NCBI RefSeq assembly: GCF_900091955.1 | Contig: NZ_FMDF01000101.1 | Location: 1-64,000, forward strand | DNA: 64,000 nucleotides | Origin: Streptomyces sp. Ncost-T10-10d | GTDB taxonomy: Bacteria; Actinomycetota; Actinomycetes; Streptomycetales; Streptomycetaceae | Reading direction: 5' to 3' | Shown: positions 1 to 64,000 of the stretch, piece by piece | Layout of the letters: every line of letters begins with the position of its first letter | Position numbering within the stretch: the first letter of the stretch is position 1 | Made by a program: the position numbers and the translations under genes | Notes under the pieces: generated by a model | Database searches by the model: none | What the model was told of the DNA's origin: nothing | What the model saw: the letters and a program-made list of their open reading frames with translations, nothing else

Positions 1-538
1 GGCGCGGTCACCGGCTGCTTCGCCGTGGAGCACGCGGTCGTGTCCGGCACGGGACGGCTGCCCAAGGCCCTGCAGGCGCAGCGCCGGGAGCTCTTTCTGC
101 GCGTCCAGCACGGGGACACGCCGGGGGTTCGTGGAGCTGCTGGACGCGGGGGTCGACCTCCGGGTGCGGGACGGCGGACGGCGCAGTCTGCTCCATGTGC
201 TGCACCTGCTCGACCACGAGCTCCTGCTGCCCCGGCTGCTGGCAGCCGGTCTCGATCTGGAGGCGCAGGATCACCTGGACCGCACTCCGCTCTGCGCGGC
301 GGTCGACGGCGGTGGTTCGCCGGACCTCGTGAAGGCGCTGATCGAGGCCGGGGCACGGATCGACGTGCTCGATCAGATGGAGCTCTCGCTGGCCCAGCTG
401 ATCAGCAAGTACCGGCGGACGGACCTGGACTTCCTCAGGGAACGGGTGGAGAAGGAACATCCGGGCATCGGGTCCGAGTGGTGGGAGGAGTGGGAGGAAG
501 AGAGGGACGACGCGGACGAAGAGGACGAGGACGAGTGA
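1..538 (+). CDS. Ankyrin-repeat protein, 5' end outside window, apparent frameshift
   Basis: The gene is cut by the window edge. Downstream of about 128 it reads ELLDAGVDLRVRDGG, then LLAAGLDLEAQDHLDRTPL and ALIEAGARIDVLDQ, the A-G-A-D/N spacing of ankyrin repeats, and ends in a very acidic tail (EEERDDADEEDEDE). Bases 1-122 are coding-like in a different frame (GAVTGCFAVEHAVV...RVQHGDTPG). The two frames join smoothly if one G is removed from the G5 run at 123-127, giving TPG-FVELLDAG. Either a sequencing indel or a real frameshift mutation explains this. A GTG at 131 could start a shortened product. The stop overlaps the GTG of the AAA ATPase, which suggests translational coupling. Ankyrin repeats mediate protein binding; the partner is unknown. 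Confidence 0.6.
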   Translation, partial: ARSPAASPWSTRSCPARDGCPRPCRRSAGSSFCASSTGTRRGFVELLDAGVDLRVRDGGRRSLLHVLHLLDHELLLPRLLAAGLDLEAQDHLDRTPLCAAVDGGGSPDLVKALIEAGARIDVLDQMELSLAQLISKYRRTDLDFLRERVEKEHPGIGSEWWEEWEEERDDADEEDEDE

Positions 539-1863
539 GTACCGGAGGACGAGCGGTGGCGGGAGACGCGGTGAGCACCGCAGGACGGACGGCCGCGCGA
601 CAGACGGTGAGCACCGGGGAGAGGGCGGGCATCGCCGCCCACGGCGTCCCCGGGGCGTCACACGCGGTTCCGTCCGCGGGCGCCACTGGCGGGCCCCTGG
701 ACGCCGCCGACGATCTCAATCGCAGGCTGCGGACCTCGCGCACCGAAGCCGCCACGAATCCTCAACTGGAGGCACTGGCACTGGCGGTGACGGCCAATCA
801 GCCGGTGTTGCTCTGGGGCGAGCCGGGCATCGGCAAGTCGGCCGGCATGGAGCAGCTCGCTGCCGGGCTCGGTCTCCCGCTGGAAACGGTCATCGCAAGT
901 GTGCACGAACCCTCCGACTTCGCCGGTCTGCCCGTCGTCGGCGACGATCCGGCCGTGACCGGGGTGCCGATGGCCCCGCCGGACTGGGCGGTCCGGCTCG
1001 CGCGCACGGGCCGAGGGCTGCTGTTCTTCGACGAGTTGTCCTCCGCTCCCCCGGCCGTGCAGGCGGCGCTGCTGCGCGTCGTGCTCGAACGCCGCGTGGG
1101 CAGCCTGACGTTGCCGGAGTCCGTGCGCATCGTGGCGGCGGCGAATCCGCCGTCGAGCGCAGCGGACGGCTGGCACCTCAGCCCACCGCTCGCCAACCGT
1201 TTCGTACACCTCCAGTGGACGCACGATCCGCGCACCGTGGCGCGGGGCATGGCCGGTACGTGGCCGAAGGCCGCGGTCCCGGTCGTCGACGCCGCCAGGG
1301 TCGCAGGTTCGGCGGCACGGGCCCGGGGTGCGATCTCCGGCTTCCTGACCGCACGCCCCGGCCTCGTCCATCACATTCCGGCCGACGCGGAGAGCCGGGG
1401 CCGGGCCTGGCCGTCCCCGCGGACCTGGGACATGGCGCTGCGACTGCTCGCCACCGGGTACGCGACGGACGCCGGGCGGGAGGCGATGGCGGCCGCGTTG
1501 ACCGGGGCCGTGGGAGACGGTGCGGGCATCGAGCTGCTGTCCTACCTGGAGAACCTCGATCTGCCCGACCCCGACCGCGTACTGGCGAACCCCGCCGCGT
1601 TCGCACTGCCCGAACGCGGCGACCGGCAACTTGCCTTCCTCATCGCGGTCGTCGCGGCCGTTCAGGGCGACCTCACCCGCTCCCGCTGGGAGGCCGGCTG
1701 GGCGGTGCTGGCGAAGGCCGTGGACGCGGGTGTGCCCGATGTGGCGGCCAGGGCGGCGGTGGACCTGGCGGCGATGCGGGACGCCGACTGGCCGGTGCCG
1801 GAGGGCATCGACGCCTTCGTGGAACTGCTGCAGCTGTCCGGCGCCCTGCCGCAGAGCGGCTGA
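535..1863 (+). CDS. MoxR-family AAA+ ATPase
   Basis: This is a probable ATP-driven chaperone-type ATPase of about 442 residues. The core starts near residue 60 (LNRRLRTSRTEAATNPQLEALALAV) and has Walker A GEPGIGKS and Walker B LLFFDELS, followed by an AANPP sensor-1-like motif. MoxR ATPases usually work with a VWA-domain protein, and the next gene encodes one 7 bp downstream. The GTG at 535 overlaps the preceding stop (GTGA). GTG codons at 571 (preceded by GGGAG) and 607 are also plausible starts, because the first ~55 residues are low complexity. Substrate unknown. Confidence 0.85.
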   Translation: MSTGGRAVAGDAVSTAGRTAARQTVSTGERAGIAAHGVPGASHAVPSAGATGGPLDAADDLNRRLRTSRTEAATNPQLEALALAVTANQPVLLWGEPGIGKSAGMEQLAAGLGLPLETVIASVHEPSDFAGLPVVGDDPAVTGVPMAPPDWAVRLARTGRGLLFFDELSSAPPAVQAALLRVVLERRVGSLTLPESVRIVAAANPPSSAADGWHLSPPLANRFVHLQWTHDPRTVARGMAGTWPKAAVPVVDAARVAGSAARARGAISGFLTARPGLVHHIPADAESRGRAWPSPRTWDMALRLLATGYATDAGREAMAAALTGAVGDGAGIELLSYLENLDLPDPDRVLANPAAFALPERGDRQLAFLIAVVAAVQGDLTRSRWEAGWAVLAKAVDAGVPDVAARAAVDLAAMRDADWPVPEGIDAFVELLQLSGALPQSG

Positions 1864-1870
1864 GGCGAGC

Positions 1871-3076
1871 ATGTCGGTGCCGGCGCCGGAAACCGCTTCG
1901 GGGCGGCCCCAGTTGGACACGACGAAGCTGCTCGCCGCCCGTTACCGGGCGGCGACCGACCGGCCCTACCTGGCCTCGGCGCTGTACGCCCTGTCGGTGG
2001 TGGCGAGCACCGAGGTGCCGACCATGGGCGTGGACCGGCACTGGCGCTGCTATGTGTCACCCGCCTTCGTGGCCGCGACACCGGTGGCGGAGCTCGCGGC
2101 GGTGTGGGTGCACGAGGTGGCGCATCTGCTGCGTGATCACCACGGGCGGGCGGAGCGGCTGCCCGCCGCCGACCAGCGTGACCCGCACCACGTCAATGTC
2201 GCCCAGGACTGCGAGATCAACGACGACCTCATCGCCGACGGGCTGCCCCTGCCGGCCGGCCGGATGGAGCCGCGGCTCTTCGGCCTGCCGAACGGGCAGC
2301 TCTTCGAGGCGTATCTCCCCGGTGTGCCGCAGGGCCCACCCCCGCACAACTGCGGGTCCGGCGCCCATGGGCAACCGATGCCCTGGGAGTCGGCCGGGTC
2401 GGACGGGCCGAGCTGCCTGGGGCCGGTCGAGGCCGAGGCGCTGCGGCGCCACACCGCAGAGGCCATGCGTGCTCACCGACGCAGCCGGGGCAGCCTCCCG
2501 GCGGGCTGGCAGCGCTGGGCGGACCAGGTCCTGGAGCCCACGGTCGACTGGCGGCAGGCGCTCGCGGGCGCGGTACGGGAGGCCGCGGCGTGGGCCGCCG
2601 GGGCGATCGACTACACGTACCGTCGTCCGTCCCGCCGCAGCGCGGCGCTCCGCGGTGTCGTCCTGCCCAGCCTGCGCCGACCGTTGCCCCGCGTCGCCGT
2701 CGTCATCGACACCTCGGGATCGATGGGGGACGAGGAGCTCGCCTCGGCGCTGGCGGAGGTCACCGGGGTGCTGCGGGAGGTGGGCATCCGAGGCAACCGC
2801 GTCACCGTGCTGGCCTGCGACGCCGATGTGCAAAGCGTGTCACGGGTGACTGCCGCCGAGCAGATCACCCTCGGCGGGGGCGGCGGCACGGACATGCGGG
2901 TCGGCATCGCTGCCGCCCTCGCGGCGCGGGACCGCCCGAACATTGTCGTCGTCCTCACCGACGGCTGTACGCCCTGGCCGGACGAGTCCCCCTCGTGCCG
3001 GCTCGTCGCGGCACTCATCGGCCCGGACGCTCCGCAGCCCCCGGGGTGGGTGGAGACCGTGCGCGTCACCTCCTGA
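1871..3076 (+). CDS. Metallopeptidase-like (DUF2201-type) protein with C-terminal VWA domain
   Basis: This 401-residue protein has two parts. The N-terminal half contains HEVAHLLRDH, an HExxH zinc-protease-like motif, within the pattern seen in DUF2201 putative metallopeptidases. The C-terminal half is VWA-like with a MIDAS motif (VIDTSGSMGDEE), a GGGGGTDM segment and a VVLTDG strand. It lies 7 bp after the MoxR-type ATPase, and MoxR/VWA pairs usually act as an ATPase and its metal-dependent adaptor. Together with the upstream ankyrin protein this looks like a three-gene unit. The cellular target is not evident. Peptidase activity is unproven, since in many relatives only the fold is known. 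Confidence 0.85.
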   Translation: MSVPAPETASGRPQLDTTKLLAARYRAATDRPYLASALYALSVVASTEVPTMGVDRHWRCYVSPAFVAATPVAELAAVWVHEVAHLLRDHHGRAERLPAADQRDPHHVNVAQDCEINDDLIADGLPLPAGRMEPRLFGLPNGQLFEAYLPGVPQGPPPHNCGSGAHGQPMPWESAGSDGPSCLGPVEAEALRRHTAEAMRAHRRSRGSLPAGWQRWADQVLEPTVDWRQALAGAVREAAAWAAGAIDYTYRRPSRRSAALRGVVLPSLRRPLPRVAVVIDTSGSMGDEELASALAEVTGVLREVGIRGNRVTVLACDADVQSVSRVTAAEQITLGGGGGTDMRVGIAAALAARDRPNIVVVLTDGCTPWPDESPSCRLVAALIGPDAPQPPGWVETVRVTS

Positions 3077-3140
3077 GGCCGCAACGTCCCGGCCACACGG
3101 GAGCACGGGAACACACCGGAACACCGGACCGTACCTGGCT

Positions 3141-4118
3141 TCAGTCGCCGAGGACGACCGTGCGCCGGGCGGAGAAGTCCCCCCACTTGCCGTCGGGCAG
3201 TCTGGCGCGGATCTTCATCGAGTAACGGGTGCCCCGCGGGTCGCTGACGGTGAGCCGGTAACTCGCCCGGCCTGCGGGCGGGGTGGAGCCCCACACGATC
3301 GTGGTGGTCAGCCGGCCGTCCATGAAGAGCTGGTACGCCGGGATCTCGCCGCCCGTCTCGGGCTGTTTCCAGTCCAGTTCGATGGCGTACTCCTTGCCCT
3401 GGACCCGGTTGCTGATCCGCAGGTCGGTGGGGGCGGTACCGGCGGGTGCGCCCGGCGCCGACGCGGTGGTGAGGTCGAGGGCGTTGCTGTCGGGCGAAGA
3501 GGTGTCGGCGGCGTCGCGGGCGCGGACGGTGAAGGTGTAGACGGTACCGGGGCGCAGCCCGGTCAGATGCGCCGTGGTCTGCGTGCCGGGCACGCTGTGG
3601 ATACGGGAGTCCTCCTGGTAGATGTCGTACGAGGTGACGCCGACGTCGTCCGTCGAGCCGCCCCAGGAGAGGTTCGCCGCCCGGCTGCCGTCCGCCGTGC
3701 CCCGCAGTTTCACCGGGCGGGTCGGCGGCTCGTGGTCGGCGGGGGTCGGGGCGGGCGTCGTGACGGTCGCGGCGGCGCTCGGCGCGGAGAGGTTCCCGGC
3801 GGCGTCGCGGGCGCGGACGGTGAAGGTGTAGGGGGTCGAGGCGGTCAGTCCGTCGACGTCGGTCATCACCTTGGTCGCCGCGACTGACCTCACCTTCTCG
3901 CCGTTGCGGTAGACCTCGTAGCCGGTGACCGCCTTGTTGTCGGTGGCCGGCTCCCACATGACGTGCACGGAGGTGGCGCTGCCGGCCTGTGCTGTCACTT
4001 GGTCCGGCGTCGTGGGCTTCCGGGTGTCCGCTGCGGAGGCCGAGTCGCATGCGGCGAGTGCGACGATGAGCAGGACGGTGGAGCAGGCCAACGCGGGTGT
4101 TGCGTGGGGGCGTTGCAC
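3141..4118 (-). CDS. Secreted lipoprotein with three fibronectin type III domains
   Basis: The 325-residue product starts with a lipoprotein signal: hydrophobic core ACSTVLLIVALAAC, with Cys in LAAC as the lipidation site. Three FN3 repeats follow, each with the W...Y.VYR/Y.I and YTFTVRARDAA pattern. The second and third GTG-proximal residues favour the GTG at 4118 because GAAGG lies 7 bp upstream; the frame is open further upstream but without a signal peptide. A ~30-bp DNA repeat inside the gene (about 3510-3540 and 3800-3830) encodes the same YTFTVRARDAA strand in two domains. FN3 modules normally space catalytic domains of secreted glycosidases; here there is no catalytic domain, so the role is probably surface binding or scaffolding. 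Confidence 0.85.
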   Translation of the reverse strand: MQRPHATPALACSTVLLIVALAACDSASAADTRKPTTPDQVTAQAGSATSVHVMWEPATDNKAVTGYEVYRNGEKVRSVAATKVMTDVDGLTASTPYTFTVRARDAAGNLSAPSAAATVTTPAPTPADHEPPTRPVKLRGTADGSRAANLSWGGSTDDVGVTSYDIYQEDSRIHSVPGTQTTAHLTGLRPGTVYTFTVRARDAADTSSPDSNALDLTTASAPGAPAGTAPTDLRISNRVQGKEYAIELDWKQPETGGEIPAYQLFMDGRLTTTIVWGSTPPAGRASYRLTVSDPRGTRYSMKIRARLPDGKWGDFSARRTVVLGD

Positions 4119-4297
4119 GGTCGTGCCTTCCGTCGGGCGGCAATGGTCCAGACCTGTATCGCATGGCGCGGGGGCCGCCGACAAGGGGGTGTAGCAGAAC
4201 CTTCCGCAATGTGCCGGTGTGCGCTCGCGATCGTGCGTCGACGGTCCGTCGACGGGGTGCCGGTGTACACCAGTGGTCTGTCGGCGGGGTGCCGGAT

Positions 4298-4608
4298 GTG
4301 ACGTACGGTCGGCTGATGCTGTGCATACGCGGGGTTGTGCTGCCGGAGCACGAGGAGCGCACGTTCTGGATCGACGGCGAGGTACTGCGCGCCGGCGGAC
4401 CGCCGGGCGGACTCGCGGGCCGGGACGCGGAGACGATCGTCAACAGCGGCCGGCTGCTGCCCGGACTCGTCGACGTACACACGCATCCCGGGGCGCTGGA
4501 GCCGGGCGCCCCCTTCGACGAAGAGCTGCTGCGACCGATCCGCCCCCGGACCCCGCCGCGCTGGATCACCCGAGCCGGATCGTGCTCCGGGGACGCGTCG
4601 TGCGATGA
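4298..4608 (+). pseudogene. Amidohydrolase remnant with internal deletion
   Basis: The first ~70 codons resemble the start of an imidazolonepropionase-like amidohydrolase: GRLLPGLVDVHTHPGALEPG contains the metal-binding HxH loop. After EELLR the frame loses similarity. In the next frame the last 20 codons read DPAALDHPSRIVLRGRVVR-stop, a typical amidohydrolase C-terminus. About 300 codons between the two ends are missing and the junction is out of frame, so this is a decayed gene. GTG 4298 or ATG 4316 would be the start. It is unlikely to give an active enzyme. Confidence 0.7.
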
Positions 4609-4671
4609 GCGATGAGTTCCGGGCGCCGGAGCAGTCTGCACTGTATGGATACGAACCTGGAGACGACACCC

Positions 4672-5259
4672 ATGATTCCCACGATCGATCTGGAGCCCGC
4701 GGCCCGGCAGATCGCCGGCCTGCTCGACGGTATCGACGAACAGCAGCTGGCCGACCCGACGCCCTGTCCCGACTACACGGTACGGGAGTTGCTCGCCCAC
4801 GTGGTCGGGCTGACCACGGCCTTCCGCGACGCGGCGCGCAAGGACTTCGGGCCGACGACCGACACCGCCCCCGACGCCGCACTCCCGGTCCTCCCTGACG
4901 GCTGGCGCGAAGCGCTGCCGTCACTGCTGGACGAGCTGGTGACGGCATGGCGCGATCCTGCCGCCCGGCAGGGGATGACCAGGGCCGGCGGCGTGGATCT
5001 GCCGGGCGAGGTGGCCGCGGTGGTCGCGCTGGACGAGCTGGTCATCCACGGCTGGGACCTGGCCCGGTCGACCGGCCAGAAGTACGAGGCGGACGAGGCG
5101 AGCCTGCTCGTCTCGCTGGCCATGCTGACTCCCAGCGACACCGTCCCCCGGTCCGAGCACATCTTCGGTCCGCCGATTCCGGTCCCGGACGACGCACCCC
5201 TGGTCGACCGGGTCGTCGCCATGAGCGGCCGCCGCCCGGACTGGCAGCCGGGCGACTGA
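4672..5259 (+). CDS. TIGR03086-type (mycothiol maleylpyruvate isomerase-like) protein
   Basis: This is a 195-residue protein of the DinB/MDMPI-like superfamily. It opens with IDLEPAARQIAGLLDGIDEQQLADPTPCPDYTVRELLAHVVG, the helix containing the first metal-ligand His. A central EVAAVVALDELVIHGWDLARSTGQ carries the HxWDLA motif with the second His. Members are small-molecule thiol- or metal-dependent enzymes of mostly unknown substrate. The ATG at 4672 is preferred because GGAG lies 9 bp upstream; an in-frame ATG at 4645 is possible. It follows the amidohydrolase remnant by 63 bp and seems intact. Confidence 0.8.
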   Translation: MIPTIDLEPAARQIAGLLDGIDEQQLADPTPCPDYTVRELLAHVVGLTTAFRDAARKDFGPTTDTAPDAALPVLPDGWREALPSLLDELVTAWRDPAARQGMTRAGGVDLPGEVAAVVALDELVIHGWDLARSTGQKYEADEASLLVSLAMLTPSDTVPRSEHIFGPPIPVPDDAPLVDRVVAMSGRRPDWQPGD

Positions 5260-5267
5260 GCGGCGGG

Positions 5268-5690
5268 TAGCCGAGGCCGGTGGGCCGGGGCGAAACGGGA
5301 CGGCCCCAGGCGCTGGGCCGGGACGGCCGGTGGCCGGACCCGGCCCGGTCGGCTCAGCATGCGCACCGCCTCACGTGCCTGCTCGCGCAGTCGTTCGTCG
5401 GCCGGGGCCATCCCCGATTCCGGGCCCGAGGCCGTCACCCTGAGGTCCCGCTCGGCAAGAGCCGTCAGGCGGCGGCGGTGGTCTTCGGTGAGGACGGTGC
5501 GGCCGAGGGCGACGAGCGCCTCCAGCACGGTCACGGCCTCGGCGTCCTCCGATGACGGCCGACCGGCAGGCGGCTTCGTCCGTGTCGCCGTGGTCCGCAC
5601 CGCCCTCCGCCATCCCGCCGAGCAGCACCAGCAGGTCCTCCGTGCGGTACCCGGCCCCGGTGAGCTGTGCCATGTACGGCACGGCGCGGG
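5268..5690 (-). pseudogene. Frameshifted remnant of an unrecognised gene
   Basis: Two neighbouring minus-strand frames look coding when joined. One gives MPYMAQLTGAGYRTEDLLVLLGG (from 5682). The other continues SSEDAEAVTVLEALVALG, then TEDHRRRLTALAERDLRV and ADERLREQAREAVRMLSR. The change of frame lies near 5560-5580. The composition (Leu/Ala/Arg-rich amphipathic helices) suggests a helical-repeat protein, but no family is recognised. No convincing start or ribosome site is present and the alpha/beta hydrolase gene begins to overlap the upstream end. Treated as a decaying fragment; a sequencing indel is the alternative. Confidence 0.4.
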
Positions 5691-5715
5691 CCGTGGGCCG
5701 GCAGCCGCTCGCCGT

Positions 5716-6405
5716 TCAGCTGGTGAAGAACTCCGTGATCTGCTGGGCGACCTGGTCGGGGTGGACCTCATGCACCCGGTGACCACCCCCGATCGTGATC
5801 AGCCGGCAGTCCGGGATCAGCGAGGCCATGTCCTGCAGGCGCCCCTGGGGCATGGTGGACTCCGGGCCACCGGCGATCATCAACGTCGGCGCGACAATCT
5901 CGCCGAGGCCGGCCGCCCACTCGGGGTCGGGGTCGGCCACCTCGGCCCGGATGGGTGCGACGACTGCCCAGTCGTAGTCCACCGGCCCCTCCGGTTCGGC
6001 GGCCGGCTTCAGCTCGCTCGGGAACGGCGGCGGGGTCTCCACCAGCACCAGCCGCTCCACCCGGTCCGCGTGCTCCTGGGCGAGCAGATGGGCGACGACG
6101 CCACCCATCGAGTGGCCGACCAGGCCCACCCGGTCGAGCTCGCACTCGTCGAGGAAGCCGAGGACGTCGTCCCGCATCAGCTCGACGGAGTACTCGTCCG
6201 GCCAGTCGCTCTCGCCATGACCGCGCAGGTCGATGGCGTACACCCGCCACTGTTCGCCGAGCAGACTCCCGGCCGCCTCCCAGCTCGCGGCGGAGCCGCC
6301 GAGGCCGTGCAGCAGGACCACGGGCGAGCCGAAGGGGTCGCCCCAGGTCCGATACGCCAGCCGTACATCGCCGACATCCACAACAGACTGATCTTCCATA
6401 CCCAT
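5716..6405 (-). CDS. Alpha/beta-fold hydrolase
   Basis: A 229-residue single-domain alpha/beta hydrolase. Visible motifs are VVLLHGLGGS (oxyanion loop), YAIDLRGHGESD, the nucleophile elbow GLVGHSMGG (Ser) and a late His in GGGHRVHEVHPDQV. The acid is probably the Asp or Glu after LMIAGGPEST. The 229-residue length is at the short end for the family, with only a small cap region. The ATG at 6405 or 6399 starts the protein (MGMEDQS...); neither has a strong ribosome site. It is transcribed away from the chitosanase gene at 6472. Substrate cannot be inferred. Confidence 0.85.
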   Translation of the reverse strand: MGMEDQSVVDVGDVRLAYRTWGDPFGSPVVLLHGLGGSAASWEAAGSLLGEQWRVYAIDLRGHGESDWPDEYSVELMRDDVLGFLDECELDRVGLVGHSMGGVVAHLLAQEHADRVERLVLVETPPPFPSELKPAAEPEGPVDYDWAVVAPIRAEVADPDPEWAAGLGEIVAPTLMIAGGPESTMPQGRLQDMASLIPDCRLITIGGGHRVHEVHPDQVAQQITEFFTS

Positions 6406-6471
6406 GACGCTACAGCCGATTGAGCGAAGACCTTTCACCCACGTCTTCCCGCGGCCTGGCAGGGTTGAGGG

Positions 6472-7299
6472 GTGAACGTCGTTCCCCGCCCGCTGCTCCT
6501 CGCTGTCGCCACTGCCGTCATGGCCGTCTCCGTGCTCTCCGGCTGCTCGTCCGCCGGGTCCGCCGAGGGCGGACCGGAAGCCGGGCTCGACGATCCGGCG
6601 AAGAAGGAGATCGCCATGCAGCTGGTCTCCAGCGCGGAGAACTCCTCGCTCGACTGGAAGGCGCAGTACAAGTACATCGAGGACATCGACGACGGCCGCG
6701 GCTACACCGCGGGCATCATCGGCTTCTGTTCCGGCACCGGCGACATGCTGAAGGTCGTCGAACGGTACGCGGCGGCGCGTCCCGGCAATCCGCTGGCACG
6801 GTTCCTCCCCGCCCTGCGCGCCGTACGGGGCAGCGATGCGCACGACGGGCTCGGCCGCCCGTTCACCGAGGCCTGGGCCGAGGCGGACGCCGACCCCGCC
6901 TTCCGGTCGGCGCAGGACGCCGAGCGCGACCGGTCGTACTTCGGCCCGGCGGTCGCCCGGGCCGAGGCGGACGGACTCGGCGCCCTGGGGCAGTTCATCT
7001 ACTACGACGCCTATGTGATGCACGGGTACGGCGACACGGACGGCACGGTCGGCTTCCGTACGATCCGCCACGAGGCGATCGCCGCGACTGCGCCACCGGC
7101 GCGCGGCGGGGACGAGGCGGCTTATCTGAACGCCTTCCTCGACGCCCGTGTCGCAGCGATCCGTAAGGAGCCCTCGCACTCCGACACCAGCCGGATCGAG
7201 ACGGCCCAGCGGGTGTTCGTGAGGGAGGGCAGGTTCGGGTTGGAGACACCGCTGCGGTGGCGGGTGTACGGCGACGGTTACCGGATCGACGCCCGTTAA
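6472..7299 (+). CDS. GH46 chitosanase, lipoprotein form
   Basis: This 275-residue enzyme is predicted to hydrolyse beta-1,4 glucosamine links in chitosan outside the cell. The N-terminus has a lipobox (VSVLSGC at about residue 24), so it is probably tethered to the membrane. The catalytic region matches GH46: VSSAENSSLDWKAQYKYIEDI with the general-acid Glu in SAENS, and DDGRGYTAGIIGFCSGTGDM carrying the second catalytic Asp. It is a close paralogue of the chitosanase at 7966; the VSSAENSS...GFCSGTGDM block is almost identical. GTG 6472 is preceded by TTGAGGG. No palindromic operator like that of the second copy was found upstream. Confidence 0.93.
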   Translation: MNVVPRPLLLAVATAVMAVSVLSGCSSAGSAEGGPEAGLDDPAKKEIAMQLVSSAENSSLDWKAQYKYIEDIDDGRGYTAGIIGFCSGTGDMLKVVERYAAARPGNPLARFLPALRAVRGSDAHDGLGRPFTEAWAEADADPAFRSAQDAERDRSYFGPAVARAEADGLGALGQFIYYDAYVMHGYGDTDGTVGFRTIRHEAIAATAPPARGGDEAAYLNAFLDARVAAIRKEPSHSDTSRIETAQRVFVREGRFGLETPLRWRVYGDGYRIDAR

Positions 7300-7488
7300 A
7301 CCCGTGATCGACGGGCGCGGGAAGCGTCCGCCCCGCTGACTGCGCACGCCGGTGCACATGTCATTTGACCTGCGCTTTCACTCCTCCACGCAGGGTGATC
7401 CGGACCCGTGACCCGACGGTCTGCGGCTCAGTTGAGGCTGACGAACGGCACACGCGGATGTGGGCCGGAATACGGAGGAGAGTTCCGC

Positions 7489-7794
7489 ATGATGAAGAAG
7501 ATGCTCGCCGCGACGGTCCTGGCCGCCGCTCTGGGGCTGGCCCTCGGCCCCGTCGCCCAGGCCGTGCAGAGCCCGGCCGCCGTACAGACGGCGAAGGCGC
7601 CGGCCACGGTCTGCACCGTCAACGACAACGGGGTGAACTTCCGCGGCGGCCCGGGCTCCGAGTACCCGGTCCTGGGTCAGGTGAACCGGGGCCAGAACCT
7701 CAACTACCGCGGCCGGCAGGGCAACTGGATCATGGGTGACCTGTGGGGCGGCCCCACGGGCGTCTGGATCCATGCGGCCTACCTCAACTGCTGA
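7489..7794 (+). CDS. Small secreted SH3-like protein
   Basis: This 101-residue protein has a clear Sec signal (MMKKMLAATVLAAALGLALGPVAQA). The mature part starts near residue 27 and contains CTVNDNGVNFRGGPGSEYPVLGQVNRGQ...GNWIMGDLWGG..VWIHAAYLNC, the layout of a bacterial SH3 domain (SH3_3). Two Cys near the ends could form a disulfide. Such domains bind cell-wall peptides. GGAGG lies about 9 bp before the ATG. It sits between two chitosanase genes and ends in a strong terminator, so it is probably its own transcription unit. Confidence 0.88.
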   Translation: MMKKMLAATVLAAALGLALGPVAQAVQSPAAVQTAKAPATVCTVNDNGVNFRGGPGSEYPVLGQVNRGQNLNYRGRQGNWIMGDLWGGPTGVWIHAAYLNC

Positions 7795-7808
7795 GGACGG
7801 CACGCCTC

Positions 7809-7843
7809 GGCCCCGCACCGCGCCTTCCGCGCGGTGCGGGGCC
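7809..7843 (+). terminator. Intrinsic terminator after SH3-like gene
   Basis: A perfect 15-bp stem (7809-7823 with 7829-7843) encloses the loop CTTCC and is followed by TTCCTG. It begins 14 bp after the stop codon and would separate this gene from the second chitosanase. Confidence 0.9.
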
Positions 7844-7912
7844 TTCCTGCGTCCGGGGCACATCCCCAACTCCCTTGTGTCGAAGGGGTGTACGGCACTC
7901 ACTCCACTCTGA

Positions 7913-7927
7913 TAGGAAAGCTTCCTA
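7913..7927. promoter_or_regulatory. Inverted repeat upstream of secreted chitosanase, likely operator
   Basis: TAGGAA-AGC-TTCCTA is a perfect 6+6 inverted repeat with a 3-bp spacer, 38 bp before the chitosanase GTG and followed by ACAG. Chitosanase genes in Streptomyces are known to be repressed by the ROK-family protein CsnR acting at a palindrome near the promoter; this is the obvious candidate here. No csnR gene is in the window, so the assignment is inference. Confidence 0.65.
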
Positions 7928-7965
7928 ACAGACTGACACAACGACGAACTCCCTTTGGAGGACTG

Positions 7966-8841
7966 GTGCACACTCCCCACACACGCACCGCACGTCGCAA
8001 CACCCGCTCCGTGCGCATCGCGGTCATCGCGGTCGGATTGACCCTCACGGCGATACCCGTCACGGCCTACGCCGGCGCCCCCACACACCCGGCGGTACAT
8101 CAGCAGACGGCGGTGGTTCAGCACGCCGCCGCGACGGGGCTCGACGATCCGGCGAAGAAGGAAATCGCCATGCAACTGGTCTCCAGCGCCGAGAACTCCT
8201 CCCTCAACTGGAAGTCCCAGTACAAGTACATCGAGGACATCGACGACGACCGCGGCTACACCGCGGGCATCATAGGTTTCTGTTCCGGTACGGGCGACAT
8301 GCTCGACCTCGTCGAGCTGTACACCGAGCGCAAGCCCGACAACGTCCTCGCCAAGTACCTCCCCGCGCTGCGGAAGGTCAACGGCACCCCCTCGCACAGC
8401 GGTCTCGACCCGAACTTCACCAAGGACTGGGTGAAGGCCGCCTCCGACTCCGCGTTCAAGAAGGCGCAGGACGACGAGCGGGACCGGGTGTACTTCAACC
8501 CGGCCGTCAAGCAGGGCAAGGCCGACGGCATCGGTACGCTGGGCCAGTTCGCGTACTACGACGCCATCGTGATGCACGGCGACGGCGGCGACAGCACCAG
8601 CTTCAGCTCCATCCGCAAACGGGCCTTGGCGAAGGCGAAGCCGCCGGCCCAGGGCGGCAACGAGGTCACGTATCTCAACGCCTTCCTGGACGCCCGGGTC
8701 TGGGCGATGCAGCAGGAGGAGGCCCACTCGGACACCAGCCGGGTGGACACCGCTCAGCGGGTCTTCCTGAAGAAGGGCAATCTGAACCTGGATCCGCCGC
8801 TCGACTGGAAGGTGTACGGCGACAGTTACCACATCGGCTGA
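7966..8841 (+). CDS. csn: GH46 chitosanase, secreted form
   Basis: This 291-residue chitosanase has an N-terminal Sec/Tat-like signal (RTARRNTRSVRIAVIAVGLTLTAIPVTAYAGA) and no lipobox, so it should be released. The GH46 catalytic block VSSAENSSLNWKSQYKYIEDIDDDRGYTAG holds the acid Glu (SAENS) and the Asp ahead of RGYT. It shares most of its sequence with the lipoprotein paralogue at 6472. GTG 7966 is chosen because GGAGG lies just upstream; longer frames from 7834 run through the operator-like palindrome and are not credible. The pair probably divides work between a wall-anchored and a diffusible enzyme. Confidence 0.95.
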   Translation: MHTPHTRTARRNTRSVRIAVIAVGLTLTAIPVTAYAGAPTHPAVHQQTAVVQHAAATGLDDPAKKEIAMQLVSSAENSSLNWKSQYKYIEDIDDDRGYTAGIIGFCSGTGDMLDLVELYTERKPDNVLAKYLPALRKVNGTPSHSGLDPNFTKDWVKAASDSAFKKAQDDERDRVYFNPAVKQGKADGIGTLGQFAYYDAIVMHGDGGDSTSFSSIRKRALAKAKPPAQGGNEVTYLNAFLDARVWAMQQEEAHSDTSRVDTAQRVFLKKGNLNLDPPLDWKVYGDSYHIG

Positions 8842-8934
8842 CGCACACCCCGGTCACGGCTGTGGCGCGTACGGCAGCACCCGCCGGGGTCCCCGTACGC
8901 GCCACGGCGCCCTGCCGGCCGAAGCCGGCTTCGG

Positions 8935-10389
8935 TCAGTGTGCGGCCACCGGAGCCGCGGCCGCCGGGCTCTGCTCCTGCGGCGACGGATCCGGATCAGG
9001 CTTCCTGCCGAGGTGGTTGAAGGCCAGGTTGAGCACGATCGCCACGACACATCCCGTCGAGATCCCGGAGTCGAGCACGACGAGCGCATCCTTCGGGAAC
9101 GCGTGGTAGAAGTCGGGTGCGGCGATCGGGATCAGACCGATGCCCACGGCCGCTGCCACGATCAGCGCGTTCTCGCCCTTCTCCAACGCGGCGGTCGCCA
9201 GTGTCTGGATGCCGCTCGCGGCGACCGAACCGAAGAGCACGATGCCCGCGCCGCCGAGGACGGGCAGCGGGACGAGTGCGATGACGGATGCGGCTACGGG
9301 GACCAGCCCGAGCACTATCAGGATGCCGCCGCCCGCGGCCACCACGAAACGGCTGCGGACCTTGGTCATCGCGACCAGCCCGATGTTCTGGGCGAAGGCA
9401 CTGCACATGAAGCCGTTGAAGAGCGGGCTGATGGCGCTGCCCAGGGTGTCGGCGCGCAGGCCGCCCTCGATGGTCCGCTCATCCGCCGGACGGTCGACGA
9501 TCCTGCCGAGAGCCAGCATGTCCGCGGTGGACTCGGTCATGCAGACCAGCATCACGATGCACATGGATACGATCGCGGCCACCTCGAACTGCGGTGCCCC
9601 GAAGTGGAACGGCGTCGGGAAGCCGACCAGGTCGGCGCCCTTGATGGCGCCGAAGTCGGTGATGCCGACCGGGATCGCGATCAGCGTGCCGACGACCAGT
9701 CCGAGCAGGATGGCGATCTGCTGGAGGAAGCCGCGCAGCAGTTTGCGCAGGGCGAGGACGATCACCAGCGTCACCGCGGCCATGGTGATGTTGGTCGTCG
9801 AGCCGTAGTCGTCGGCCGTGGCGTTGCCCCCCTGGGACCAGTTGAAGGCGACCGGCAGCAACGAGACGCCGATCAGCGTGATCACGGTGCCGGTGACGAC
9901 GGGCGGGAAGAAGCGGACCAGCTTGCAGAAGTACGGGGCGAGCAGGAAGCCGAGCAGGCCGGCGACGATGATCGCGCCGAAGATGACGGCGATGCCGTCG
10001 TGTCCGCGGTCCTTTCCTATCGCCACCATCGGGGTCACCCCGGCGAACGAGACACCGTTGACGAACGGCAGCCGGGCACCGATGCGCCAGAAGCCGAGGG
10101 TCTGGAGCAGGGTGGCCAGGCCCGCGGTGAAGAGGCTCGCCCCCATCAGGAAGGCGGTCTCCTTGGGGGTGAGACCCACGGCCGGTCCCAGAATCATCGG
10201 CGGGGCCACCACGCCCGCGTACATCGCGGCCACGTGCTGGAGGCCACTGGTGAACATCCTCAGCGGGGGGAGTGTTTCGTCGACCGGGTGTTTCCGGTCT
10301 GCCGAGGCCGAATCGCGGGCGGGGTCGAGGTGGGGGTCGGCATCGGTTGCTGCGACTGCGTCTTTGCGAAACCTGGGCGTAGCTGCCAC
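8935..10389 (-). CDS. NCS2 purine permease (xanthine/uric acid type)
   Basis: A 484-residue polytopic membrane protein with about 12-14 hydrophobic segments. The NCS2 signature SAFAQNIGLVAMTKVRSR (QNxGxxxxT) is present, as are the MTESTADMLALG and PVLGGAGIVLFG segments. The family imports xanthine, urate or uracil with H+ or Na+. Its place beside 8-oxoguanine deaminase and uricase points to urate/xanthine uptake. GTG 10389 follows GGAGG; the longer ATG frame at 10449 begins inside the upstream repeat region. It is a paralogue of the permease at 12148. Confidence 0.92.
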   Translation of the reverse strand: MAATPRFRKDAVAATDADPHLDPARDSASADRKHPVDETLPPLRMFTSGLQHVAAMYAGVVAPPMILGPAVGLTPKETAFLMGASLFTAGLATLLQTLGFWRIGARLPFVNGVSFAGVTPMVAIGKDRGHDGIAVIFGAIIVAGLLGFLLAPYFCKLVRFFPPVVTGTVITLIGVSLLPVAFNWSQGGNATADDYGSTTNITMAAVTLVIVLALRKLLRGFLQQIAILLGLVVGTLIAIPVGITDFGAIKGADLVGFPTPFHFGAPQFEVAAIVSMCIVMLVCMTESTADMLALGRIVDRPADERTIEGGLRADTLGSAISPLFNGFMCSAFAQNIGLVAMTKVRSRFVVAAGGGILIVLGLVPVAASVIALVPLPVLGGAGIVLFGSVAASGIQTLATAALEKGENALIVAAAVGIGLIPIAAPDFYHAFPKDALVVLDSGISTGCVVAIVLNLAFNHLGRKPDPDPSPQEQSPAAAAPVAAH

Positions 10390-10460
10390 GGCGGTTCCTC
10401 CGGTCGGGTACACGTCTGCGGCGACGTGGGTGTCAGGGAGGTGGTGCAAGTGGTGCGTTG

Positions 10461-10567
10461 GTGCAGGTGGGGCAGGTCGTGCAGCTGGTGCGGGCAGCTT
10501 TGGTGCAGGTGGGGCGGGTGAGGCAGGTCGTGCAGGTGGGGCAGGTCGTGCAGCTGGTGCGGGCAGC
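10461..10567. repeat. 38-bp direct repeat in a G-rich low-complexity stretch
   Basis: A 38-bp sequence occurs at 10461-10498 and again at 10530-10567, exact over its length, with a degenerate third copy between them. The unit is built from GTGCAGGTGGGGCAGGTCGTG. It lies between the two purine permease/deaminase genes in the leader of the 8935-10389 permease. Read as protein it would give Gly/Ala-rich repeats, but no start or conserved domain supports translation. It may be polymorphic slippage DNA. Confidence 0.7.
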
Positions 10568-10648
10568 CTTCTTCACCGGTACAGGGGGCGCGTACATGCA
10601 GTACCCGCCCCCTGCACCGGTTGCCGTGGACCCCGCTCGGGTCCACGG

Positions 10649-10682
10649 CGGTCGGCCGAGGGCCGTCCCCCTCGGCCGACCG
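10649..10682 (-). terminator. Terminator after 8-oxoguanine deaminase gene
   Basis: A perfect 14-bp stem (10649-10662 with 10669-10682) with a 6-nt loop lies 25 bp beyond the deaminase stop. There is no T tract, as usual in Streptomyces. A weaker, imperfect G-rich hairpin follows at about 10575-10620. These would partly uncouple the downstream permease from the deaminase. Confidence 0.75.
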
Positions 10683-10706
10683 GTATCGGGGAGGTGCCCC
10701 GGAGCG

Positions 10707-12104
10707 TCAGGCTCCGGCGGCGATCTGCGCGAGGCGGCGGGCCTCGTCGCGGGTGGCGCGGGCGATGGCGTCCTCGTCCGCGGTGATCAGGTGGTTGCCC
10801 TCGACGACCGGCTTGCCGTTGACGAGGGAGAGGGTGACGGGCGCCGCGGCGCCGAAGACGAGTGCGGTCACCGGATCGGCGATGGAGGCGTGCGCGAGGG
10901 TGTCCAGTTTCCAGAGCACCAGGTCGGCGAGCTTGCCGGGCTCCAGGGAGCCGATCTGGTCGGCGCGGCCGAGTACCTGGGCGCCCCCGTACGTTCCCAG
11001 GCGCAGGGCCTGACGGGCATTCAGGGCCTTTTCGCGATGGGCGCCGAGGCGGTTGATGAGGAGGGCGTTGCGCAGTTCGGTGTGGAGTTCACCGGACTCG
11101 TTGGAGGCGGTGCCGTCGACGCCGAGGCCGACCGGGACGCCCGCGGCGAGCATGTCGGGCACCCGGGCGATGCCCGCGGCGAGCCGGGCGTTGGACGAGG
11201 GGCAGTGCGCCACACCCGTTCCGGTGCGGGCGAAGGCGGCGATGTCGGAGTCGTTCATATGGACGCAGTGCGCCATCCATACGTCGTCGCCGAGCCAGCC
11301 GGTCGACTCGAAGTAGTCGGTCGGGCCCATCCCGAACAGCTCGTGGCAGAACTTCTCCTCCTCCACGGTCTCCGATCCGTGGGTGTGCATGCGCACCCCC
11401 TTACGGCGGGCCAACTCGGCTCCCTGCCGCAGCAGTTCGGTGGAGATGGAGAACGGGGAGCAGGGTGCGACGGCGACCTGGGTCATCGCGTCGAACGAGG
11501 CGTCGTGGTGCGCGTCGACGGTCGCCTCGGTTCCGGCGAGCGCACCGTCGAGGGTCTCCACGGCGAAGTCCGGCGGCAGCCCGCCGTCCTTCACGCTGCG
11601 GTCCATGGAGCCGCGGGCGAGGGTGAACCGTACGCCCATGTCGCGGGCGGCCCCGATGATGGCGCCGGACAGATCACCGGTCCCCTGCGGGTAGACGTAG
11701 TGGTGGTCCATGGCCGTGGTGACGCCGCCGCGCGCCATCATGGCGAGCGAGCCCTGCGCGGCGGCGCGGACCATCGGCTCGTCGATGCGCGCCCACGTCG
11801 GGTACAGCGCGACCAGCCAGTCGAACAGGTTGTGGTCGGTGGCGAGGCCGCGGGTGATCCACTGGTAGAAGTGGTGGTGCGTGTTGATCAGGCCGGGGGT
11901 GACCAGATGCCCGGTGCCGTCGATGCGGCGTACGACGTTCTCCAGGCCTTCGGGGGCCCGGCCCGCGCCGACGGATTCGATGCGATTGCCCGCGACGACG
12001 ACATGGCCCGAGGCGTACTCGGTGTCGTCGGCGTCGACGGTCGCGATCGAACAGTTCTCGATGACGATGCGTTCCACGTGCTCAGGAGCTGCCGATGCTG
12101 CCAT
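10707..12104 (-). CDS. 8-oxoguanine deaminase type amidohydrolase
   Basis: This 465-residue cytosolic amidohydrolase is predicted to deaminate 8-oxoguanine (or guanine-like purines) to urate, feeding uricase. Metal ligands are visible: NTHHHFYQ, HTHGSETVEEE, HCVHMND and the late Asp in GVDGTASNES. The C-terminus has the usual GSLEPGKLADLVLWK beta-sandwich. Length fits the SsnA/AtzB/8-oxoguanine deaminase group; the catalogue assignment among these rests on the uricase context. ATG 12104 is preceded by GAGGAAG. It lies between two NCS2 permease genes. Confidence 0.85.
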   Translation of the reverse strand: MAASAAPEHVERIVIENCSIATVDADDTEYASGHVVVAGNRIESVGAGRAPEGLENVVRRIDGTGHLVTPGLINTHHHFYQWITRGLATDHNLFDWLVALYPTWARIDEPMVRAAAQGSLAMMARGGVTTAMDHHYVYPQGTGDLSGAIIGAARDMGVRFTLARGSMDRSVKDGGLPPDFAVETLDGALAGTEATVDAHHDASFDAMTQVAVAPCSPFSISTELLRQGAELARRKGVRMHTHGSETVEEEKFCHELFGMGPTDYFESTGWLGDDVWMAHCVHMNDSDIAAFARTGTGVAHCPSSNARLAAGIARVPDMLAAGVPVGLGVDGTASNESGELHTELRNALLINRLGAHREKALNARQALRLGTYGGAQVLGRADQIGSLEPGKLADLVLWKLDTLAHASIADPVTALVFGAAAPVTLSLVNGKPVVEGNHLITADEDAIARATRDEARRLAQIAAGA

Positions 12105-12147
12105 GGTGCTTCCTCTTCTCTTCCGGCGATGTGGGCACGGCAGGACC

Positions 12148-13545
12148 CTAGGAGGATTTGAGTGCCACAGCCGGGCGGCCATGGGTGCCGAGATGGTGGA
12201 AGAACAGGTTGAGCAGGACCGCGACGAGCGCTCCGGCACTGATGCCGGAGCCCAGGACGGTCTGGGCCCAGGACGGGAATCCCGCGTAGAAGCCGGGCGC
12301 GGCGAGCGGGATGATGCCCGCGCCGAGCGCCACGGCGACCAGGATGATGTTGGAGCTGTCGTCGAGTCCGGCCTCGGAGAGCGTACGGATGCCGCTCACC
12401 GCGATCGAGCCGAACAGGACGATGCCGGCGCCGCCGAGCACGGGCATGGGCACGAGGGAGACGACCGCGCCGAGCACCGGGAAGGCGCCGAGGACCAGCA
12501 ACGCGCCGCCTGCGGCCGCGACCACGTAGCGGCTGCGCACCTTTGTCAGCGACACCACGCCGACGTTCTGTGCGAACGCGCTCGTCGGGAAGCCGCCGAA
12601 GACCGGGCCGAGCAGGGTGGCGATGCCGTCGGTACGCAGTCCTCGGGTGATGGTCCGGCCGTCGGTGCGCCGGTCGCAGATCTCGCCGAGCGCCAGCATT
12701 CCCGCGGAGGACTCGGTCATCAGGACAAGCATGACGATGCAGAGCGAGAGGATCGCGGCGGGCCGGAACTCCGGGGCGCCGAAGGCGAAGGGGGTGGGCA
12801 GCGCGGCGACCGGTGCGGACTCCAGCGCGGAGAAGTCGGCGAGTCCGAACGGGATCGCGGCCAGGGTGCCGATCAACAGACCCATCAGCAGGGCGACTTG
12901 TTTGAGGAAGCCGCGCCCGAACCGCTGGATCAGCAGAATGACGACGAGCGTGAAGGCGGCCAGCGCGAGGTACTTCATCGCGCCGAAGTCAGTGGCGCTC
13001 TTGTCGCCGCCCTGCGCCCAGGAGACCGGGACGGGCATCAGCGTGACCCCGATGAGGGTGATGACGACGCCGGTGACCAGCGGCGGGAAGAATCGGAGCA
13101 GCCGGCCGAAGAACGGCCCGACGGCCAGGCAGAAGACTCCGGCGACGATCACCGCCCCGTAGATCGCGGGGAGTTGGTGACCCGGCGCGGTGGTCTCGGC
13201 GATGGCGAGCATCGGGGCGATTCCGGCCGAGGAAGCGGCGTTGACGAACGGCAGCCGGTTCCCGGCGAAGCCTCCGACGCCGAGGGTCTGCAGGACGGTG
13301 GCGCAGCCGGCGATCAGGAGGCTCGCCGCGATCAGCCGGGTCATGCCCGCCGGATCGAGGCCGACGGCCTGGCCGATGATGAGCGGAGGGGTGACGACGC
13401 CCGCGTACATGGCGGCGATGTGCTGGAGCGCGGCGGGCAGCAGCCGCGCGGGGGCGAGCTTCTCGTCCACCGGATGGACCGAACACTCCGGTGGGGTGGG
13501 ACACGGGCCTTCTGCTTCTGCGGGCCCGGGTGCAGGCGTTGCCAT
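12148..13545 (-). CDS. NCS2 purine permease (urate/xanthine)
   Basis: A 465-residue membrane transporter paralogous to the 8935 gene. The NCS2 motif is SAFAQNVGVVSLTKVRSR, with MTESSAGMLALGEI and PVLGGAGIVLFGSIAVSGIRTL further along. It is preceded by GGAGGG 8 bp from ATG 13545 and follows uricase by 67 bp on the same strand, so it is likely co-transcribed with the ureide genes. A nearby uricase makes urate the first candidate substrate. Why two similar permeases are kept is unknown; different affinity or base specificity is possible. Confidence 0.92.
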   Translation of the reverse strand: MATPAPGPAEAEGPCPTPPECSVHPVDEKLAPARLLPAALQHIAAMYAGVVTPPLIIGQAVGLDPAGMTRLIAASLLIAGCATVLQTLGVGGFAGNRLPFVNAASSAGIAPMLAIAETTAPGHQLPAIYGAVIVAGVFCLAVGPFFGRLLRFFPPLVTGVVITLIGVTLMPVPVSWAQGGDKSATDFGAMKYLALAAFTLVVILLIQRFGRGFLKQVALLMGLLIGTLAAIPFGLADFSALESAPVAALPTPFAFGAPEFRPAAILSLCIVMLVLMTESSAGMLALGEICDRRTDGRTITRGLRTDGIATLLGPVFGGFPTSAFAQNVGVVSLTKVRSRYVVAAAGGALLVLGAFPVLGAVVSLVPMPVLGGAGIVLFGSIAVSGIRTLSEAGLDDSSNIILVAVALGAGIIPLAAPGFYAGFPSWAQTVLGSGISAGALVAVLLNLFFHHLGTHGRPAVALKSS

Positions 13546-13612
13546 GGGATTTCCCTCCGGCCCGGCCGGCCCCCGCCCGCTGTGGACGGACGGGAACCGG
13601 CGCGGCGCCGCG

Positions 13613-14560
13613 TCAGAGGTTGGTCATGTCGACCGGGATCTGCGGCTCGATACCGTCCCGCAGCACGGTGGCCTCGATGAGCCCGTACGGACGGTCGGCC
13701 GCGAAGTAGACCTCATTGTCGTTCTTGAGGCCGAACGGCTGCAGGTCCACCAGGAAGTGATGGTTGTTCGGCAGCGAGAAGCGGATCTCGTCGACCTCGC
13801 TGCGGCTGTTGATGATGCGCGAACCCATCTGGTACAGGGTCTGCTGGAGCGAGAGGGAGTACGTCTCGGCGAAGGCCTGGAGCATGTGCTTGCGCGCCTG
13901 CTCGTAGGACTTCTCCCAGTTCGGCATGCGCTCCTCGTCGCTGGTCCAGTTGTAGCGCCAGCGGGCGGAGACGTCGGTGGCCAGGATGCGGTCGTACGCC
14001 TCCTTGAGCGTCGTGTACTTGTCCTTGACGTAGCCCCAGAACTCGGAGTTGGTCGAGTTCATCACCGTGAGGTCCTTGAGACCGGAGATGACCTGCCACT
14101 TCTCACCGTCGAAGGTGACCTGGGCGGTGCGGATCTCCTGGTTCTTGCGGACGAAGGAGTGGTTGACCTCGTCCGAGCCGATGAACCTGGAGTTGTTGTC
14201 CGAGGTCGCGATGCGCTCCCAGGCGTACTCCTCGATCCGGATGCGCGCGACCTTGATCGGTTCCTGCGACGTCACGAAGTGGCGGGCGAGGTGGATGCCG
14301 AACTGTTCGGCGGACTCGATGCCGTGTTCCTTGGCGAACGCGTACACCGTGTTCTTGGTGGTGTCCGTCGGCAGGACGTTGGCGTTCGAGCCGGAGTAGT
14401 GCACGTCGTCCATGTCGCCGGAAAGGGCGATGGAGACGTTCAGGTCCTTGATGTGGTGGGTGTCGCCGTCCCGCGTGATCCTGACGACGCGGTTCTCCGC
14501 TTTGCCGTACTGGTTCTGGCCGAGGATCACAGGGCGGGGGCGGTGGGAATCGGCGGTCAT
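13613..14560 (-). CDS. pucL: Urate oxidase (uricase)
   Basis: This 315-residue cofactor-free enzyme oxidises urate to 5-hydroxyisourate, releasing H2O2. Two T-fold repeats are visible; conserved landmarks are LGQNQYGKAENRVVRI at the start, the LPTDTTKNTVYAFAKEHG segment with the catalytic Thr, the SGLKDLTVMNSTNSEFWGYVKDKYTTL motif and the LPNNHHFLVDL strand. ATG 14560 lies 8 bp after the 5-hydroxyisourate hydrolase stop. Downstream enzymes handle the unstable product, and the catalase at 19816 can remove the peroxide. Confidence 0.96.
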   Translation of the reverse strand: MTADSHRPRPVILGQNQYGKAENRVVRITRDGDTHHIKDLNVSIALSGDMDDVHYSGSNANVLPTDTTKNTVYAFAKEHGIESAEQFGIHLARHFVTSQEPIKVARIRIEEYAWERIATSDNNSRFIGSDEVNHSFVRKNQEIRTAQVTFDGEKWQVISGLKDLTVMNSTNSEFWGYVKDKYTTLKEAYDRILATDVSARWRYNWTSDEERMPNWEKSYEQARKHMLQAFAETYSLSLQQTLYQMGSRIINSRSEVDEIRFSLPNNHHFLVDLQPFGLKNDNEVYFAADRPYGLIEATVLRDGIEPQIPVDMTNL

Positions 14561-14567
14561 GTCGGTG

Positions 14568-14957
14568 CTAGCTCCCTCGGTATACGGAGTAGCCGAACGG
14601 GTTGAGCAGCAGCGGTACGTGATAGTGCTCGCCCGGCCTGACGGCGAAAGTGATCGCCACCTCCGGGAAGAACGCACCGCTGTCCCTTACGCGGGGGGCG
14701 TCCTGCTGCGCCTCGGCTTGCTTCTTGGAGAAGTAGGTCTCGACCTCGAAGTCGAGTCGTACGTGAGTTGTGCCTTCCGGCAGGGCCGGCAGGTCCTTGC
14801 ACCGCCCGTCCGCGTCGGTCGCGGAGCCGCCGAGCGCCACCCAGGCGGCTTCCGGGCCCGAGCGGGCCGCGAGCGAGACGGCGACACCCTCGGCGGGGCG
14901 TCCGACGCTGGTGTCCAGGATGTGCGTGGACACCGATGCGGTGGTTTCAGTGCTCAT
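14568..14957 (-). CDS. uraH: 5-hydroxyisourate hydrolase (transthyretin-like)
   Basis: A 129-residue enzyme that opens the 5-hydroxyisourate ring to OHCU. The N-terminus STHILDTSVGRPAEGV carries the conserved His and Arg; the middle has DADGRCKDL and the C-terminus is GYSVYRGS, the family's YRGS tail. Its ATG shares one base with the stop of the OHCU decarboxylase gene (TGATG), so translation is coupled. The fusion partner seen in some species is absent; the three ureide enzymes are separate. Confidence 0.95.
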   Translation of the reverse strand: MSTETTASVSTHILDTSVGRPAEGVAVSLAARSGPEAAWVALGGSATDADGRCKDLPALPEGTTHVRLDFEVETYFSKKQAEAQQDAPRVRDSGAFFPEVAITFAVRPGEHYHVPLLLNPFGYSVYRGS

Positions 14958-15469
14958 CAGTCCTTGTCCTCTTCCACGAGACGGGTCAGCCGGATTCGGT
15001 TGATCTTCCCGAGTTCGGTGCGCACGATGTCGCGCTCCTGCTCGGGCGAGTTCCCGATCCGGGACTTCATCGCGTCGCGCATCTGCTCACCGGTGGCTCC
15101 GGTGGCGCAGATCAGGAAGACATGTCCGAACCGCTCCTGGTAGGCCAGGTTCAGTTCGAGCATCTCGGCCTTGAGTTCCTCGGTGGCATCCGCCATCCCC
15201 CGCTGTTCGCGGGAGGAGGTCGGGTCTCCGGGCTTCGGGCGGCCGATCGGCGGGTGACCGGCCATCGCATCGGCCAGATCCTCCGGGGTCAGCGCGGCCG
15301 TTGCGGCGTCACCCGCAAGAAGAAGGGCTTGTGCGGTGGCGTACGGGCGTCGGGAGAGGATCGCTCTCCCCCATGCCGCACTGGCACACACCTCGTGCAA
15401 CGCGGTGGCGGCCTCGTCGTCCGCCAGGGTGTTGAACCGGGCGAGGCCCGGTGTGGAGCTCGAAGTCAC
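14957..15469 (-). CDS. uraD: OHCU decarboxylase
   Basis: A 170-residue enzyme making S-allantoin from OHCU. Motifs include the ARFNTLADDEAATALHEVCAS helix, SAAWGRAILSRRPY, the GHPPIGRP loop with the catalytic His and the SSREQRGM segment. The middle has LNLAYQERFGHVFLICATG with the conserved Glu and Phe. GTG 15469 is preferred because GGAGG is 5 bp upstream; an upstream in-frame start at 15547 would overlap the promoter. It heads the ureide operon, under the promoter and operator at 15531-15574. Confidence 0.93.
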   Translation of the reverse strand: MTSSSTPGLARFNTLADDEAATALHEVCASAAWGRAILSRRPYATAQALLLAGDAATAALTPEDLADAMAGHPPIGRPKPGDPTSSREQRGMADATEELKAEMLELNLAYQERFGHVFLICATGATGEQMRDAMKSRIGNSPEQERDIVRTELGKINRIRLTRLVEEDKD

Positions 15470-15530
15470 GGGAGCCTCCGTGGCTGTGTTCGCTGTGCGT
15501 CTCTTCGCGTCGCGTCGGTCGGGCTGCGGA

Positions 15531-15574
15531 TAGCTAACGCCCTCCACAACACCACGTCAACACTTTGTTGAAAT
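15531..15574 (-). promoter_or_regulatory. Ureide operon promoter with overlapping operator
   Basis: On the minus strand a -35 TTGACG (15555-15560) and -10 TAGCTA (15531-15536) are separated by 18 bp. The -35 forms the end of an inverted repeat, ATTTCAACAAAGTGTTGAC (15556-15574). The catalase promoter at 19713 has the same element with one base changed, the same overlap and the same 18-bp spacer. A repressor bound here would block the -35. Confidence 0.75.
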
Positions 15575-15660
15575 TACGCGAACGTAAAAGGCCGTCGCCC
15601 GATCCTCCGGACGACGGCCTTCCGTGGCCTTCCACAGCCTTCGCTCACCTACGGCCTCAA

Positions 15661-16038
15661 CTACTCGCCTTTGGCGGCATTTTCCCTGTTGAGGTAGTTG
15701 TAGACGGTGAAGCGGCTGACTCCCAGCGCACCCGCCACCGTCTCCACTCCGTGCCGTACAGAGAAGGCACCGCGTGCCTCCAGGGTTCGCACCACCGACT
15801 GCTTGGCCTTGCGGTCCAGCTCGGCGAGCGGCATGCCGTGCCGACGCTCCATGGCGGCCAGGATGTGGTCGAGCGATTCCGAGAGCTGGGGCAGCCGGAC
15901 GGCTATGACGTCCTCACCCTCCCAGGCCAGCACGACGTCGTCGGCCTGCGCCTGTTCGGGCCCGAGCAGTTCGGCGCCCATGGCGTCGACGAGCGGCTTG
16001 ACCGCGGTGACGAGGGGGTGGTCCGCCGGTTCGGTCAC
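15661..16038 (-). CDS. Helix-turn-helix protein (YheO/DauR-type C-terminal domain)
   Basis: A 125-residue protein with no PAS-like N-terminal domain large enough to be full length YheO. Its C-terminal third (RKAKQSVVRTLEARGAFSVRHGVETVAGALGVSRFTVYNYLNR) fits the HTH_22 DNA-binding domain. It overlaps the upstream gene by 4 bp (ATGA) and stands immediately ahead of the ureide operon, so it could be a regulator of it. That link is positional only. Confidence 0.75.
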   Translation of the reverse strand: MTEPADHPLVTAVKPLVDAMGAELLGPEQAQADDVVLAWEGEDVIAVRLPQLSESLDHILAAMERRHGMPLAELDRKAKQSVVRTLEARGAFSVRHGVETVAGALGVSRFTVYNYLNRENAAKGE

Positions 16039-16286
16039 TTCGAGCCCTCCCCGATGACGTTGACCTGGAGCGACACCCGGGTGGCACCCGATGCCAGGGC
16101 CCTGCGCAGCAAGGAGTCCACCGCGGTGAGCACCTGGTCCGCGCCGCCCTCCGCCGTGTTGCCGAAGGGGCCGACGTCCACGGCCTCCAGGTCGGCCGTC
16201 TGGATGACCTCGCGGGCCACGACCGCGTGGGCGGGCGCCTCGTCGAGATCGAAGGGCTCGGTGGTGAACTCCACTCTCAAGCGCAC
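16035..16286 (-). CDS. Small conserved protein, function unknown
   Basis: An 83-residue acidic protein (RLRVEFTTEPFDLDEAPAHA...ASGATRVSLQVNVIG). The pattern of beta strands around a GPFGNTAEGGADQVL loop suggests a small ferredoxin-like fold, but no family is assigned. GTG 16286 follows GGGAGG by 5 bp. It overlaps the HTH gene by 4 bp, so the two are probably made together. The S. coelicolor ureide region is known to carry small hypothetical genes in this position. Confidence 0.7.
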   Translation of the reverse strand: MRLRVEFTTEPFDLDEAPAHAVVAREVIQTADLEAVDVGPFGNTAEGGADQVLTAVDSLLRRALASGATRVSLQVNVIGEGSK

Positions 16287-16346
16287 TGTGCCTCCCTCAT
16301 GCGTTCGCCGCGTCTTCGTGAATCCGCGGCTCGGGCCCGACCCTAA

Positions 16347-16369
16347 CGGACGGGTGCCGGGGCCGTCCG
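16347..16369 (-). terminator. Terminator after lactonase gene
   Basis: A 7-bp perfect stem (CGGACGG with CCGTCCG) around a 9-nt loop lies 16 bp beyond the lactonase stop on the minus strand and just before the small gene's promoter region. Confidence 0.6.
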
Positions 16370-16384
16370 GTGACGGTTTCGTCC

Positions 16385-17581
16385 TCAATCGCCGGCCGGG
16401 CGCGTACTCCGGTACGGGAGCACGCAGACGGCCACCGGGGCGGGGAAGGCGTCACCGGTGCGGGTCAGGCCGCCGCTGCGGGCGTCGACCCGGAACACCG
16501 TCACCGTGCTCGACCTCTGGTTCGCCGCGAAGAGCAGCTTCCCGTCCGGCGAGAAGGCGATCTGCCGGGGGAAGTCGCCGCCGACGGGCACCGTGTCGAG
16601 CAGCCGCAGCACGGCGCCGTCGTCCTCGACGGCGTATCGCGTCAGGCTGTTGTGGCCCCGGTTGGCGAGGTAGGCGAACCGGCCGTCGCCGGTGACCAGG
16701 AACTGCGCGGGATAGCTGGTACCGGCGCCGGTCCCGGTGGACTGCGGGGCGCCCGGGGACAGGATGCCGGTGGTCGGGTCGTAACCGCAGACGACCGCGG
16801 TGTTGTCGACCTCGCAGGCCAGGTAGGCGAAGCGGCCGCCCGGGTGAAACGTGATGTGCCGCGGTCCGGCCCCGGGGCGCAGGGCCGCACAGGAGACCTG
16901 GTCCAGCCGGCCGCGGTACTCGTCGAGCCGGTACGTGTACACGGAGTCGTTGCCCAGGTCCACGGCCAGGATGTGGTCGCCGTCCGGGGTGGTGACGATC
17001 TGGTGGGCGTGCGGCCCGTCCTGGCCGGGGCCGGGGGGCGGCGCGGTGTGGGCGACCAGGTCCGTGCGCTCCCCCAGCGAGCCGTCGCCCCGGATGGGGT
17101 GCACCACGACGCTGCCGGAGGTGTAGTTCGCGGTGAGCAGCCACCTTCCCGTGGGATGGACGGAGAGATGGGTGGGCCCCGCCCCGCCGGTGCTGCGGGT
17201 TCCCAGCACCCCGTGGCCGCCGTCCGGTGACAGTGCGACGGCCGTCACCCCGCCCCGGTCCTGCTCGTCGACTGCGTAGACGGTGGCGCCGGAGGGGTGC
17301 AGGGCCAGGTACGAGGGGTTGTCGACGCCGGTGATCGCGGGGCCGGCCGAGATCGCCGCGGTGACGGCGTCGTACGAGGCCGTGCCGATTCCCTTACCGC
17401 CGCCCTCGGCCGAGGTGTACGTACCGAGCAGCAGCCGCCGGGTGGTGCGCGGGCGCGAACCGACCACCGGTGCGGAGTCCGGCGCGGGCCGGGGAGAGCC
17501 GGGCAGCGCGGGGGCCACGGTCAGGGCGGCGCCGGCGAACAGGGCTCCGAGGACGGCGCGCCGGCCGGTGGCGTGGTTCAT
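16385..17581 (-). CDS. Secreted lactonase-family beta-propeller (6-phosphogluconolactonase-like)
   Basis: A 398-residue protein with a Tat-like leader (GRRAVLGALFAGAALTVAPALPG) and a seven-bladed propeller of the YbhE/Pgl lactonase family. Repeated blades are visible as PSYLALHPSGATVYAVDE, PTHLSVHPTGRWLLTANY, GPHAHQIVTTPDGDHILAVD and RQIAFSPDGKLLFAANQ. In E. coli the family hydrolyses 6-phosphogluconolactone in the cytosol; the export signal here suggests an extracellular lactone substrate instead. ATG 17581 is chosen because upstream residues do not resemble a signal peptide. It is divergent from hyi. Confidence 0.88.
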   Translation of the reverse strand: MNHATGRRAVLGALFAGAALTVAPALPGSPRPAPDSAPVVGSRPRTTRRLLLGTYTSAEGGGKGIGTASYDAVTAAISAGPAITGVDNPSYLALHPSGATVYAVDEQDRGGVTAVALSPDGGHGVLGTRSTGGAGPTHLSVHPTGRWLLTANYTSGSVVVHPIRGDGSLGERTDLVAHTAPPPGPGQDGPHAHQIVTTPDGDHILAVDLGNDSVYTYRLDEYRGRLDQVSCAALRPGAGPRHITFHPGGRFAYLACEVDNTAVVCGYDPTTGILSPGAPQSTGTGAGTSYPAQFLVTGDGRFAYLANRGHNSLTRYAVEDDGAVLRLLDTVPVGGDFPRQIAFSPDGKLLFAANQRSSTVTVFRVDARSGGLTRTGDAFPAPVAVCVLPYRSTRPAGD

Positions 17582-17723
17582 GCGAGGCACCTCGTGTGGG
17601 GGTCGGCTGCATCGGATGCACCAGCCACCCTGACCCGCCCCGCACCCCCTCGGCAAGCGGCGCAATTCCGGTTGCACCTTGCACAACCCGCACGAAGGCA
17701 CCGGCCGAATTCCGGGCACCCCC

Positions 17724-17787
17724 TTGACAGCTCTCCCAGCTCCGGGCAATCTTCCGTTACGTAGAAAGAAACTTCCGCAATACGGAA
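17724..17787 (+). promoter_or_regulatory. hyi-glxR promoter with two 15-bp inverted-repeat boxes
   Basis: A -35 TTGACA (17724-17729) and -10-like CAATCT (17747-17752) are 17 bp apart. Box 1, TTCCGTTACGTAGAA (17752-17766), lies at the predicted start site. Box 2, TTCCGCAATACGGAA (17773-17787), is a near-perfect palindrome. Their centres are 21 bp apart, two helical turns. The gcl promoter has the same layout. In S. coelicolor the IclR-type AllR is known to repress gcl/hyi/glxR; these are its likely sites. Confidence 0.75.
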
Positions 17788-17804
17788 GGAGCGCCGCAAC
17801 CCTC

Positions 17805-18644
17805 ATGGGCTACCCGGACCAGCGCTTCGATGTGAACCTTTCGATCCTCTTCACGGAACTCCCGCTCCTGGAGCGTCCCGCGGCCGCCGCCGCGGCCGGC
17901 TTCACCGCGGTCGAGCTGTGGTGGCCATGGATCGAGACCCCCACCCCGCCGCAGGCCGAGCTCGACGCCCTCAAGAAGGCGCTCGACGACGCAGGCACCC
18001 AGTTGGTGGGGCTGAACTTCTACGCCGGACAGCTGCCCGGCCCCGACCGCGGCGCCCTCTCCGTGCCCGGCCCGGAGTCGGACCGCTTCCGCGCCAATAT
18101 CGAGGTGGTGGCCGGCTTCGCCGCCTCGGTCGGCTGCAAGGCGCTCAACGCGCTCTACGGCAACCGCGTCGACGGTGTGGACCCGACCGTGCAGGACGAA
18201 CTCGCTCTGGAGAATCTGGTCGTCGCCGCCCGTGCGGCCGACCGGATCGGGGCGGTCCTGCTGATCGAGACCCTCAACAAGCCGGAATCGCCGCGCTATC
18301 CCCTGGTGAGCGCACCGGCCGGGGTGGAGATCGTCGACAAGGTCAACGCGGCGACGGGGCTCGGGAACGCGAAGTTCCTGCTGGACCTGTACCACCTCTC
18401 GATGAACGGCGAGGACCTCGGCCAGGTCATCACGGCGTACGCCGGCAGGACCGGCCACGTCCAGATCGCCGACAACCCGGGGCGCGGCGCACCCGGCACC
18501 GGCTCGCTCCCGCTGGAGCAGCTCCTCGACGAGCTGACGATGGCCGGTTACGACGGCTGGGTCGGCCTGGAGTACAAGCCGGGCGACCGGCCGAGCGCCG
18601 AGGCCTTCGAGTGGCTCCCGGCCACCGCGCGGGCCGCCCGCTGA
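17805..18644 (+). CDS. hyi: Hydroxypyruvate isomerase
   Basis: A 279-residue TIM-barrel (AP-endonuclease/xylose-isomerase-like family) that converts hydroxypyruvate to tartronate semialdehyde. The typical start FDVNLSILFTELPLLERPAAAAAAGFTAVELWWPW is present, together with LIETLNKPESPRYPLVS, a FLLDLYHLSMNGEDL strand and HVQIADNPGRGAPGTG; the conserved metal-binding Glu, Asp, His and Glu (LEYKPG) are visible. It precedes glxR by 47 bp and is probably co-transcribed. The ATG sits downstream of two operator boxes. Confidence 0.94.
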   Translation: MGYPDQRFDVNLSILFTELPLLERPAAAAAAGFTAVELWWPWIETPTPPQAELDALKKALDDAGTQLVGLNFYAGQLPGPDRGALSVPGPESDRFRANIEVVAGFAASVGCKALNALYGNRVDGVDPTVQDELALENLVVAARAADRIGAVLLIETLNKPESPRYPLVSAPAGVEIVDKVNAATGLGNAKFLLDLYHLSMNGEDLGQVITAYAGRTGHVQIADNPGRGAPGTGSLPLEQLLDELTMAGYDGWVGLEYKPGDRPSAEAFEWLPATARAAR

Positions 18645-18691
18645 GGGCGGCGAACTCCCCCTCGTACACACGCTTATCGGAAGGCACCCTC

Positions 18692-19591
18692 ATGAGCAAC
18701 AACCTCCCCAAGGTTGCATGGATCGGACTCGGCATCATGGGCTCCCCCATGTCCGAGAACCTGATCAAGGCCGGGTACGACGTCACCGGTCACACCCTGG
18801 AGCAGGAGAAGATCGACCGGCTGGTCGCGGCCGGCGGCGCGGGCGCGGGCTCGATCGCCGAGGCGGTCCGGGACGCCGATGTCGTCATCACGATGGTGCC
18901 CGCCTCCCCGCAGGTCGAGGCCATCGCGTACGGCCCCGACGGCATCCTGGAGAACGCGAAGCGCGGCGCGCTGCTGATCGACATGTCATCGATCACCCCG
19001 CAGACCTCGGTGGACCTCGCGAAGAACGCGAAAGAGAAAGGCATCCGGGTGCTGGACGCCCCGGTGTCCGGCGGCGAGGCCGGTGCGATCGAGGCCGTTC
19101 TGTCGATCATGGTCGGCGGCGAGCAGCCCGACTTCGACGTGGCGCAGCCGATCCTCCGGGCGCTCGGCAGGACCATCGTGCTGTGCGGTCCGCACGGCTC
19201 CGGTCAGACGGTGAAGGCCGCCAACCAGCTGATCGTCGCGGTCAACATCCAGGCGTGCGCCGAAGCGGTCGTCTTCCTGGAGAAGTCCGGGGTCGACCTC
19301 GGCGCCGCGCTCGACGTGCTGAACGGCGGACTGGCCGGCTCGACCGTGCTGACCCGCAAGAAGGACAACTTCTTGAAGCGGGACTTCGCGCCGGGCTTCC
19401 GAATCGATCTGCACCACAAGGACATGGGCATCGTCACCGACGCCGCCCGCAATGTCGGTGCGGCGCTGCCCGTCGGCGCCGTGGTCGCGCAACTCGTCGC
19501 CTCGTTGCGCGCACAGGGCGACGGCGGACTGGACCACTCGGCACTCCTGCGCTCGGTCGAGCGCCTGTCGGGGCAGCCCGCCCGGGCCTGA
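18692..19591 (+). CDS. glxR: Tartronate semialdehyde reductase (2-hydroxy-3-oxopropionate reductase)
   Basis: A 299-residue beta-hydroxyacid dehydrogenase that reduces tartronate semialdehyde to glycerate with NAD(P)H. The Rossmann motif WIGLGIMGSPMSENLIKAGY opens the protein. Family signatures follow: DAPVSGGEAGAIEAVLSIMVGG and the catalytic Lys helix GSGQTVKAANQLIVAVNIQACAEA. It takes the product of Gcl and of Hyi. The gene follows hyi by 47 bp with a GGAAGG site, and the catalase lies 224 bp further on with its own promoter. Confidence 0.95.
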   Translation: MSNNLPKVAWIGLGIMGSPMSENLIKAGYDVTGHTLEQEKIDRLVAAGGAGAGSIAEAVRDADVVITMVPASPQVEAIAYGPDGILENAKRGALLIDMSSITPQTSVDLAKNAKEKGIRVLDAPVSGGEAGAIEAVLSIMVGGEQPDFDVAQPILRALGRTIVLCGPHGSGQTVKAANQLIVAVNIQACAEAVVFLEKSGVDLGAALDVLNGGLAGSTVLTRKKDNFLKRDFAPGFRIDLHHKDMGIVTDAARNVGAALPVGAVVAQLVASLRAQGDGGLDHSALLRSVERLSGQPARA

Positions 19592-19712
19592 CCCGTCCGG
19601 GCCTGACCGGTCCGGCCCGGATCGGCAACCCAGAGACTTCCGGACGGCGTCGGCGCTGACACCTGTCCTGTCGCGCCCAGGCGTCGGCGCCGTCCGGAAC
19701 ACCAGACTCCAA

Positions 19713-19756
19713 ATTTCAACAAACTGTTGACGTCTGGTTCGGGGCGTATTTACGCT
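19713..19756 (+). promoter_or_regulatory. Catalase promoter with overlapping operator
   Basis: The element ATTTCAACAAACTGTTGAC (19713-19731) runs into the -35 TTGACG (19727-19732), with an 18-bp spacer to TACGCT (19751-19756). It differs by one base from the ureide-operon operator on the opposite strand at 15556-15574. This suggests that uricase and catalase genes respond to the same regulator. Confidence 0.75.
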
Positions 19757-19815
19757 CCTGGAGCCTCAAGCCGTCGCAGTTCAGCAGCTCCCGTACGGAA
19801 GGTCGCCCCGACACC

Positions 19816-21273
19816 ATGACGCAGCGTGTGCTTACGACCGAGTCAGGCGCCCCGGTCGCCGACAACCAGAACTCCGCCACCGCCGGCGTCGGTGGCCCGA
19901 TCCTCCTCCAGGACCAGCACCTGCTGGAGAAGCTGGCCCGCTTCAACCGGGAGCGCATACCGGAGCGCGTGGTCCACGCCCGCGGCTCCGGCGCGTACGG
20001 CTACTTCGAGGTGACCGACGACGTCACCGGCTTCACCCGCGCCGACTTTCTCTCCGCGGTCGGCAAGCGCACGGAGACGTTCATCCGCTTCTCCACCGTG
20101 GCCGACTCGCTCGGCGGCGCCGACGCCGTACGCGACCCGCGCGGCTTCGCCCTCAAGTTCTATACGGACGAGGGCAATTACGACCTCGTCGGCAACAACA
20201 CTCCAGTGTTCTTCATCAAGGACCCGATCAAGTTCCCCGACTTCATCCACTCGCAGAAGCGCGACCCGTTCACGGGCCGTCAGGAGCCGGACAACGTGTG
20301 GGACTTCTGGGCCCACGCACCCGAGGCCACCCACCAGGTCACCTGGCTGATGGGTGACCGCGGCATCCCCGCCTCGTACCGCCACATGAACGGCTACGGC
20401 TCGCACACGTACCAGTGGACGAACGCCGAGGGCGAGGCCTTCTTCGTCAAGTACCACTTCAAGACGAACCAGGGTGTGCGCTCCCTCTCCAGCGAGCAGG
20501 CCGCCGAACTCGCGGGCAGGGACGGCAACTCGCACCAGACGGACCTGCTGCAGGCCATCGAGCGCGGGGTGCACCCGTCCTGGACGCTGTACGTGCAGGT
20601 CATGCCGGCCGGCGAGGCCGCTGGGTACCGCTTCAACCCGTTCGACCTGACCAAGGTGTGGCCGCACAGCGACTACCCACTGCAGCGGGTGGGCCGGCTG
20701 GTCCTCGACCGCAACCCGGACAATGTGTTCGCCGAGGTCGAGCAGGCCGCGTTCTCCCCGAACAACTTCGTGCCCGGCATCGGTCCGTCCCCGGACAAGA
20801 TGCTCCAGGGCCGGCTTTTCGCCTACGCGGACGCGCACCGCTACCGGCTGGGCGTCAACCACACCCAGCTCCCCGTGAACGCGCCGCGCACCGCCGTCGT
20901 CGACAACTACGGCCGCGACGGACTGCACGCCACGCGCAACGGTGCGCGCCACGACAAGAACTACGAGCCCAACTCGTACGCGGGCCCTGCCCAGACCGGC
21001 GCCGCACTCTCCGCCCCGCTCGCGATCCACGGCTGGACCGGCACCCACGAGGCGCCCGCCCACACCAAGGACGACGACTACTTCCAGGCGGGCGAGCTGT
21101 ACCGGCTGATGTCCGAGGACGAGAAGGACCGCCTGGTCGCCAACATCGCCGGAGGCATCTCCCAGGTCACCCGCGACGACGTGATCGAGAAGAACCTCGC
21201 CCACTTCCACGCCGCCGATGCCGACTACGGCAAGCGCGTGGAGGAGGCCGTCCGCGCACTGCGCGAGGACTGA
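19816..21273 (+). CDS. katA: Haem catalase, small-subunit type
   Basis: A 485-residue monofunctional catalase. The distal His lies in [16 protein letters not shown], the active-site Asn in [16 protein letters not shown], and the proximal Tyr/Arg region in [18 protein letters not shown]. Length fits the small-subunit clade. It lies between the glyoxylate genes and shares a promoter element with the uricase operon, so the main role is probably removal of peroxide from urate oxidation. It is convergent with gcl, separated by a long hairpin. Confidence 0.96.
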
Positions 21274-21590
21274 GCCTCCCGCTGAACCCTGCTCGCGACG
21301 TGTACCCGGATGAGGGGTGTCACGCGGCGCGGGCAGGACGAGGTCGCGGCGGCTGTGCGACGCCAGTGCGGTGGCGGGGGCCCGGGGAGTCCCGTCTCCT
21401 GACCTGAAGGAGATGGGGGCTTCGGGCCCGATCGCCGCCGCCGCGACCCCTGTTCTGCTTCACCCGTGCCAGGGCGCGGAGTACGGATACGGTCCCGTGC
21501 TCCGCGCCCTTCTCGGCGTTTCCGGCTGCGCCCGGGGCCGGTCCCCGCCGCGGGGGTTCCGTCCTCACCCGCCTGACGGTCCGGAGACAG
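21274..21590. other. Gene-free stretch between catalase and terminator
   Basis: About 317 bp without a supported gene. The sequence is GC-rich with several short imperfect palindromes (for example around 21385-21420, GTCTCCTGACCTGAAGGAGA). No promoter, start site or conserved protein is recognised. It is probably the catalase 3' untranslated region. Confidence 0.5.
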
Positions 21591-21639
21591 CCCGTGGCCC
21601 CCGCCCCCGGCTGTCAGAGGCGGGGGCGGGGGCCACGGG
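21591..21639. terminator. Long bidirectional hairpin between catalase and gcl
   Basis: A perfect 19-bp stem (21591-21609 with 21621-21639) around an 11-nt loop. It lies 16 bp beyond the gcl stop on the minus strand and 318 bp after the catalase stop, so it can end transcription from both sides. Confidence 0.9.
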
Positions 21640-21654
21640 CGGGCCGGCCGGTCG

Positions 21655-23439
21655 TCAGGACATGGTGAGCGGGCGGATCGCGGTCGGTGCATGGGACGGG
21701 TCCGTCGCGATGTCCTCGAACTCGTTGACGGACGCGATGTCCGTACCGCTCATCGCAATGTTCGTCACGCGCTCCAGGATCGCCTCGACCACCACCGGGA
21801 CCCGGAACTCCGCTGCCAGCTTCTTCGCCTCCTCGAAGGCCGGCAGCAGCTGTTCCGGCTCGGTGACACGGATCGCCTTGCAGCCCAGGCCCTCGACGAC
21901 CTTGACGTGATCGACGCCGTAGACGCCGATCTCCGGCGAGTTGAGGTTCTCGAACTCCAGGTTGACCTGGAAGTCGATGTCGAAGTTGCGCTGCGCCTGG
22001 CGGATCAGCCCCAGGTAGGAGTTGTTCACCAGGACATGGACGTACGGGATGCGGTGCTGCGCACCGACGGCCAACTCCTCCAGCATGAACTGGAAGTCGT
22101 AGTCGCCGGAGAGGGCGACGACGGAGCCGTCCGGGTCGGCCGTGGCGACACCCAGCGCGGCCGGGATGGTCCAGCCGAGCGGGCCCGCCTGGCCGCAGTT
22201 GATCCAGTGGCGTGGCCGGTAGACATGCAGCATCTGCGCACCGGCGATCTGGGAGAGGCCGATCGTGGTGACGTACCGGGTCTCGGGGCCGAAGGCCCGG
22301 TTCATCTCCTCGTACACCCGCTGCGGCTTCAGCGGCACGTTGTCGAAGTGCGTACGGCGCTGCAGCGTGGCCCGGCGTTCCTGGGTGGACGCGGCCCACT
22401 CCGAGCGGTCCTTGAGGGTTCCGGCCGCCTTCAGCTCGCGCGCCACCTCGACGAACAGTTCCAGCGCGGCCTTGGCGTCGGAGGCGATGCCGAGGTCGGG
22501 GGCGAAGATCTTGCCGAGCTGGGTGGGCTCGATGTCCACGTGGACGAAGGTGCGGCCCCGGGTGTAGACGTCCAGCTTGCCGGTGTGGCGATTGGCCCAG
22601 CGGTTGCCGATGCCGAGGACGAAGTCTGACTCCAGGAAGTTCGCGTTGCCATAGCGATGCGAGGTCTGCAGACCGACCATGCCCGCGTTCAGCGCGTGGT
22701 CGTCGGCGATGATGCCCCAGCCCATCAGGGTCGGGACGACCGGGACCCCTGTCAACTCGGCGAATTCCACCATGAGTTCGGACGCATCAGCGTTGATGAC
22801 GCCGCCGCCCGCGACGAGCAGCGGGCGATCGGAGCCGTTCAGCATCTCCAGGGCTCGCTCGATCTGCTTGCGGGTCGCGGCGGGCTTGTGCACCGGCAGC
22901 GGCTCGTACAGGTCCGGATCGAACTCGATCTCGGTGAGCTGGACATCGATGGGCAGGTCGATGAGGACCGGGCCGGGGCGGCCCGTGCGCATCAGGTGGA
23001 AGGCCTGCTGGAAGACACCCGGGACCTGGGCGGCTTCCAGGACGGTCGTCGCGGCCTTGGTGACGGGCGCCGCGATCGAGGCGATGTCGACCGCCTGGAA
23101 GTCCTCCTTGTGGAGCACGGCGGTCGGGGCCTGCCCGGTGATGCAGAGGATCGGGACGGAGTCGGCGATGGCGGAGTAGAGGCCGGTGATCATGTCGGTG
23201 CCGGCCGGTCCCGACGTACCGATGCAGACGCCGATGTTGCCCGGGCGCGCCCGGGTGTAGCCCTCCGCCATGTGGGAGGCGCCCTCGACGTGACGGGCGA
23301 GCGTGTGACGAATCCCGCCGGAGGCCTTGAGGGCCGCGTAGAAGGGGTTGATCGCCGCGCCCGGCACACCGAACGCGTTGCCGACGCCTTCGCGCTTGAG
23401 GATCTCAACTGCCGCTCGGGCAGCGGTCATTCGAGGCAT
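21655..23439 (-). CDS. gcl: Glyoxylate carboligase
   Basis: A 594-residue ThDP enzyme that joins two glyoxylates to tartronate semialdehyde and CO2. The opening [15 protein letters not shown] and [12 protein letters not shown] carry the Val that replaces the usual catalytic Glu in Gcl. The C-terminal ThDP motif is [16 protein letters not shown]...NNSYLG. Length matches E. coli Gcl closely. ATG 23439 follows AGGAG. The gene is convergent with catalase and is transcribed from a promoter with the same operator pair as hyi. Confidence 0.96.
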
Positions 23440-23499
23440 TGAGTGCTCCTGCTCGGACCTGGTGGAGTCGGGCTCTGTCGCGCCACCTGAGAGCACCAA

Positions 23500-23589
23500 T
23501 TCCGCATTGATTCCGCGTTGATTCCACATTGCGGAAACTGGATTCTGTTATACGGAAGTCAATCTAAAGTGCGGCCGGGCGACCGTCAA
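23500..23589 (-). promoter_or_regulatory. gcl promoter with operator array
   Basis: On the minus strand, -35 TTGACG (23584-23589) and -10 TAGATT (23561-23566) are 17 bp apart. Downstream lie TTCTGTTATACGGAA (23543-23557) and TTCCACATTGCGGAA (23522-23536), centres 21 bp apart, the same spacing as at hyi. Extra half-sites TTCCGCA (23500-23506) and TTCCGCG (23511-23517) continue the array. The first box covers the predicted start site. Confidence 0.8.
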
Positions 23590-23777
23590 GAGAGCGGGCG
23601 TGGGGCGGCCGATGCGCGCACCGGTCCACGAAGTACGCCAAGTCACTCCCCAGGACCTCGCTCCTGATGGACCATGGGGATACGGAGTGGAGTCGGCCCG
23701 CATCGGCCGGCACCGGCGCGCCCGGGTGCGCCGGGGTGGCCCGTCGCCGGGGTGCGCGACCGGGCCGGAGGGAGTTC

Positions 23778-24509
23778 ATGGTGGAGTCGGTGCCGGTACG
23801 CTGCCCGGCCTGTCGCCGCGACCACACGTACAGCACGCCGGTCTACAGCTGCCCGTGCGGTGCACCGAGCGCCCCGCCCGTGCTGCGCGGCGCCCCGGTC
23901 GTACCCATCACGCACCGCACCTGGAACGACGACTGGGTGACGGTGCGCTGTCGCACCTGCGGGCGCCACGACCAGTGGCCGCAGCCGGAGCTGTGCTGCC
24001 CGTGCGGGACGGTACTGCGGATACCGGTCCGGCCGGTGACGGAGGCCGACAGCGCCCCCGGCCCCGCCGACGGGGCCCGGCCCGGCCGGCCGTCCCACAT
24101 TCCGCTGCCGCGTACGGCGCCGCCGCCCCGGCCGGCGTTCCAGCCCCTGCCGATCCGTACCGCACCCGATGCGGTCGCGAGCGCCGCCCTGTATCTGAAG
24201 TGGCTGGGCTACCACGATGTCGTACAGCCGGCGGAGCGCTCCCCCGCGCGGATCGATCTGCGGGCCACCGGGCTGATCGCCCAGGTCGACGCAGTCTCCC
24301 GGCCGACCGTCCTGCGCGACGTCGAGTGCCTCTGGCTGAACGCGCTGAGCACATCGGCCACGAGCGTGTTCTTCTCGCTCGCGGGGTACGCACAGGACGC
24401 CGAAGCGCGCGCGGACGGCCTCGGCATGCCGCTCTTCCTCATGGACCGCACGGGAACGCCGCAGCCGGTCAACAGCCCCGCGGACGAGCTGATCAGCACC
24501 GGCGCCTGA
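23778..24509 (+). CDS. Zinc-ribbon protein with restriction-endonuclease-like C-terminal domain
   Basis: A 243-residue protein. The first ~75 residues have paired CPAC...CPCG and CRTCG...CPCG motifs, likely two zinc ribbons. A proline-rich linker follows. The C-terminal ~85 residues (SAALYLKWLGYHDVV...ARIDLRATGLIAQVDA...VFFSLAGYAQDAEARADGLGMPLFLMD) resemble the Mrr-like restriction-endonuclease fold: D then QxK. Here the catalytic Lys is Asp (QVDA), so nuclease activity is doubtful. ATG 23778 follows GGAGGGAG. The family is common in Streptomyces; its role is unknown. Confidence 0.7.
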   Translation: MVESVPVRCPACRRDHTYSTPVYSCPCGAPSAPPVLRGAPVVPITHRTWNDDWVTVRCRTCGRHDQWPQPELCCPCGTVLRIPVRPVTEADSAPGPADGARPGRPSHIPLPRTAPPPRPAFQPLPIRTAPDAVASAALYLKWLGYHDVVQPAERSPARIDLRATGLIAQVDAVSRPTVLRDVECLWLNALSTSATSVFFSLAGYAQDAEARADGLGMPLFLMDRTGTPQPVNSPADELISTGA

Positions 24510-24532
24510 GCCCGGGGCGCCATACTGGCCGT

Positions 24533-25087
24533 ATGCGTATCCGTACCGCCCGCCGCTCCGATCTTCCGCTGCTTCAGGACATCGAGCGCGCCGCCGGCGA
24601 GCCGTTCCGCGCGCTCGGCATGTCCGCCATCGCGGACGACGATCCCCCGCCGCTCGGACTGCTGGACGACTACCGCCGGGCCGGCCGCGCCTGGGTGGCC
24701 GCCGACCCCGACGACCGCCCGGTCGGCTACTTGATCGCCGACCCGGTCGACGGCGCGGCCCACATCGAACAGGTCTCCGTCCATCCGTCCGCCGCTCGAC
24801 GCGGTCTGGGCAGCACGCTCATCGACCACCTCACCGGGTGGGCGCACGAGCGGCAGCTCGGGGCGCTGACGCTGACGACCTTCTCCCACGTCCCATGGAA
24901 CGCGCCGTACTACGCCCGCCTCGGCTTCCGCACGCTGAGCGAGGCCGAACTCACCGACGGGCTGAGGAAGATCAGGGCGGAGGAGGCGGAACACGGCCTG
25001 GACCGCTGGCCGAGGGTCTGCATGCGGCGCGAGATCCCGCCCGCCGGGCACGACCCGCACCTCAGCGGAACCGACCGGCAACAGTGA
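24533..25087 (+). CDS. GNAT N-acetyltransferase
   Basis: A 184-residue acetyltransferase. The acetyl-CoA-binding motif A is HIEQVSVHPSAARRGLGSTLIDHL, with the R-R-G-L-G signature, followed by LTLTTFSHVPWNAPYYARLGFRTL. The WNAPYYARLGF form is typical of RimI/acetyltransferase-1 family members acting on small amines. It lies 23 bp after the zinc-ribbon gene. Substrate not inferable. Confidence 0.9.
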   Translation: MRIRTARRSDLPLLQDIERAAGEPFRALGMSAIADDDPPPLGLLDDYRRAGRAWVAADPDDRPVGYLIADPVDGAAHIEQVSVHPSAARRGLGSTLIDHLTGWAHERQLGALTLTTFSHVPWNAPYYARLGFRTLSEAELTDGLRKIRAEEAEHGLDRWPRVCMRREIPPAGHDPHLSGTDRQQ

Positions 25088-25163
25088 GTGCAATCGGTCA
25101 CGTTCGGGCCGAGGGCCACAAATGTTCGGCCGGTTGTCGGTGTCGGGCCTTAAGGTAGGGAAC

Positions 25164-25385
25164 ATGGCTTTAACTCCACGGCACACACCACCTGTCGACC
25201 CGCCGCGCACGACCCGGCCGACGTCCCCGTCCGCCGCCGAGGCGAACGAGGCGATACGCGCTTTGGTCGACGCGCGCGCCGGACAGGAGTGGTCCTCCGT
25301 GGAGTCCGCCGCCTACGAAGTGCTGCTGATCGAATGGGCGGCCGCGACCCGGGGCGTTGCCGGCGACATCATCGAGGCCGCCTGA
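25164..25385 (+). CDS. Small hypothetical protein
   Basis: A 73-residue protein: a disordered Pro/Thr-rich N-terminus (TPRHTPPVDPPRTTRPTSPSAAEAN) and a helical C-terminus (EAIRALVDARAGQEWSSVESAAYEVLLIEWAAA). No family recognised. ATG 25164 follows GGTAGGG. It ends 22 bp from the convergent acyl-CoA synthetase gene, with no clear terminator between them. Confidence 0.65.
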   Translation: MALTPRHTPPVDPPRTTRPTSPSAAEANEAIRALVDARAGQEWSSVESAAYEVLLIEWAAATRGVAGDIIEAA

Positions 25386-25407
25386 CAACGCCCGGGGCGA
25401 TCCGGTC

Positions 25408-27015
25408 CTACTGCCCGTAGCCCTCACGCAGTTCGATCTTCCGGACCTTCCCGCTGACCGTCATCGGGAAGGCCTCCAGGATCTGCAGCCGCCGCGGGAT
25501 CTTGTAGTGCGCCAGCTGTCCACGGCAGTAGCCCATCACCTCTTCCAGGGTCGGCGGGTTCACCGGGTCCCTCGGGATGACGCAGGCCAGGACCTCCTCG
25601 CCGTAGGTGTCGTCCGGTATACCCACCACCTGCACATCCGCGATCTTCGGGTAGCCGTGGAGGAACTCCTCGATCTCCCGCGGATATACGTTCTCCCCAC
25701 CGCGGATGATCATGTCCTTGATCCGGCCGACGATCTGTACGTAGCCGTCCTCCCGCATCACCGCGAGGTCCCCGGTGTGCATCCAGCGGCCCGCGTCGAT
25801 CGCCTCCGCGGTGCGCTCCGGCTGTTCCCAGTAGCCGAGCATCACGCTGTAGCCGCGGGTGCAGAGTTCACCCGCCGCACCGCGCTCCAGGGTCACGCCG
25901 ATCACCGGGTCGACGACCTTGACCTCGATGTGCGGCATGACGCGGCCGACGGTGCCGGTGCGGCGCTCCAGGTCGTCGTCGCGTCGCGTCTGGGTGGAGA
26001 CCGGAGAGGTCTCCGTCATGCCGTAGCAGATGGACACCTCGTCCATGTGCATCTCGGCGACGACCCGCTTCATCACCTCGACCGGGCAGGGCGATCCGGC
26101 CATGATGCCGGTACGCAGCGAGGAGAGGTCGTACGAGGCGAAGTCGGGGAGGTTCAGCTCCGCGATGAACATGGTGGGGACGCCGTAGAGCGAGGTGCAG
26201 CGCTCCTGTTGAACGGCGGCGAGCACGGCGGCCGCCTCGAAGGCGGGGGCCGGGATCACGATGCAGGCGCCGTGCGAAGTGATGCCGAGGTTGCCCATGA
26301 CCATGCCGAAGCAGTGGTAGAAGGGGACGGGCAGACAGACCCGGTCCTGTTCGGTGTAGGCGACCAGCTCCCCCACGAAGTAGCCGTTGTTGAGGATGTT
26401 GTGGTGGGAGAGGGTGGCCCCCTTGGGAAAGCCGGTGGTGCCGGAGGTGTACTGGATGTTGATCGGGTCGTCACACGACAGCTCGGCTTCGCGGGCGGCG
26501 AGTTGTTCCGTCGTCACGGATCCGGACGCGGCCAGCAGTTCGTCCCAGGTCGGGTCGCCGATGTAGTGCACGGCGCGCAGGTCGGGGCAGCCCGCGCGGA
26601 CCTGGTCGACCAGGGCGCGGAAGTCACTGGTGCGGTGCGAGAGCGAGGAGACCAGCAGCGAGATCCCGGCCTGCTTGAGCACGTACTCCAGCTCGTGCGC
26701 CCGGTACGCCGGGTTGATGTTGACCATGACGGCGCCGATGCGGGCGGTGGCGTACTGCACGAGCACCCACTCGGGGCAGTTGACCGCCCAGATCCCGACC
26801 CGGTCCCCCTTGGCCACCCCCGACGCCATCAGCGCACGCGCCAGCTCGTCGACCGCCGCGCCGAATTCGGCGTACGTCCAGCGTCGCCCCGATACGACGT
26901 CGACGAGCGCCTCACGATCGCCGAACGCCTCGACCGTGCGGTCGAGATTGCGTCCGATGGTGTCGCCGAGCAGCGCCGTGGTGCCGGTGCCCTGCGCGTA
27001 GGACAGCTCGCTCAT
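25408..27015 (-). CDS. AMP-forming acyl-CoA synthetase
   Basis: A 535-residue ANL-superfamily ligase that activates a carboxylic acid to its CoA thioester. The phosphate-binding motif [16 protein letters not shown] is intact, with [45 protein letters not shown] and a C-terminal [15 protein letters not shown] carrying the catalytic Lys. It overlaps the upstream synthetase by 4 bp (ATGA). Fatty-acid or aromatic-acid specificity is not decided by sequence. Confidence 0.92.
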
Positions 27016-28688
27016 CGCAGATCCCCCTCGTCGTACTCGGTGCCGGTGCCCTGGGCCGTGCGCTCGCGCAGTTCGATGCGGCGGATCTTGCCGGAGACGG
27101 TCTTGGGCAGCTCGGCGAACTCCAGCCGCCGGACCCGCTTGTACGGGGCGAGGACCGCCCGGGAGTGCTCGAACAGCACCTTTGCCGTGTCCGGACCGGG
27201 CTCCCAGCCCTCCGCGAGCACGATGTACGCCTTCGGCACCGCGAGCCGTACCGGATCGGGGGCCGGGACGACGGCGGCCTCGGCGACCGCCTCGTGCTCC
27301 AGCAGGGCGCTCTCCAGCTCGAACGGCGAGATCTTGTAGTCGGATGCCTTGAAGACGTCGTCGGCGCGGCCCACATAGGTGATGTAGCCGTCCTCGTCGC
27401 GGGAGCCGATGTCACCGGTGCGGTAGTAACCGCCCGCCATGGCCTCGGCGGTCCGCTCCGGGTCGCCGTGGTAGCCGGTCATCAGACCCATCGGACGGTC
27501 CGACAGATCGAGAGAGATCTCGCCCTCTACAGCGCCGGGTTCACCGGTGACCGGGTCGAGGAGCTCGACCTTGAAACCGGGGCTGGGCCGGCCCATCGAC
27601 CCGGCCTTCAGCAGCTGGCCCGGGGTGTTGGCGACCTGGACGGCGGTCTCCGTCTGGCCGAAGCCGTCCCGGATGGTGACACCCCAGGTGCGCCGCACCG
27701 TCTCGATGACCTCCGGGTTCAGCGGCTCACCGGCCGCGACGACCTCGCGCGGCGGGGTCTTCAGCTGGGAGAGGTCGGCCTGGATCAGCATCCGCCAGAC
27801 GGTGGGCGGGGCGCAGAAGCTGGTGACGCCCGAGCGGTCCATCTCGGCCATCAGCCGGCCCGCGTCGAAGCGGGTGTAGTTGAAGATGAAGACGGTCGCC
27901 TCGGCGCTCCAGGGCGCGAAGAGATTCGACCAGGCGTGCTTGGCCCAGCCGGGCGAGGAGATGTTGAGGTGGACATCCCCGGGCTTGAGGCCGATCCAGT
28001 ACATCGTCGACAAGTGGCCCACGGGGTAGGAGACATGGGTGTGCTCGACGAGCTTCGGGCTGGCGGTCGTACCGGAGGTGAAGTAGAGCATCAGCGGCTC
28101 GTCGGCGTCGGTCTCCCGGTCCGCCCGGAAGGTCTCCGGCTGATCGTCGGCGCCGGTGTACGACAGCCAGCCGGGCACGTCGGCGCCGACCGAGATCCGG
28201 GTGTAGTCGCCGGGCACCTCGTCGAACTTGGCGGTGTCGGCGTCCCGTACCAGGACGTGCCGGACCCGGCCGCGCTCCACCCGGTCGCGCAGATCGACCG
28301 GGCCGAGGAGCGGGGTGGCGGGGATGACGACGGCGCGCAGCTTCATCGCGGCCAGCGCCGTCTCCCACAGCTCGACCTGGTTGCCGAGCATGACGAGGAT
28401 GCGGTCCCCGGCCCGTACCCCCTGGGCACGTAGCCAGTTCGCGGCCTGGTTGGAGCGGGCGGACATCCGGGTGAAGGACACCTCGGTGCGGCCGCCGTCC
28501 TCCTCCACGATGTACAGGGCGGTGCGGTCGTTGTTCTCGGCGATGGCGTCGAACCAGTCGAGCGCCCAGTTGAAATGGTCGGTCCGGGGCCAGCGGAAGC
28601 CTTCGTAGGCGGCGTGATAGTCCTCGCGGTGCTGCAGCAGAAAGTCCCGGGCGGCCCGGAACGTCTCCGTCGCGCTGATTGCCGACAT
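27012..28688 (-). CDS. AMP-forming acyl-CoA synthetase, second paralogue
   Basis: A 558-residue ANL ligase with [62 protein letters not shown] and [14 protein letters not shown]. This layout is seen in medium-chain acyl-CoA synthetases (AcsM type). Pairing with the different synthetase at 25408 suggests cooperation on related acids. It is divergent from the GAF-LuxR regulator at 28822; the shared 130-bp region has a palindrome that may control both. Confidence 0.9.
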
Positions 28689-28720
28689 GTGCCCTCCTCA
28701 TTGCGGACCGGACCGGTCGC

Positions 28721-28735
28721 TTAACATCATGTAAA
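28721..28735. promoter_or_regulatory. Palindrome between synthetases and GAF-LuxR regulator
   Basis: TTAACATCATGTAAA is an imperfect 15-bp inverted repeat (TTnACAT-n-ATGTnAA) in the divergent intergenic region. It is AT-rich against a GC-rich background, which fits a regulator site or -10 region. No partner is proven. Confidence 0.45.
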
Positions 28736-28821
28736 CAGTGACCCAGGTCTCACCACCCCCGAACGGGGGTGCAGCGGGCGGAGGCCGCCGAGCCTCCGGA
28801 GCCGGGCAGAAGGGCGTCAAC

Positions 28822-29664
28822 GTGCCGGATTCCGTCGATGCGGTCGAGATGCAGGCAGCGTTGGTGCGGCTGCGCCGGACCAGCGGGCTGCCCGTGGCCT
28901 TCGGCGGGCTGCTCTCGGATGCCCGGCATGCCCGGATCGCCGAGCTGAACGGGGCGCAGACCGCCGCGCTGCGCGGTCTCGTCATCTCGGCGGGCAGCGG
29001 GCTCGGCGGCAAGTCGATCGCCCTGTCCCGGCCGTGCGCGGTGACCGACTACCGCTCCTCGCGCCACATCAGCCACGAGTACGACATGGCGGTAGCGGCG
29101 GAGGGCCTGCGCTCGGTGGTCGCGGTGCCCGTCGTCGTACGGCGCAAGGTGCGCGGTGTGCTGTACGGGGCGCTGCGCGAGCCGGTCTCGCTCGGGGACC
29201 GCACGTTCGACGCGGCGGTCGCCGCTGCCCGCGATGTGGAACAAGCCCTGGTCGTACGGGACGAGGTACAGCAGCTTCTGGCCGTGACCCGGGAACAGGT
29301 CACGGACCCGAGGGCCGCGCCGGAGGCGTGGGAGGACGTCCGCGAGGCCCATCGTGAGCTGCGTGCCCTGGTGCCGAAGGTCGTGGACCCGGCGCTGCGC
29401 GACGAGTTGCTCTCGGTGTGCGGGCGGCTCGCCTCGGCGGCCGGTGCCCGCGCGCCGCAGCCCTGTGGGGTGCACCTGGCGCCGCGCGAGGTGGACGTGC
29501 TGGCCTGTGTGGCGGCGGGGACGACGAACGCCGGGGCGGCGGAACGGCTGGGGCTGCGGCCGGAGACGGTGAAGGGGTATCTGCGTTCGGCGATGCGCAA
29601 GCTGGGAGCGCACACTCGTCTGGAGGCGGTGGTGGCGGCGCGGCGGGCGGGGCTGCTGCCGTAG
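28822..29664 (+). CDS. GAF-domain LuxR-type transcription regulator
   Basis: A 280-residue regulator: an N-terminal GAF-like sensing region (about residues 20-150, GLVISAGSGLGGKSIALSRP...DYDMAVAAEGLRSVVAVPVVVRRKVRGVLYGALRE) and a C-terminal LuxR HTH (LAPREVDVLACVAAGTTNAGAAERLGLRPETVKGYLRSAMRKLGAHTRLEAVV). GTG 28822 has GAAGG about 8 bp upstream and fits the expected start MPDSVDAV; GTG 28738 would add 28 residues that look non-coding. Divergence from two acyl-CoA synthetases suggests it regulates them in response to an acyl compound. Confidence 0.85.
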   Translation: MPDSVDAVEMQAALVRLRRTSGLPVAFGGLLSDARHARIAELNGAQTAALRGLVISAGSGLGGKSIALSRPCAVTDYRSSRHISHEYDMAVAAEGLRSVVAVPVVVRRKVRGVLYGALREPVSLGDRTFDAAVAAARDVEQALVVRDEVQQLLAVTREQVTDPRAAPEAWEDVREAHRELRALVPKVVDPALRDELLSVCGRLASAAGARAPQPCGVHLAPREVDVLACVAAGTTNAGAAERLGLRPETVKGYLRSAMRKLGAHTRLEAVVAARRAGLLP

Positions 29665-29679
29665 CGCGACGGCGGGAGC

Positions 29680-30840
29680 TCACCGTTCGAAGTCGACGAA
29701 CGTCGTGAACCGGATGTCGTACCCGTGCGCGTCGGTGCCCGCCGTCGCCATGGTGCAGAGCATCCGCACGGCCTCTTCCGCGACGGCGTCCCGATCGGCC
29801 CGGCTCAGCCTGCCGAGCGGCTGCACGGTGAGGGTCTTCGCCCGGGAGTCGGCGGCGGTACCGGTACCGGCGCCGAGCCGCCAGATCGCCGCGAGGAACC
29901 CGTCGACCAGCACCGTGCCGTACGACTGATTGCCGTTCCCGTTGCGCCCCCGGTACTGCGGCGGGATGACGCGCGTACGGTCCGCATGGCCGAGCAGCAC
30001 ATTGTCGAACTCGGGCAGGAAACGCGGCGGGGCAGGGGTGTCCTCGTCGGGGCGTGGGGCGTCCGGCAGGTCGAAGAGTTCGACGCCGTTCTCGTCCCGG
30101 AAGGTGATGAGCTGCGGCCTCAGCCGTTCGAAGACCTCGCGCAGCCGGGTCAGTCCGGCCCACGTCTGCATGTCCTGCACGGAGGCGGGTCCGAAGGCTC
30201 CGAGATAGCGCAGCACGGTTGTGTCCGGTGCGGGGACCGGCGCCGACGGGCTGCCGAGCCAGTGTTCGGCGGTGGTCAGCGCGACCCGGCCGCTCTTCCC
30301 CCACACCCCCCGCGGGGTGACCTGGACCAGCGGCAGCAGACAGCGGGCGGCCACACCCAGTGCCTGCGGGTCGGCGTGGGGCCACTCGGTGAGCAGCGCC
30401 TCGCGGATCTCCTTGGGGGTGCGGGGCCGCTCCTCGACGAGTTGTCTGCCGACCGCCCCGAGCCGGTCCAGGTCCACCCCGGCGAGCCCCTTGCGGAACA
30501 TCTTGAGCTCCCGGTCGCGCGCCGCCTGGACGAGCGGGCGCAAAGTGAGCGCGTCGGCGGCCGTGTGCAGGTGGATGGTGGAGCGCATGGTGACGATACG
30601 AACAACCTCGCGGGACTCCATCAGCCCGGCGAGCTCGGCCGGGTCGAAACCGTCGAGGCGGGCGAAGAGCTGGTAGTACGGCGGCCTGGTGTTCTGCGCC
30701 TGGAGGCCGACCAGATGCCCGACCGCCTCCTTCGCGGACATCGCGGTCCGGCGCAGCAACAACTGGCGCTCCAGCGTGGCACGGCCCAGCGCGCGCGGGG
30801 AGAGCACGGCGGGTGCTGCGGGGTTCTTCTTCACGGCCAT
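29680..30840 (-). CDS. Winged-helix DNA-binding domain protein (HTH_42/AlkX-like)
   Basis: A 386-residue member of the winged-helix family that includes the DNA glycosylase AlkX/YcaQ relatives. LLLRRTAMSAKEAVGHLVGLQAQNTRPPYYQLFARLDGF and a TMRSTIHLH segment are characteristic, with a C-terminal DGFLAAIWRLG...LTVQPLGRLSRADRDAVAEEA. Relatives in Streptomyces protect DNA-alkylating antibiotic producers, but most lack a known substrate. It ends 15 bp from the LuxR gene. ATG 30840 starts after a lone upstream Met frame is discounted. Confidence 0.82.
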   Translation of the reverse strand: MAVKKNPAAPAVLSPRALGRATLERQLLLRRTAMSAKEAVGHLVGLQAQNTRPPYYQLFARLDGFDPAELAGLMESREVVRIVTMRSTIHLHTAADALTLRPLVQAARDRELKMFRKGLAGVDLDRLGAVGRQLVEERPRTPKEIREALLTEWPHADPQALGVAARCLLPLVQVTPRGVWGKSGRVALTTAEHWLGSPSAPVPAPDTTVLRYLGAFGPASVQDMQTWAGLTRLREVFERLRPQLITFRDENGVELFDLPDAPRPDEDTPAPPRFLPEFDNVLLGHADRTRVIPPQYRGRNGNGNQSYGTVLVDGFLAAIWRLGAGTGTAADSRAKTLTVQPLGRLSRADRDAVAEEAVRMLCTMATAGTDAHGYDIRFTTFVDFER

Positions 30841-30970
30841 GGACGGCACGCTAGGCGGACTTGCGGACACCTTCGGTCCTCATCGGCTGACGTGCCCCGA
30901 TCCGCAGGGCCGCCATGCCGCCGCCCCGCAGGACCCCGGATCGTGGGCCCGCCACCCGCATCATGGGTCG

Positions 30971-31846
30971 GTGATCAGTGTCCTGTTCGCCATCCTGACC
31001 GCGATCAGCAACGGCGCGGCCTCCGTTCTCCAGCGCCGCGCCGCCCGCACCGTGCCCGACAGCGAGGCGATGCGTCTGTCGCTGATCGGGCATCTGCTGC
31101 GCCGGAGGGGGTGGCTCGCCGGGATCGGCCTGGTGATCGTCGCGGCCGTCTGCCAGGCCGTGGCGCTGGCCACCGGGCCGATCGCCCTGGTCCAGCCGAT
31201 CTTTGTGATCGAGCTGCCGGCCACACTGCTGATGGCCGGGTTCGTTCTGCGGGTCCGTATCCCCCGGCAGATCTGGTACGCGGTGGCGGCCGTGACGCTG
31301 GGGCTGGCGCTCGGCATGGCCTCCGCAGCCCCGGGCGGCGGCAGCACGTCCGTGCGGGGAGCGGCCTGGTTCACCGCACTGATCGTGACCGGAATCTTCG
31401 AGGCCGCACTGATCGGCGCGGCCCTGAGCACGCGAGGCAACCCCCGGGGCGCTCTGCTCGGCCTCGCCGCCGCATGCGGGTATGCCCTCACGGCCGCACT
31501 CATGAAGGACGCCATGGCACGGCTCGAGGGAGGTGGTGGAGCGGTGGCGCTCTTGACGTCCTGGCAGCTGTACGCCACCGCCGCGGCCGGAGTGGGCGCA
31601 CTGTTCCTCCTCCAGAACGCCCTCCAGGCGGGCATGCTGGTCGCCGTCCAGCCGCCGCTGACCCTCGGTGACGCGCTGATCAGTGTCCTGTACGGGGTGA
31701 CATTGTTCGGCGAGGAACTGCGCACCGGGTGGTGGGTGCTGCCCGAACTGGTCGCGCTCACCCTGATCACGGTGGGCTGCATCGAGCTGGCCCGCTCCCC
31801 GCTGGCGTCCGGAACCGCGCCGCCGCCCACACGCAAGCTCAGGTGA
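30971..31846 (+). CDS. EamA/DMT-like membrane transporter
   Basis: A 291-residue integral membrane protein with about nine or ten predicted helices (LFAILTAISNGAASVLQ, WLAGIGLVIVAAVCQAVALATGPIALVQPIFVIELPATLLMAGFVL, IWYAVAAVTLGLALGMASAAPG, and so on). The two halves resemble each other, as in EamA/DMT permeases. The DMT family exports small metabolites; no substrate is evident. GTG 30971 starts the first helix. It is divergent from the winged-helix gene. Confidence 0.82.
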   Translation: MISVLFAILTAISNGAASVLQRRAARTVPDSEAMRLSLIGHLLRRRGWLAGIGLVIVAAVCQAVALATGPIALVQPIFVIELPATLLMAGFVLRVRIPRQIWYAVAAVTLGLALGMASAAPGGGSTSVRGAAWFTALIVTGIFEAALIGAALSTRGNPRGALLGLAAACGYALTAALMKDAMARLEGGGGAVALLTSWQLYATAAAGVGALFLLQNALQAGMLVAVQPPLTLGDALISVLYGVTLFGEELRTGWWVLPELVALTLITVGCIELARSPLASGTAPPPTRKLR

Positions 31847-31992
31847 GCCTGCCGCCGCTCCGTCGGAGGCTCTCGCCCCGGTCCGGGCGATTCCCCGCCG
31901 GGGGTCGCGCCGCCCGGCCGCACAGGGCTATTCTCCGGTCGAGCCATGTGTGGCAAACGGGCAAGGGGCCCGGTTCTTTCTTGGGGGTTGGT

Positions 31993-32418
31993 GTGGTTTC
32001 TGGTCGCGTGGTGCGGTTCGACGGCGCACGAGGATATGGCTTTATCTCACCCGATCACGGCGGTGAGGATGTGTTTCTCCATGTGAACGACATGTTGATC
32101 CCCGAGTCCTACGTGCACACGGGAACGGCGGTCGAGTTCGAGATCGAGGACGGTGACCGCGGGCTGAAGGCCTCGTCCGTCCGGCTCGCAGAGGGTCCCG
32201 ACGGGAAGCCGTTGACCCCTCCGAGGCCCGCCTCGGTCAGCGTTTCCGGGTCGGCGGACGACGACACCTTGTGCGATGTGCTCAGCGCGACCGAGTACAC
32301 CAAGGAGGTGACCGACGTGCTGCTGGAGTCTGCACCGTCGCTGACGGGTGCTCAGATCCTGCAGGTCCGGGGCGGGTTGCTGCAGTTCGCCAAGAACCAC
32401 GGCTGGACCGAGGGCTGA
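31993..32418 (+). CDS. Cold-shock-domain protein with helical C-terminal extension
   Basis: A 141-residue protein. Residues 1-65 are a cold-shock (CSD) OB fold with the nucleic-acid motifs VVRFDGARGYGFISPD and DVFLHVNDM. A ~75-residue C-terminal extension (DDDTLCDVLSATEYTKEVTDVLLESAPSLTGAQILQVRGGLLQFAKNHGWTEG) is unlike the compact CspA type and gives the family its length. GTG 31993 follows a G5 stretch. It ends at the 32455-32494 hairpin. Confidence 0.85.
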   Translation: MVSGRVVRFDGARGYGFISPDHGGEDVFLHVNDMLIPESYVHTGTAVEFEIEDGDRGLKASSVRLAEGPDGKPLTPPRPASVSVSGSADDDTLCDVLSATEYTKEVTDVLLESAPSLTGAQILQVRGGLLQFAKNHGWTEG

Positions 32419-32454
32419 CGGGGCGGCGCGGCTCCGGCCCGCCGTCCTGTGGTT

Positions 32455-32494
32455 CCGGGGCCCGTCCGGTCATGATCTGCCGGACGGGCCCCGG
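32455..32494. terminator. Bidirectional terminator between CSD gene and DUF6296-like gene
   Basis: A perfect 15-bp stem (32455-32469 with 32480-32494) with a 10-nt loop. It sits 37 bp after the plus-strand stop and 6 bp before the minus-strand stop of the next gene. Confidence 0.88.
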
Positions 32495-32499
32495 CTCAT

Positions 32500-32730
32500 T
32501 CAGGCGCTCGGCTCCCGCACGACCAGCGGAGTGCCGAGCACCTGGTGTCCACCGCTGGCCAGCATCCGCACCTCTCCTCGGTCGCTGATCTCCGCGCGCA
32601 CGATTCCGGTCTCGTCCTCGTAGATCGGGTATCCACCCGCCCCCGACTGCGCGGTACGCCGGACGATCACCGTGTCGTCCTCCACGGCGGATGCCTGAAA
32701 TACCAACTGGTAGCTCTCCGGGTAATCCAT
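32500..32730 (-). CDS. Small conserved protein, DUF6296-like
   Basis: A 76-residue protein, MDYPESYQLVFQASAVEDDTVIV, with an acidic centre (YEDETGIVRAEISDRGEVRMLASGGHQVLG) and no signal peptide. The pattern recalls the DUF6296 family of Streptomyces but no function is known. ATG 32730 is favoured over a TTG five codons upstream because GGGGA lies 9 bp before it. Confidence 0.6.
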   Translation of the reverse strand: MDYPESYQLVFQASAVEDDTVIVRRTAQSGAGGYPIYEDETGIVRAEISDRGEVRMLASGGHQVLGTPLVVREPSA

Positions 32731-32745
32731 GGCGGATGTCCCCAA

Positions 32746-33040
32746 TCACGCCCTGAGCCGGGAGACAGCTGCCCCAGCTCGCCGGGATTTTGGAATCCTT
32801 CCGCTCGCCGCAGAGGATTCCGCCTCACTCCCAGTTTCCTCCGGCACTCCCCACGCTGCATCCAGAACATCCCGCGTCCGCTCTGCCGCCTCAGCAAAGA
32901 GATGCGGGTACGTCCGCAACGTGGTCATGACATCCTTGTGCCCCAGACGCTTCTGCACCACCTTCGGGTTCTCCCCGCCCGCAATCAGCGCCGACGCGCA
33001 GTGGTGGCGCAGTAGAGCTTGCGGAGTGCACGGCGTCGCG
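32746..33040 (-). pseudogene. Tyrosine integrase C-terminal remnant
   Basis: Only the catalytic C-terminus of a phage-type tyrosine recombinase remains: ALLRHHCASALIAGGENPKVVQKRLGHKDVMTTLRTYPHLFAEAAERTRDVLDAAW, with the HH-x-x-A-S, LGH and the catalytic Tyr in RTYPHLF. The first Arg box and the arm-binding domain are absent, and the upstream sequence is unrelated. This is a dead fragment of an integrative element. No neighbouring tRNA or att repeat is visible. Confidence 0.8.
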
Positions 33041-33178
33041 GCGCAGGCGGGAGTTTGACGACAGGCATAGGGGGGGGCAGGGGCGGAAGTCTGACCGCGC
33101 CCGGTCATGAAACCCGGTGAGCCGCCGGTTCCCCTCCTCCGAAGCATGATGCTGCCGGACGCCTCGAAGATCTCGACG

Positions 33179-34078
33179 TCATCCCTGCCGCGCCTCCGCC
33201 AGCCGCCCCCGTGCGGCGGCCTGGATCCGGGAGGGCCCGAGCCCCCACTGGAGGGTGCGTCCGACGGCCGTCGCCAGGGGCCGGTCCCAGCCGGTGCGGA
33301 CGGGGGCCGGGCGGTGGATGCCGAGTTCGGTGCGGGCCCAGTCGGGAAGGAGTCCGACCGAGGCGTTCGTGAGCAGGCTTACGACCAGCCGCTCCCGTCG
33401 TGTGCGTCCGAAGCGGCGGAGGAACAGTACCGAGTCCAACGCGGCCGGAGTGGCGTGGAGTCGGGGGCGGAGGCGAGCCAGGTACCGCTCGACTTCGAGG
33501 GACGTGCACGGTACGTTCCGTGCGCCCAACGCCTCGGCCACGGGGGCGGCCTGGCGGTAGTAGGCGTCGCACTCGGCGGGGGTCAGTCGGAGCGGCCGGG
33601 GTGCGTAGGTCTGGTGGCCGGCGAGGAAGCTGCGTACCTCGGCGGTGTGCACCCAGGTGAGCAGGTCGGGGTCGTCCGCGCGGTACGGCCGGCCGTCGGG
33701 GGCGGTGCCGTGCACCCGGGTGTGGATCCGCCGGACGAGGTCGATCACCTCGCGGGCGGCGGCCGAGGAGCCGAAGGTGGTCGTGGTGATGAACCGTACG
33801 GTTCCGTTCAGCCGCCCGACCGGATCGGCGCGGAAGTCGGAGTGCTGGTCGACCCCCGCCATGGCCAGCGGATGCAGCGACTGGAGCATGAGCGCGGCGA
33901 ACCCGCCGGTGAGCATCCCGGTGGCCTGCCCGTGCACCCGCCACACCGGATCCCCCGGCGCGATCCCGAACAGCCCGGGATCACCGGGCGGCCCCGCGTA
34001 CCGCTCCAGCTTGAGATCCCCGCCGTGCATGGTCGCCGTGAGTTCCGCCGCGATCCGTTCCCGCAGTCCCACCAGCAC
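33179..34078 (-). CDS. MpaB-family oxygenase (DUF2236)
   Basis: A 299-residue DUF2236/MpaB-type protein. Conserved segments are VWRVHGQATGMLTGGFAALMLQSLHPLAMAGVDQHSDF with the family's H-P...GV pattern, GTVRFITTTTFGSSAAAREVIDLVRRIHTRVHG and LTWVHTAEVRSFL. Members bind haem b or otherwise catalyse rubber or lipid oxygenation (Lcp and MpaB relatives). The start is GTG 34078 or the GTG two codons later, which has better spacing to GGAGG. It lies 18 bp downstream of the UbiA gene and is likely co-transcribed. Confidence 0.82.
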   Translation of the reverse strand: MLVGLRERIAAELTATMHGGDLKLERYAGPPGDPGLFGIAPGDPVWRVHGQATGMLTGGFAALMLQSLHPLAMAGVDQHSDFRADPVGRLNGTVRFITTTTFGSSAAAREVIDLVRRIHTRVHGTAPDGRPYRADDPDLLTWVHTAEVRSFLAGHQTYAPRPLRLTPAECDAYYRQAAPVAEALGARNVPCTSLEVERYLARLRPRLHATPAALDSVLFLRRFGRTRRERLVVSLLTNASVGLLPDWARTELGIHRPAPVRTGWDRPLATAVGRTLQWGLGPSRIQAAARGRLAEARQG

Positions 34079-34096
34079 CTCCAGGATCCGATTCCC

Positions 34097-35041
34097 TCAG
34101 CCGAGGGTACCGAGCCGCCCGGCGAGCACGGCCACGAGGATGAGCAGTCCGCACAGAGGATTGGTGCCGAACGCCCGCCCGCAGGCTCCGACATCCGCAG
34201 GGTCGGCCCGCCATACCTGCCATCCCAACTGCCCCGCGACCACGCACAGTCCGGGCCAGTACAGCGGCCCGAGCCCGGCCACGATCCCGAACCAGGCGAG
34301 CAGCACCACACACCCCGCGTACACGCCGCCCACCACCACCCGGCTACGCCGCCCCAGCAGCACGGCGGCCGACCGCACCCCGGCCCGCACATCGGCCTCC
34401 CGGTCCTGGCAGGCGTAGATCACGTCCGTCCCCACGGCCCAGCAGATCAACGCCCCGTACAGCACCCCGCCCCCGAGCCCGAGCCCTCCGGCGAGCAGGC
34501 CGTACACCAGCGGCACCGTCCAGTTGATGGTGAGCCCCAGCCACACATGCGGCCAGTGGGTGACCCGCTTCATATACGGATACACCGCCGCGAGGGGTGC
34601 ACCGGCCGCCGCCCACACCACGGCCTCCACACTCCAGAACCCCATCACCAGCGGAGCGACGGCCCCCACCACGACACACAGCACCAGCGCCCGCCCGGCC
34701 GCCAGCCGCCCGGAGGCGACGGGCCGCCCCGCCGTACGCGGCACCTGTGCGTCGAACCGCGCGTCCAGCACGTCGTTGAGCCCGCAGGCGGCCCCTCTCG
34801 ACAGCACCCCGTACACCAGGAGCAGCAACCCGAGCAGGCCCCCGTCCCGGGGCCCGGCGATCGCTCCCAGGGCGATCCATCCGGGCACCACCAGCAGCCA
34901 GGCCCCCACCGGCCGGTCCAGCCGCAGCAACTCCAGATACGGCCGCACCCCGGCGGGGGTCCGCCCCACCAACCGGGCGGCACGGCCTCGGGCCGGGACT
35001 TGAGTCGGGACTTGGGCCGGGGCTTGTGAGGCGACGGTCAT
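34097..35041 (-). CDS. UbiA prenyltransferase, SCO3242 family
   Basis: A 314-residue membrane prenyltransferase. Two aspartate motifs for prenyl-diphosphate/Mg binding are present: NDVLDARFDAQVPRTAGRP and DREADVRAGVRS, within about nine membrane helices (GAWLLVVPGWIALGAIAG, LLGLLLLVYGVLSRGAACGL, ...). The family resembles EboC/UbiA 4-hydroxybenzoate transferases, but the other ebo genes are absent here. Together with MpaB it may modify an isoprenoid or lipid. ATG 35041 has a GGAAAGGGA site about 13 bp upstream. Confidence 0.85.
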   Translation of the reverse strand: MTVASQAPAQVPTQVPARGRAARLVGRTPAGVRPYLELLRLDRPVGAWLLVVPGWIALGAIAGPRDGGLLGLLLLVYGVLSRGAACGLNDVLDARFDAQVPRTAGRPVASGRLAAGRALVLCVVVGAVAPLVMGFWSVEAVVWAAAGAPLAAVYPYMKRVTHWPHVWLGLTINWTVPLVYGLLAGGLGLGGGVLYGALICWAVGTDVIYACQDREADVRAGVRSAAVLLGRRSRVVVGGVYAGCVVLLAWFGIVAGLGPLYWPGLCVVAGQLGWQVWRADPADVGACGRAFGTNPLCGLLILVAVLAGRLGTLG

Positions 35042-35141
35042 ACCGATTCATGTCCCTTTCCAGAGGGATTGCATGCCGATCGGTCCAACCTAGCCCCGGC
35101 CGGGTGGTGCCTTCAAATGATCTCGAGGGTGGATCACGGTC

Positions 35142-35425
35142 GGGTGTCGACATGAACTGTCGTATGGCGAGAGTGAGTTCGTCCGGCCGCTGCTGCCCAA
35201 GTCGTTGCGGGGCAGGAAGCGGCTGGACGACCGCACCGTGCTCAACGGGATGGTGTGGAAGTTCCGTACCGGGACGGCTTGGCGGGACGTCCCTGAGCGG
35301 TACGGTGCGTGGGCCACGCTGCACACCCGGTTTCGCCGGTGGGCCCTGGACGGCACGTTCGAGCGGATGCTCCAGGCCGCCCAGGCAAGAGCGGACTCGA
35401 CCGGCGGCATTGACTGGCACTCGCT
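35142..35425 (+). pseudogene. IS5-type transposase N-terminal fragment
   Basis: The frame reads YGESEFVRPLLPKSLRGRKRLDDRTVLNGMVWKFRTGTAWRDVPERYGAWATLHTRFRRWALDGTFERMLQAAQARADSTGGIDW, the DUF4096 N-terminal domain of an IS5-family (IS1647-like) DDE transposase. The DDE catalytic part is missing after about 35425 and no terminal repeat is seen. It is an IS remnant at the edge of the accessory patch. Confidence 0.82.
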
Positions 35426-35428
35426 GGG

Positions 35429-35821
35429 GTGGTCATCTACCCGCCCCGTCCTGATAGGTCACACATCAGCGAACACGCAGCATCGGAAGTGTCCCGCTTC
35501 GAAGGTCGGGTCCTGGTCCGTTTCGTCGATACAGAGGTCAACTTCCGGGATGTCGAGGACCCGCGCAGCCGCATCCGGATTACCTGGCACAAGCGCAACT
35601 TCACGGAAGTGCTCATGCCTGAACGGGGAGCGTCGATCGGAAATATCAAATGGCGGGCGCACATCCGCCACGACGTCCGCCCATTCGCGGCCACTGACGC
35701 TGAGGCCGAGCAGATAACCCAAGATCACTGGCCTGCGATACGTCGAGAGCTGCACGACGAGGAGCCGGGGGAATGGCGCAGCGTTCCAGCACCAGACGCC
35801 TGGAACGCACACCTGCCGTGA
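35429..35821 (+). CDS. Hypothetical protein, possibly truncated
   Basis: A 130-residue open frame (SEVSRFEGRVLVRFVDTEVNFRDVEDPRSRIRITWHKRNF...RSVPAPDAWNAHLP). The start (GTG 35429) lies in the transposase remnant with no ribosome site, so the true protein may begin inside or have been cut by the insertion. No domain recognised. Codon use is plausible but weak. Confidence 0.4.
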   Translation: MVIYPPRPDRSHISEHAASEVSRFEGRVLVRFVDTEVNFRDVEDPRSRIRITWHKRNFTEVLMPERGASIGNIKWRAHIRHDVRPFAATDAEAEQITQDHWPAIRRELHDEEPGEWRSVPAPDAWNAHLP

Positions 35822-35929
35822 AGTAGGGCGCGCCGCTTGGCACCCGCCCGTCGCGCGCCGGGGCGGGCTGAAGAGCCTTGCGGCGAAACGAACTTGCCGG
35901 TAGACCGCTCCACAGGATGAAATGCACTC

Positions 35930-36379
35930 ATGAGCAGAATGGCACAGGCCCTTGTCCTTGCACGGTACGAGGACGAGGTGATGGAACCGTTGACGCGGTT
36001 CGACGAGACGCGTACTTGGCACGGCTGTTTCGAGCGGATACCGGACTGGTTCGTCGGCGGGTGGTATCTCGAGTTCTTCCGGGAGAGCCAGCGCCGCGGG
36101 GTCCTCGCGGACCTGGAGGCGCTGCCGTGGAACGCGCCGGAGTGCGTCCAGGTCATGCTCCACGACGAAGACGACGATTGCTTCGGGCTGTGGATGTTCC
36201 AGGATGGGGCGCTGGTCGAGGTATCGATCCCGCGCACCCAGCGGGTCCACACCCCGCCACCGTCGTGGTGGGGTGACAGCCCCCGACCCGGATACCTGTG
36301 TCGGACGGACGGACCGGACGCAGAGGCGCTGTCCCCGCACTCCCCCGAGCACGAGCAGGACCCACGAATGTCCTGGTAA
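35930..36379 (+). CDS. Hypothetical protein
   Basis: A 149-residue protein with an aromatic-rich N-terminus (YEDEVMEPLTRFDETRTWHGCFERIPDWFVGGWYLEFFRES) and a disordered C-terminal tail. No family or localisation signal is recognised. ATG 35930 or ATG 35939 could start it. It lies inside a patch of mobile remnants. Confidence 0.55.
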   Translation: MSRMAQALVLARYEDEVMEPLTRFDETRTWHGCFERIPDWFVGGWYLEFFRESQRRGVLADLEALPWNAPECVQVMLHDEDDDCFGLWMFQDGALVEVSIPRTQRVHTPPPSWWGDSPRPGYLCRTDGPDAEALSPHSPEHEQDPRMSW

Positions 36380-36626
36380 CGAGAACACAGCGGGACAGCC
36401 CTTGGTCAACGTCCGGTCGTGCTGCTCGTGACCGACAGGGGCGGTGTCGTTCTGATTGATCTGGTCTCTGAGCGTGATTCATAGTGACCCCACCAGGGCG
36501 TTGAATCATGTCGAGCTGGGGCGACGTAAAACGGGGTTGGACTTCTGGATAATGCTCTCCGACTTTAGGTCGGGTGCACTGCGTGAAACTTTTTGACCTG
36601 AGCGGATAGGGGTCTCCTGGCGAGCG
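36380..36626. other. Gene-free, AT-richer stretch
   Basis: No supported gene. It holds an interrupted inverted repeat, TGATTCA (36475-36481) and TGAATCA (36502-36508), and phrases such as TAAAACGGGGTTGGACTTC that are poorer in GC than the flanks. Probably imported DNA. Confidence 0.45.
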
Positions 36627-37265
36627 CTATGCGTGATATCTGGCATTCACCTGGTACGAAAGATCACGGCAGCTGGCGATGAAGTTGTTTGCGGCTTCAG
36701 AAGTGACCAAGGTAAGAGTGTGCGCTGCTCTGTCCCAGAGGTCTTTCAGCGACATGTAAACGGCCACCGCTCCGGGCTCGAGGCCCAGTCTGTGCAAGTG
36801 CTCCCACGAGATGTCCCACGGATGCCATCGAGCACCGTCCGGGGGGTCGGGGATGCGGCGCTGATTCAGGGCGTGGGTGAGATCTTCTTGGAGGAAGTCC
36901 CAGCTGCGGATAACGGCCAGTGCAGGAGAACGGATAGCCGTGAGTCTCGCGGACTCGTAGATACCGAATCCCTGGTTGTCGTTCCTTGGAGTCGGAACTT
37001 GTGGACTCTCCTGTTCAGGGTTTGGTTCATCAGATCCCTGAGAGGCCGGATCGTCGGAGGCAGGGGTGGTGGACAATTCTTCTGCGTTCTGTCGAACCTC
37101 CCGCGCGTCAGCCTCGAACTCGATCGCGCCTGCTGGCGTCTCCAACCTGGTCATCCGCGTGAATGCGTACTGAATGTGGGTGCGTAAGCCCCACACCAGG
37201 GCGACGGTGACCACAGGCCACACCAGGGTTTTCACGTACTCCAGAACGAGTTCAGCTATCTCCAC
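36627..37265 (-). CDS. Single-pass membrane protein, function unknown
   Basis: A 212-residue protein. An N-terminal helix (LVLEYVKTLVWPVVTVALVWGL) is followed by ETPAGAIEFEADAREV and a long soluble C-terminal part rich in Trp/His (DGARWHPWDISWEHLHRLGL) with VTSEAANNFIASCRDL. The TM-plus-EFEAD opening resembles small signalling or effector proteins of phage-like loci. GTG 37265 is chosen because the helix follows directly; the frame is open to 37466 but the extra residues look non-coding. Base composition is lower in GC than the neighbours, suggesting transfer. Confidence 0.6.
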   Translation of the reverse strand: MEIAELVLEYVKTLVWPVVTVALVWGLRTHIQYAFTRMTRLETPAGAIEFEADAREVRQNAEELSTTPASDDPASQGSDEPNPEQESPQVPTPRNDNQGFGIYESARLTAIRSPALAVIRSWDFLQEDLTHALNQRRIPDPPDGARWHPWDISWEHLHRLGLEPGAVAVYMSLKDLWDRAAHTLTLVTSEAANNFIASCRDLSYQVNARYHA

Positions 37266-37764
37266 GCGGCGAGACTGCCAGTCAGGGAACTGCCGGGCGT
37301 AGAGACCGCTGCACCTGTGACAGAGCTGAGACGCCGTCCGACCAGTGGGCGCGCAGTCGGCGCGCGGCAGGGCACGGATACTCTGGTTGTGCCGCTGGTT
37401 TTGGGCCGGGCGCGCCGCACGACGCTTGGGAACCTTTATGGCCCGGGAGGGTTTCGCCCTCAACAAAGAACCCCACGTTGCCGAGATTATTGACGACGTC
37501 GAACGGTCGCACTTTCAATCAATTCCACCGACCATCGCTCCTCGGCCCCGAACCCGTGCAGTGCGGGTCCCATCGCCCCTCGGACCGGCCTGCCACGCCC
37601 GGGCAGCGGCCCACGGCTGCGGGCTCACACCCGGGCCACTTATCCTGAACCCATACGGGCGGTTCGACGGCACTCGGGCGCTTACCGAATACATGCCCCC
37701 CTTTCTCCCGAGTCACGTGCGCGGCAGGCGCGACCGGGACCCCGAAACCGGGAAGGGACACACC
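37266..37764. other. Long intergenic region
   Basis: Almost 500 bp with no convincing gene. An in-frame extension of the membrane-protein gene reaches 37466 but encodes Arg/Ala-rich sequence without a conserved feature. The right half probably holds the DUF5709 gene's promoter. No terminator is obvious. Confidence 0.45.
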
Positions 37765-38217
37765 ATGAAGGACGCCGACATGGGAGACGATGTCTACCAG
37801 CCCCAACAGCCTGAGGCCTCCGACCCCGCCGAGCAGCTCGACATCGAGGACACCCTGGACAACCGGGGGCTGACCGACCTTCTCGATGAGGGTTACTCCC
37901 CGCCCGAGCGACCGTGGGCGGTGGAGGATCTGGGCACCACGGCCGCCGAACAGCACAGTGGCGAGCCGCTGGAGGGCCGCCTGGCACGGGAGCTGCCCGA
38001 TGTCACCGAAGCCGACGGCGACGGCCTGGGAGATCTGTCCGACGGTGACGGCGAACTCTGGGACGCGGAGGTCGGTACGGTACGCGCCGGCCGACTGACC
38101 CGGCAGTTGGACATCAACGAGCCGGACACCCTGGCGGCCGAGGACGTCGGGATCGACGGAGCGGCAGCATCGGCCGAGGAAGCCGCCATGCATGTCGTCC
38201 CGGACAGCCTGGGGTGA
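37765..38217 (+). CDS. DUF5709 protein
   Basis: A 150-residue, very acidic soluble protein. QLDIEDTLDNRGLTDLLDEGYSPPERPWAVEDLG is the DUF5709 signature, followed by LARELPDV..., GRLTRQLDINEPDTLAAEDVGIDGAAASAEEAAMHVVPD. The function of this actinobacterial family is unknown. ATG 37765 is 8 bp after AAGGGA; ATG 37780 (MGDDVYQ) is also possible. Confidence 0.85.
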   Translation: MKDADMGDDVYQPQQPEASDPAEQLDIEDTLDNRGLTDLLDEGYSPPERPWAVEDLGTTAAEQHSGEPLEGRLARELPDVTEADGDGLGDLSDGDGELWDAEVGTVRAGRLTRQLDINEPDTLAAEDVGIDGAAASAEEAAMHVVPDSLG

Positions 38218-38441
38218 GGAGGCGCTCTTCCCCTTGCCCCGACGCCGAAGACGCATCGGCGGGAATACGTTGACGCCAGGAATTCTGTACGTCCGCTCCA
38301 CTGCGATGTGACATCTCACCGGCGGCCCTCCGACCATGACCTCGGAGGTAATCGACGCCTTCCACGCCATCGGACATCGTGTTCCTCACGAGCACACGGG
38401 AGCCCGGCCCCAGGGGCCGGGACGCGAGAGAGGACAGCACG

Positions 38442-38810
38442 ATGACCGCATACGAGGACGCCGTTCAGCGCTACTTCGTCGCCTGGAACGCGGCCACCCC
38501 CGAGGACCTGGAGAAGGCCGTGGCGGCCGCCTTCACCGAGAGCGCCACCTACACCGACCCGCTGGCCGACGTGCGTGGCCACGAGGAGCTCACGGCCACG
38601 ATCAACGGGGCCCATCAGCAGTTCCCCGGTTTCGAGTTCCGCCCGACCGGCACCCCGGACGGGCACCACGACATCGTGCGCTTCAGCTGGGAACTGGTCT
38701 CCACCGCCGACGGCTCGGCGCCTGTCGCCGGCTCGGACGTACTCACACTCGCCGACGACGGACGCATCACTTCGGTCAGCGGCTTCCTCGACCGGGTACC
38801 CGGAGCCTGA
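38442..38810 (+). CDS. SnoaL/NTF2-like protein
   Basis: A 122-residue NTF2-fold protein: RYFVAWNAATPEDLEKAVAAAF is the typical opening helix, with the DPLADVRGHEELTATING and FRPTGTPDGHHDIVRFSWEL strands. SnoaL-type domains act as small-molecule isomerases, cyclases or binding proteins. The RBS GAGAGGACAG precedes ATG 38442. Confidence 0.88.
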   Translation: MTAYEDAVQRYFVAWNAATPEDLEKAVAAAFTESATYTDPLADVRGHEELTATINGAHQQFPGFEFRPTGTPDGHHDIVRFSWELVSTADGSAPVAGSDVLTLADDGRITSVSGFLDRVPGA

Positions 38811-39119
38811 GCCGAGGGCAGGAGACAGCCACCACATGCACATGAGCTCCGCCGGTCCGATGCCGAGATGAACCTCGCCGCGGTCGGCGGTCTCGAACAG
38901 CCGGTTGGCGGGGCGCGGGGGCCGCGCAGCGTTCCGCCGCACCGGCGAAAGGCGCGGCGACCGGGGCCGCCGCCGAGCCGGCCGATCAGTTGACGCGCAG
39001 ACCCGATTGACGCACAGTCAGGTGCTCTCGCCTGCGCCCGCCGTGTGCTGCCCGCGCATTGCGCTGCCGCGGCGGGCGCCCGGCGCCGCCCCGAAAGCCG
39101 GCGCCGGACCGCTTGGCCG
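38811..39119. other. Gene-free stretch
   Basis: About 309 bp without a supported gene. Composition is extremely GC-rich with runs of CGCCG; no promoter, terminator or conserved frame is recognised. Confidence 0.45.
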
Positions 39120-39950
39120 TCATGCCGGCTCGTCGAGGAACTTCCCGCCTTCCAGAAGGGTCTTCAGCGACGAGAGAATCACAACCCAGCCGCCGCTGAC
39201 GCCCTCCAGCATCTTGCTGTCCGGGCCGTCGAACCCGTCATGGGTGATCGTCAGCTTGATGCCCATCTCGGGCTCCTCGGCCGGCTCGATGTCGAAGGCG
39301 ACCTTGGACCGCTCCTGGACGGCCTTGTCCCACTCCTCGTCCGAGGCGAAGTCGAACATCTGGCGGTGCATGGGCTGCAGGGTGTGCCAGGTGTACGAGA
39401 GCCGCTTGCCGGGCTCCGCCTCCAGGACCCGCTGACCGACCTCCTCGAACTCGCCGTCGGGGTCCATCTTCCAGCGGACCGGCGCGCCGACCTCCCAGGT
39501 CGACTCGGGACCGTAACCGCCCATGTAGATCTTGATGAACTCGGGGTCGGTCAGCGCCTGGTAGAGCTTCTCGGCGGTGGTCTGGATGTAGATGACGTAG
39601 ACGAACTCGGGCTTGTCCATGGCCGTTCCTTCCAGGGTCTGTCCGATGTGGGACAGCGCGGTCGGGCGGTGGCGTTCGTACCGGCCGATCCAGCGGTCGG
39701 CGAGCTCCTGGATCGGCGCCGGGTTGAGGTAGTGCAGCTTCTCCCGGCCCTGGCGCACAGCGGTGACCAGCAGCGCCGATTCCAGCACCGCCAGGTGTTT
39801 GCTCACCGCCTGCCGGCTCATGCCCAGGCCCTCGCCCAGCTCGCGCGTGGTCTGACCGCCCCGGGCGTCGAGCCGGTCGAGCAGTTCCCTGCGGCTCGGG
39901 TCGGCGAGTGCCTTGAATATCGGATCCATCGCCGCCATCACCGTCACCAT
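39120..39950 (-). CDS. ArsR-type HTH fused to SRPBCC (AHSA1) domain
   Basis: A 276-residue two-domain protein. The N-terminal ~95 residues are an ArsR winged helix (MDPIFKALADPSRRELLDRLDARGGQTTRELGEGLGMSRQAVSKHLAVLESALLVTAVRQGREKLHYLN) that lacks the metal-binding CxC of metal sensors. The C-terminal ~165 residues (MDKPEFVYVIYIQTTAEKLYQALTDPEFIKIYMGG...) are an SRPBCC/AHSA1 ligand-binding domain. A GGAAGGA site before the second ATG (about 39620) could also yield the SRPBCC domain alone. A small molecule held by the SRPBCC pocket probably tunes DNA binding. Confidence 0.85.
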   Translation of the reverse strand: MVTVMAAMDPIFKALADPSRRELLDRLDARGGQTTRELGEGLGMSRQAVSKHLAVLESALLVTAVRQGREKLHYLNPAPIQELADRWIGRYERHRPTALSHIGQTLEGTAMDKPEFVYVIYIQTTAEKLYQALTDPEFIKIYMGGYGPESTWEVGAPVRWKMDPDGEFEEVGQRVLEAEPGKRLSYTWHTLQPMHRQMFDFASDEEWDKAVQERSKVAFDIEPAEEPEMGIKLTITHDGFDGPDSKMLEGVSGGWVVILSSLKTLLEGGKFLDEPA

Positions 39951-40165
39951 CGCCTGTGCGTGTCCTCGGCCCCTTTACAGCATAGGCAACCTCTTGGTTG
40001 CATGTCGAACCGGTGCCGGAGAAGACACCCCCACCACATCCATGCTCCTCGCCCCATCGCCTCCGGGCCGCCGGAACGATTTCTGGAATTAACTTCTGAT
40101 GTCTTGTCACGGCTGGTTCTACGCGCATAGCTTTTGCCCTCACCACACTTCGGGAGCAGCCCACC

Positions 40166-42583
40166 GTGCACATATCCAGACCCCGTTCCGTCCTGCTGGC
40201 CGGCGCCGTCGCCGTGACTCTCTCGGCCACCGCTCTGCCCGCCGCCTTCGCGGCTCCGTCCTCGACCGCCGTGATCTCCGAGGTGTACGGCGGCGGAGGC
40301 AACTCGGGTGCGACACTCGCCCGAGACTTCATCGAACTGGCCAATGCCGGTTCCGCCTCGTACGACCTGTCCGGTTTCAGCGTGCAATATCTGCCGGCCT
40401 CCCCTTCCGCCGGTTCGCTGTGGCAGGTCTCCGCACTGAGCGGGTCCGTCGCCCCCGGCGGCCGCTACCTCGTCGCCGAGGCCGCGGGCACCGGCGGCAC
40501 GGTCGCCCTGCCCACGCCGGACGCCACCGGCACGGTCGCGATGGCGGCCGGCGGCGGAACCGTCGCGCTGGTCTCCGGCACGACTCCGCTGACCTGCAAG
40601 ACAGCGGCCGACTGCGCGGCCGACACGCGGATCGTGGATCTCGTCGGCTACGGATCCGCGGTCGTACGGGAGGGCAGCGGCCCGGCGGCGGGGGCATCGA
40701 ACACCTCCTCGGTGGCGCGCGGTGCGTCCCTCGTCGACACCGACGACAACGCCGCCGACCTCACCGCGGGCGCCCCGACGCCGGTCAACTCGGCCGGTGA
40801 GACCCCCGGTGGCTCCGGCCCGGGTGACCCCGGCGGCCCGACCGAGCCCGGCACCGTGCGGATCCACGACATCCAGGGCACCACCCGGGTGTCGCCGCTG
40901 AAGGGCCGGCAGGTGACCGGGGTCCCCGGCATCGTCACCGGCGTACGGACCACCGGTTCGCGCGGCTTCTGGATCCAGGACACCGCGCCCGACGCGGACG
41001 CCCGGACCAGCGAGGGCGTGTTCGTCTTCACCGGCTCCACCTCCCCGGAGGTCGCCGTGGGCGACTCGGTGCTGGTCAGCGGCAAGGTGGACGAGTACTA
41101 CCCGTCGACGACCACCCAGTCGATCACCGAGATCACCACCCCGAAGACGACGGTCCTGTCCTCGGGCAACGCGCTGCCGGCCCCGGTCGTGCTCGACGCG
41201 GCCTCGGTTCCGGACGCGTACGCTCCGTCGGCGGACGGCGGTTCGATCGACTCGCTGGCCCTCGACCCGTCGGCGTACGCCCTCGACCTCTACGAATCGC
41301 TCGAAGGCACCCGGGTCCGGATCTCCGACACCCGGGTGACGGGTGCGACGACCGCGTACGACGAGGTCTGGGTGACCGTCAAGCCGGACGAGAACCGGAC
41401 CGGGCGGGGCGGCACGCTGTACTCCTCGTACAACGACCAGAACACCGGCCGTATCAAGGTGATGTCGCTCGACCCGGCCAAGCCCGTCCCCGTCGCCGAC
41501 GTCGGCGATGTACTGTCCGGCGCCACCACCGGTGTCATGGACTACGCGTCGTTCGGCGGCTACAACCTCCAGGCCACCGAGCTCGGCACGCTCACCGACA
41601 ACCACCTGCGGCGCGAGGTCACCCGGAAGCAGAAGGGCAACGAGCTCGCCGTCGCCACGTACAACGTGGAGAACCTGGACGCCCTCGACGAGCAGGCCAA
41701 GTTCGACACCCTCGCCGAGGGCGTCGCGGTCAACCTCTCCTCCCCGGACATCGTGTCGCTGGAGGAGATCCAGGACGACAACGGTGCGGTGAACGACGGC
41801 ACGGTCGGCTCCGAGGCGACGCTGAAGCGGTTCACCGACGCGATCGTCGCCGCGGGCGGTCCGCGGTACGCGTGGCGGTACGTCGCCCCCGAGAACGGCA
41901 AGGACGGCGGCGAACCCGGCGGCAACATCCGCAACGTCTTCCTCTTCAATCCCGAGAGGGTCGAATTCGTGGACCGCGCGGGCGGTGACGCGACCACCGC
42001 CGTGACCGCGGTGAAGACGAAGAAGGGGGTGACGCTCTCCGCGTCGCCCGGACGGATCGCCCCGACCAGTGACGCGTGGGCCGACAGCCGCAAGCCGCTC
42101 GTCGGCGAGTTCCGCTTCCACGGGAAGCCGGTCTTCGTCATCGGCAACCACTTCACGTCCAAGGGCGGCGACCAGCCCCTGCACGGCCGGTACCAGGAGC
42201 CGCGGCGCAGCTCGGAGACCAAGCGGGTGAAGCAGGCGGCGGAGGTGAACACCTTCGTCAAGTCCCTGCTGGCCGCGGACGATTCGGCCCGGGTCATCAC
42301 GCTCGGCGACCTCAACGACTTCGCCTTCTCTCCGACGATGGACGCGCTGACCAGCGGCGGGGTACTCAAGCCACTGATCACCACGCTGCCTGCGAGCGAG
42401 CAGTACAGCTATGTGTACGAGGGCAACTCGCAGACGCTGGACCACATCCTGACAAGCCCCGGCGTCCGCCGCTTCGACTACGACGTGGTGCACATCAACG
42501 CGGAGTTCGCCGACCAGGCGAGCGACCACGACCCGCAGATCGTACGGGTGGATGTCAACGCCCAGGGCCACGGCGGGCACTGA
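40166..42583 (+). CDS. Secreted extracellular nuclease (lamin-tail/EEP type)
   Basis: An 805-residue secreted enzyme with a Sec signal (SVLLAGAVAVTLSATALPAAFA). Order: lamin-tail-like domain (about 35-180, VISEVYGGGGNSGATLARDFIELAN), linker, an OB-fold-like middle (about 230-440, IHDIQGTTRVSPLKGRQVTGVPGIVTGV) and an EEP catalytic domain from ~490. Catalytic motifs are VATYNVENL, SLEEIQDD, GNHFTSKGGDQ, LGDLNDF, LDHILTSPG and SDHDPQ. This ExeM/NucH-type layout degrades extracellular DNA/RNA. GTG 40166 follows GGGAG. Confidence 0.93.
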   Translation: MHISRPRSVLLAGAVAVTLSATALPAAFAAPSSTAVISEVYGGGGNSGATLARDFIELANAGSASYDLSGFSVQYLPASPSAGSLWQVSALSGSVAPGGRYLVAEAAGTGGTVALPTPDATGTVAMAAGGGTVALVSGTTPLTCKTAADCAADTRIVDLVGYGSAVVREGSGPAAGASNTSSVARGASLVDTDDNAADLTAGAPTPVNSAGETPGGSGPGDPGGPTEPGTVRIHDIQGTTRVSPLKGRQVTGVPGIVTGVRTTGSRGFWIQDTAPDADARTSEGVFVFTGSTSPEVAVGDSVLVSGKVDEYYPSTTTQSITEITTPKTTVLSSGNALPAPVVLDAASVPDAYAPSADGGSIDSLALDPSAYALDLYESLEGTRVRISDTRVTGATTAYDEVWVTVKPDENRTGRGGTLYSSYNDQNTGRIKVMSLDPAKPVPVADVGDVLSGATTGVMDYASFGGYNLQATELGTLTDNHLRREVTRKQKGNELAVATYNVENLDALDEQAKFDTLAEGVAVNLSSPDIVSLEEIQDDNGAVNDGTVGSEATLKRFTDAIVAAGGPRYAWRYVAPENGKDGGEPGGNIRNVFLFNPERVEFVDRAGGDATTAVTAVKTKKGVTLSASPGRIAPTSDAWADSRKPLVGEFRFHGKPVFVIGNHFTSKGGDQPLHGRYQEPRRSSETKRVKQAAEVNTFVKSLLAADDSARVITLGDLNDFAFSPTMDALTSGGVLKPLITTLPASEQYSYVYEGNSQTLDHILTSPGVRRFDYDVVHINAEFADQASDHDPQIVRVDVNAQGHGGH

Positions 42584-42611
42584 CCTCCGAAGCCTGCGCG
42601 AACGCGCCGGC

Positions 42612-42652
42612 CGCAGGTGGGGACGTCCGGTCGCCGGACGTCCCCACCTGCG
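42612..42652 (+). terminator. Terminator after nuclease gene
   Basis: A perfect 19-bp stem (42612-42630 with 42634-42652) with only a TCG loop, 28 bp past the nuclease stop. No T tract follows. The remaining ~340 bp up to the amidase gene holds no supported gene. Confidence 0.88.
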
Positions 42653-42993
42653 TCGACATGTGGATCGGGGCCGGCCCGTACCGACTGCCCGGATCCGCTT
42701 CTCACGCCCTGCGCGCCGGATGCACGCGCGTCGACTCCGCGGGAGGGCGGCCGGTCCCGGCGCCGTCTGACGTGCGCCTCTCGGCCCTGCCCGGTGACCG
42801 CCGAACAGGTCACCTGGCAGGGCTCCGACCTGCGCCTCAACCGCGTTGGAGTGAAGGGGAGTTCGACACGCGGTCAGATGATTGTCATGCCCTGTACACG
42901 CCGATACTCTGAGCGGGCTTCGGCCCCTCGGCCCACCCCACTCGGGCCCGGGGGCCGTTCTTCTCTCTCCCCCCACACAGAGCAGGAGCAGGT

Positions 42994-44547
42994 ATGCCCA
43001 GACGAGCCGCCGCCCACACAAAGCGCCGCGCATCCGTCCTAGCGGCCCTCACCGCCACGGCCCTGGCCGCGACCGGAAGCCCGGCCTTCGCCGCTCCGGC
43101 CGACGACCACTCCATGAACCGGGCCTTCGCACAGGCGGCCGCGAAGTTCGACGTTCCGCGTGATCTGCTCGCCGCCGTCGGGTATGGCGAGACCCATCTC
43201 GACGGCCACTCCGGGCGCCCCAGCCAGGCGAACGGGTACGGCGTGATGCACCTGGTGAGCAATCCCACGAACCCGACGCTGGAGCGGGCGGCCGCCCTCA
43301 CCGGCGAACCCCTCGCCGACCTCCGCACCGACACCGAGGTCAACATCCTGGGCGGCGCGGCGGTGCTGCGCAGTTACGCGGACAAGCTCGGCCTCGACGA
43401 CCGGAAACGCGACGACGTCAACGCCTGGTACCCGGCCGTCGCCCGGTACAGCGGCTCGACGGGACCCGCCGCCACCCTCTACGCCGACGCCGTGTACACC
43501 TTCCTGGCCAACGGGCTCCACGCCACCGTCCCCGGTGGTGAGCACATCTCGGTGACAGCCCGTCCGGTCTCACCGCAGAAGGGCTCGCTCGACACCACCG
43601 ACGTACGCACACAGAGCACCGACTACCCGTCCGCACTGTGGGTCCCGGCCCATGCGAACAACTTCGCCGTGGGCCGGACGGCCAGGATCGACAAGGTGAT
43701 CATCCATGTCACGCAGGGCTCGTACGCGGGCTCGATCAGCTGGTTCCAGAACCCGACGGCCGAGGTGAGCGCCCACTATGTGGTGCGTTCCTCCGACGGT
43801 CAGATCACCCAGATGGTGCGCGACAGCGACACCGCATACCACGCACGGGGCCAGAACGCCTCGGCGCTCGGCATCGAGCACGAGGGGTTCATCGACGACC
43901 CCTCCTGGTTCACGGACACGATGTACCGCTCCTCGGCAGCCCTGACCCGCCACCTGTGCGACCGGTACGGCATCCCGAAGGACCGGGCGCACATCATCGG
44001 GCACAGCGAGGCACCGGGCAACGACCACACGGACCCGGGTCCGTACTGGGACTGGAATCGCTACATGCAGTTGGTGGGCGGCAGCACCGGCGGCGGCAAC
44101 AGCACTGACACCCTGAGCTTCACCTCGTACGAGACCCAGCGCAGCGGTTCGACGGGCCCCCAGGTCAAGGCGGTTCAGCAGCTGCTGAACGAGCAGGGAT
44201 ACGCGGTGGGCGCGGTGGACGGCAGCTTCGGCCCGGCCACGAAGAACGCGGTGATGGCGTATCAGGCGAACCACGGCCTGACGACCGACGGCGTCGTGGG
44301 AGGCAGGACCTGGACCGCGCTCCTGTCCGCCGGTCCGACGACGCCCCTCGAACAGGGCGCCTCGGGCGACGGAGTGAAGCGGCTCCAGCGCTCGCTGACC
44401 GCGGCGCTCGGCTCGACCGTCGGCATCGACGGGAGCTTCGGCCAGGTGACGGCGACGGCGGTGCGCAGCTACCAGGCGAGCCGGGGCCTGACGGCCGACG
44501 GCGTCGTGGGGGCGAACACCTGGGCGGCGCTGCAGGCGGGGCACTGA
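42994..44547 (+). CDS. Secreted N-acetylmuramoyl-L-alanine amidase
   Basis: A 517-residue cell-wall hydrolase. A Sec signal (RRASVLAALTATALAATGSPAFA) precedes a lysozyme-like N-terminal helix region (residues ~40-170, GYGETHLDGHSGRPSQANGYGVMHLVSN). An Amidase_2 domain follows with zinc ligands in VIIHVTQGSYAGS, GIEHEGF and HIIGHSEAPGNDHTDPG. Two C-terminal PG_binding_1 repeats (VQQLLNEQGYAVGAVDGSFGPAT and LQRSLTAALGSTVGIDGSFGQVT) anchor it to peptidoglycan. AGGAG lies 8 bp before ATG 42994. Confidence 0.93.
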   Translation: MPRRAAAHTKRRASVLAALTATALAATGSPAFAAPADDHSMNRAFAQAAAKFDVPRDLLAAVGYGETHLDGHSGRPSQANGYGVMHLVSNPTNPTLERAAALTGEPLADLRTDTEVNILGGAAVLRSYADKLGLDDRKRDDVNAWYPAVARYSGSTGPAATLYADAVYTFLANGLHATVPGGEHISVTARPVSPQKGSLDTTDVRTQSTDYPSALWVPAHANNFAVGRTARIDKVIIHVTQGSYAGSISWFQNPTAEVSAHYVVRSSDGQITQMVRDSDTAYHARGQNASALGIEHEGFIDDPSWFTDTMYRSSAALTRHLCDRYGIPKDRAHIIGHSEAPGNDHTDPGPYWDWNRYMQLVGGSTGGGNSTDTLSFTSYETQRSGSTGPQVKAVQQLLNEQGYAVGAVDGSFGPATKNAVMAYQANHGLTTDGVVGGRTWTALLSAGPTTPLEQGASGDGVKRLQRSLTAALGSTVGIDGSFGQVTATAVRSYQASRGLTADGVVGANTWAALQAGH

Positions 44548-44567
44548 CGAAAACCTCACGGGCGCGG

Positions 44568-44603
44568 GGCGGGGTGATGCGGATCGCGCACCACCCCGCC
44601 TTT
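44568..44603 (+). terminator. Terminator after amidase gene
   Basis: A 9-bp stem (44568-44576 with 44592-44600) with a 15-nt loop followed by TTTCG lies 20 bp beyond the stop. Confidence 0.7.
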
Positions 44604-44708
44604 CGCATGCCGCTCGCGCTTCCCTGTCCGGTGCCGTGCATCGCCCTCCCGCCCTCACAACAGCACCGTCAAGGCCCACGTCACATTTGAGTAACCTGCC
44701 GGAAACCC

Positions 44709-44738
44709 TTGACGTTTCTCCTGACTCGTTCTTAACCT
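44709..44738 (+). promoter_or_regulatory. Predicted promoter of the GlpP-type operon
   Basis: -35 TTGACG (44709-44714) and -10 TAACCT (44733-44738) are 18 bp apart. Transcription would begin near 44745, leaving a leader of about 148 nt before the MFS start codon. Confidence 0.6.
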
Positions 44739-44849
44739 CACTGCGTAGTTCGTACTTCTTGCAGTTCACGTGCTGCGGCGCTTTCCGCAGTGTTTTGACA
44801 GGCACAGACATAGACCACCTGTCGGTGGTTTCGTCATGCCTGTTTTTTT
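44739..44849 (+). promoter_or_regulatory. Leader with terminator hairpin, candidate antitermination switch
   Basis: Three structured elements follow the promoter. A hairpin CTGCGG-CGCTTT-CCGCAG (44773-44790) is followed by TGTTTT. Its right arm can pair instead with CACTGCG (44739-44745), an alternative fold. A long hairpin then begins with ACAGGCA (44798-44804) and closes with TGCCTGT (44837-44843), with an inner ACCACC/GGTGGT stem around TGTC and a GAC/GTC pair between them; it runs directly into T7 (44843-44849). T runs of this length are rare in such GC-rich DNA. This has the form of an intrinsic terminator in a leader, as at Bacillus glpD, where GlpP prevents termination. Confidence 0.65.
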
Positions 44850-44892
44850 GTGCTCCCCGTGCCGCCGATGGGTCTTCCTCGAAGGCGGATTC

Positions 44893-46347
44893 ATGGCACA
44901 ACGTCCGAGCGTCAAAGGCGTCGCCGACGTCGTTGCGCTCATCGATGGGCTGGGAAAGATCACCGGCCGGGCGCAAGTCATCTGGTTTCTCGTGTTCGGC
45001 GGGCTGTTTCTCGACGCCTATTCGAATGCCGCACTGAGCGCCGGTCTGGGACCGATGACGTCCCAGATGGAGCTGACCAGCACCCAGGTCTCGATCCTCA
45101 CGGCCACCGCTCCGGCCCTGGCGATCATCTTCAACCCGGTCGGCGGCTGGCTCGCCACCCGGATCGGCCGCGTCCCCCCGCTGCTCATCGCCAAGGTGTT
45201 CGCCATCGCGGGCGCCCTGCTCGCCGCCTTCGCCGGTGACTTCACCGTCGTCTGGTTCGGCCGGGTCCTGGTGGGTGTCGCGTACGGCATCGACTTCGCG
45301 GTCGCCATGGCGCTGCTCGCCGAGTACACCCCCGCGAAGCTGGGCGGCCGGCTGAACCTGTGGCAGGCGGTCTGGTACGTCGCCACCACCAGCAACCTCG
45401 CGCTCGCCCTGCTCTTCTTCAACCTGGACGTCGGTGCGGACATCTGGCGCTGGTCGGTCGGCTCGGCCGCGATCGTCGCCGCCACGCTGCTCGTGGGCCA
45501 GTGGCTGATGCTCAAGGAGAGCCCCACCTGGCTGGCGAGCAAGGGCCGTCTGGACGAGGCGGTCGTCAATCTGGACAGGATCTACAAGATCAAGGCCGTC
45601 GCCGGCAACCCCGACGAGGCGACCCGCGCCGCCACCGAGGCGCCCGCCATCGGGTTCCGCCAGGCCGGACTGCTCTTCAAGGGCGAGTACCTGCCGCGCA
45701 CGGTCCTCTCCTCGGTGATATCGCTCGGTCAGTCGATGCAGTACTTCGCGGTCGGCTGGTACCTCCCGCTGATCAGCCTGACGATCTTCGGTGAGAGCTT
45801 CGAGAAGGCCACCATCGGCTCGATGGTCTTCAACGCCTTCGGTATCGCGGGCGGGCTCCTCTCCGCGTACTTCGGTCGCCGGCTCGGACTGCGGCTCAGT
45901 TCCGCCGCCGGTTTCGCCGGGGTCTTCGTCGCCCTGCTCGCCATGGGGCTGACCTTCGAGAAGGTGCCCACCGCCGTGGCGTTCCTGCTGCCGGTCCTGT
46001 TCATCCTCTGCCATTCCTCGGGCCCCGGCGCCAACGGCAAGTCCATCGCCGCGCTCTCCTACAGCAGCGATGTCCGTGCGCTCGGCACCGGTGTCACCGG
46101 GATGGTCGGCAGCTTCGGCAGTGTCGTCGGGCTGTATGTCTTCCCGCAGATCAAGGACTCGCTCGGGCTCGCCGACACCTTCCTGGTGCTCTCCGTCGTA
46201 CCGCTGCTCGGCCTGATCACCTGTCTGGCGATCAAGTGGGACCCGACGAAGGCCGCTTCGCCCGACGAGGTGGCCGGGCAGGACCGTGCCGCGCCCGGCG
46301 CCCGGACCGGCTCGACGCAATCCGCGAAGTCCGTGACCGCGCGCTGA
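44893..46347 (+). CDS. MFS transporter
   Basis: A 484-residue major-facilitator protein with about 12 helices. Family motifs are PVGGWLATRIGRVPPLLIAK (motif A-like) and GRVLVGVAYGIDFAVAMALLAEYTP, as in the sugar-porter/inositol type, but there is no aquaglyceroporin in this operon. It is probably the uptake step for the substrate phosphorylated by the next gene. ATG 44893 is preferred over an upstream frame because GAAGGCGG lies a few bases before it. The C-terminus (DPTKAASPDEVAGQDRAAPG) is cytosolic and disordered. Confidence 0.88.
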   Translation: MAQRPSVKGVADVVALIDGLGKITGRAQVIWFLVFGGLFLDAYSNAALSAGLGPMTSQMELTSTQVSILTATAPALAIIFNPVGGWLATRIGRVPPLLIAKVFAIAGALLAAFAGDFTVVWFGRVLVGVAYGIDFAVAMALLAEYTPAKLGGRLNLWQAVWYVATTSNLALALLFFNLDVGADIWRWSVGSAAIVAATLLVGQWLMLKESPTWLASKGRLDEAVVNLDRIYKIKAVAGNPDEATRAATEAPAIGFRQAGLLFKGEYLPRTVLSSVISLGQSMQYFAVGWYLPLISLTIFGESFEKATIGSMVFNAFGIAGGLLSAYFGRRLGLRLSSAAGFAGVFVALLAMGLTFEKVPTAVAFLLPVLFILCHSSGPGANGKSIAALSYSSDVRALGTGVTGMVGSFGSVVGLYVFPQIKDSLGLADTFLVLSVVPLLGLITCLAIKWDPTKAASPDEVAGQDRAAPGARTGSTQSAKSVTAR

Positions 46348-46438
46348 CCGGCCGCCGGACCTGTCGCATCACACGATGGTCCTCTCCCCTTCCGTATCCC
46401 TCCACACAGCTCGCGATGCTCGCAATGAAAGGGCTGCA

Positions 46439-48016
46439 ATGACGCAGACGTTCCCCGGCGCCGCCCCACGGCGCGGTGTGCTGTCCATCGACGAGGGCAC
46501 CACGGGCACCAGGGCCGGAGTCGTCCTCGACTCGGGCGCCACCCACGAGGTGTTCTACCGGTCGATCAAGGTCAGCCATCCGGACGACCTCTCGGTCGAG
46601 CAGGATCCGATGGAGATCTGGACCGCCACCGTCGAGGTGGCGCGCCGGGCCGTCGGCCGGGCCCGCGAGGAGGGCATCGGGATCACCGCGGTCGCGCTCT
46701 CCACCCAGCGGGCCACCGCGATGCTGTGGGACCGGGTCAGCGGGCGGCCGTTGCTGCCCGCGGTGGTGTGGCAGGACCGGCGGTACGCGACCGAGCTCAC
46801 CGCGTACGAAGCCGAGTGGGACGCCGCCCTGCTGGCCCGTCAGGGCCGGCCGGTCGGCGCCCGCGCCCCGTTCCTCTGGGCCGCCCGGCAGATCGCCGCA
46901 CACCCGGAGGTGGCCGCCGCCCACCGCGAGGGCCGGCTGCTCTTCGGCACCGTAGACACGTGGCTGATCTGGCGCCTCACCGGCGGCGCCGTGCACGCGA
47001 CCACACCGACCAATGCCGCATCCACCGGCGGCTATCTACTGGAGCGGCACGCCTGGGACGAGGAGTGGATCAGCCACCTCGGCTTCCCCCTCGACCTGCT
47101 GCCGGAACTCCGCTCCGACGACGCCGGATTCGGTACGACCGACCCTGCCGCCCTCGGGATCGCCGTCCCGCTGGCCGCCTCCATGGGCGACCAGCACGCC
47201 GCACTCGTCGCGCTCGGCGGCCTCGCCGCCGGGCAGGGCATGTGCGTGTACGGGACCGGTGCCTTCGTCGACGCGGCGACCGGCACCACGCCCGCCCTGC
47301 CCAGGCCGGACATCTCCGGGGTGCTCGCCCAGCCCGGCCGGCGGCAGGGCGACATCAGCCACTACAGCCTGGAGGCGTACACCTCCACGGCGGGTTCGGC
47401 GCTGCGCTGGCTCTGCGACGACCTGGGGCTGTTCGCATCGCCGAAGGAGCTCGGTGAGGAGGCGGGCCGGGTCCCCACCCGGCCGGGCCGCACCCCGCGT
47501 TTCGTCCCGGCACTCGCCGGGGTCCGTACGCCGGTCTGGCACCCGGAGGCCACCGCCTCCCTCACCGGGCTCACCCTCGCCACCACCCGCGCCGATCTCG
47601 CGCGCGCCGTGCTGGACGGGATCGCGCACTCGGTGTGCGACCTGATCGACGGGGTCGCCGACACCATGGGCACGCCGTTCACCCGGCTCCGGGTCGGCGG
47701 CGGCGTCTCCGGCAGCGACCCCCTCATGCGGATCCAGGCCGACCTGACCGGCCTGCCGCTGGAGCGGGTCTCCGACTCCGCGACCGCCAGCCTGCGCGGC
47801 ACCGCCTATCTGGCCGGTGTCGCCCAGGGCCTGTGGTCCTCGCTGGAAGAGGTCGTCGAGGCGCAGCCGCACGGCCGGGTCTTCGAGCCGTCGATCCCGG
47901 CGGCCGAGCGCGCCGAGCAGCGGGCCGCCTGGCGCGACGTGCTGATCGCCCACCTGAACGACCCCGCACTGCTCCCTCCGAAGGATCCCGCACCCAAGCC
48001 TCACACCCCCCATTGA
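46439..48016 (+). CDS. FGGY-family carbohydrate/polyol kinase
   Basis: A 525-residue FGGY kinase closest in look to glycerol kinases: the GVLSIDEGTTGTRAGVVLDSGA phosphate loop, VWQDRRYATE, GTVDTWLIWRLTGG with the substrate Asp, GYLLERHAWDEEWISHLGFP, AASMGDQHAALVALGG (GDQ), YGTGAFV and GGGVSGSDPLMRIQADLTGLP. The GlpK FBP-inhibition loop is not obvious. It follows the MFS gene by 91 bp, with GAAAGG before ATG 46439. Glycerol, a tetritol or an alkyl-glycerol are candidate substrates. Confidence 0.88.
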   Translation: MTQTFPGAAPRRGVLSIDEGTTGTRAGVVLDSGATHEVFYRSIKVSHPDDLSVEQDPMEIWTATVEVARRAVGRAREEGIGITAVALSTQRATAMLWDRVSGRPLLPAVVWQDRRYATELTAYEAEWDAALLARQGRPVGARAPFLWAARQIAAHPEVAAAHREGRLLFGTVDTWLIWRLTGGAVHATTPTNAASTGGYLLERHAWDEEWISHLGFPLDLLPELRSDDAGFGTTDPAALGIAVPLAASMGDQHAALVALGGLAAGQGMCVYGTGAFVDAATGTTPALPRPDISGVLAQPGRRQGDISHYSLEAYTSTAGSALRWLCDDLGLFASPKELGEEAGRVPTRPGRTPRFVPALAGVRTPVWHPEATASLTGLTLATTRADLARAVLDGIAHSVCDLIDGVADTMGTPFTRLRVGGGVSGSDPLMRIQADLTGLPLERVSDSATASLRGTAYLAGVAQGLWSSLEEVVEAQPHGRVFEPSIPAAERAEQRAAWRDVLIAHLNDPALLPPKDPAPKPHTPH

Positions 48017-48091
48017 CGGCCCCTCACCGTCGCACTGGCGCCCCGTACCCGACTACGCGGCCGCCGCACCGAAACACCAGGAGTTGATGTT

Positions 48092-49765
48092 GTGATCACC
48101 ATGCCCGCCCGGAAACCGCGGCGAAGCGCCGCGGCGACCCGCCGAACGCCACTGCTGCTCGACCGGGCAGCCCTCAAGCGCCGGCTGGCCGACGACACGT
48201 ACGACGTGCTCGTCATCGGCGGCGGCATCACCGGGGCGTACGCCGTGCTCGACGCGGCCTCGCGCGGGCTGCGCGTGGCGCTGATCGAGAAGGACGACTT
48301 CGCATCCGGGACGTCGTCGAAGTCCTCGAAGATGGTGCACGGCGGCCTGCGCTACATCGAGCAGGGCAACGTCAACCTGGTCCGCCACTCGCTCCTGGAG
48401 CGTCACCGCTTCCGCAAGAACGCCCCGCATCTGGTGCACCGGCTGCCGTTCCTCTTCCCGATCCTGGAGAAGGAGGGCATCTTCGACGCCCGCCTCGCCA
48501 AGGGCTTCGAGGGTCTGCTGTGGACGTACGACCTGGTCGGCGGCTGGCGGATCGGCAAGCTCCACCAGCGGCTCACCGTCCCCGAGGTCCTCGCGCAGGC
48601 GCCGACGCTGCGCGCGGAGAACCTCAAGGGCGGGCTGATGTACTTCGACGCCCGTACCGATGACGCCCGGCTCGTCCTCACCATCGTCCGCACCGCCGCC
48701 GCGCTCGGTGCGACGGTGCTCAACGGCGCCAGGGCCGAGGGCCTGCTGATGCAGATGGGCAAGGTGGCCGGCGCCCGGGTCTCGGCGGACGGCGACACCC
48801 TCGACATCCGCTCGCGGGCCGTCGTCAACGCCACCGGGGTGTGGACCGACGAGCTCGACGCGAAGGCGGACGACGGCCACAAGCCGCAGGTGCGGCCCGC
48901 CAAGGGCGCCCACATCGTGGTGCCGTGGGACAAGGTCCGGATCAACTGCACGGTCACCGTGCCGATCCCCGGCCGGGCCCGCCGCGCGACCTGCACCCGC
49001 TGGGGCAACAGCGTCGTGCTGGGCACCACCGACGAGGACTACCAGGGCTCCCCCGACGATGTGCACTGCACCCGCGAGGAGATGGACTTCCTGCTGGAGG
49101 GCGCCAACACCGCCTTCGAGGGGAAGCTCACCCCGGACGACGTGGTCGGTTCCATCGGCGGTCTGCGTCCGCTGGTCGGCGGCAAGGAGGGCGCCACACT
49201 CGACATGCGCCGCGACCACCACATCACCGTCGGCCGCACCGGCATGGTGACGGTGACCGGTGGCAAGCTCACCACCAGCCGGCACATGGGCGAACTCGTC
49301 ATCGACAAGGTGATGACGGTCCTCGGCCGCAAGGGGAAGAGTCGCACCACCGACCTTCCGCTGCTCGGCGGCGCCGGTTACGACGCGGAGGCCGTCGCCG
49401 CGTCCGGTGGCATCGCCGCCCATCTCGGCGAGCGCTTCGGCACCGAGGCCCGGTTCGTCGGCGACCTGATCCAGGACGACCCCGCACTGGCCGAGCCGAT
49501 CGTCGCGGGACTCCCGTACACCAAGGCCGAGGTCGTCTACGCGGCCCGTGCCGAACTGGCCCGCTCGGTCGACGACGTGCTCTCCCGCCGGATGCGCGCC
49601 CGACTGTTCGCCCGGGACGCGTCCGCCGCCGCCGCCGAGGCCGTCGGCGCGATCCTCGGCCGGGAACTGAACCTCACCCAGGCCGAGGTGGAGCGTTCGG
49701 TCTCCGAGTACCTCGCAGCCGTCCATCACGAAAAGTCCGTACTCCTCGAAGGGGCAGCAGCATGA
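48092..49765 (+). CDS. FAD-dependent glycerol-3-phosphate dehydrogenase-like protein
   Basis: A 557-residue GlpD-type flavoprotein. The FAD motif DVLVIGGGITGAYAVLDAASRGLRVALIEKDDFASGTSSKSSKMVHGGLRYIEQGN is well conserved, as is VVNATGVWTDEL and a C-terminal DAO_C domain. GlpD oxidises sn-glycerol 3-phosphate to DHAP with quinone reduction at the membrane. Related enzymes (for example EryB) oxidise other polyol phosphates, so substrate specificity is open. GTG 48092 lies 8 bp after AGGAG. Its stop overlaps the next ATG (ATGA). Confidence 0.9.
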   Translation: MITMPARKPRRSAAATRRTPLLLDRAALKRRLADDTYDVLVIGGGITGAYAVLDAASRGLRVALIEKDDFASGTSSKSSKMVHGGLRYIEQGNVNLVRHSLLERHRFRKNAPHLVHRLPFLFPILEKEGIFDARLAKGFEGLLWTYDLVGGWRIGKLHQRLTVPEVLAQAPTLRAENLKGGLMYFDARTDDARLVLTIVRTAAALGATVLNGARAEGLLMQMGKVAGARVSADGDTLDIRSRAVVNATGVWTDELDAKADDGHKPQVRPAKGAHIVVPWDKVRINCTVTVPIPGRARRATCTRWGNSVVLGTTDEDYQGSPDDVHCTREEMDFLLEGANTAFEGKLTPDDVVGSIGGLRPLVGGKEGATLDMRRDHHITVGRTGMVTVTGGKLTTSRHMGELVIDKVMTVLGRKGKSRTTDLPLLGGAGYDAEAVAASGGIAAHLGERFGTEARFVGDLIQDDPALAEPIVAGLPYTKAEVVYAARAELARSVDDVLSRRMRARLFARDASAAAAEAVGAILGRELNLTQAEVERSVSEYLAAVHHEKSVLLEGAAA

Positions 49766-51315
49766 TCAGCCGTCAGACCATCACCCACCCGTTCAACCGG
49801 GGCAACTACACGATCGGCGCTCCCAGCTTCGCCAAGTGGGCGCAGAACACCCCGATCGGCGACGGCGAGGCCGCCCTCCAGGTGAACCCGGTCGAGGTCC
49901 CCGAGGCCGTGGTCGAGGCGTTGCGCGAGGCCGCGCACGCGGTGCACACCTCCCGCGACGAAGTCGTCACCCGGACCCGTGACTGGTGGGCCGGCTCGAT
50001 GATCGGCGAGACCGAGGGCCGTCCGGCGACGCCGGACGCCGTGATCGTCGAGGCGGCCGACGCCGACCAGGTCGCGGCCGTGCTGCGGATCTGCCACGAG
50101 GCCGGCATCCCGGTCACCCCGTCCGCGGGACGTTCCAACGTCACGGGCGCGGCGCTCCCCGTCTTCGGCGGCGTCGTCCTGGACGTCTGCGGACTGAACC
50201 GCATCACCGGCTTCGACGCCGAGTCGAACATCGTGGACGTCCAGGCCGGCATGTTCGGCGACCTCTTCGAGAAGCAGCTCCAGGAGGAGTACGGCGTCAC
50301 CACCGGCCACTGGCCGTCGGCCTTCGCCGTGTCCACGGTCGGCGGCTGGATCGCCTGCCGCGGCGCCGGTCAGCTCTCCACGCGTTACGGCAAGATCGAG
50401 GACATGGTCGTCGGCGTCGACGTCGTGCACGCGGACGGTACGCGTGCCACGTACGGTGACTACGCCCGAGCCGCGGTCGGCCCGGACCTGCGCCAGCTGT
50501 TCGTCGGCTCCGAGGGCACGCTCGGTGTGATCGTCTCGGCGCGGCTGCGCGTCCACCCGCTGCCGGAGTACGCGAACGCCGTCGCGTTCGGCTTCAAGAC
50601 CTTCGCGGAGGGCCTGGACGCCTGCCGCAAGATCATGCAGCGCGGTGCGACCCCGGCCGTTCTGCGGCTGTACGACACCCTGGAGTCCGGCACCCACTTC
50701 GGCCACCCCGAGACCAACCTGCTGCTCGTCGCCGACGAGGGCGACCCGGCCATCGTCGACGCCTCGATCAAGGTGGCGACCGAGGTCTGCGGGGCGTACG
50801 GCCCCGAGCTGGACAGCAAGGCGGTCTTCGAGCGCTGGCTGGACGAACGGATGCTGGTCGGCAAGTCCGCCGACGGCTTCAAGCCCGGTCCGGGCTTCGT
50901 CGCCGACACCCTGGAGATGGCCGCGTCCTGGACCGACCTCCCAGTCATCTACGACGAGGTGGTCGCCGCGATCCAGTCGGTGCCCGGCACCCTGGCCGCC
51001 TCGGCCCACCAGTCCCACGCGTACACCGACGGCGCCTGCGTCTACTTCTCGCTGCGCGGCGACGTGGCGCCCGAGTCGCGCCGCGACTGGTACCGCTCGG
51101 TGTGGGACGCGGCCAACGCCGTACTCATCGAGCACGCGGCGGCGCTCAGCCACCACCACGGCTGCGGTCTGCTGCGCGGCCCCTACCTGGAGGAGTCCCT
51201 CGGGGCGGGCTTCGCGACGTTCGTCGCGGTGAAGAAGGCCCTGGACCCGGCCGGCATTCTCAACCCTGGCAAACTGGGCCTTCCCAGCCGATTCGGTACG
51301 TCCCCGTTGAACTGA
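49762..51315 (+). CDS. FAD-binding oxidase resembling alkyl-DHAP synthase
   Basis: A 517-residue FAD_binding_4 enzyme. AGRSNVTGAALPVFGGVVLDVCGLNRI and FAVSTVGGWIACRGAGQLSTRYGKIEDMVVGV match the alkylglycerone-phosphate synthase pattern rather than the general lactate-oxidase pattern. The C-terminus keeps SHHHGCGLLRG, the His triad, and YTDGACVYFSLRGD, where the catalytic Tyr of AGPS is expected. AGPS swaps an acyl for an alkyl group on DHAP; placed after a GlpD-like enzyme, an alkyl-DHAP substrate or product is plausible. It overlaps glpD-like by 4 bp. Confidence 0.88.
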   Translation: MISRQTITHPFNRGNYTIGAPSFAKWAQNTPIGDGEAALQVNPVEVPEAVVEALREAAHAVHTSRDEVVTRTRDWWAGSMIGETEGRPATPDAVIVEAADADQVAAVLRICHEAGIPVTPSAGRSNVTGAALPVFGGVVLDVCGLNRITGFDAESNIVDVQAGMFGDLFEKQLQEEYGVTTGHWPSAFAVSTVGGWIACRGAGQLSTRYGKIEDMVVGVDVVHADGTRATYGDYARAAVGPDLRQLFVGSEGTLGVIVSARLRVHPLPEYANAVAFGFKTFAEGLDACRKIMQRGATPAVLRLYDTLESGTHFGHPETNLLLVADEGDPAIVDASIKVATEVCGAYGPELDSKAVFERWLDERMLVGKSADGFKPGPGFVADTLEMAASWTDLPVIYDEVVAAIQSVPGTLAASAHQSHAYTDGACVYFSLRGDVAPESRRDWYRSVWDAANAVLIEHAAALSHHHGCGLLRGPYLEESLGAGFATFVAVKKALDPAGILNPGKLGLPSRFGTSPLN

Positions 51316-51358
51316 CGTCAGCAGTCACGAACCCTCCTTCTCCAGGCAGGCCCTTGCC

Positions 51359-52018
51359 ATGACCCCTTCCCCGTCCCGGTCCGGTGCCGCACTCGACCCC
51401 CGGCTCGCCTCGGCCTTCGCCGAGGTGCCGGTCGTCGCGTCGGTCGTCGGCACCCAGCCGCTGCGGCAGTTCCTGACCGCACCGGCGAAGGTGTGCATCC
51501 TCGCGTCGCTCGCGGTGGGGCAGCTGCCCCAGGTGGTGCCGGCGCTGGGCCGGGCGGGGAAGACCGTGTTCGTGAACGTGGACAGCAGCCCCGGTCTGGC
51601 TCAGGACCGGGGCGCGCTGGAGTTCATCAAGAACATGGGCGCGCACGGCGTGGTCAGCACCCGGCTCTCCCTCATAGAGAAGGGCCGCCCGCTCGGCCTG
51701 CTGACGATGATGAAGGTGTTCGTCACCGACCGGTCCAATCTTCGCCGCTCCACGGACGCCATCTCGCGCGGGGCACCGGACCTGGTCGAGATCATGCCCG
51801 CCCCGATCGTCGCCCGGATGAGCGCGCAGGCACAGCGCGCGATGTCCCCGTCGGTCGCCGCCGGCTTCGTGGAAACCGCCGCGGACGTGGCGCTCGCGCT
51901 GGCCCTCGGGTCGGCCGCGGCCGCCACGTCCGACCCCCGCCTCTGGCACCTGCGCCGGGACCAGCTGCCACCGGTCCCGCCCGCCGCCCTGAAGAGGCCC
52001 GCCACACCCCAGGAGTGA
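51359..52018 (+). CDS. glpP: GlpP-family glycerol-3-phosphate-responsive antiterminator
   Basis: A 219-residue GlpP-type (PF04309) protein. The barrel core is complete: VVASVVGTQPLRQFLTAPAKVCILASLAVGQLPQVV, then KTVFVNVDSSPGLAQDRGALEFIKNMGAHGVVSTRLSLI and LLTMMKVFVTDRSNLRRSTDAISRGAPDLVEIMPAPIVARM. In Bacillus GlpP, with glycerol 3-phosphate bound, keeps polymerase going through a leader terminator. It has a ~30-residue extra N-terminus and a longer C-terminus. It is encoded inside the operon whose leader carries a terminator hairpin, which implies feedback control. Confidence 0.88.
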   Translation: MTPSPSRSGAALDPRLASAFAEVPVVASVVGTQPLRQFLTAPAKVCILASLAVGQLPQVVPALGRAGKTVFVNVDSSPGLAQDRGALEFIKNMGAHGVVSTRLSLIEKGRPLGLLTMMKVFVTDRSNLRRSTDAISRGAPDLVEIMPAPIVARMSAQAQRAMSPSVAAGFVETAADVALALALGSAAAATSDPRLWHLRRDQLPPVPPAALKRPATPQE

Positions 52019-52025
52019 TCCCCCC

Positions 52026-52328
52026 ATGACATATGTGGTCGTTGCCCGCTACCGCACCGAGGCCGGCGAGGAAGACACCGTCCTTCCCCTCCTCGACACG
52101 ATGGCCGCCGCCTCCCGCGAGGAGCCGGGCAATCTCGCCTACCGGGTCCACCAGGGCATCGAGGACCCGCAGACGATCGTGCTGTACGAGGAGTACGCCT
52201 CCGAGGCCGACTTCACCGCGCACTGCGCAACCCCGCACTTCCAGGAGATCGTGCTCGGCAAGGTCGTCCCGCTGCTGGAGAGCCGCGACGTGCTGCGCTG
52301 CGCTCCGCGTGCACAGGTGCAGTCGTGA
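52026..52328 (+). CDS. ABM-fold monooxygenase-like protein
   Basis: A 100-residue dimeric alpha+beta (ABM/YgiN) domain: TYVVVARYRTEAGEEDTVLPLLDTMAAASREEPGNLAYRVHQGIEDPQTIVLYEEYASEADFTAHCATPHFQEIV. YgiN relatives are putative quinol monooxygenases. Here it could protect or tune quinones used by the flavin enzymes. ATG 52026 lies 7 bp after the GlpP stop, and its stop overlaps the ADH start (GTGA). Confidence 0.88.
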   Translation: MTYVVVARYRTEAGEEDTVLPLLDTMAAASREEPGNLAYRVHQGIEDPQTIVLYEEYASEADFTAHCATPHFQEIVLGKVVPLLESRDVLRCAPRAQVQS

Positions 52329-53464
52329 AAACCCGTGCCGCGGTCCTGCGCGGGATATCGACCGCCCGCCCCTACTCCGGTACCCGCCCGGTCGAGGTGG
52401 AGGAACTGGAGCTGGGCGCCCCGCGCGAGGGCGAGGTGCTGGTCCGTATCGCGGCCGCCTCGCTCTGCCACTCGGACCTCTCGGTGGTCAACGGCGACCG
52501 GGTCCGCCCGCTGCCGATGGCCCTGGGCCACGAGGCGGTGGGCGTCGTCCAGGAGACCGGACCGGGCGTCGGCCGTGTCTCCCCCGGCGACCATGTGGCC
52601 CTCGTCTTCGTGCCCAGCTGCGGTTTCTGCGGCAACTGTGCGGCAGGCCGCCCGGCCCTGTGCGCGCAGGCAGCGGCGGCGAACGGCTCGGGCGCGCTGC
52701 TGCACGGCCCGTCGCTGCTGACCGACGCCTCCGGCAACCGGGTCCACCACCAGTTGGGTGTCTCCGCGTTCTCCGAACACGCGGTGCTGGCCCAGGAGTC
52801 GGTGGTCCCGATCCCCAAGGACATCCCGTTCACCGTCGCGTCGATGTTCGGCTGCGCGGTCCTGACGGGCGCCGGTGCCGTCATCAACACGGCGGCCCTG
52901 CGCCCCGGCCAGTCGACGGTGGTCTACGGCCTGGGCGGCGTGGGCCTCTCCGCGGTCCTGGGCGCCCGCGCGGCAGGGGCGTATCCGATCATCGCGGTCG
53001 ACCCGGTCCAGGAGAAGCGCGACCTGGCCGTCCGGCTGGGTGCGACCCATGCGTACGCCCCCGGCGACGCGATCGAGACCATCCTTGAACTCACCTCGGG
53101 TGGAGCCGAGTTGGCAGTGGAGGCGGTGGGCAGTCCCAAGGTCATGGCCGCGTGCCTGACGGTCGTGGCCCGGGGCGGCAGGGTCGTCTCGGTGGGCCTT
53201 CCCGCCCCCGACCGGGTGCTGGAGGTCCCGGCTCTGGCGTTCGCGGGCGAGGGCAAGTCCCTGCTGGGCTCGTACATGGGCGACGCGGTCCCGCGCCGCG
53301 ACATTCCCAGGTTCCTGGACCTGTGGCGGGCGGGCCTGATGCCGGTGGAACAGATGCACACGGGCACGCTTCCGCTGGCCGACATCAACGCGGCGATGGA
53401 GGAGCTGGCTTCGGGCCGGGCGATCCGCCAGGTCATCGACACGTCGGGAATGCTGAACGCCTGA
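52325..53464 (+). CDS. Zinc-dependent medium-chain alcohol dehydrogenase
   Basis: A 379-residue MDR dehydrogenase. Catalytic zinc ligands are in AASLCHSDLSVV and GHEAVGVV; the structural zinc loop CGFCGNCAAGRPALC has the four-Cys spacing. The NAD(P) Rossmann motif is VYGLGGVGLSAVLGARAAG. It would oxidise an alcohol to an aldehyde, possibly one released in the operon's pathway. GTG 52325 overlaps the preceding stop. A terminator hairpin follows. Confidence 0.92.
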   Translation: MKTRAAVLRGISTARPYSGTRPVEVEELELGAPREGEVLVRIAAASLCHSDLSVVNGDRVRPLPMALGHEAVGVVQETGPGVGRVSPGDHVALVFVPSCGFCGNCAAGRPALCAQAAAANGSGALLHGPSLLTDASGNRVHHQLGVSAFSEHAVLAQESVVPIPKDIPFTVASMFGCAVLTGAGAVINTAALRPGQSTVVYGLGGVGLSAVLGARAAGAYPIIAVDPVQEKRDLAVRLGATHAYAPGDAIETILELTSGGAELAVEAVGSPKVMAACLTVVARGGRVVSVGLPAPDRVLEVPALAFAGEGKSLLGSYMGDAVPRRDIPRFLDLWRAGLMPVEQMHTGTLPLADINAAMEELASGRAIRQVIDTSGMLNA

Positions 53465-53483
53465 CGCGTCGCCCGGAATCCGT

Positions 53484-53516
53484 TGACGGCGCCCCTGGGC
53501 CGCAGGGGCGCCGTCA
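53484..53516 (+). terminator. Terminator of the GlpP-type operon
   Basis: A perfect 14-bp stem (53484-53497 with 53503-53516) and a 5-nt loop lie 20 bp beyond the ADH stop. Confidence 0.88.
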
Positions 53517-53551
53517 GTATCCGCCTGCGGCATCCGGGGACATGCGACATG

Positions 53552-53977
53552 TCATTCGGGCCGCTTGTTCGCGTCATTCGCACCGGTGGGCGCATGCCGT
53601 ACGGCGACCTTGCGACGGTTGATGCGCCACCCCCTCTCACCACGCACGACCACGTCCTCGTACGTCACACTTCCGCTCGTACCGTCCGCCTTGATTCCGA
53701 TCCCCTTGGACCGGGCGCGCACCTGATCGTCGCCGACCTCGGTGAGGACGACGTTGGTGACGTGATGACTGACGAGGCCGCGTCGCCCCATCGCCCTGGC
53801 CGCGTCCCGGAAGGCCTCCAGCCCGTGCATCGATCCGTGGCCCAGGTCAGAGGCGTCGTAGACGAGGTCGGCGGTGAACAGCTCGTCCAGTCGGTCGAGT
53901 TCACCGTCATCGACCAGGTGCCATTGCAGGGCGATCAGTTCATTGATGGCCAGGCGGTCCTCGGCTCCGAGTGTCAT
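53552..53977 (-). CDS. SnoaL-like nuclear-transport-factor-2 protein
   Basis: A 141-residue NTF2-fold protein: AEDRLAINELIALQWHLVDDGELDRLDELFTADLVYDASDLGHGSMHGLEAFRDAARAM is the typical start, with the SHHVTNVVLTEVGDDQVRARSKGIGI sheet. Such proteins are often aromatic-polyketide cyclases or dehydratases; no cluster of that kind is adjacent. The region just upstream (54020-54038) has inverted arms TACGGG and CCCGTA that may be an operator. Confidence 0.88.
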   Translation of the reverse strand: MTLGAEDRLAINELIALQWHLVDDGELDRLDELFTADLVYDASDLGHGSMHGLEAFRDAARAMGRRGLVSHHVTNVVLTEVGDDQVRARSKGIGIKADGTSGSVTYEDVVVRGERGWRINRRKVAVRHAPTGANDANKRPE

Positions 53978-54082
53978 GCGCCGGTCCTTTCGTGAGATCT
54001 CGCGACGGTTCGGCAGTTATACGGGGAGATCTCCCGTACGGCCCGGCAATGCAGCGGTCCTGCCACCGTGGGCTCGGGGAGT

Positions 54083-54661
54083 TCATCCCGGTGGAGCAGC
54101 CGCCGGGCGTTCGTAGCGCAGGAGCACGACCCCGTTGCCGAAGGTGCGGGTCTCGGCCAGTTGCAGATGTGTCCGGGCATCCGAGGCCGGGAACAGGGGC
54201 TTGCCTCGTCCGATCAGGACCGGATGGACGTAGATGCGGTACTCGTCGATCAGGTCGAGCCGCATGAAGGACGCGGCGAGATCGGCACCGCCGAGCGACA
54301 GATCTCCGCCGGGCCGGGCCTTGAGAGCCGTGATCTCGTCGACGTCGACCTCCCGCATGATGGTGGTGTTCCAGTCGGCCCGCTCCAGGGTCCGGGAGAA
54401 CACGATCTTGGGCATGTCCCGCCAGATGGCGGCAAACTCCGCCATGGGTCCGGCACTTGAGGGATCGGAATCGGCGGTCGGCCAGAAATCAGCCATGAGT
54501 TGATAGGTCACACGGCCGTCCAGGAAGCCGCCCATGGTCCTGAGCTGCTCGTTGAAGTGAGTGTGCAGTTCGTCGTCGACCAGGTGCCAGTCGATCTCAC
54601 GGTCCGGTCCCTCGACGAAGCCGTCGAGGGACACCGACATCATCAGGATGATCTTTCTCAT
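54083..54661 (-). CDS. Dihydrofolate-reductase-family (RibD_C-like) protein
   Basis: A 192-residue YwjB/RibD C-terminal-like reductase: MRKIILMMSVSLDGFVEGPDREIDWHLVDDELHTHFNEQLRTMGGFLDGRVTYQLMADFWPT is the N-terminal strand-helix, and a later DLSLGGADLAASFMRLDLIDEYRIYVHPVLIGRGKPLFP binds NADPH. Physiological substrate unknown; it is not a drug-type DHFR. It overlaps the methyltransferase fragment by 4 bp (ATGA). Confidence 0.9.
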   Translation of the reverse strand: MRKIILMMSVSLDGFVEGPDREIDWHLVDDELHTHFNEQLRTMGGFLDGRVTYQLMADFWPTADSDPSSAGPMAEFAAIWRDMPKIVFSRTLERADWNTTIMREVDVDEITALKARPGGDLSLGGADLAASFMRLDLIDEYRIYVHPVLIGRGKPLFPASDARTHLQLAETRTFGNGVVLLRYERPAAAPPG

Positions 54662-55210
54662 CGCAGTCCTCTCTCGCAGGAGCCGTCGCGCCAGACAAGT
54701 GTGTAGCGCCAGAACAGTCGACGCCTGAGCCGCACGCCCGGCAACACCTGACGTGCCTCGCGGACGATGTCGGAGAAGGACATCTCCGCCGCCCGGGTTC
54801 TCGCGGTCATCGAGTCGGGGCGGGGCGCCCTGCGCCCCTTGTTCTTGATCCAGCCCATGGCGGCATTCAGTGGAATCGAGGTGCAGCTCAGCAGGTGATC
54901 ACCGAGGGTCGTCTCCCTGGAGAGGCCGACCACCACCAGTGTTCCGCCTGGTGCCAGATGCTCACGGAAATGGGTGAGAGCATCGGTGAACGTCAGATGG
55001 TGGACGGTGGCGACGCAGGTGATGATGTCGTACGGGCCGGGCGGTATCCCAGCGGGCGCGTCCGCGACGGTGAAGGTCACCGGAGCGGCCTGGGCGGTCA
55101 GTTCACGGGCCCGGGACACGATATCGGGGTCGGAGTCGATTCCGTGCACCGCCTTGGCCCGTGTCGCCAGGAGCCGGGCCAGTTCTCCGATCTTGTTTCG
55201 ACATAGGTGC
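54658..55210 (-). pseudogene. Methyltransferase lacking its SAM-binding N-terminus
   Basis: What remains begins at about GELARLLATRAKAVHGIDSDPDIVSRARELT, i.e. just after the missing motif I (VLDxGCGxG). The rest is a normal class I methyltransferase: VADAPAGIPPGPYDIITCVATVHHLTFTDALTHFREHLAPGGTLVVVGLS and a C-terminal specificity region ending FWRYTLVWR. An open frame continues to 55296 but the extra residues (MSGMLARETPLGLPHIC...) are unrelated. The loss coincides with the recombinase element that begins about 55200, so the gene was cut by insertion or rearrangement. Confidence 0.75.
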
Positions 55211-55294
55211 AGTGTCACTTTGATGACCGAGCCTCCCACTGGCCAGCAGATGTGAGGGAGCCCAAGGGGTGTCTCTCTGGCTAGCATCCCCGAC

Positions 55295-56770
55295 ATGGAA
55301 CAGACGTTCTACTCATCAGAGGACTGGGAAGGTTGGGGCTTGGAGTTCAAGCCGGTCATTCCTGAGGGGATGGTGCTCGTCTTCGACGACGACCTTCGGT
55401 TTGAAGACGAGCACGGCTTGCGTACCTCAGCGATCGTGAACCGGTGGGCCTGTGAGCTTCCGACCAACGGCTGCCCTGCGGCGAACTCCTGGACATCGTA
55501 TGTCGGCGCCGTACGCCAGTGGTCGGAGTTCGGAGAAGAACACGGGGTCGGCCTCTTCGACAGTCGAGAACGGCTCAAGGCGCTGCTGAGCGCCTACGCG
55601 GTGTACCGCTCGCAAGGCCCCATCAGCGGCAGGCAGAGGTTCCGGGTCACCACCTGGAACCAGCACATGACCATGCTCAGCATCTTCTACGCCTGGGCGA
55701 TCGAGAACGGCTACACCACGTCCCTGCCCTTCACCTACCGGCAGGCCACGGCTGTCTTCTCCGGGCAGTGGCGGGAGGTCCGCCGGAACTCCGCCCGGCG
55801 CCGCCAGCCGAAGCCCCACGTGACCATCAAGTACTTGGAGGACGATTTCGCCGACCTGTTCCACAAGGGCCTGGCCCGGCTACAGCCCGACGGATCGATG
55901 GAGCGCGGCTACCGCGGCCGGGAAATGGCCCGCAATGCGGCGGTTGGCCGGTTCGTCTTCTCCTCCGGGCCCCGCAAGCAGGAGTTCTCCTACCTTCTGG
56001 CCTGCGAGGTCCCAAAGTTGCCCAGCCGCCGCAGCGAAGTGCCAGTTCTCGTCCCACTGCCGGAGGGCATTACCAAGGGCAGCAAGTTCCGAAACGCATG
56101 GATCAACTACGACGCGCTGGCCGAGCTGCACAACTACCTGGAGTTCGAGCGGGCCGCAGCAGTTCAGGGATCAACCTGGATGCCGCCGCAGCGCTGGGGC
56201 GAACCGCTCATCGTGACCGAGGCGACAGCCCTGGGTGGCCGGGTCAACGGCGCCTGGACGACCTGGGAAACGCTGGGCCCGCCCGAACGCCGTCGGCTCG
56301 TCGCGCCCGGCGGCGGATCGATGCTGCTCTCCGTGTGCGGCCCGGGGCGCCCGTTCACCGACTGGAACACCGTGTTCGAACGCGCATCGGACCGGATCCG
56401 TGAACGCTACGAACCGCGATTCCCCCATGTCACACCCCACCGCGGGCGCCACACCTTCGCCATGCAGACCATGGCCAAGCTGGTACGCGGCTACTACGAG
56501 CGGGCCGCCCGCCTGGTCAAGGACGGCGATGACGACGCCGGACTGGCGTTGTACCTCAAGACCACCGAGCCGCTGCTGGTCCTGCGCGACCTTCTTGGCC
56601 ACTCCAGTGTCCTGACCACGGAAGTTTATCTCAATCGCCTGGATACGACCCGAATCTTCGCCGAACTGCACCGGCGGATCGGCGAGGCCAGCGGGCTCTT
56701 GCCAGCGTCGGCCGTCCGCGAGGCCGAAGCGGAGTTCCAGGACGAAGACGACGACAGCGAGGACATCTGA
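55295..56770 (+). CDS. Tyrosine recombinase 1 of Tn554/RIT-like element
   Basis: A 491-residue tyrosine recombinase. An N-terminal core-binding region (about 75-160) precedes the catalytic domain with FSSGPRKQEFSYLL (first Arg), HVTPHRGRHTFAMQTMAKL (HxxR box) and LLGHSSVLTTEVYLNRLD (catalytic Tyr). In Tn554 TnpA is the comparable first recombinase. Its stop shares one base with the next ATG (TGATG), and three further genes follow without gaps. ATG 55295 is the only good start. Confidence 0.85.
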   Translation: MEQTFYSSEDWEGWGLEFKPVIPEGMVLVFDDDLRFEDEHGLRTSAIVNRWACELPTNGCPAANSWTSYVGAVRQWSEFGEEHGVGLFDSRERLKALLSAYAVYRSQGPISGRQRFRVTTWNQHMTMLSIFYAWAIENGYTTSLPFTYRQATAVFSGQWREVRRNSARRRQPKPHVTIKYLEDDFADLFHKGLARLQPDGSMERGYRGREMARNAAVGRFVFSSGPRKQEFSYLLACEVPKLPSRRSEVPVLVPLPEGITKGSKFRNAWINYDALAELHNYLEFERAAAVQGSTWMPPQRWGEPLIVTEATALGGRVNGAWTTWETLGPPERRRLVAPGGGSMLLSVCGPGRPFTDWNTVFERASDRIRERYEPRFPHVTPHRGRHTFAMQTMAKLVRGYYERAARLVKDGDDDAGLALYLKTTEPLLVLRDLLGHSSVLTTEVYLNRLDTTRIFAELHRRIGEASGLLPASAVREAEAEFQDEDDDSEDI

Positions 56771-58539
56771 TGCCTGCCACCGTACTCGAGGACCCACTAG
56801 GCATCGCCGCCGTCTTCAGCGACGGGACGAGCGTGTCGATGATGATGAACGTCACGGCGGGCGGCAAGATCTACGCCACGCGGAACCCTGCCCTCGCTCG
56901 GGACATGCTGATGGGGCTTGCCGATCTCGTGCACCCGCACGGCGACATCGACGCGAAGCGCACACTCAACGACTACACCGCGGCGATCCGCGCGCTGACC
57001 AACGATCTGGCGGACCAGGGCTTTTCCGGCGGCGCCGCCGAGTTGACGCGTGCTCACCTGGCCCAACACTGGCTGCGAGGTGACCACCGTGCCGCGCTGG
57101 AGTCGCTCAGCCGACGGATGCTCGCCCGCGCCGACGATCTCCACGGACTGCTGAAAGCGGATGTTCGGGAAATGGTGGACGGCCGCCATTTCCAGATCCA
57201 GCGCCAGTCCGAGAACACGCTCGCTCCGTACACCGAGGGCGAGTGGGCGCGGCTCGCCAAGGTATGCGAGACGGTCGTCAAGGATTCGTATTCCGCCTTC
57301 CGCAGAGCAAGGAGGGCGGCTGAAGACGGACAGGATCCGCTCAAGGGCGGATGGAGCGAGGCCAACGTGTACTGGGCCTATGCTCAGTTCGGACCGGTGG
57401 AGGCGACGCCGTACGCCGACTGGTCGCCGGGCCACTTCTCCGGCCTGCCGGAGAAGCAGTTCCGGTACCGCAAGGTCGCCGTCTCGGCGCTGCTGTTCCC
57501 CGACGCCTCCACCGTGCTGGCCTACCGACTGTTGTTGGGCATCTACACCGGCATCGTGCCCGACGGCTTGGACGACCTCGGACTGGGTGATGTGGACTGG
57601 GCCGGCGAGTCGACCGTCCTGCTCTCCTACATCAAGGGCCGCACGGCCGAGGAGAGCCGGACTCTGACGAAGCGGGCCAGCCTGCTGCTGGAGCAGTGGC
57701 TGGACCACTCCTCTCTGACCCGGAAGTTCGCTCCGGCGGGCATGCGTGACGCCTTGTGGGTGCGCTACGTACCCCGTGGCGTGCACCACTGGGTAACCAC
57801 GGCGACCAGCAACGAGACGAGCCTGAAATGGATCCTTTCTCAAGGGCTCCTGGCCGACGGCGGCGGACCGCTGCGACTGCATCTGCACCGGATCCGGACG
57901 ACCTATGACTCGATGCGGGACCGCCGCTCATGGGCGGGCAGCCGACGCGCGACGCTGGATCCCAACCGCAGCCCGCAGGTCGAAGCCGACCACTACCTCG
58001 GCGCCGGCACACCCGAACAGCAGGCCCTGGTCGAGGAGATCATTGTCGAGGCGCAGAACGACATGCTGCGCAAGGCCGAGCCGCCGATGGTGCTTGCCAC
58101 CGAGGACACTGCAACCCTGGTGCGGGACTACCCCGAGCAGGTCGCCGCTCTCGGACTGGATGACACGGCGCTCGCCGAGCTCGTCCACGGGGAACGGGAT
58201 GTCTTCAGCGCCGCCTGCGGCGACCACCTGTCGGGACTGCACGGGCCCAAGGGCAAGCCGTGTCCGGCCCGTCCTTGGGTCTGCCTGCTCTGCCCGCTGG
58301 CACTGTTCACTCCGCGGCACCTGCCGAACCTGATGCGCCTGCGCGCGTTCTTCGCCCGCCAGTGGGACCAGAGGACTGCCGAGGAGTTCATGCGGAATTT
58401 CGGCCCGTACGACCAGCGGGTAGCCGAGATTCTCGCCCCCGACGTCCACTTCCCCTCCGCAACGCTGCTGGAGGCCGCAGCTCAAGTAGCTGATATCGAC
58501 GACGAGTTGCCCCTGCGGCCGGAAGAGACGACGCGATGA
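56770..58539 (+). CDS. Second, divergent recombinase of the element
   Basis: A 589-residue protein in a chain of recombinases. It has a degenerate tyrosine-recombinase-like region: RLLLGIYTGIVPDGLDDLGLGDVDW, then RLHLHRIRTTYDSMRDRR (H-x-x-R) and VEADHYLGAGTPEQ, followed by an extra C-terminal Cys-containing tail (ACGDHLSGLHGPKGKPCPARPWVCLLCP). It resembles the middle proteins of three-recombinase (RIT) elements, which are needed for movement although not fully characterised. It is coupled to its neighbours by overlapping start and stop codons on both sides. Confidence 0.7.
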   Translation: MPATVLEDPLGIAAVFSDGTSVSMMMNVTAGGKIYATRNPALARDMLMGLADLVHPHGDIDAKRTLNDYTAAIRALTNDLADQGFSGGAAELTRAHLAQHWLRGDHRAALESLSRRMLARADDLHGLLKADVREMVDGRHFQIQRQSENTLAPYTEGEWARLAKVCETVVKDSYSAFRRARRAAEDGQDPLKGGWSEANVYWAYAQFGPVEATPYADWSPGHFSGLPEKQFRYRKVAVSALLFPDASTVLAYRLLLGIYTGIVPDGLDDLGLGDVDWAGESTVLLSYIKGRTAEESRTLTKRASLLLEQWLDHSSLTRKFAPAGMRDALWVRYVPRGVHHWVTTATSNETSLKWILSQGLLADGGGPLRLHLHRIRTTYDSMRDRRSWAGSRRATLDPNRSPQVEADHYLGAGTPEQQALVEEIIVEAQNDMLRKAEPPMVLATEDTATLVRDYPEQVAALGLDDTALAELVHGERDVFSAACGDHLSGLHGPKGKPCPARPWVCLLCPLALFTPRHLPNLMRLRAFFARQWDQRTAEEFMRNFGPYDQRVAEILAPDVHFPSATLLEAAAQVADIDDELPLRPEETTR

Positions 58540-60716
58540 TGAGCAGCATCACAACCACTGTCCTGGCCCAGGGGCGCCATCACGCCAGTCCGCTGGCGGA
58601 CGTCGACATCTGCCAGGCCGTGGGCCTGGCGGTTCGTCCGGGCGGGATCCGGCCGCTGGTCGGCCAGTTGATCTGGGACTTCGCCGATCTGGAGGACTTG
58701 CCCGCCCACCTGCAGCCAGCCCAGGCCCGACTGGATTTCACCAGTATCCAAAGCCCGAAGTGGCGGACCCTTGCCCAGGAGTACATGTTCGCGCGCATGG
58801 CCCCCGGGCACGAGGCGGTGCGGCACCTGCCCAGCGCGTTCCGCATCCCGCTCCACTTCGATACATGCAGGAACCGCCTTGCCGAGCTCATGCGGTGGTT
58901 CCACTGGCTCACCGAGCGCGGCGTCACTTCCCTGGAGGACGTGACACAGCAGCACTGCCAGGGTTTCTACGAGTCCCGTCGGCATACCCGGGGCAGGCAC
59001 CGAGGGCCGTTGCGCCCGTCCGGGCAGAGCACACGCATGGCCGCGGCCCAGGTCGTGCAGGAACCTGCCTTCTACAGCAACCTGTTCACCACGGACCGCT
59101 TCGCCGAAGGGTTCGTCCCGTGGGCCGGCCGAAGCCCCTACGAGGTCGCGGGCTGCAAGCGGGCCGGAGAGAACATCGCCCAGCCGCTGCGTGACGAAGC
59201 ACTGCGGCCCTGGCTGGCCGCCGCCCTGTACATCGTGCAGACGCTTGGTCCCCACATGCTCGAACTGATCCGCACCGTGCGGCAGTACGACGACGGGGCG
59301 CCCTGGAAGGGCGAAGGCACCCAACTGGAGCGCCTGGAAGCGGCCATACGCACCCACCTCGACCAGGGCGTCCCCCTGGAGCCGGTCGGCGCCAAGGAGT
59401 ACGCCGCGCGGACCGACGAGGGCTGGTCCGCCGAGGACCCCCTGCTCGCGGTGAACGTGCTCTCCATCGCACGGGAGGCGGGGATAACGTCCTTCGCCTA
59501 CCAGTACCTGCCCCCGCTGCGTCCCCTGCTGGAACAGACCCTGGCAGCGGTGGGACTGCGGCCGAGATGGGCGTGGAACGCCGCCCAGGTGGACCGCGCC
59601 GACGGCACCGGAACAGTCCCGTGGACTGAGGGCTTCGCCACGGCCGAAGAAGCGGGCCACATGGTGGAGCGGGTCCGCACCGCCTGCCAGGTCGTCGTCG
59701 CCCTGCTCACCGGCATACGCAACAGCGAGCTGGCGGCGATGCCGCTCGACGCGTGCGTCCCCCCGCAGGACCTCGGTGCCAGACGCATGCGCTACCGCCT
59801 GCGGACCAAGCTGATCAAGGGCCAGGAGAAACTGGGCGGGGTGTGGGAGGAATGGGTCACCGTGGCCCCCGCCTACGACGCGGTCGCCCTCGCCGCCAAA
59901 CTGGCGGACCCCCGCCGGCCCACCAACCATGTCTTCGGCCGCACCACGATGGCCAACCGCTGCGCCAAACTGCGCCGGTGGGTCAACGGCCCCGAGGGAC
60001 AGCGCCTGGGCCTGGAGCAGATCCCAGAGGACAAGATCAATATGCGCATCACCCGCCGCACCCTGGCCGTGGCACTCGCGCACCGCCCCGGCGGCCTGCT
60101 GGCCGCCAAGATCCACCTCAAGCACGTCTCAATAGTCACGACCGAGGGCTACGCCGCCAGCCCTGGCGGCTCCCAGGCCAAGTTCATGGCGGAAGTCAGC
60201 GCAGAGGAGCAGACCCGCAACAAGAACCTTACCCTGGCGGCGTTTCGCGACTACCAGAACGGGATCCGTCCTGCCGGGCCTGGCGCCCGCGATCTGATTG
60301 ACCACTTCAAATCCGTCGATGAGGAGATCCTCGCGATGCAAGCATCGTCACCCGGTACCCGTCCCGGAGACGAGGAGGTGATCCAACTCCTGGCCCGCCG
60401 GGCGAAGACCCTGCCCCTGGGAATCGCGAACTACTGCTGGTTCGCCGACCCCTCCAGAGCGCTGTGCCTGCTCCTGGCCGGCACACCGAAAGCGGACAAG
60501 CCGCTGGTCGGCATGTGCGACTCGGCCCGCTGCCCACAGGCCACCCACCACAACCGACACCGGCCGGTATGGGCCTCCAGCGCGGAGAACAAGAAGGTGT
60601 TCATCGGCAAAATCGGACGTGTACAGAAGGACGAAAAGGCCCGCCTGCAGAAGGAACTCGACCGCGACCTACGGGTGTTGGCCGAGATCGACGCCGCGAC
60701 CGGAACGGCAGCGTGA
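58536..60716 (+). CDS. Tyrosine recombinase 3 of Tn554/RIT-like element
   Basis: A 726-residue tyrosine recombinase. The catalytic core is seen in VVVALLTGIRNSELAAMPLDACV (Arg I), INMRITRRTLAVALAHRPGGLLAAKIHLKHVSIVTTEGYAASPGG (Arg II and Tyr in TEGY), preceded by a long N-terminal region. The C-terminal segment GIANYCWFADPSRALCLLLAGTPKADKPLVGMCDSARCPQATHH carries clustered Cys/His that could bind zinc. The size and order match Tn554 TnpB. It overlaps gene 2 by 4 bp and is followed by the small coiled-coil gene. Confidence 0.82.
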   Translation: MMSSITTTVLAQGRHHASPLADVDICQAVGLAVRPGGIRPLVGQLIWDFADLEDLPAHLQPAQARLDFTSIQSPKWRTLAQEYMFARMAPGHEAVRHLPSAFRIPLHFDTCRNRLAELMRWFHWLTERGVTSLEDVTQQHCQGFYESRRHTRGRHRGPLRPSGQSTRMAAAQVVQEPAFYSNLFTTDRFAEGFVPWAGRSPYEVAGCKRAGENIAQPLRDEALRPWLAAALYIVQTLGPHMLELIRTVRQYDDGAPWKGEGTQLERLEAAIRTHLDQGVPLEPVGAKEYAARTDEGWSAEDPLLAVNVLSIAREAGITSFAYQYLPPLRPLLEQTLAAVGLRPRWAWNAAQVDRADGTGTVPWTEGFATAEEAGHMVERVRTACQVVVALLTGIRNSELAAMPLDACVPPQDLGARRMRYRLRTKLIKGQEKLGGVWEEWVTVAPAYDAVALAAKLADPRRPTNHVFGRTTMANRCAKLRRWVNGPEGQRLGLEQIPEDKINMRITRRTLAVALAHRPGGLLAAKIHLKHVSIVTTEGYAASPGGSQAKFMAEVSAEEQTRNKNLTLAAFRDYQNGIRPAGPGARDLIDHFKSVDEEILAMQASSPGTRPGDEEVIQLLARRAKTLPLGIANYCWFADPSRALCLLLAGTPKADKPLVGMCDSARCPQATHHNRHRPVWASSAENKKVFIGKIGRVQKDEKARLQKELDRDLRVLAEIDAATGTAA

Positions 60717-60717
60717 C

Positions 60718-61215
60718 ATGGGACGCATCAGCGAGGACACCCGAACCCGCAACGAGGAAGCGATCCGGGCGGCGATGGATCGTCTGCTGCGCGGCGACCT
60801 GCCGGCCAGTGGTAAGTGCGATCTGCGGACGCTGGCGAGCGAGGCCGGCGTACCGCGCACCGCCTTCTACAGCAAGAAGAACCGCGATGGCACCGCCCGG
60901 CCAGGTCCCTACCAACATCTGGCCCAAGAGTTCGAAAGGCGCCTAGCCGCCCTGCGGGACGCCGGGACGGTCCTCGATCCCCGGGCCGCGCAGGTCGAGC
61001 GGCTCAAGGAGGCCAACGCCACCCTCAAGGCCCGGCTGGATCAACGCGACGCCGAACTCGAGTCCCTCAAGGACTTCAAACAACGCGCCCTGTCCCAAAT
61101 TGCCGCTCAGCATCTGGAAATCGAGCGCCTGCGGGAACAGGCCGCGGCCATCGGCAACGTCCGCAGGGTACCGGCCGCCCCACGGGGCACGGCGCCGTAC
61201 GGGTCGTGCAGCTGA
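60718..61215 (+). CDS. TnpC-like coiled-coil accessory protein (DUF6262-type)
   Basis: A 165-residue protein with an HTH-like N-terminus (NEEAIRAAMDRLLRGDLPASGKCDLRTLASEAGVPRTAFYSKKN) and a coiled-coil C-terminus (AAQVERLKEANATLKARLDQRDAELESLKDFKQRALSQIAAQHLEIERLREQAAAIGNV). TnpC of Tn554 and DUF6262 proteins next to recombinase pairs have the same layout and are thought to orient or regulate transposition. ATG 60718 lies 1 bp after the preceding stop. Confidence 0.82.
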   Translation: MGRISEDTRTRNEEAIRAAMDRLLRGDLPASGKCDLRTLASEAGVPRTAFYSKKNRDGTARPGPYQHLAQEFERRLAALRDAGTVLDPRAAQVERLKEANATLKARLDQRDAELESLKDFKQRALSQIAAQHLEIERLREQAAAIGNVRRVPAAPRGTAPYGSCS

Positions 61216-61379
61216 AGCTGTGGACGTGTGGCAGGCTGTCTACCGTCGGCCAGGCCAGGTCAGGAAGGGTGCGTTGACCACGGTCGTGGTGGTGTTGATC
61301 TATTTTTCTGGCCTGTTCCATGGCTTCGAGCTGGGCGGCCAGCGCGGGCCTGCCCCGGGCGGCCGGTGACGGTGGTGCA

Positions 61380-62010
61380 AGCGGTGTCGGTGAGTACGGT
61401 GATGCCTTCGGCGGCGAAGCCTTCGGTGACGGCGGCGGAAATCTCGGGGTTCTCGGCGGGCAGCAGCCGCCCGGCGCGCTGGATGAGGGTTACCCGGGAG
61501 CCAAAGCGGGCGAGCATCTGATCGAACTCGGAGCCTATGTAGCCGCCGCCCACCACGATGAGGTGCCCGAGCAGCTCGGTGAGGTCCAGTTGGGTGCGCG
61601 AAGTGTCGTGCGGGGTGGTGTCGAGGCCGTCTATGACCGGGAGGGCGGTGCGCATCCCTGTCACCAGGAAAATCTTGTCGGCCTCCAGTACCGTGCCGCC
61701 CACGGTGAGCCGCCGCGGCGCGGTTAAGCGGTTTTCGGTATGGAAGAAGTCCAAGTCCTGGACCCGGTCGACCGCCTTGTCCCGAGCCGGAGACGATGCC
61801 CTCGATGATGGCGTTCTTGTGGGCGACGACGGCGGCCAGGTCCAGGTGGGGACGCTGGCGGTCACGCCGAACTCGGTGGCACGGCGACCAGGTGGGTCAC
61901 TGCGGCGGAGGCGATCATCGTCTTGGGGGTGATGCAGCCGCGGTTGAGCCGGTGCCGCCGAGTTTCTCCGTCTCCTTGTGATGGGCTGGGTCCATGACCT
62001 GCGGTGCGCG
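61380..62010 (-). pseudogene. Mercuric-reductase-like flavoprotein, several frameshifts
   Basis: Pieces of a pyridine-nucleotide-disulfide oxidoreductase lie in different frames. The right end has LNRGCITPKTMIASAAVTHLVA, the redox-active Cys loop with only the second Cys recognisable. The middle has TEFGVTA, then a frame with DLAAVVAHKNAIIEGIVSG, and PRRLTVGGTVLEADKIFLVTGMRTALPVIDGLD. The left end has LIVVGGGYIGSEFDQMLARFGSRVTLIQ, the second Rossmann motif. The C-terminal interface domain is missing after TVTGRPGQ. At least two frameshifts and the truncation make it inactive. Confidence 0.75.
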
Positions 62011-62090
62011 GACCTCCGATTGAAAACTACTGTCTGCGCGGCCTGCTGTGTGACCGGTTGAACTGCGGTCTTACCGCCTGACAGCGGTCG

Positions 62091-62531
62091 TCAGGAAGGG
62101 CTGTCAGCCTGTCCGCCTGCTGCGAGGAGGAGTGCGACTGTTTCGGCGTGGTGGCCGTCCTTAGCCCACTCAAGGGGAGAGCGGCCCTTGCCGCCGTCCT
62201 CTCGGAGATCAGGGGTGGCACCGTGAGCGAGAAGCTGACGTACCACGTCGGTGTGGCCCCAAGCGGCGGCCGCACACAGGGGGGTGCCTTCCGTTTCGTC
62301 ACCGCTTTCAACGTCAGGGGAGGCTCCCGCGTCCAGCAGGTACTTGACGATCTCTGTGGCTCCTCTGACCGCAGCCGCGTACAGCGGTGTGGTGCCATCG
62401 GAATTTTCGACATTGGGGTCGGCGCCTGCTCGAACCAGCGCTTGCACAACGCCGACCCCCTCGAACTCTGCTGCCTCGACCAGCCTTCTCGACAGTTTCT
62501 TCTGCCTCCGTCTGTTCACGGCGGCAAGCAT
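62091..62531 (-). CDS. Ankyrin-repeat protein, candidate immunity protein
   Basis: A 146-residue soluble protein of about three to four ankyrin repeats: VVQALVRAGADPNVENSDGTTPLYAAAVRG, EIVKYLLDAGASPDVESGDETEGTPLCAAAAWG and DVVRQLLAHGATPDLREDGGKGRSPLEWAKDG. No signal peptide is present, which fits an intracellular inhibitor. It is the first gene downstream of the RHS toxin C-terminus on the same strand, 140 bp away. In polymorphic toxin loci ankyrin proteins are one known class of immunity protein. ATG 62531 has no strong ribosome site. Confidence 0.8.
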   Translation of the reverse strand: MLAAVNRRRQKKLSRRLVEAAEFEGVGVVQALVRAGADPNVENSDGTTPLYAAAVRGATEIVKYLLDAGASPDVESGDETEGTPLCAAAAWGHTDVVRQLLAHGATPDLREDGGKGRSPLEWAKDGHHAETVALLLAAGGQADSPS

Positions 62532-62594
62532 AGTTGGTGTCTGATGCCAGTAGACCGGTTGTTCGCGTGGTAGTTGGCCATGGAGGCGGTGCCA

Positions 62595-62642
62595 GTAAAG
62601 GGAAGGGAAGCCACCACATGAGCAGTCATCCCTCCCCTTTAC
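62595..62642 (-). terminator. Hairpin between RHS gene and ankyrin gene
   Basis: Arms GTAAAGGGAAGGGA (62595-62608) and TCCCTCCCCTTTAC (62629-62642) pair over 14 bp with one mismatch. It could end or reduce RHS transcription ahead of the ankyrin gene. Confidence 0.6.
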
Positions 62643-62671
62643 GGGAACTTCACATCATGCTTCGTGTCGGG

Positions 62672-64000
62672 TCACGGCCCGCATCCACACCAGCTGCCGT
62701 ATGTCCCACGCCATACATAGCTGTAGAACATGGCACCGCCGGTCCAACGGTTCATGCGGCGCATCCAGTCAGGAGGGTTACGTGTGTGGATCACCCTGGG
62801 CGTGAAGTCGGCATCCCACCACTGTCTGAAACTGCTCTTGGTGCAGTCGCCAACAATCCGGCAGTGCTTGGTGCGGCAGCCTCGTGGTGCCTGACTGGAA
62901 GCGTCTTTCTTCGCCGCTTTGGCTGCCGCGTCCTTGGTCTTGCCCGAACCCGCGCCCCAGACATATCCGGTGCATTTGGGGTCACTGCCGACCAGAGCGC
63001 ACTTGGCCTTGCACGCCCATTTCTGGCCGTCGAGGTCGTACTGGCTGATCGGGTCACCGGGGTAGCCGTAGAGGTTCGCACCACCCCCGACGATCGGGTC
63101 GACCGAAAGGAAGCGTCCGGTGTCCGGGTTGTAGACCCGAACCCCCATCAGCGTGAGACCGGTGAGGGTCTCACCTGAACGCTGCTTCCCGCCCAGCCAG
63201 CCGTAGCGGGTGTCCTGCTGGCCGGGCCTCGGGCTGCCGTTCTCGTCACTGTCGAGCGCGAGCGGAGCCGCGCTGCTGTCCAGCGGGAGCAAGAGGGCAA
63301 CGTCCCCATGGATGTTCGTAAGCTGGAGGACGCGGTCGCCGGTCTTGCTGGTAGTCGCGGTCAGTTCGCCGCTAGCCGTGGAGACATTACGAGTCACTGC
63401 TCCGGTGGAGGTGTCCTCGACGATCCAGCGAGGGCTGTCGGACTCGCTGCAGTAGTGGTTCAGCTTGGTCTGCACCGTGGTCCACGAGCTGCCGCTGCCG
63501 GTCTCCACCGTCCAGGACCGGAAGCGCTGTGCCGCGTCTAGGGCCCAGGTCTGACGTTCGCCGTTCGCGGTCTGCTGGTAGACGAGGTCGTTGACGTAGA
63601 AGCTGAACGTGCCGTCACCGGGGACCGCAGTGGATCGCCCGAACGCGTCGTACGTGTAGCCGGTGTCGACGAGCCTGTCCGCGCTGTCGTACGTGTAATT
63701 GGTGGTGGTGCCTCCGCTGGTGGGGCAGTCGGCGCCCGGCGAGCCGGTCGCGGTGGTCAGGGACTTGCGGTTGGTGCGGGCGTCGAAGGTGTACGCACGG
63801 CGGGTGCAGATCGTCTCGGAAGTGTCCTCGACAGTGGTGAGACGTCCCGCTGCATCGTATCGGTAGGTTTGGTCGGACCAGCCGGCATGCCGGGACACCT
63901 GGTCGTGAGCCGTTGTGGCCACCGTGTCCGAGTAGACGATGGTGCCGTCGCTGTCCCGGGTGTAGGTGCGATTGACAGTCGCACCCGTCGTGTCGTCGGT
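62672..64000 (-). CDS. RHS/YD-repeat polymorphic toxin, 5' end outside window
   Basis: The frame is open to the window edge, so at least 442 C-terminal residues are visible. YD repeats (YRYDAAGRLTTVEDTS, YTYDSADRLVDTGYTYDAFGRSTAVPG) lead into the RHS core end signature YGWLGGKQRSGETLTGLTLMGVRVYNPDTGRFLSVDPIVGG-ANLYGYPGDPISQYDLDG. After this comes a ~120-residue unique tip (ACKAKCALVGSDPKCTGYVWGAGSGKTKDAAAKAAKKDASSQAPRGCRTKHCRIVGDC...SWCGCGP) rich in Cys and basic residues, the place where RHS proteins carry their toxin domain. Toxin type is not recognised. The ankyrin gene follows. Confidence 0.88.
   Translation of the reverse strand, partial: TDDTTGATVNRTYTRDSDGTIVYSDTVATTAHDQVSRHAGWSDQTYRYDAAGRLTTVEDTSETICTRRAYTFDARTNRKSLTTATGSPGADCPTSGGTTTNYTYDSADRLVDTGYTYDAFGRSTAVPGDGTFSFYVNDLVYQQTANGERQTWALDAAQRFRSWTVETGSGSSWTTVQTKLNHYCSESDSPRWIVEDTSTGAVTRNVSTASGELTATTSKTGDRVLQLTNIHGDVALLLPLDSSAAPLALDSDENGSPRPGQQDTRYGWLGGKQRSGETLTGLTLMGVRVYNPDTGRFLSVDPIVGGGANLYGYPGDPISQYDLDGQKWACKAKCALVGSDPKCTGYVWGAGSGKTKDAAAKAAKKDASSQAPRGCRTKHCRIVGDCTKSSFRQWWDADFTPRVIHTRNPPDWMRRMNRWTGGAMFYSYVWRGTYGSWCGCGP

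Follow-up and report, generated by a model that had tools for sequence, protein, structure and literature searches.

Does the GlpP protein encoded by an operon of Streptomyces sp. Ncost-T10-10d switch that same operon through its leader RNA, and at which step of expression would it act? GlpP control of glycerol genes is already established in Bacillus, and the first-pass annotation of this locus had proposed a GlpP antitermination circuit. We analysed the locus within a window of 64,000 nt, which is the whole stretch of DNA studied, and compared its leader with those of related operons.

The operon and its GlpP protein

The operon is located at 44893-53464 on the + strand. It encodes an MFS transporter matching the Sugar_tr and MFS_1 families (44893-46347), a glycerol-kinase-like FGGY kinase that scores below the NCBIfam GlpK cut-off (46436-48016), a GlpD-like FAD glycerol-3-phosphate dehydrogenase that also scores below the NCBIfam cut-offs (48092-49765), a FAD_binding_4/FAD-oxidase_C protein whose nearest solved structures are alkyl-DHAP synthases (AGPS) (49762-51315), GlpP of the glycerol-3-phosphate responsive antiterminator family (51359-52018) and, assigned by family match, a small protein with an ABM domain (52026-52328) and a zinc alcohol dehydrogenase family protein (52325-53464). 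A separate IclR-aquaporin (MIP)-glycerol kinase locus is found elsewhere in the Ncost-T10-10d genome, and therefore the glpP operon is not the main glycerol operon; it directs attention to a polyol- or ether-phosphate pathway that has been little studied. GylR, the IclR-type regulator of Streptomyces glycerol operons, also controls glycerol kinase and dehydrogenase genes in these organisms, but it acts on DNA, unlike a leader switch, and the IclR protein of the separate locus is only a candidate GylR.

The first-pass annotation had described the GlpP homologue as full-length, and this was confirmed: the protein matches PF04309 over model positions 1-173 of 173 (140 bits; cut-off 27) and also matches the GlpP-type structures 3kts and 1vkf. 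G79, D124, P147, P164, G169 and W196 are invariant in an alignment of 12 GlpP sequences. Compared with the characterised Bacillus type, HLD/HAD is replaced by NVD and AGGL by AAGF, and identity to the Cytobacillus protein is 26%; the clade of operon-encoded GlpP proteins is divergent from that type. Because of these altered motifs and the AGPS-like enzyme, the ligand may differ from plain glycerol 3-phosphate. AlphaFold, given 12 close GlpP sequences, produced only a low-quality model of the protein (mean pLDDT 50.7).

Hairpin 1, the T tract and the AGAC repeat

A promoter-like sequence, TTGACG-18-TAACCT, lies at 44709-44738 (+ strand), from which transcription would start near 44745. The pattern TTGACN-N16-19-TANNNT was present upstream of the leader element in 51 of 53 leaders, the exceptions being L021 and L109. 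Folding, conservation in 30 distinct leaders and covariance model R1 all identified a terminator-like stem, hairpin 1, at 44797-44843 (+ strand). It is an interrupted hairpin of about 19 bp in the folding of 44797-44843, with the apical stem CCACC-UGUC-GGUGG at 44815-44828, and the 131-nt leader has a more stable fold than all 200 of 200 dinucleotide shuffles (z -4.5). The first-pass annotation had noted that the stem runs straight into T7 and that such a tract is unusual in this GC context. Both statements are correct; T7 follows hairpin 1 at 44843-44849 and is the sole run of at least six T or A in the window, whose GC content is 69.5%. A simple terminator scanner run on the Ncost-T10-10d sequence did not list hairpin 1 with T7.

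The hairpin 1 core was found in all 34 Streptomyces-type leaders and a T run of at least four in 30 of the 34, which are not all distinct. The Arthrobacter leader has T6, and in group B the tract is T5 in four of five leaders and T3 in L145. These tracts are consistent with plain Bacillus-style antitermination, in which GlpP would only block the hairpin-1/U7 terminator and the second helix described below would have no role, at least in Streptomyces. Against this, Actinomadura, another Streptomycetaceae genus (L105-L107, L130) and Cupriavidus/Burkholderia lack the U-tract but retain hairpin 1, the repeat and the second helix. The T run was thus rejected as a defining feature of the leader. The earlier idea that it is an essential part was not borne out, since its length varies in Streptomyces and these several lineages keep GlpP without it.

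The same annotation had looked to covariation of the stem among homologues, and near relatives gave none: within Streptomyces/Actinomadura there is almost no variation in hairpin 1, and two-sided change is no greater than in shuffles. Compensatory change in leader stems was seen only between families.

The 5' arm of hairpin 1 contains a tandem repeat, AGAC-AU-AGAC (44806-44815, + strand), which its conservation and a similar repeat in Bacillota make a candidate GlpP recognition site. AGA-N2-5-AGAC-N2-4-CUGU was present in 22 of 22 leaders tested. In Bacillota, a similar RGAGAY repeat with different spacing stands before or in the terminator arm of four glpF/glpD leaders near glpP (Cytobacillus, Paenibacillus and Acetoanaerobium); these leaders are simple terminators, which also favours plain antitermination. 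Thus, the proposal of a GlpP antitermination circuit stands as far as the GlpP gene, the conserved hairpin and U-tract in Streptomyces and the similar Bacillota repeat are concerned; it does not cover the GlpP lineages without a U-tract, nor a second helix that competes with hairpin 1.

A competing helix and the ribosome-binding site

The 5' strand of helix 2, ACCUGUCGGUGGU (44817-44829, + strand), consists of the loop and 3' arm of hairpin 1, and pairing tests placed its 3' strand, GCCGCCGAUGGGU, at 44861-44873 (+ strand). Helix 2, in which CUGU and the 3' arm pair with this downstream site, and hairpin 1 are therefore mutually exclusive. In every one of the 22 leaders, the best helix 2 partner ends 18-29 nt upstream of the start codon. 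The helix 2 segment was set after the first alignment had been seen, and several diverged leaders had been assessed visually ahead of the shuffle test, in which 0-5 of 2000 shuffles matched the native helix in six Streptomyces, 0-1 in group B and 0-2 in Betaproteobacteria. The test was weak in Actinomadura (130-168 of 2000), in two of three group-C leaders (68 and 36) and in Arthrobacter (48).

Two-sided changes were found at 7 of 14 helix 2 positions, with compensatory changes in four further lineages. When strands were swapped between groups, only 19 of 312 and 12 of 312 combinations equalled the native pairing, although for the segments of Actinomadura and the L105 genus the Streptomyces downstream region was a stronger partner than the native one. 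Within Streptomyces/Actinomadura, two-sided change in helix 2 was not above shuffles. That the strands change in step across groups is a second argument against GlpP merely blocking a terminator, and since a conserved helix competes with hairpin 1, antitermination is probably not the sole output of the leader.

We rejected helix 2 as the antiterminator itself because polymerase reaches its 3' strand only some 12 nt past the U-tract; it would instead belong to a later step. Forcing helix 2 costs 7.5-25.3 kcal/mol relative to the best fold, so its formation needs strong help. CCGCC in the 3' strand can alternatively pair with the Shine-Dalgarno region AAGGCGG (44882-44888, + strand); state 1 of the short fold has this region paired with 44862-44866. 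The helix 2 3' strand overlaps the strand that pairs with the start region in all 22 leaders, by at least 3 nt in 17.

Among the 22 short folds, state 1 comes out best in 19, and in 21 the ribosome-binding region is freer in state 2, as it is in 18 of 21 folds that begin at the inferred start. Outside Streptomyces, all 15 such folds with a recognised promoter are freer in state 2, and exposure of the site by helix 2 is predicted for the lineages without a U-tract. For Ncost-T10-10d, the unpaired fraction of the ribosome-binding region is 0.34 in state 1 and 0.59 in state 2 in the short fold, but this is reversed in the fold from the inferred start (0.36 and 0.20). Of the other leaders folded from the inferred start, L108 likewise makes the site less accessible in state 2, L051 gains no accessibility there, and L128 and L046 differ very little between the two states. 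Because of these five folds, translational release in Streptomyces is doubtful. That the full-length Ncost-T10-10d fold frees no ribosome-binding site in state 2 again favours GlpP acting only at the terminator; with the points against it, we regard this explanation as unlikely, but it deserves serious attention.

A proposed switch and its relation to other leaders

We lean towards the view that the leader RNA switches between two states under protein control, and that the controlling protein is the GlpP encoded in the operon itself. By default, hairpin 1 would form while the RNA emerges and, with a U-tract behind it, would act as a terminator; in lineages without a U-tract the downstream strand would mask the ribosome-binding site instead. 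On induction, GlpP would bind the tandem AGAC repeat on the 5' side of hairpin 1 and hold the hairpin open, so that polymerase reads through; its ligand is presumably glycerol 3-phosphate or a similar phosphate ester. In a later step, the freed CUGU and 3' arm would pair with the segment upstream of the start codon, and the ribosome-binding site would be released. Such a leader would provide a compact, inducible control element for Streptomyces.

The leader 5' part might itself bind glycerol 3-phosphate or a related metabolite, with GlpP acting elsewhere. The very high conservation of about 30 nt would fit a riboswitch, as would the choice between two helices; in riboswitch platforms with terminator or ribosome-site control, helices are mutually exclusive and one can mask the ribosome-binding site. 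But here there is no known aptamer or conserved multi-stem one, the operon itself encodes a candidate cognate protein, and a related repeat occurs at Bacillota glp leaders near glpP. At gathering score, Rfam had no match in the 64,000-nt window and only tRNA away from the leader at seven further loci, and a known Rfam family was rejected. The distribution of the element also makes a riboswitch improbable. Among 200 Streptomycetaceae, the element was found in all eight GlpP-bearing genomes, one per genome; of the nine elements, eight precede a glpP operon and one lies in a deletion scar lacking glpP, where the repeat is altered to AGAC-GA-GGAC. This co-occurrence is partly forced, because element and gene share the same operon. 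As a genome-wide motif the hairpin core was rejected: it gave one exact match and, with up to two mismatches, 28 matches against 24 for a reversed-pattern control.

We give equally little credence to another RNA-binding factor or an antisense RNA using the element, with GlpP a mere neighbour. GlpP-leader binding is a prediction and the operon GlpP clade is divergent, which would leave room for such a factor, but the single element per genome ahead of glpP and the altered repeat in the sole scar speak for GlpP. A constitutive 5' mRNA-stabilising hairpin without switching, which would agree with the predominance of state 1 among the short folds, is very improbable, since a conserved competing pairing ends next to the start codon.

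The proposed GlpP switch resembles GlpP control of the glpD, glpFK and glpT leaders in B. subtilis, in which a PF04309 regulator is encoded near glycerol kinase and glycerol-3-phosphate dehydrogenase genes and the leader hairpin has a U-tract; the leaders examined in its relatives Cytobacillus, Paenibacillus and Acetoanaerobium also carry the purine-rich RGAGAY repeat, similar to the Streptomyces one, on the terminator 5' side. The Streptomyces arrangement departs from that of B. subtilis in that glpP is part of its own presumed target operon, an AGPS-like enzyme is encoded there too, the hairpin has a competing second helix, and lineages can dispense with the U-tract. GlpP has reportedly also been studied in connection with glpD mRNA stability in B. 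subtilis. LicT/SacY-type antiterminators bind near the 5' arm and prevent a leader terminator, but they belong to a different protein family from the operon's GlpP, which matches PF04309 only.

The accessible part of one paper names GlpP only as a Bacillus tool (PMC9732521). The accessible parts of the GlpP literature examined neither spell out its RNA target nor discuss its reach beyond Bacillota, and those on GlpP with Streptomyces, Actinobacteria, leaders or binding sites contain no description of such a leader-RNA family.

GlpP family members are also found in Arthrobacter, Cupriavidus and Burkholderia. The core order mfs-kinase-glpD-AGPS-glpP with a leader in front occurs in these genera, in Streptomyces and in other lineages, although model R1 misses the Arthrobacter, Cupriavidus and Burkholderia leaders. 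Judged by sequence, candidate switches related to this one also stand ahead of these genes in further Actinobacteria and among relatives of Burkholderia. It is quite possible, if somewhat short of an even chance, that these leaders form one RNA family common to Actinomycetota and Burkholderiales, recognised by GlpP-family proteins through a tandem AGAC/AGAGAC repeat and working as a two-step switch; release of the ribosome-binding site would be the conserved output, the terminator an optional add-on on which Streptomyces relies, and the ligand perhaps not plain glycerol 3-phosphate but another phosphate ester. GlpP proteins may then switch translation besides transcription, and leaders with similar repeats in two other phyla offer a comparative handle on the GlpP recognition sequence. 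No convincing repeat-type match was found at the GlpP loci of L089-L104 (other classes of the phylum, presumably Coriobacteriia), Enterococcus, E. coli and S. clavuligerus. The Bacillota repeat is single in Planococcus. A suggestive repeat-like match was observed near 7608 in E. raffinosus L120.

The operon and its GlpP protein

The operon at 44893-53464 encodes a transporter, an FGGY kinase, a GlpD-like dehydrogenase, an AGPS-like FAD enzyme, GlpP, an ABM protein and a zinc alcohol dehydrogenase. The GlpP homologue that the first-pass annotation read as full-length (51359-52018) is indeed a full PF04309 protein, and it is the only PF04309 match in the 9.36 Mb genome. The same genome has ten FGGY_N matches; since the best of them adjoins MIP and IclR genes, the operon is an extra glycerol-type locus. 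The GlpP of this clade shares 26% identity with its Cytobacillus counterpart; at conserved motifs the window's GlpP has NVD for HLD, AAGF for AGGL and TDRS for IDSS. Because of this identity and the NVD and AAGF replacements, ligand and RNA preference may differ from those of Cytobacillus GlpP, the motif changes hinting at another ligand. GlpP reportedly has an effect on mRNA stability as well. In B. subtilis, GlpP control of the glpD, glpT and glpFK promoters with a 5' UTR terminator is established (PMC9604022). No description of GlpP control in Actinobacteria was found in the titles, abstract starts and passages searched. In S. clavuligerus, E. coli and Enterococcus gilvus (L113, L114 and L116), too, GlpP-family genes have an FGGY kinase and/or AGPS-like FAD oxidase gene nearby, pointing to a wider GlpP-linked pathway.

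The leader hairpin, its T run and a second helix

A promoter-like pair, TTGACG-18-TAACCT, lies upstream of the leader element at 44797-44843, which folds into a long interrupted hairpin (hairpin 1) running into T7 (44843-44849). This T run behind a hairpin had been called unusual, and it is the sole such run in the window. Scanning the genome collection with GlpP yielded 36 loci, of which 32 are from Streptomyces and 4 from Actinomadura. The upstream transporter gene is included in 33 of them (missing from L040, L043 and L049), and the element precedes it in 33/33. Together with the window these make 34 leaders, 30 of them distinct, in which hairpin 1 positions are 93.9% paired with hardly any variation. 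Stem covariation, proposed in the first-pass annotation as a check, did not appear among these Streptomyces and Actinomadura relatives: one pair changed on both sides in one sequence, the same as in shuffles. It was also observed that in the Actinomadura harenae element (L047, 3347-3398) a hairpin arm that is otherwise invariant carries one additional T (CCATCC).

Diverged leaders were added from Arthrobacter (L109), Cupriavidus (L110, L112), Burkholderia (L111), further Streptomycetaceae, and groups B (L127, L143-L146) and C (L140-L142), both from the family of an Actinomadura genome. All come from operons sharing the same core, with the ABM and dehydrogenase genes not always present. Retention of the T run alongside GlpP held for most Streptomyces-type leaders, but not for Actinomadura, the Streptomycetaceae genus of L105-L107 and L130, Cupriavidus or Burkholderia. 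With seven leaders added later, 34 were Streptomyces-type, and T4 or longer was found in 30/34, T5 in 23/34 and T6 in 15/34; L019, L041 and L042 have T3 and L108 has T2. The run length is 1 in three Actinomadura leaders and 1-3 in four leaders of the L105-L107/L130 genus, and Cupriavidus and Burkholderia leaders have no T tract at the corresponding place, where Arthrobacter has ATTTTTTG. Group-B leaders have T5 in 4/5 and T3 in L145. Conservation in the leader lies outside the T run.

RNAalifold on the 30 leaders chose a second pairing (helix 2; 44817-44829 with 44861-44873), in which CCUGUCGGUGG, the hairpin 1 loop and 3' arm, joins CCRCCGRYRGG close to the start codon. Helix 2 positions are 97.5% paired in these leaders, with one-sided changes only. 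We then compared 22 leaders selected to span the groups, in several of which pairings had already been spotted by eye; in 22/22, the 14 nt surrounding CUGU have their best downstream partner at a site whose end lies 18-29 nt ahead of the start codon, and both sides change at 7/14 positions. Among 2000 shuffles, an equally good partner arose in 0-5 for six Streptomyces leaders, 0-1 for three group-B leaders, 0-2 for three betaproteobacterial leaders, 12-24 for three L105-genus leaders, 4, 68 and 36 for group C, and 48 for Arthrobacter. The test is weak in Actinomadura (130-168 for three leaders). Only in L050 (3/34) and L110 (4/34) did any other 14-mers from the same leader do equally well. When partners were swapped between five super-groups, leaving out Streptomyces/Actinomadura/L105 swaps inside one super-group, a foreign downstream region matched the leader's own in 19/312 swaps and a foreign segment in 12/312. 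The Streptomyces downstream region is a better partner for Actinomadura and L105 segments than their own.

Two states and the ribosome-binding site

In short folds starting some 22 nt upstream of the AGAC-AGAC-CUGU core, the minimum is hairpin 1 plus context in 19/22 leaders, and helix 2 costs 7.5-22.9 kcal/mol relative to it. With hairpin 1 imposed, the 3' strand of helix 2 pairs with the start region in 22/22, by at least 3 nt in 17. With helix 2, pairing within the 10-nt ribosome-binding window drops in 21/22 (exception L128); in L046, L050, L107 and L140 the unpaired share rises by 0.05 or less. Refolding from the inferred transcript start covered 21 leaders, L109 having no recognised promoter, and the site was freer with helix 2 in 18/21. 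It rose in 15/15 outside Streptomyces and clearly in only 1/6 Streptomyces; the opposite direction was seen in our window (0.36 to 0.20) and L108 (0.52 to 0.15). In the 131-nt fold of the window, the CCGCC strand pairs instead with extra upstream sequence. Folding thus supports a translational step in groups B and C and in those lineages that lack a U-tract; in Streptomyces, where the U-tract is present, the step is doubtful. In the order of events that we infer, the helix-2 strand emerges later than the U-tract, so that keeping hairpin 1 open must be the work of a factor.

Association of the leader with GlpP

Several observations link the leader to GlpP; Rho, RNases or another protein may act on it instead. 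The motif AGA-N2-5-AGAC-N2-4-CUGU is found in 22/22 leaders. Tandem repeats occur in the Cytobacillus glpD (GAGACCACGAGAGACC) and glpF (GAGAUUAAGAGACU) leaders, a Paenibacillus GlpD-family gene leader (GAGAUCGGGAGAGC) and an Acetoanaerobium MIP gene leader (GAGAUGGGAGAGU), within or just ahead of the terminator 5' arm, and all these clusters contain glpP. Across 11 Bacillota/Fusobacterium loci the tandem pattern has 9 occurrences, of which these four leaders account for 4; it is absent from a Listeria stretch (L151) and a second Paenibacillus stretch (L152), and a Planococcus leader after glpP has one AGAGAGACC, not in tandem. This supports a candidate GlpP recognition sequence common to Bacillota leaders and this leader group. 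GlpP loci of other classes of the window's own phylum (L089-L104), most of which have a glycerol-kinase-like or GlpD-like gene close by, showed no recognisable repeat in a hairpin arm. In Enterococcus raffinosus (L120, 7608, minus strand), GGAGACCAGAGAG stands immediately before the terminator hairpin of an MFS gene leader, and a divergent glpP adjoins.

A covariance model of the element (R1), which does not detect the Arthrobacter, Cupriavidus or Burkholderia leaders, found one element per genome in 9/200 Streptomycetaceae genomes. Eight of these are the 8 with above-cut-off GlpP in a separate search of 200 genomes; GlpP absence elsewhere is soft because of strict filters and 30 candidates scored per genome, and the co-occurrence is partly imposed by operon structure. 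The ninth genome, G005, has a deletion scar (L168, G005:C1 12507-13320) in which the leader and the transporter's first 45 codons are fused to the dehydrogenase end; the kinase, glpD, AGPS-like gene and glpP were not found within the surrounding 18 kb. Its second AGAC repeat is GGAC and helix 2 is still possible. The altered repeat, a single case, fits loss of protein recognition. In Burkholderia arboris (L111, 2580-3900), other DNA interrupts the transporter after a conserved leader, with the kinase, glpD, AGPS-like gene and glpP downstream. A group-B operon (L146, 8230-9825) has no kinase or glpD match: the leader and the transporter start are there, as are glpP and the latter portion of the AGPS-like gene.
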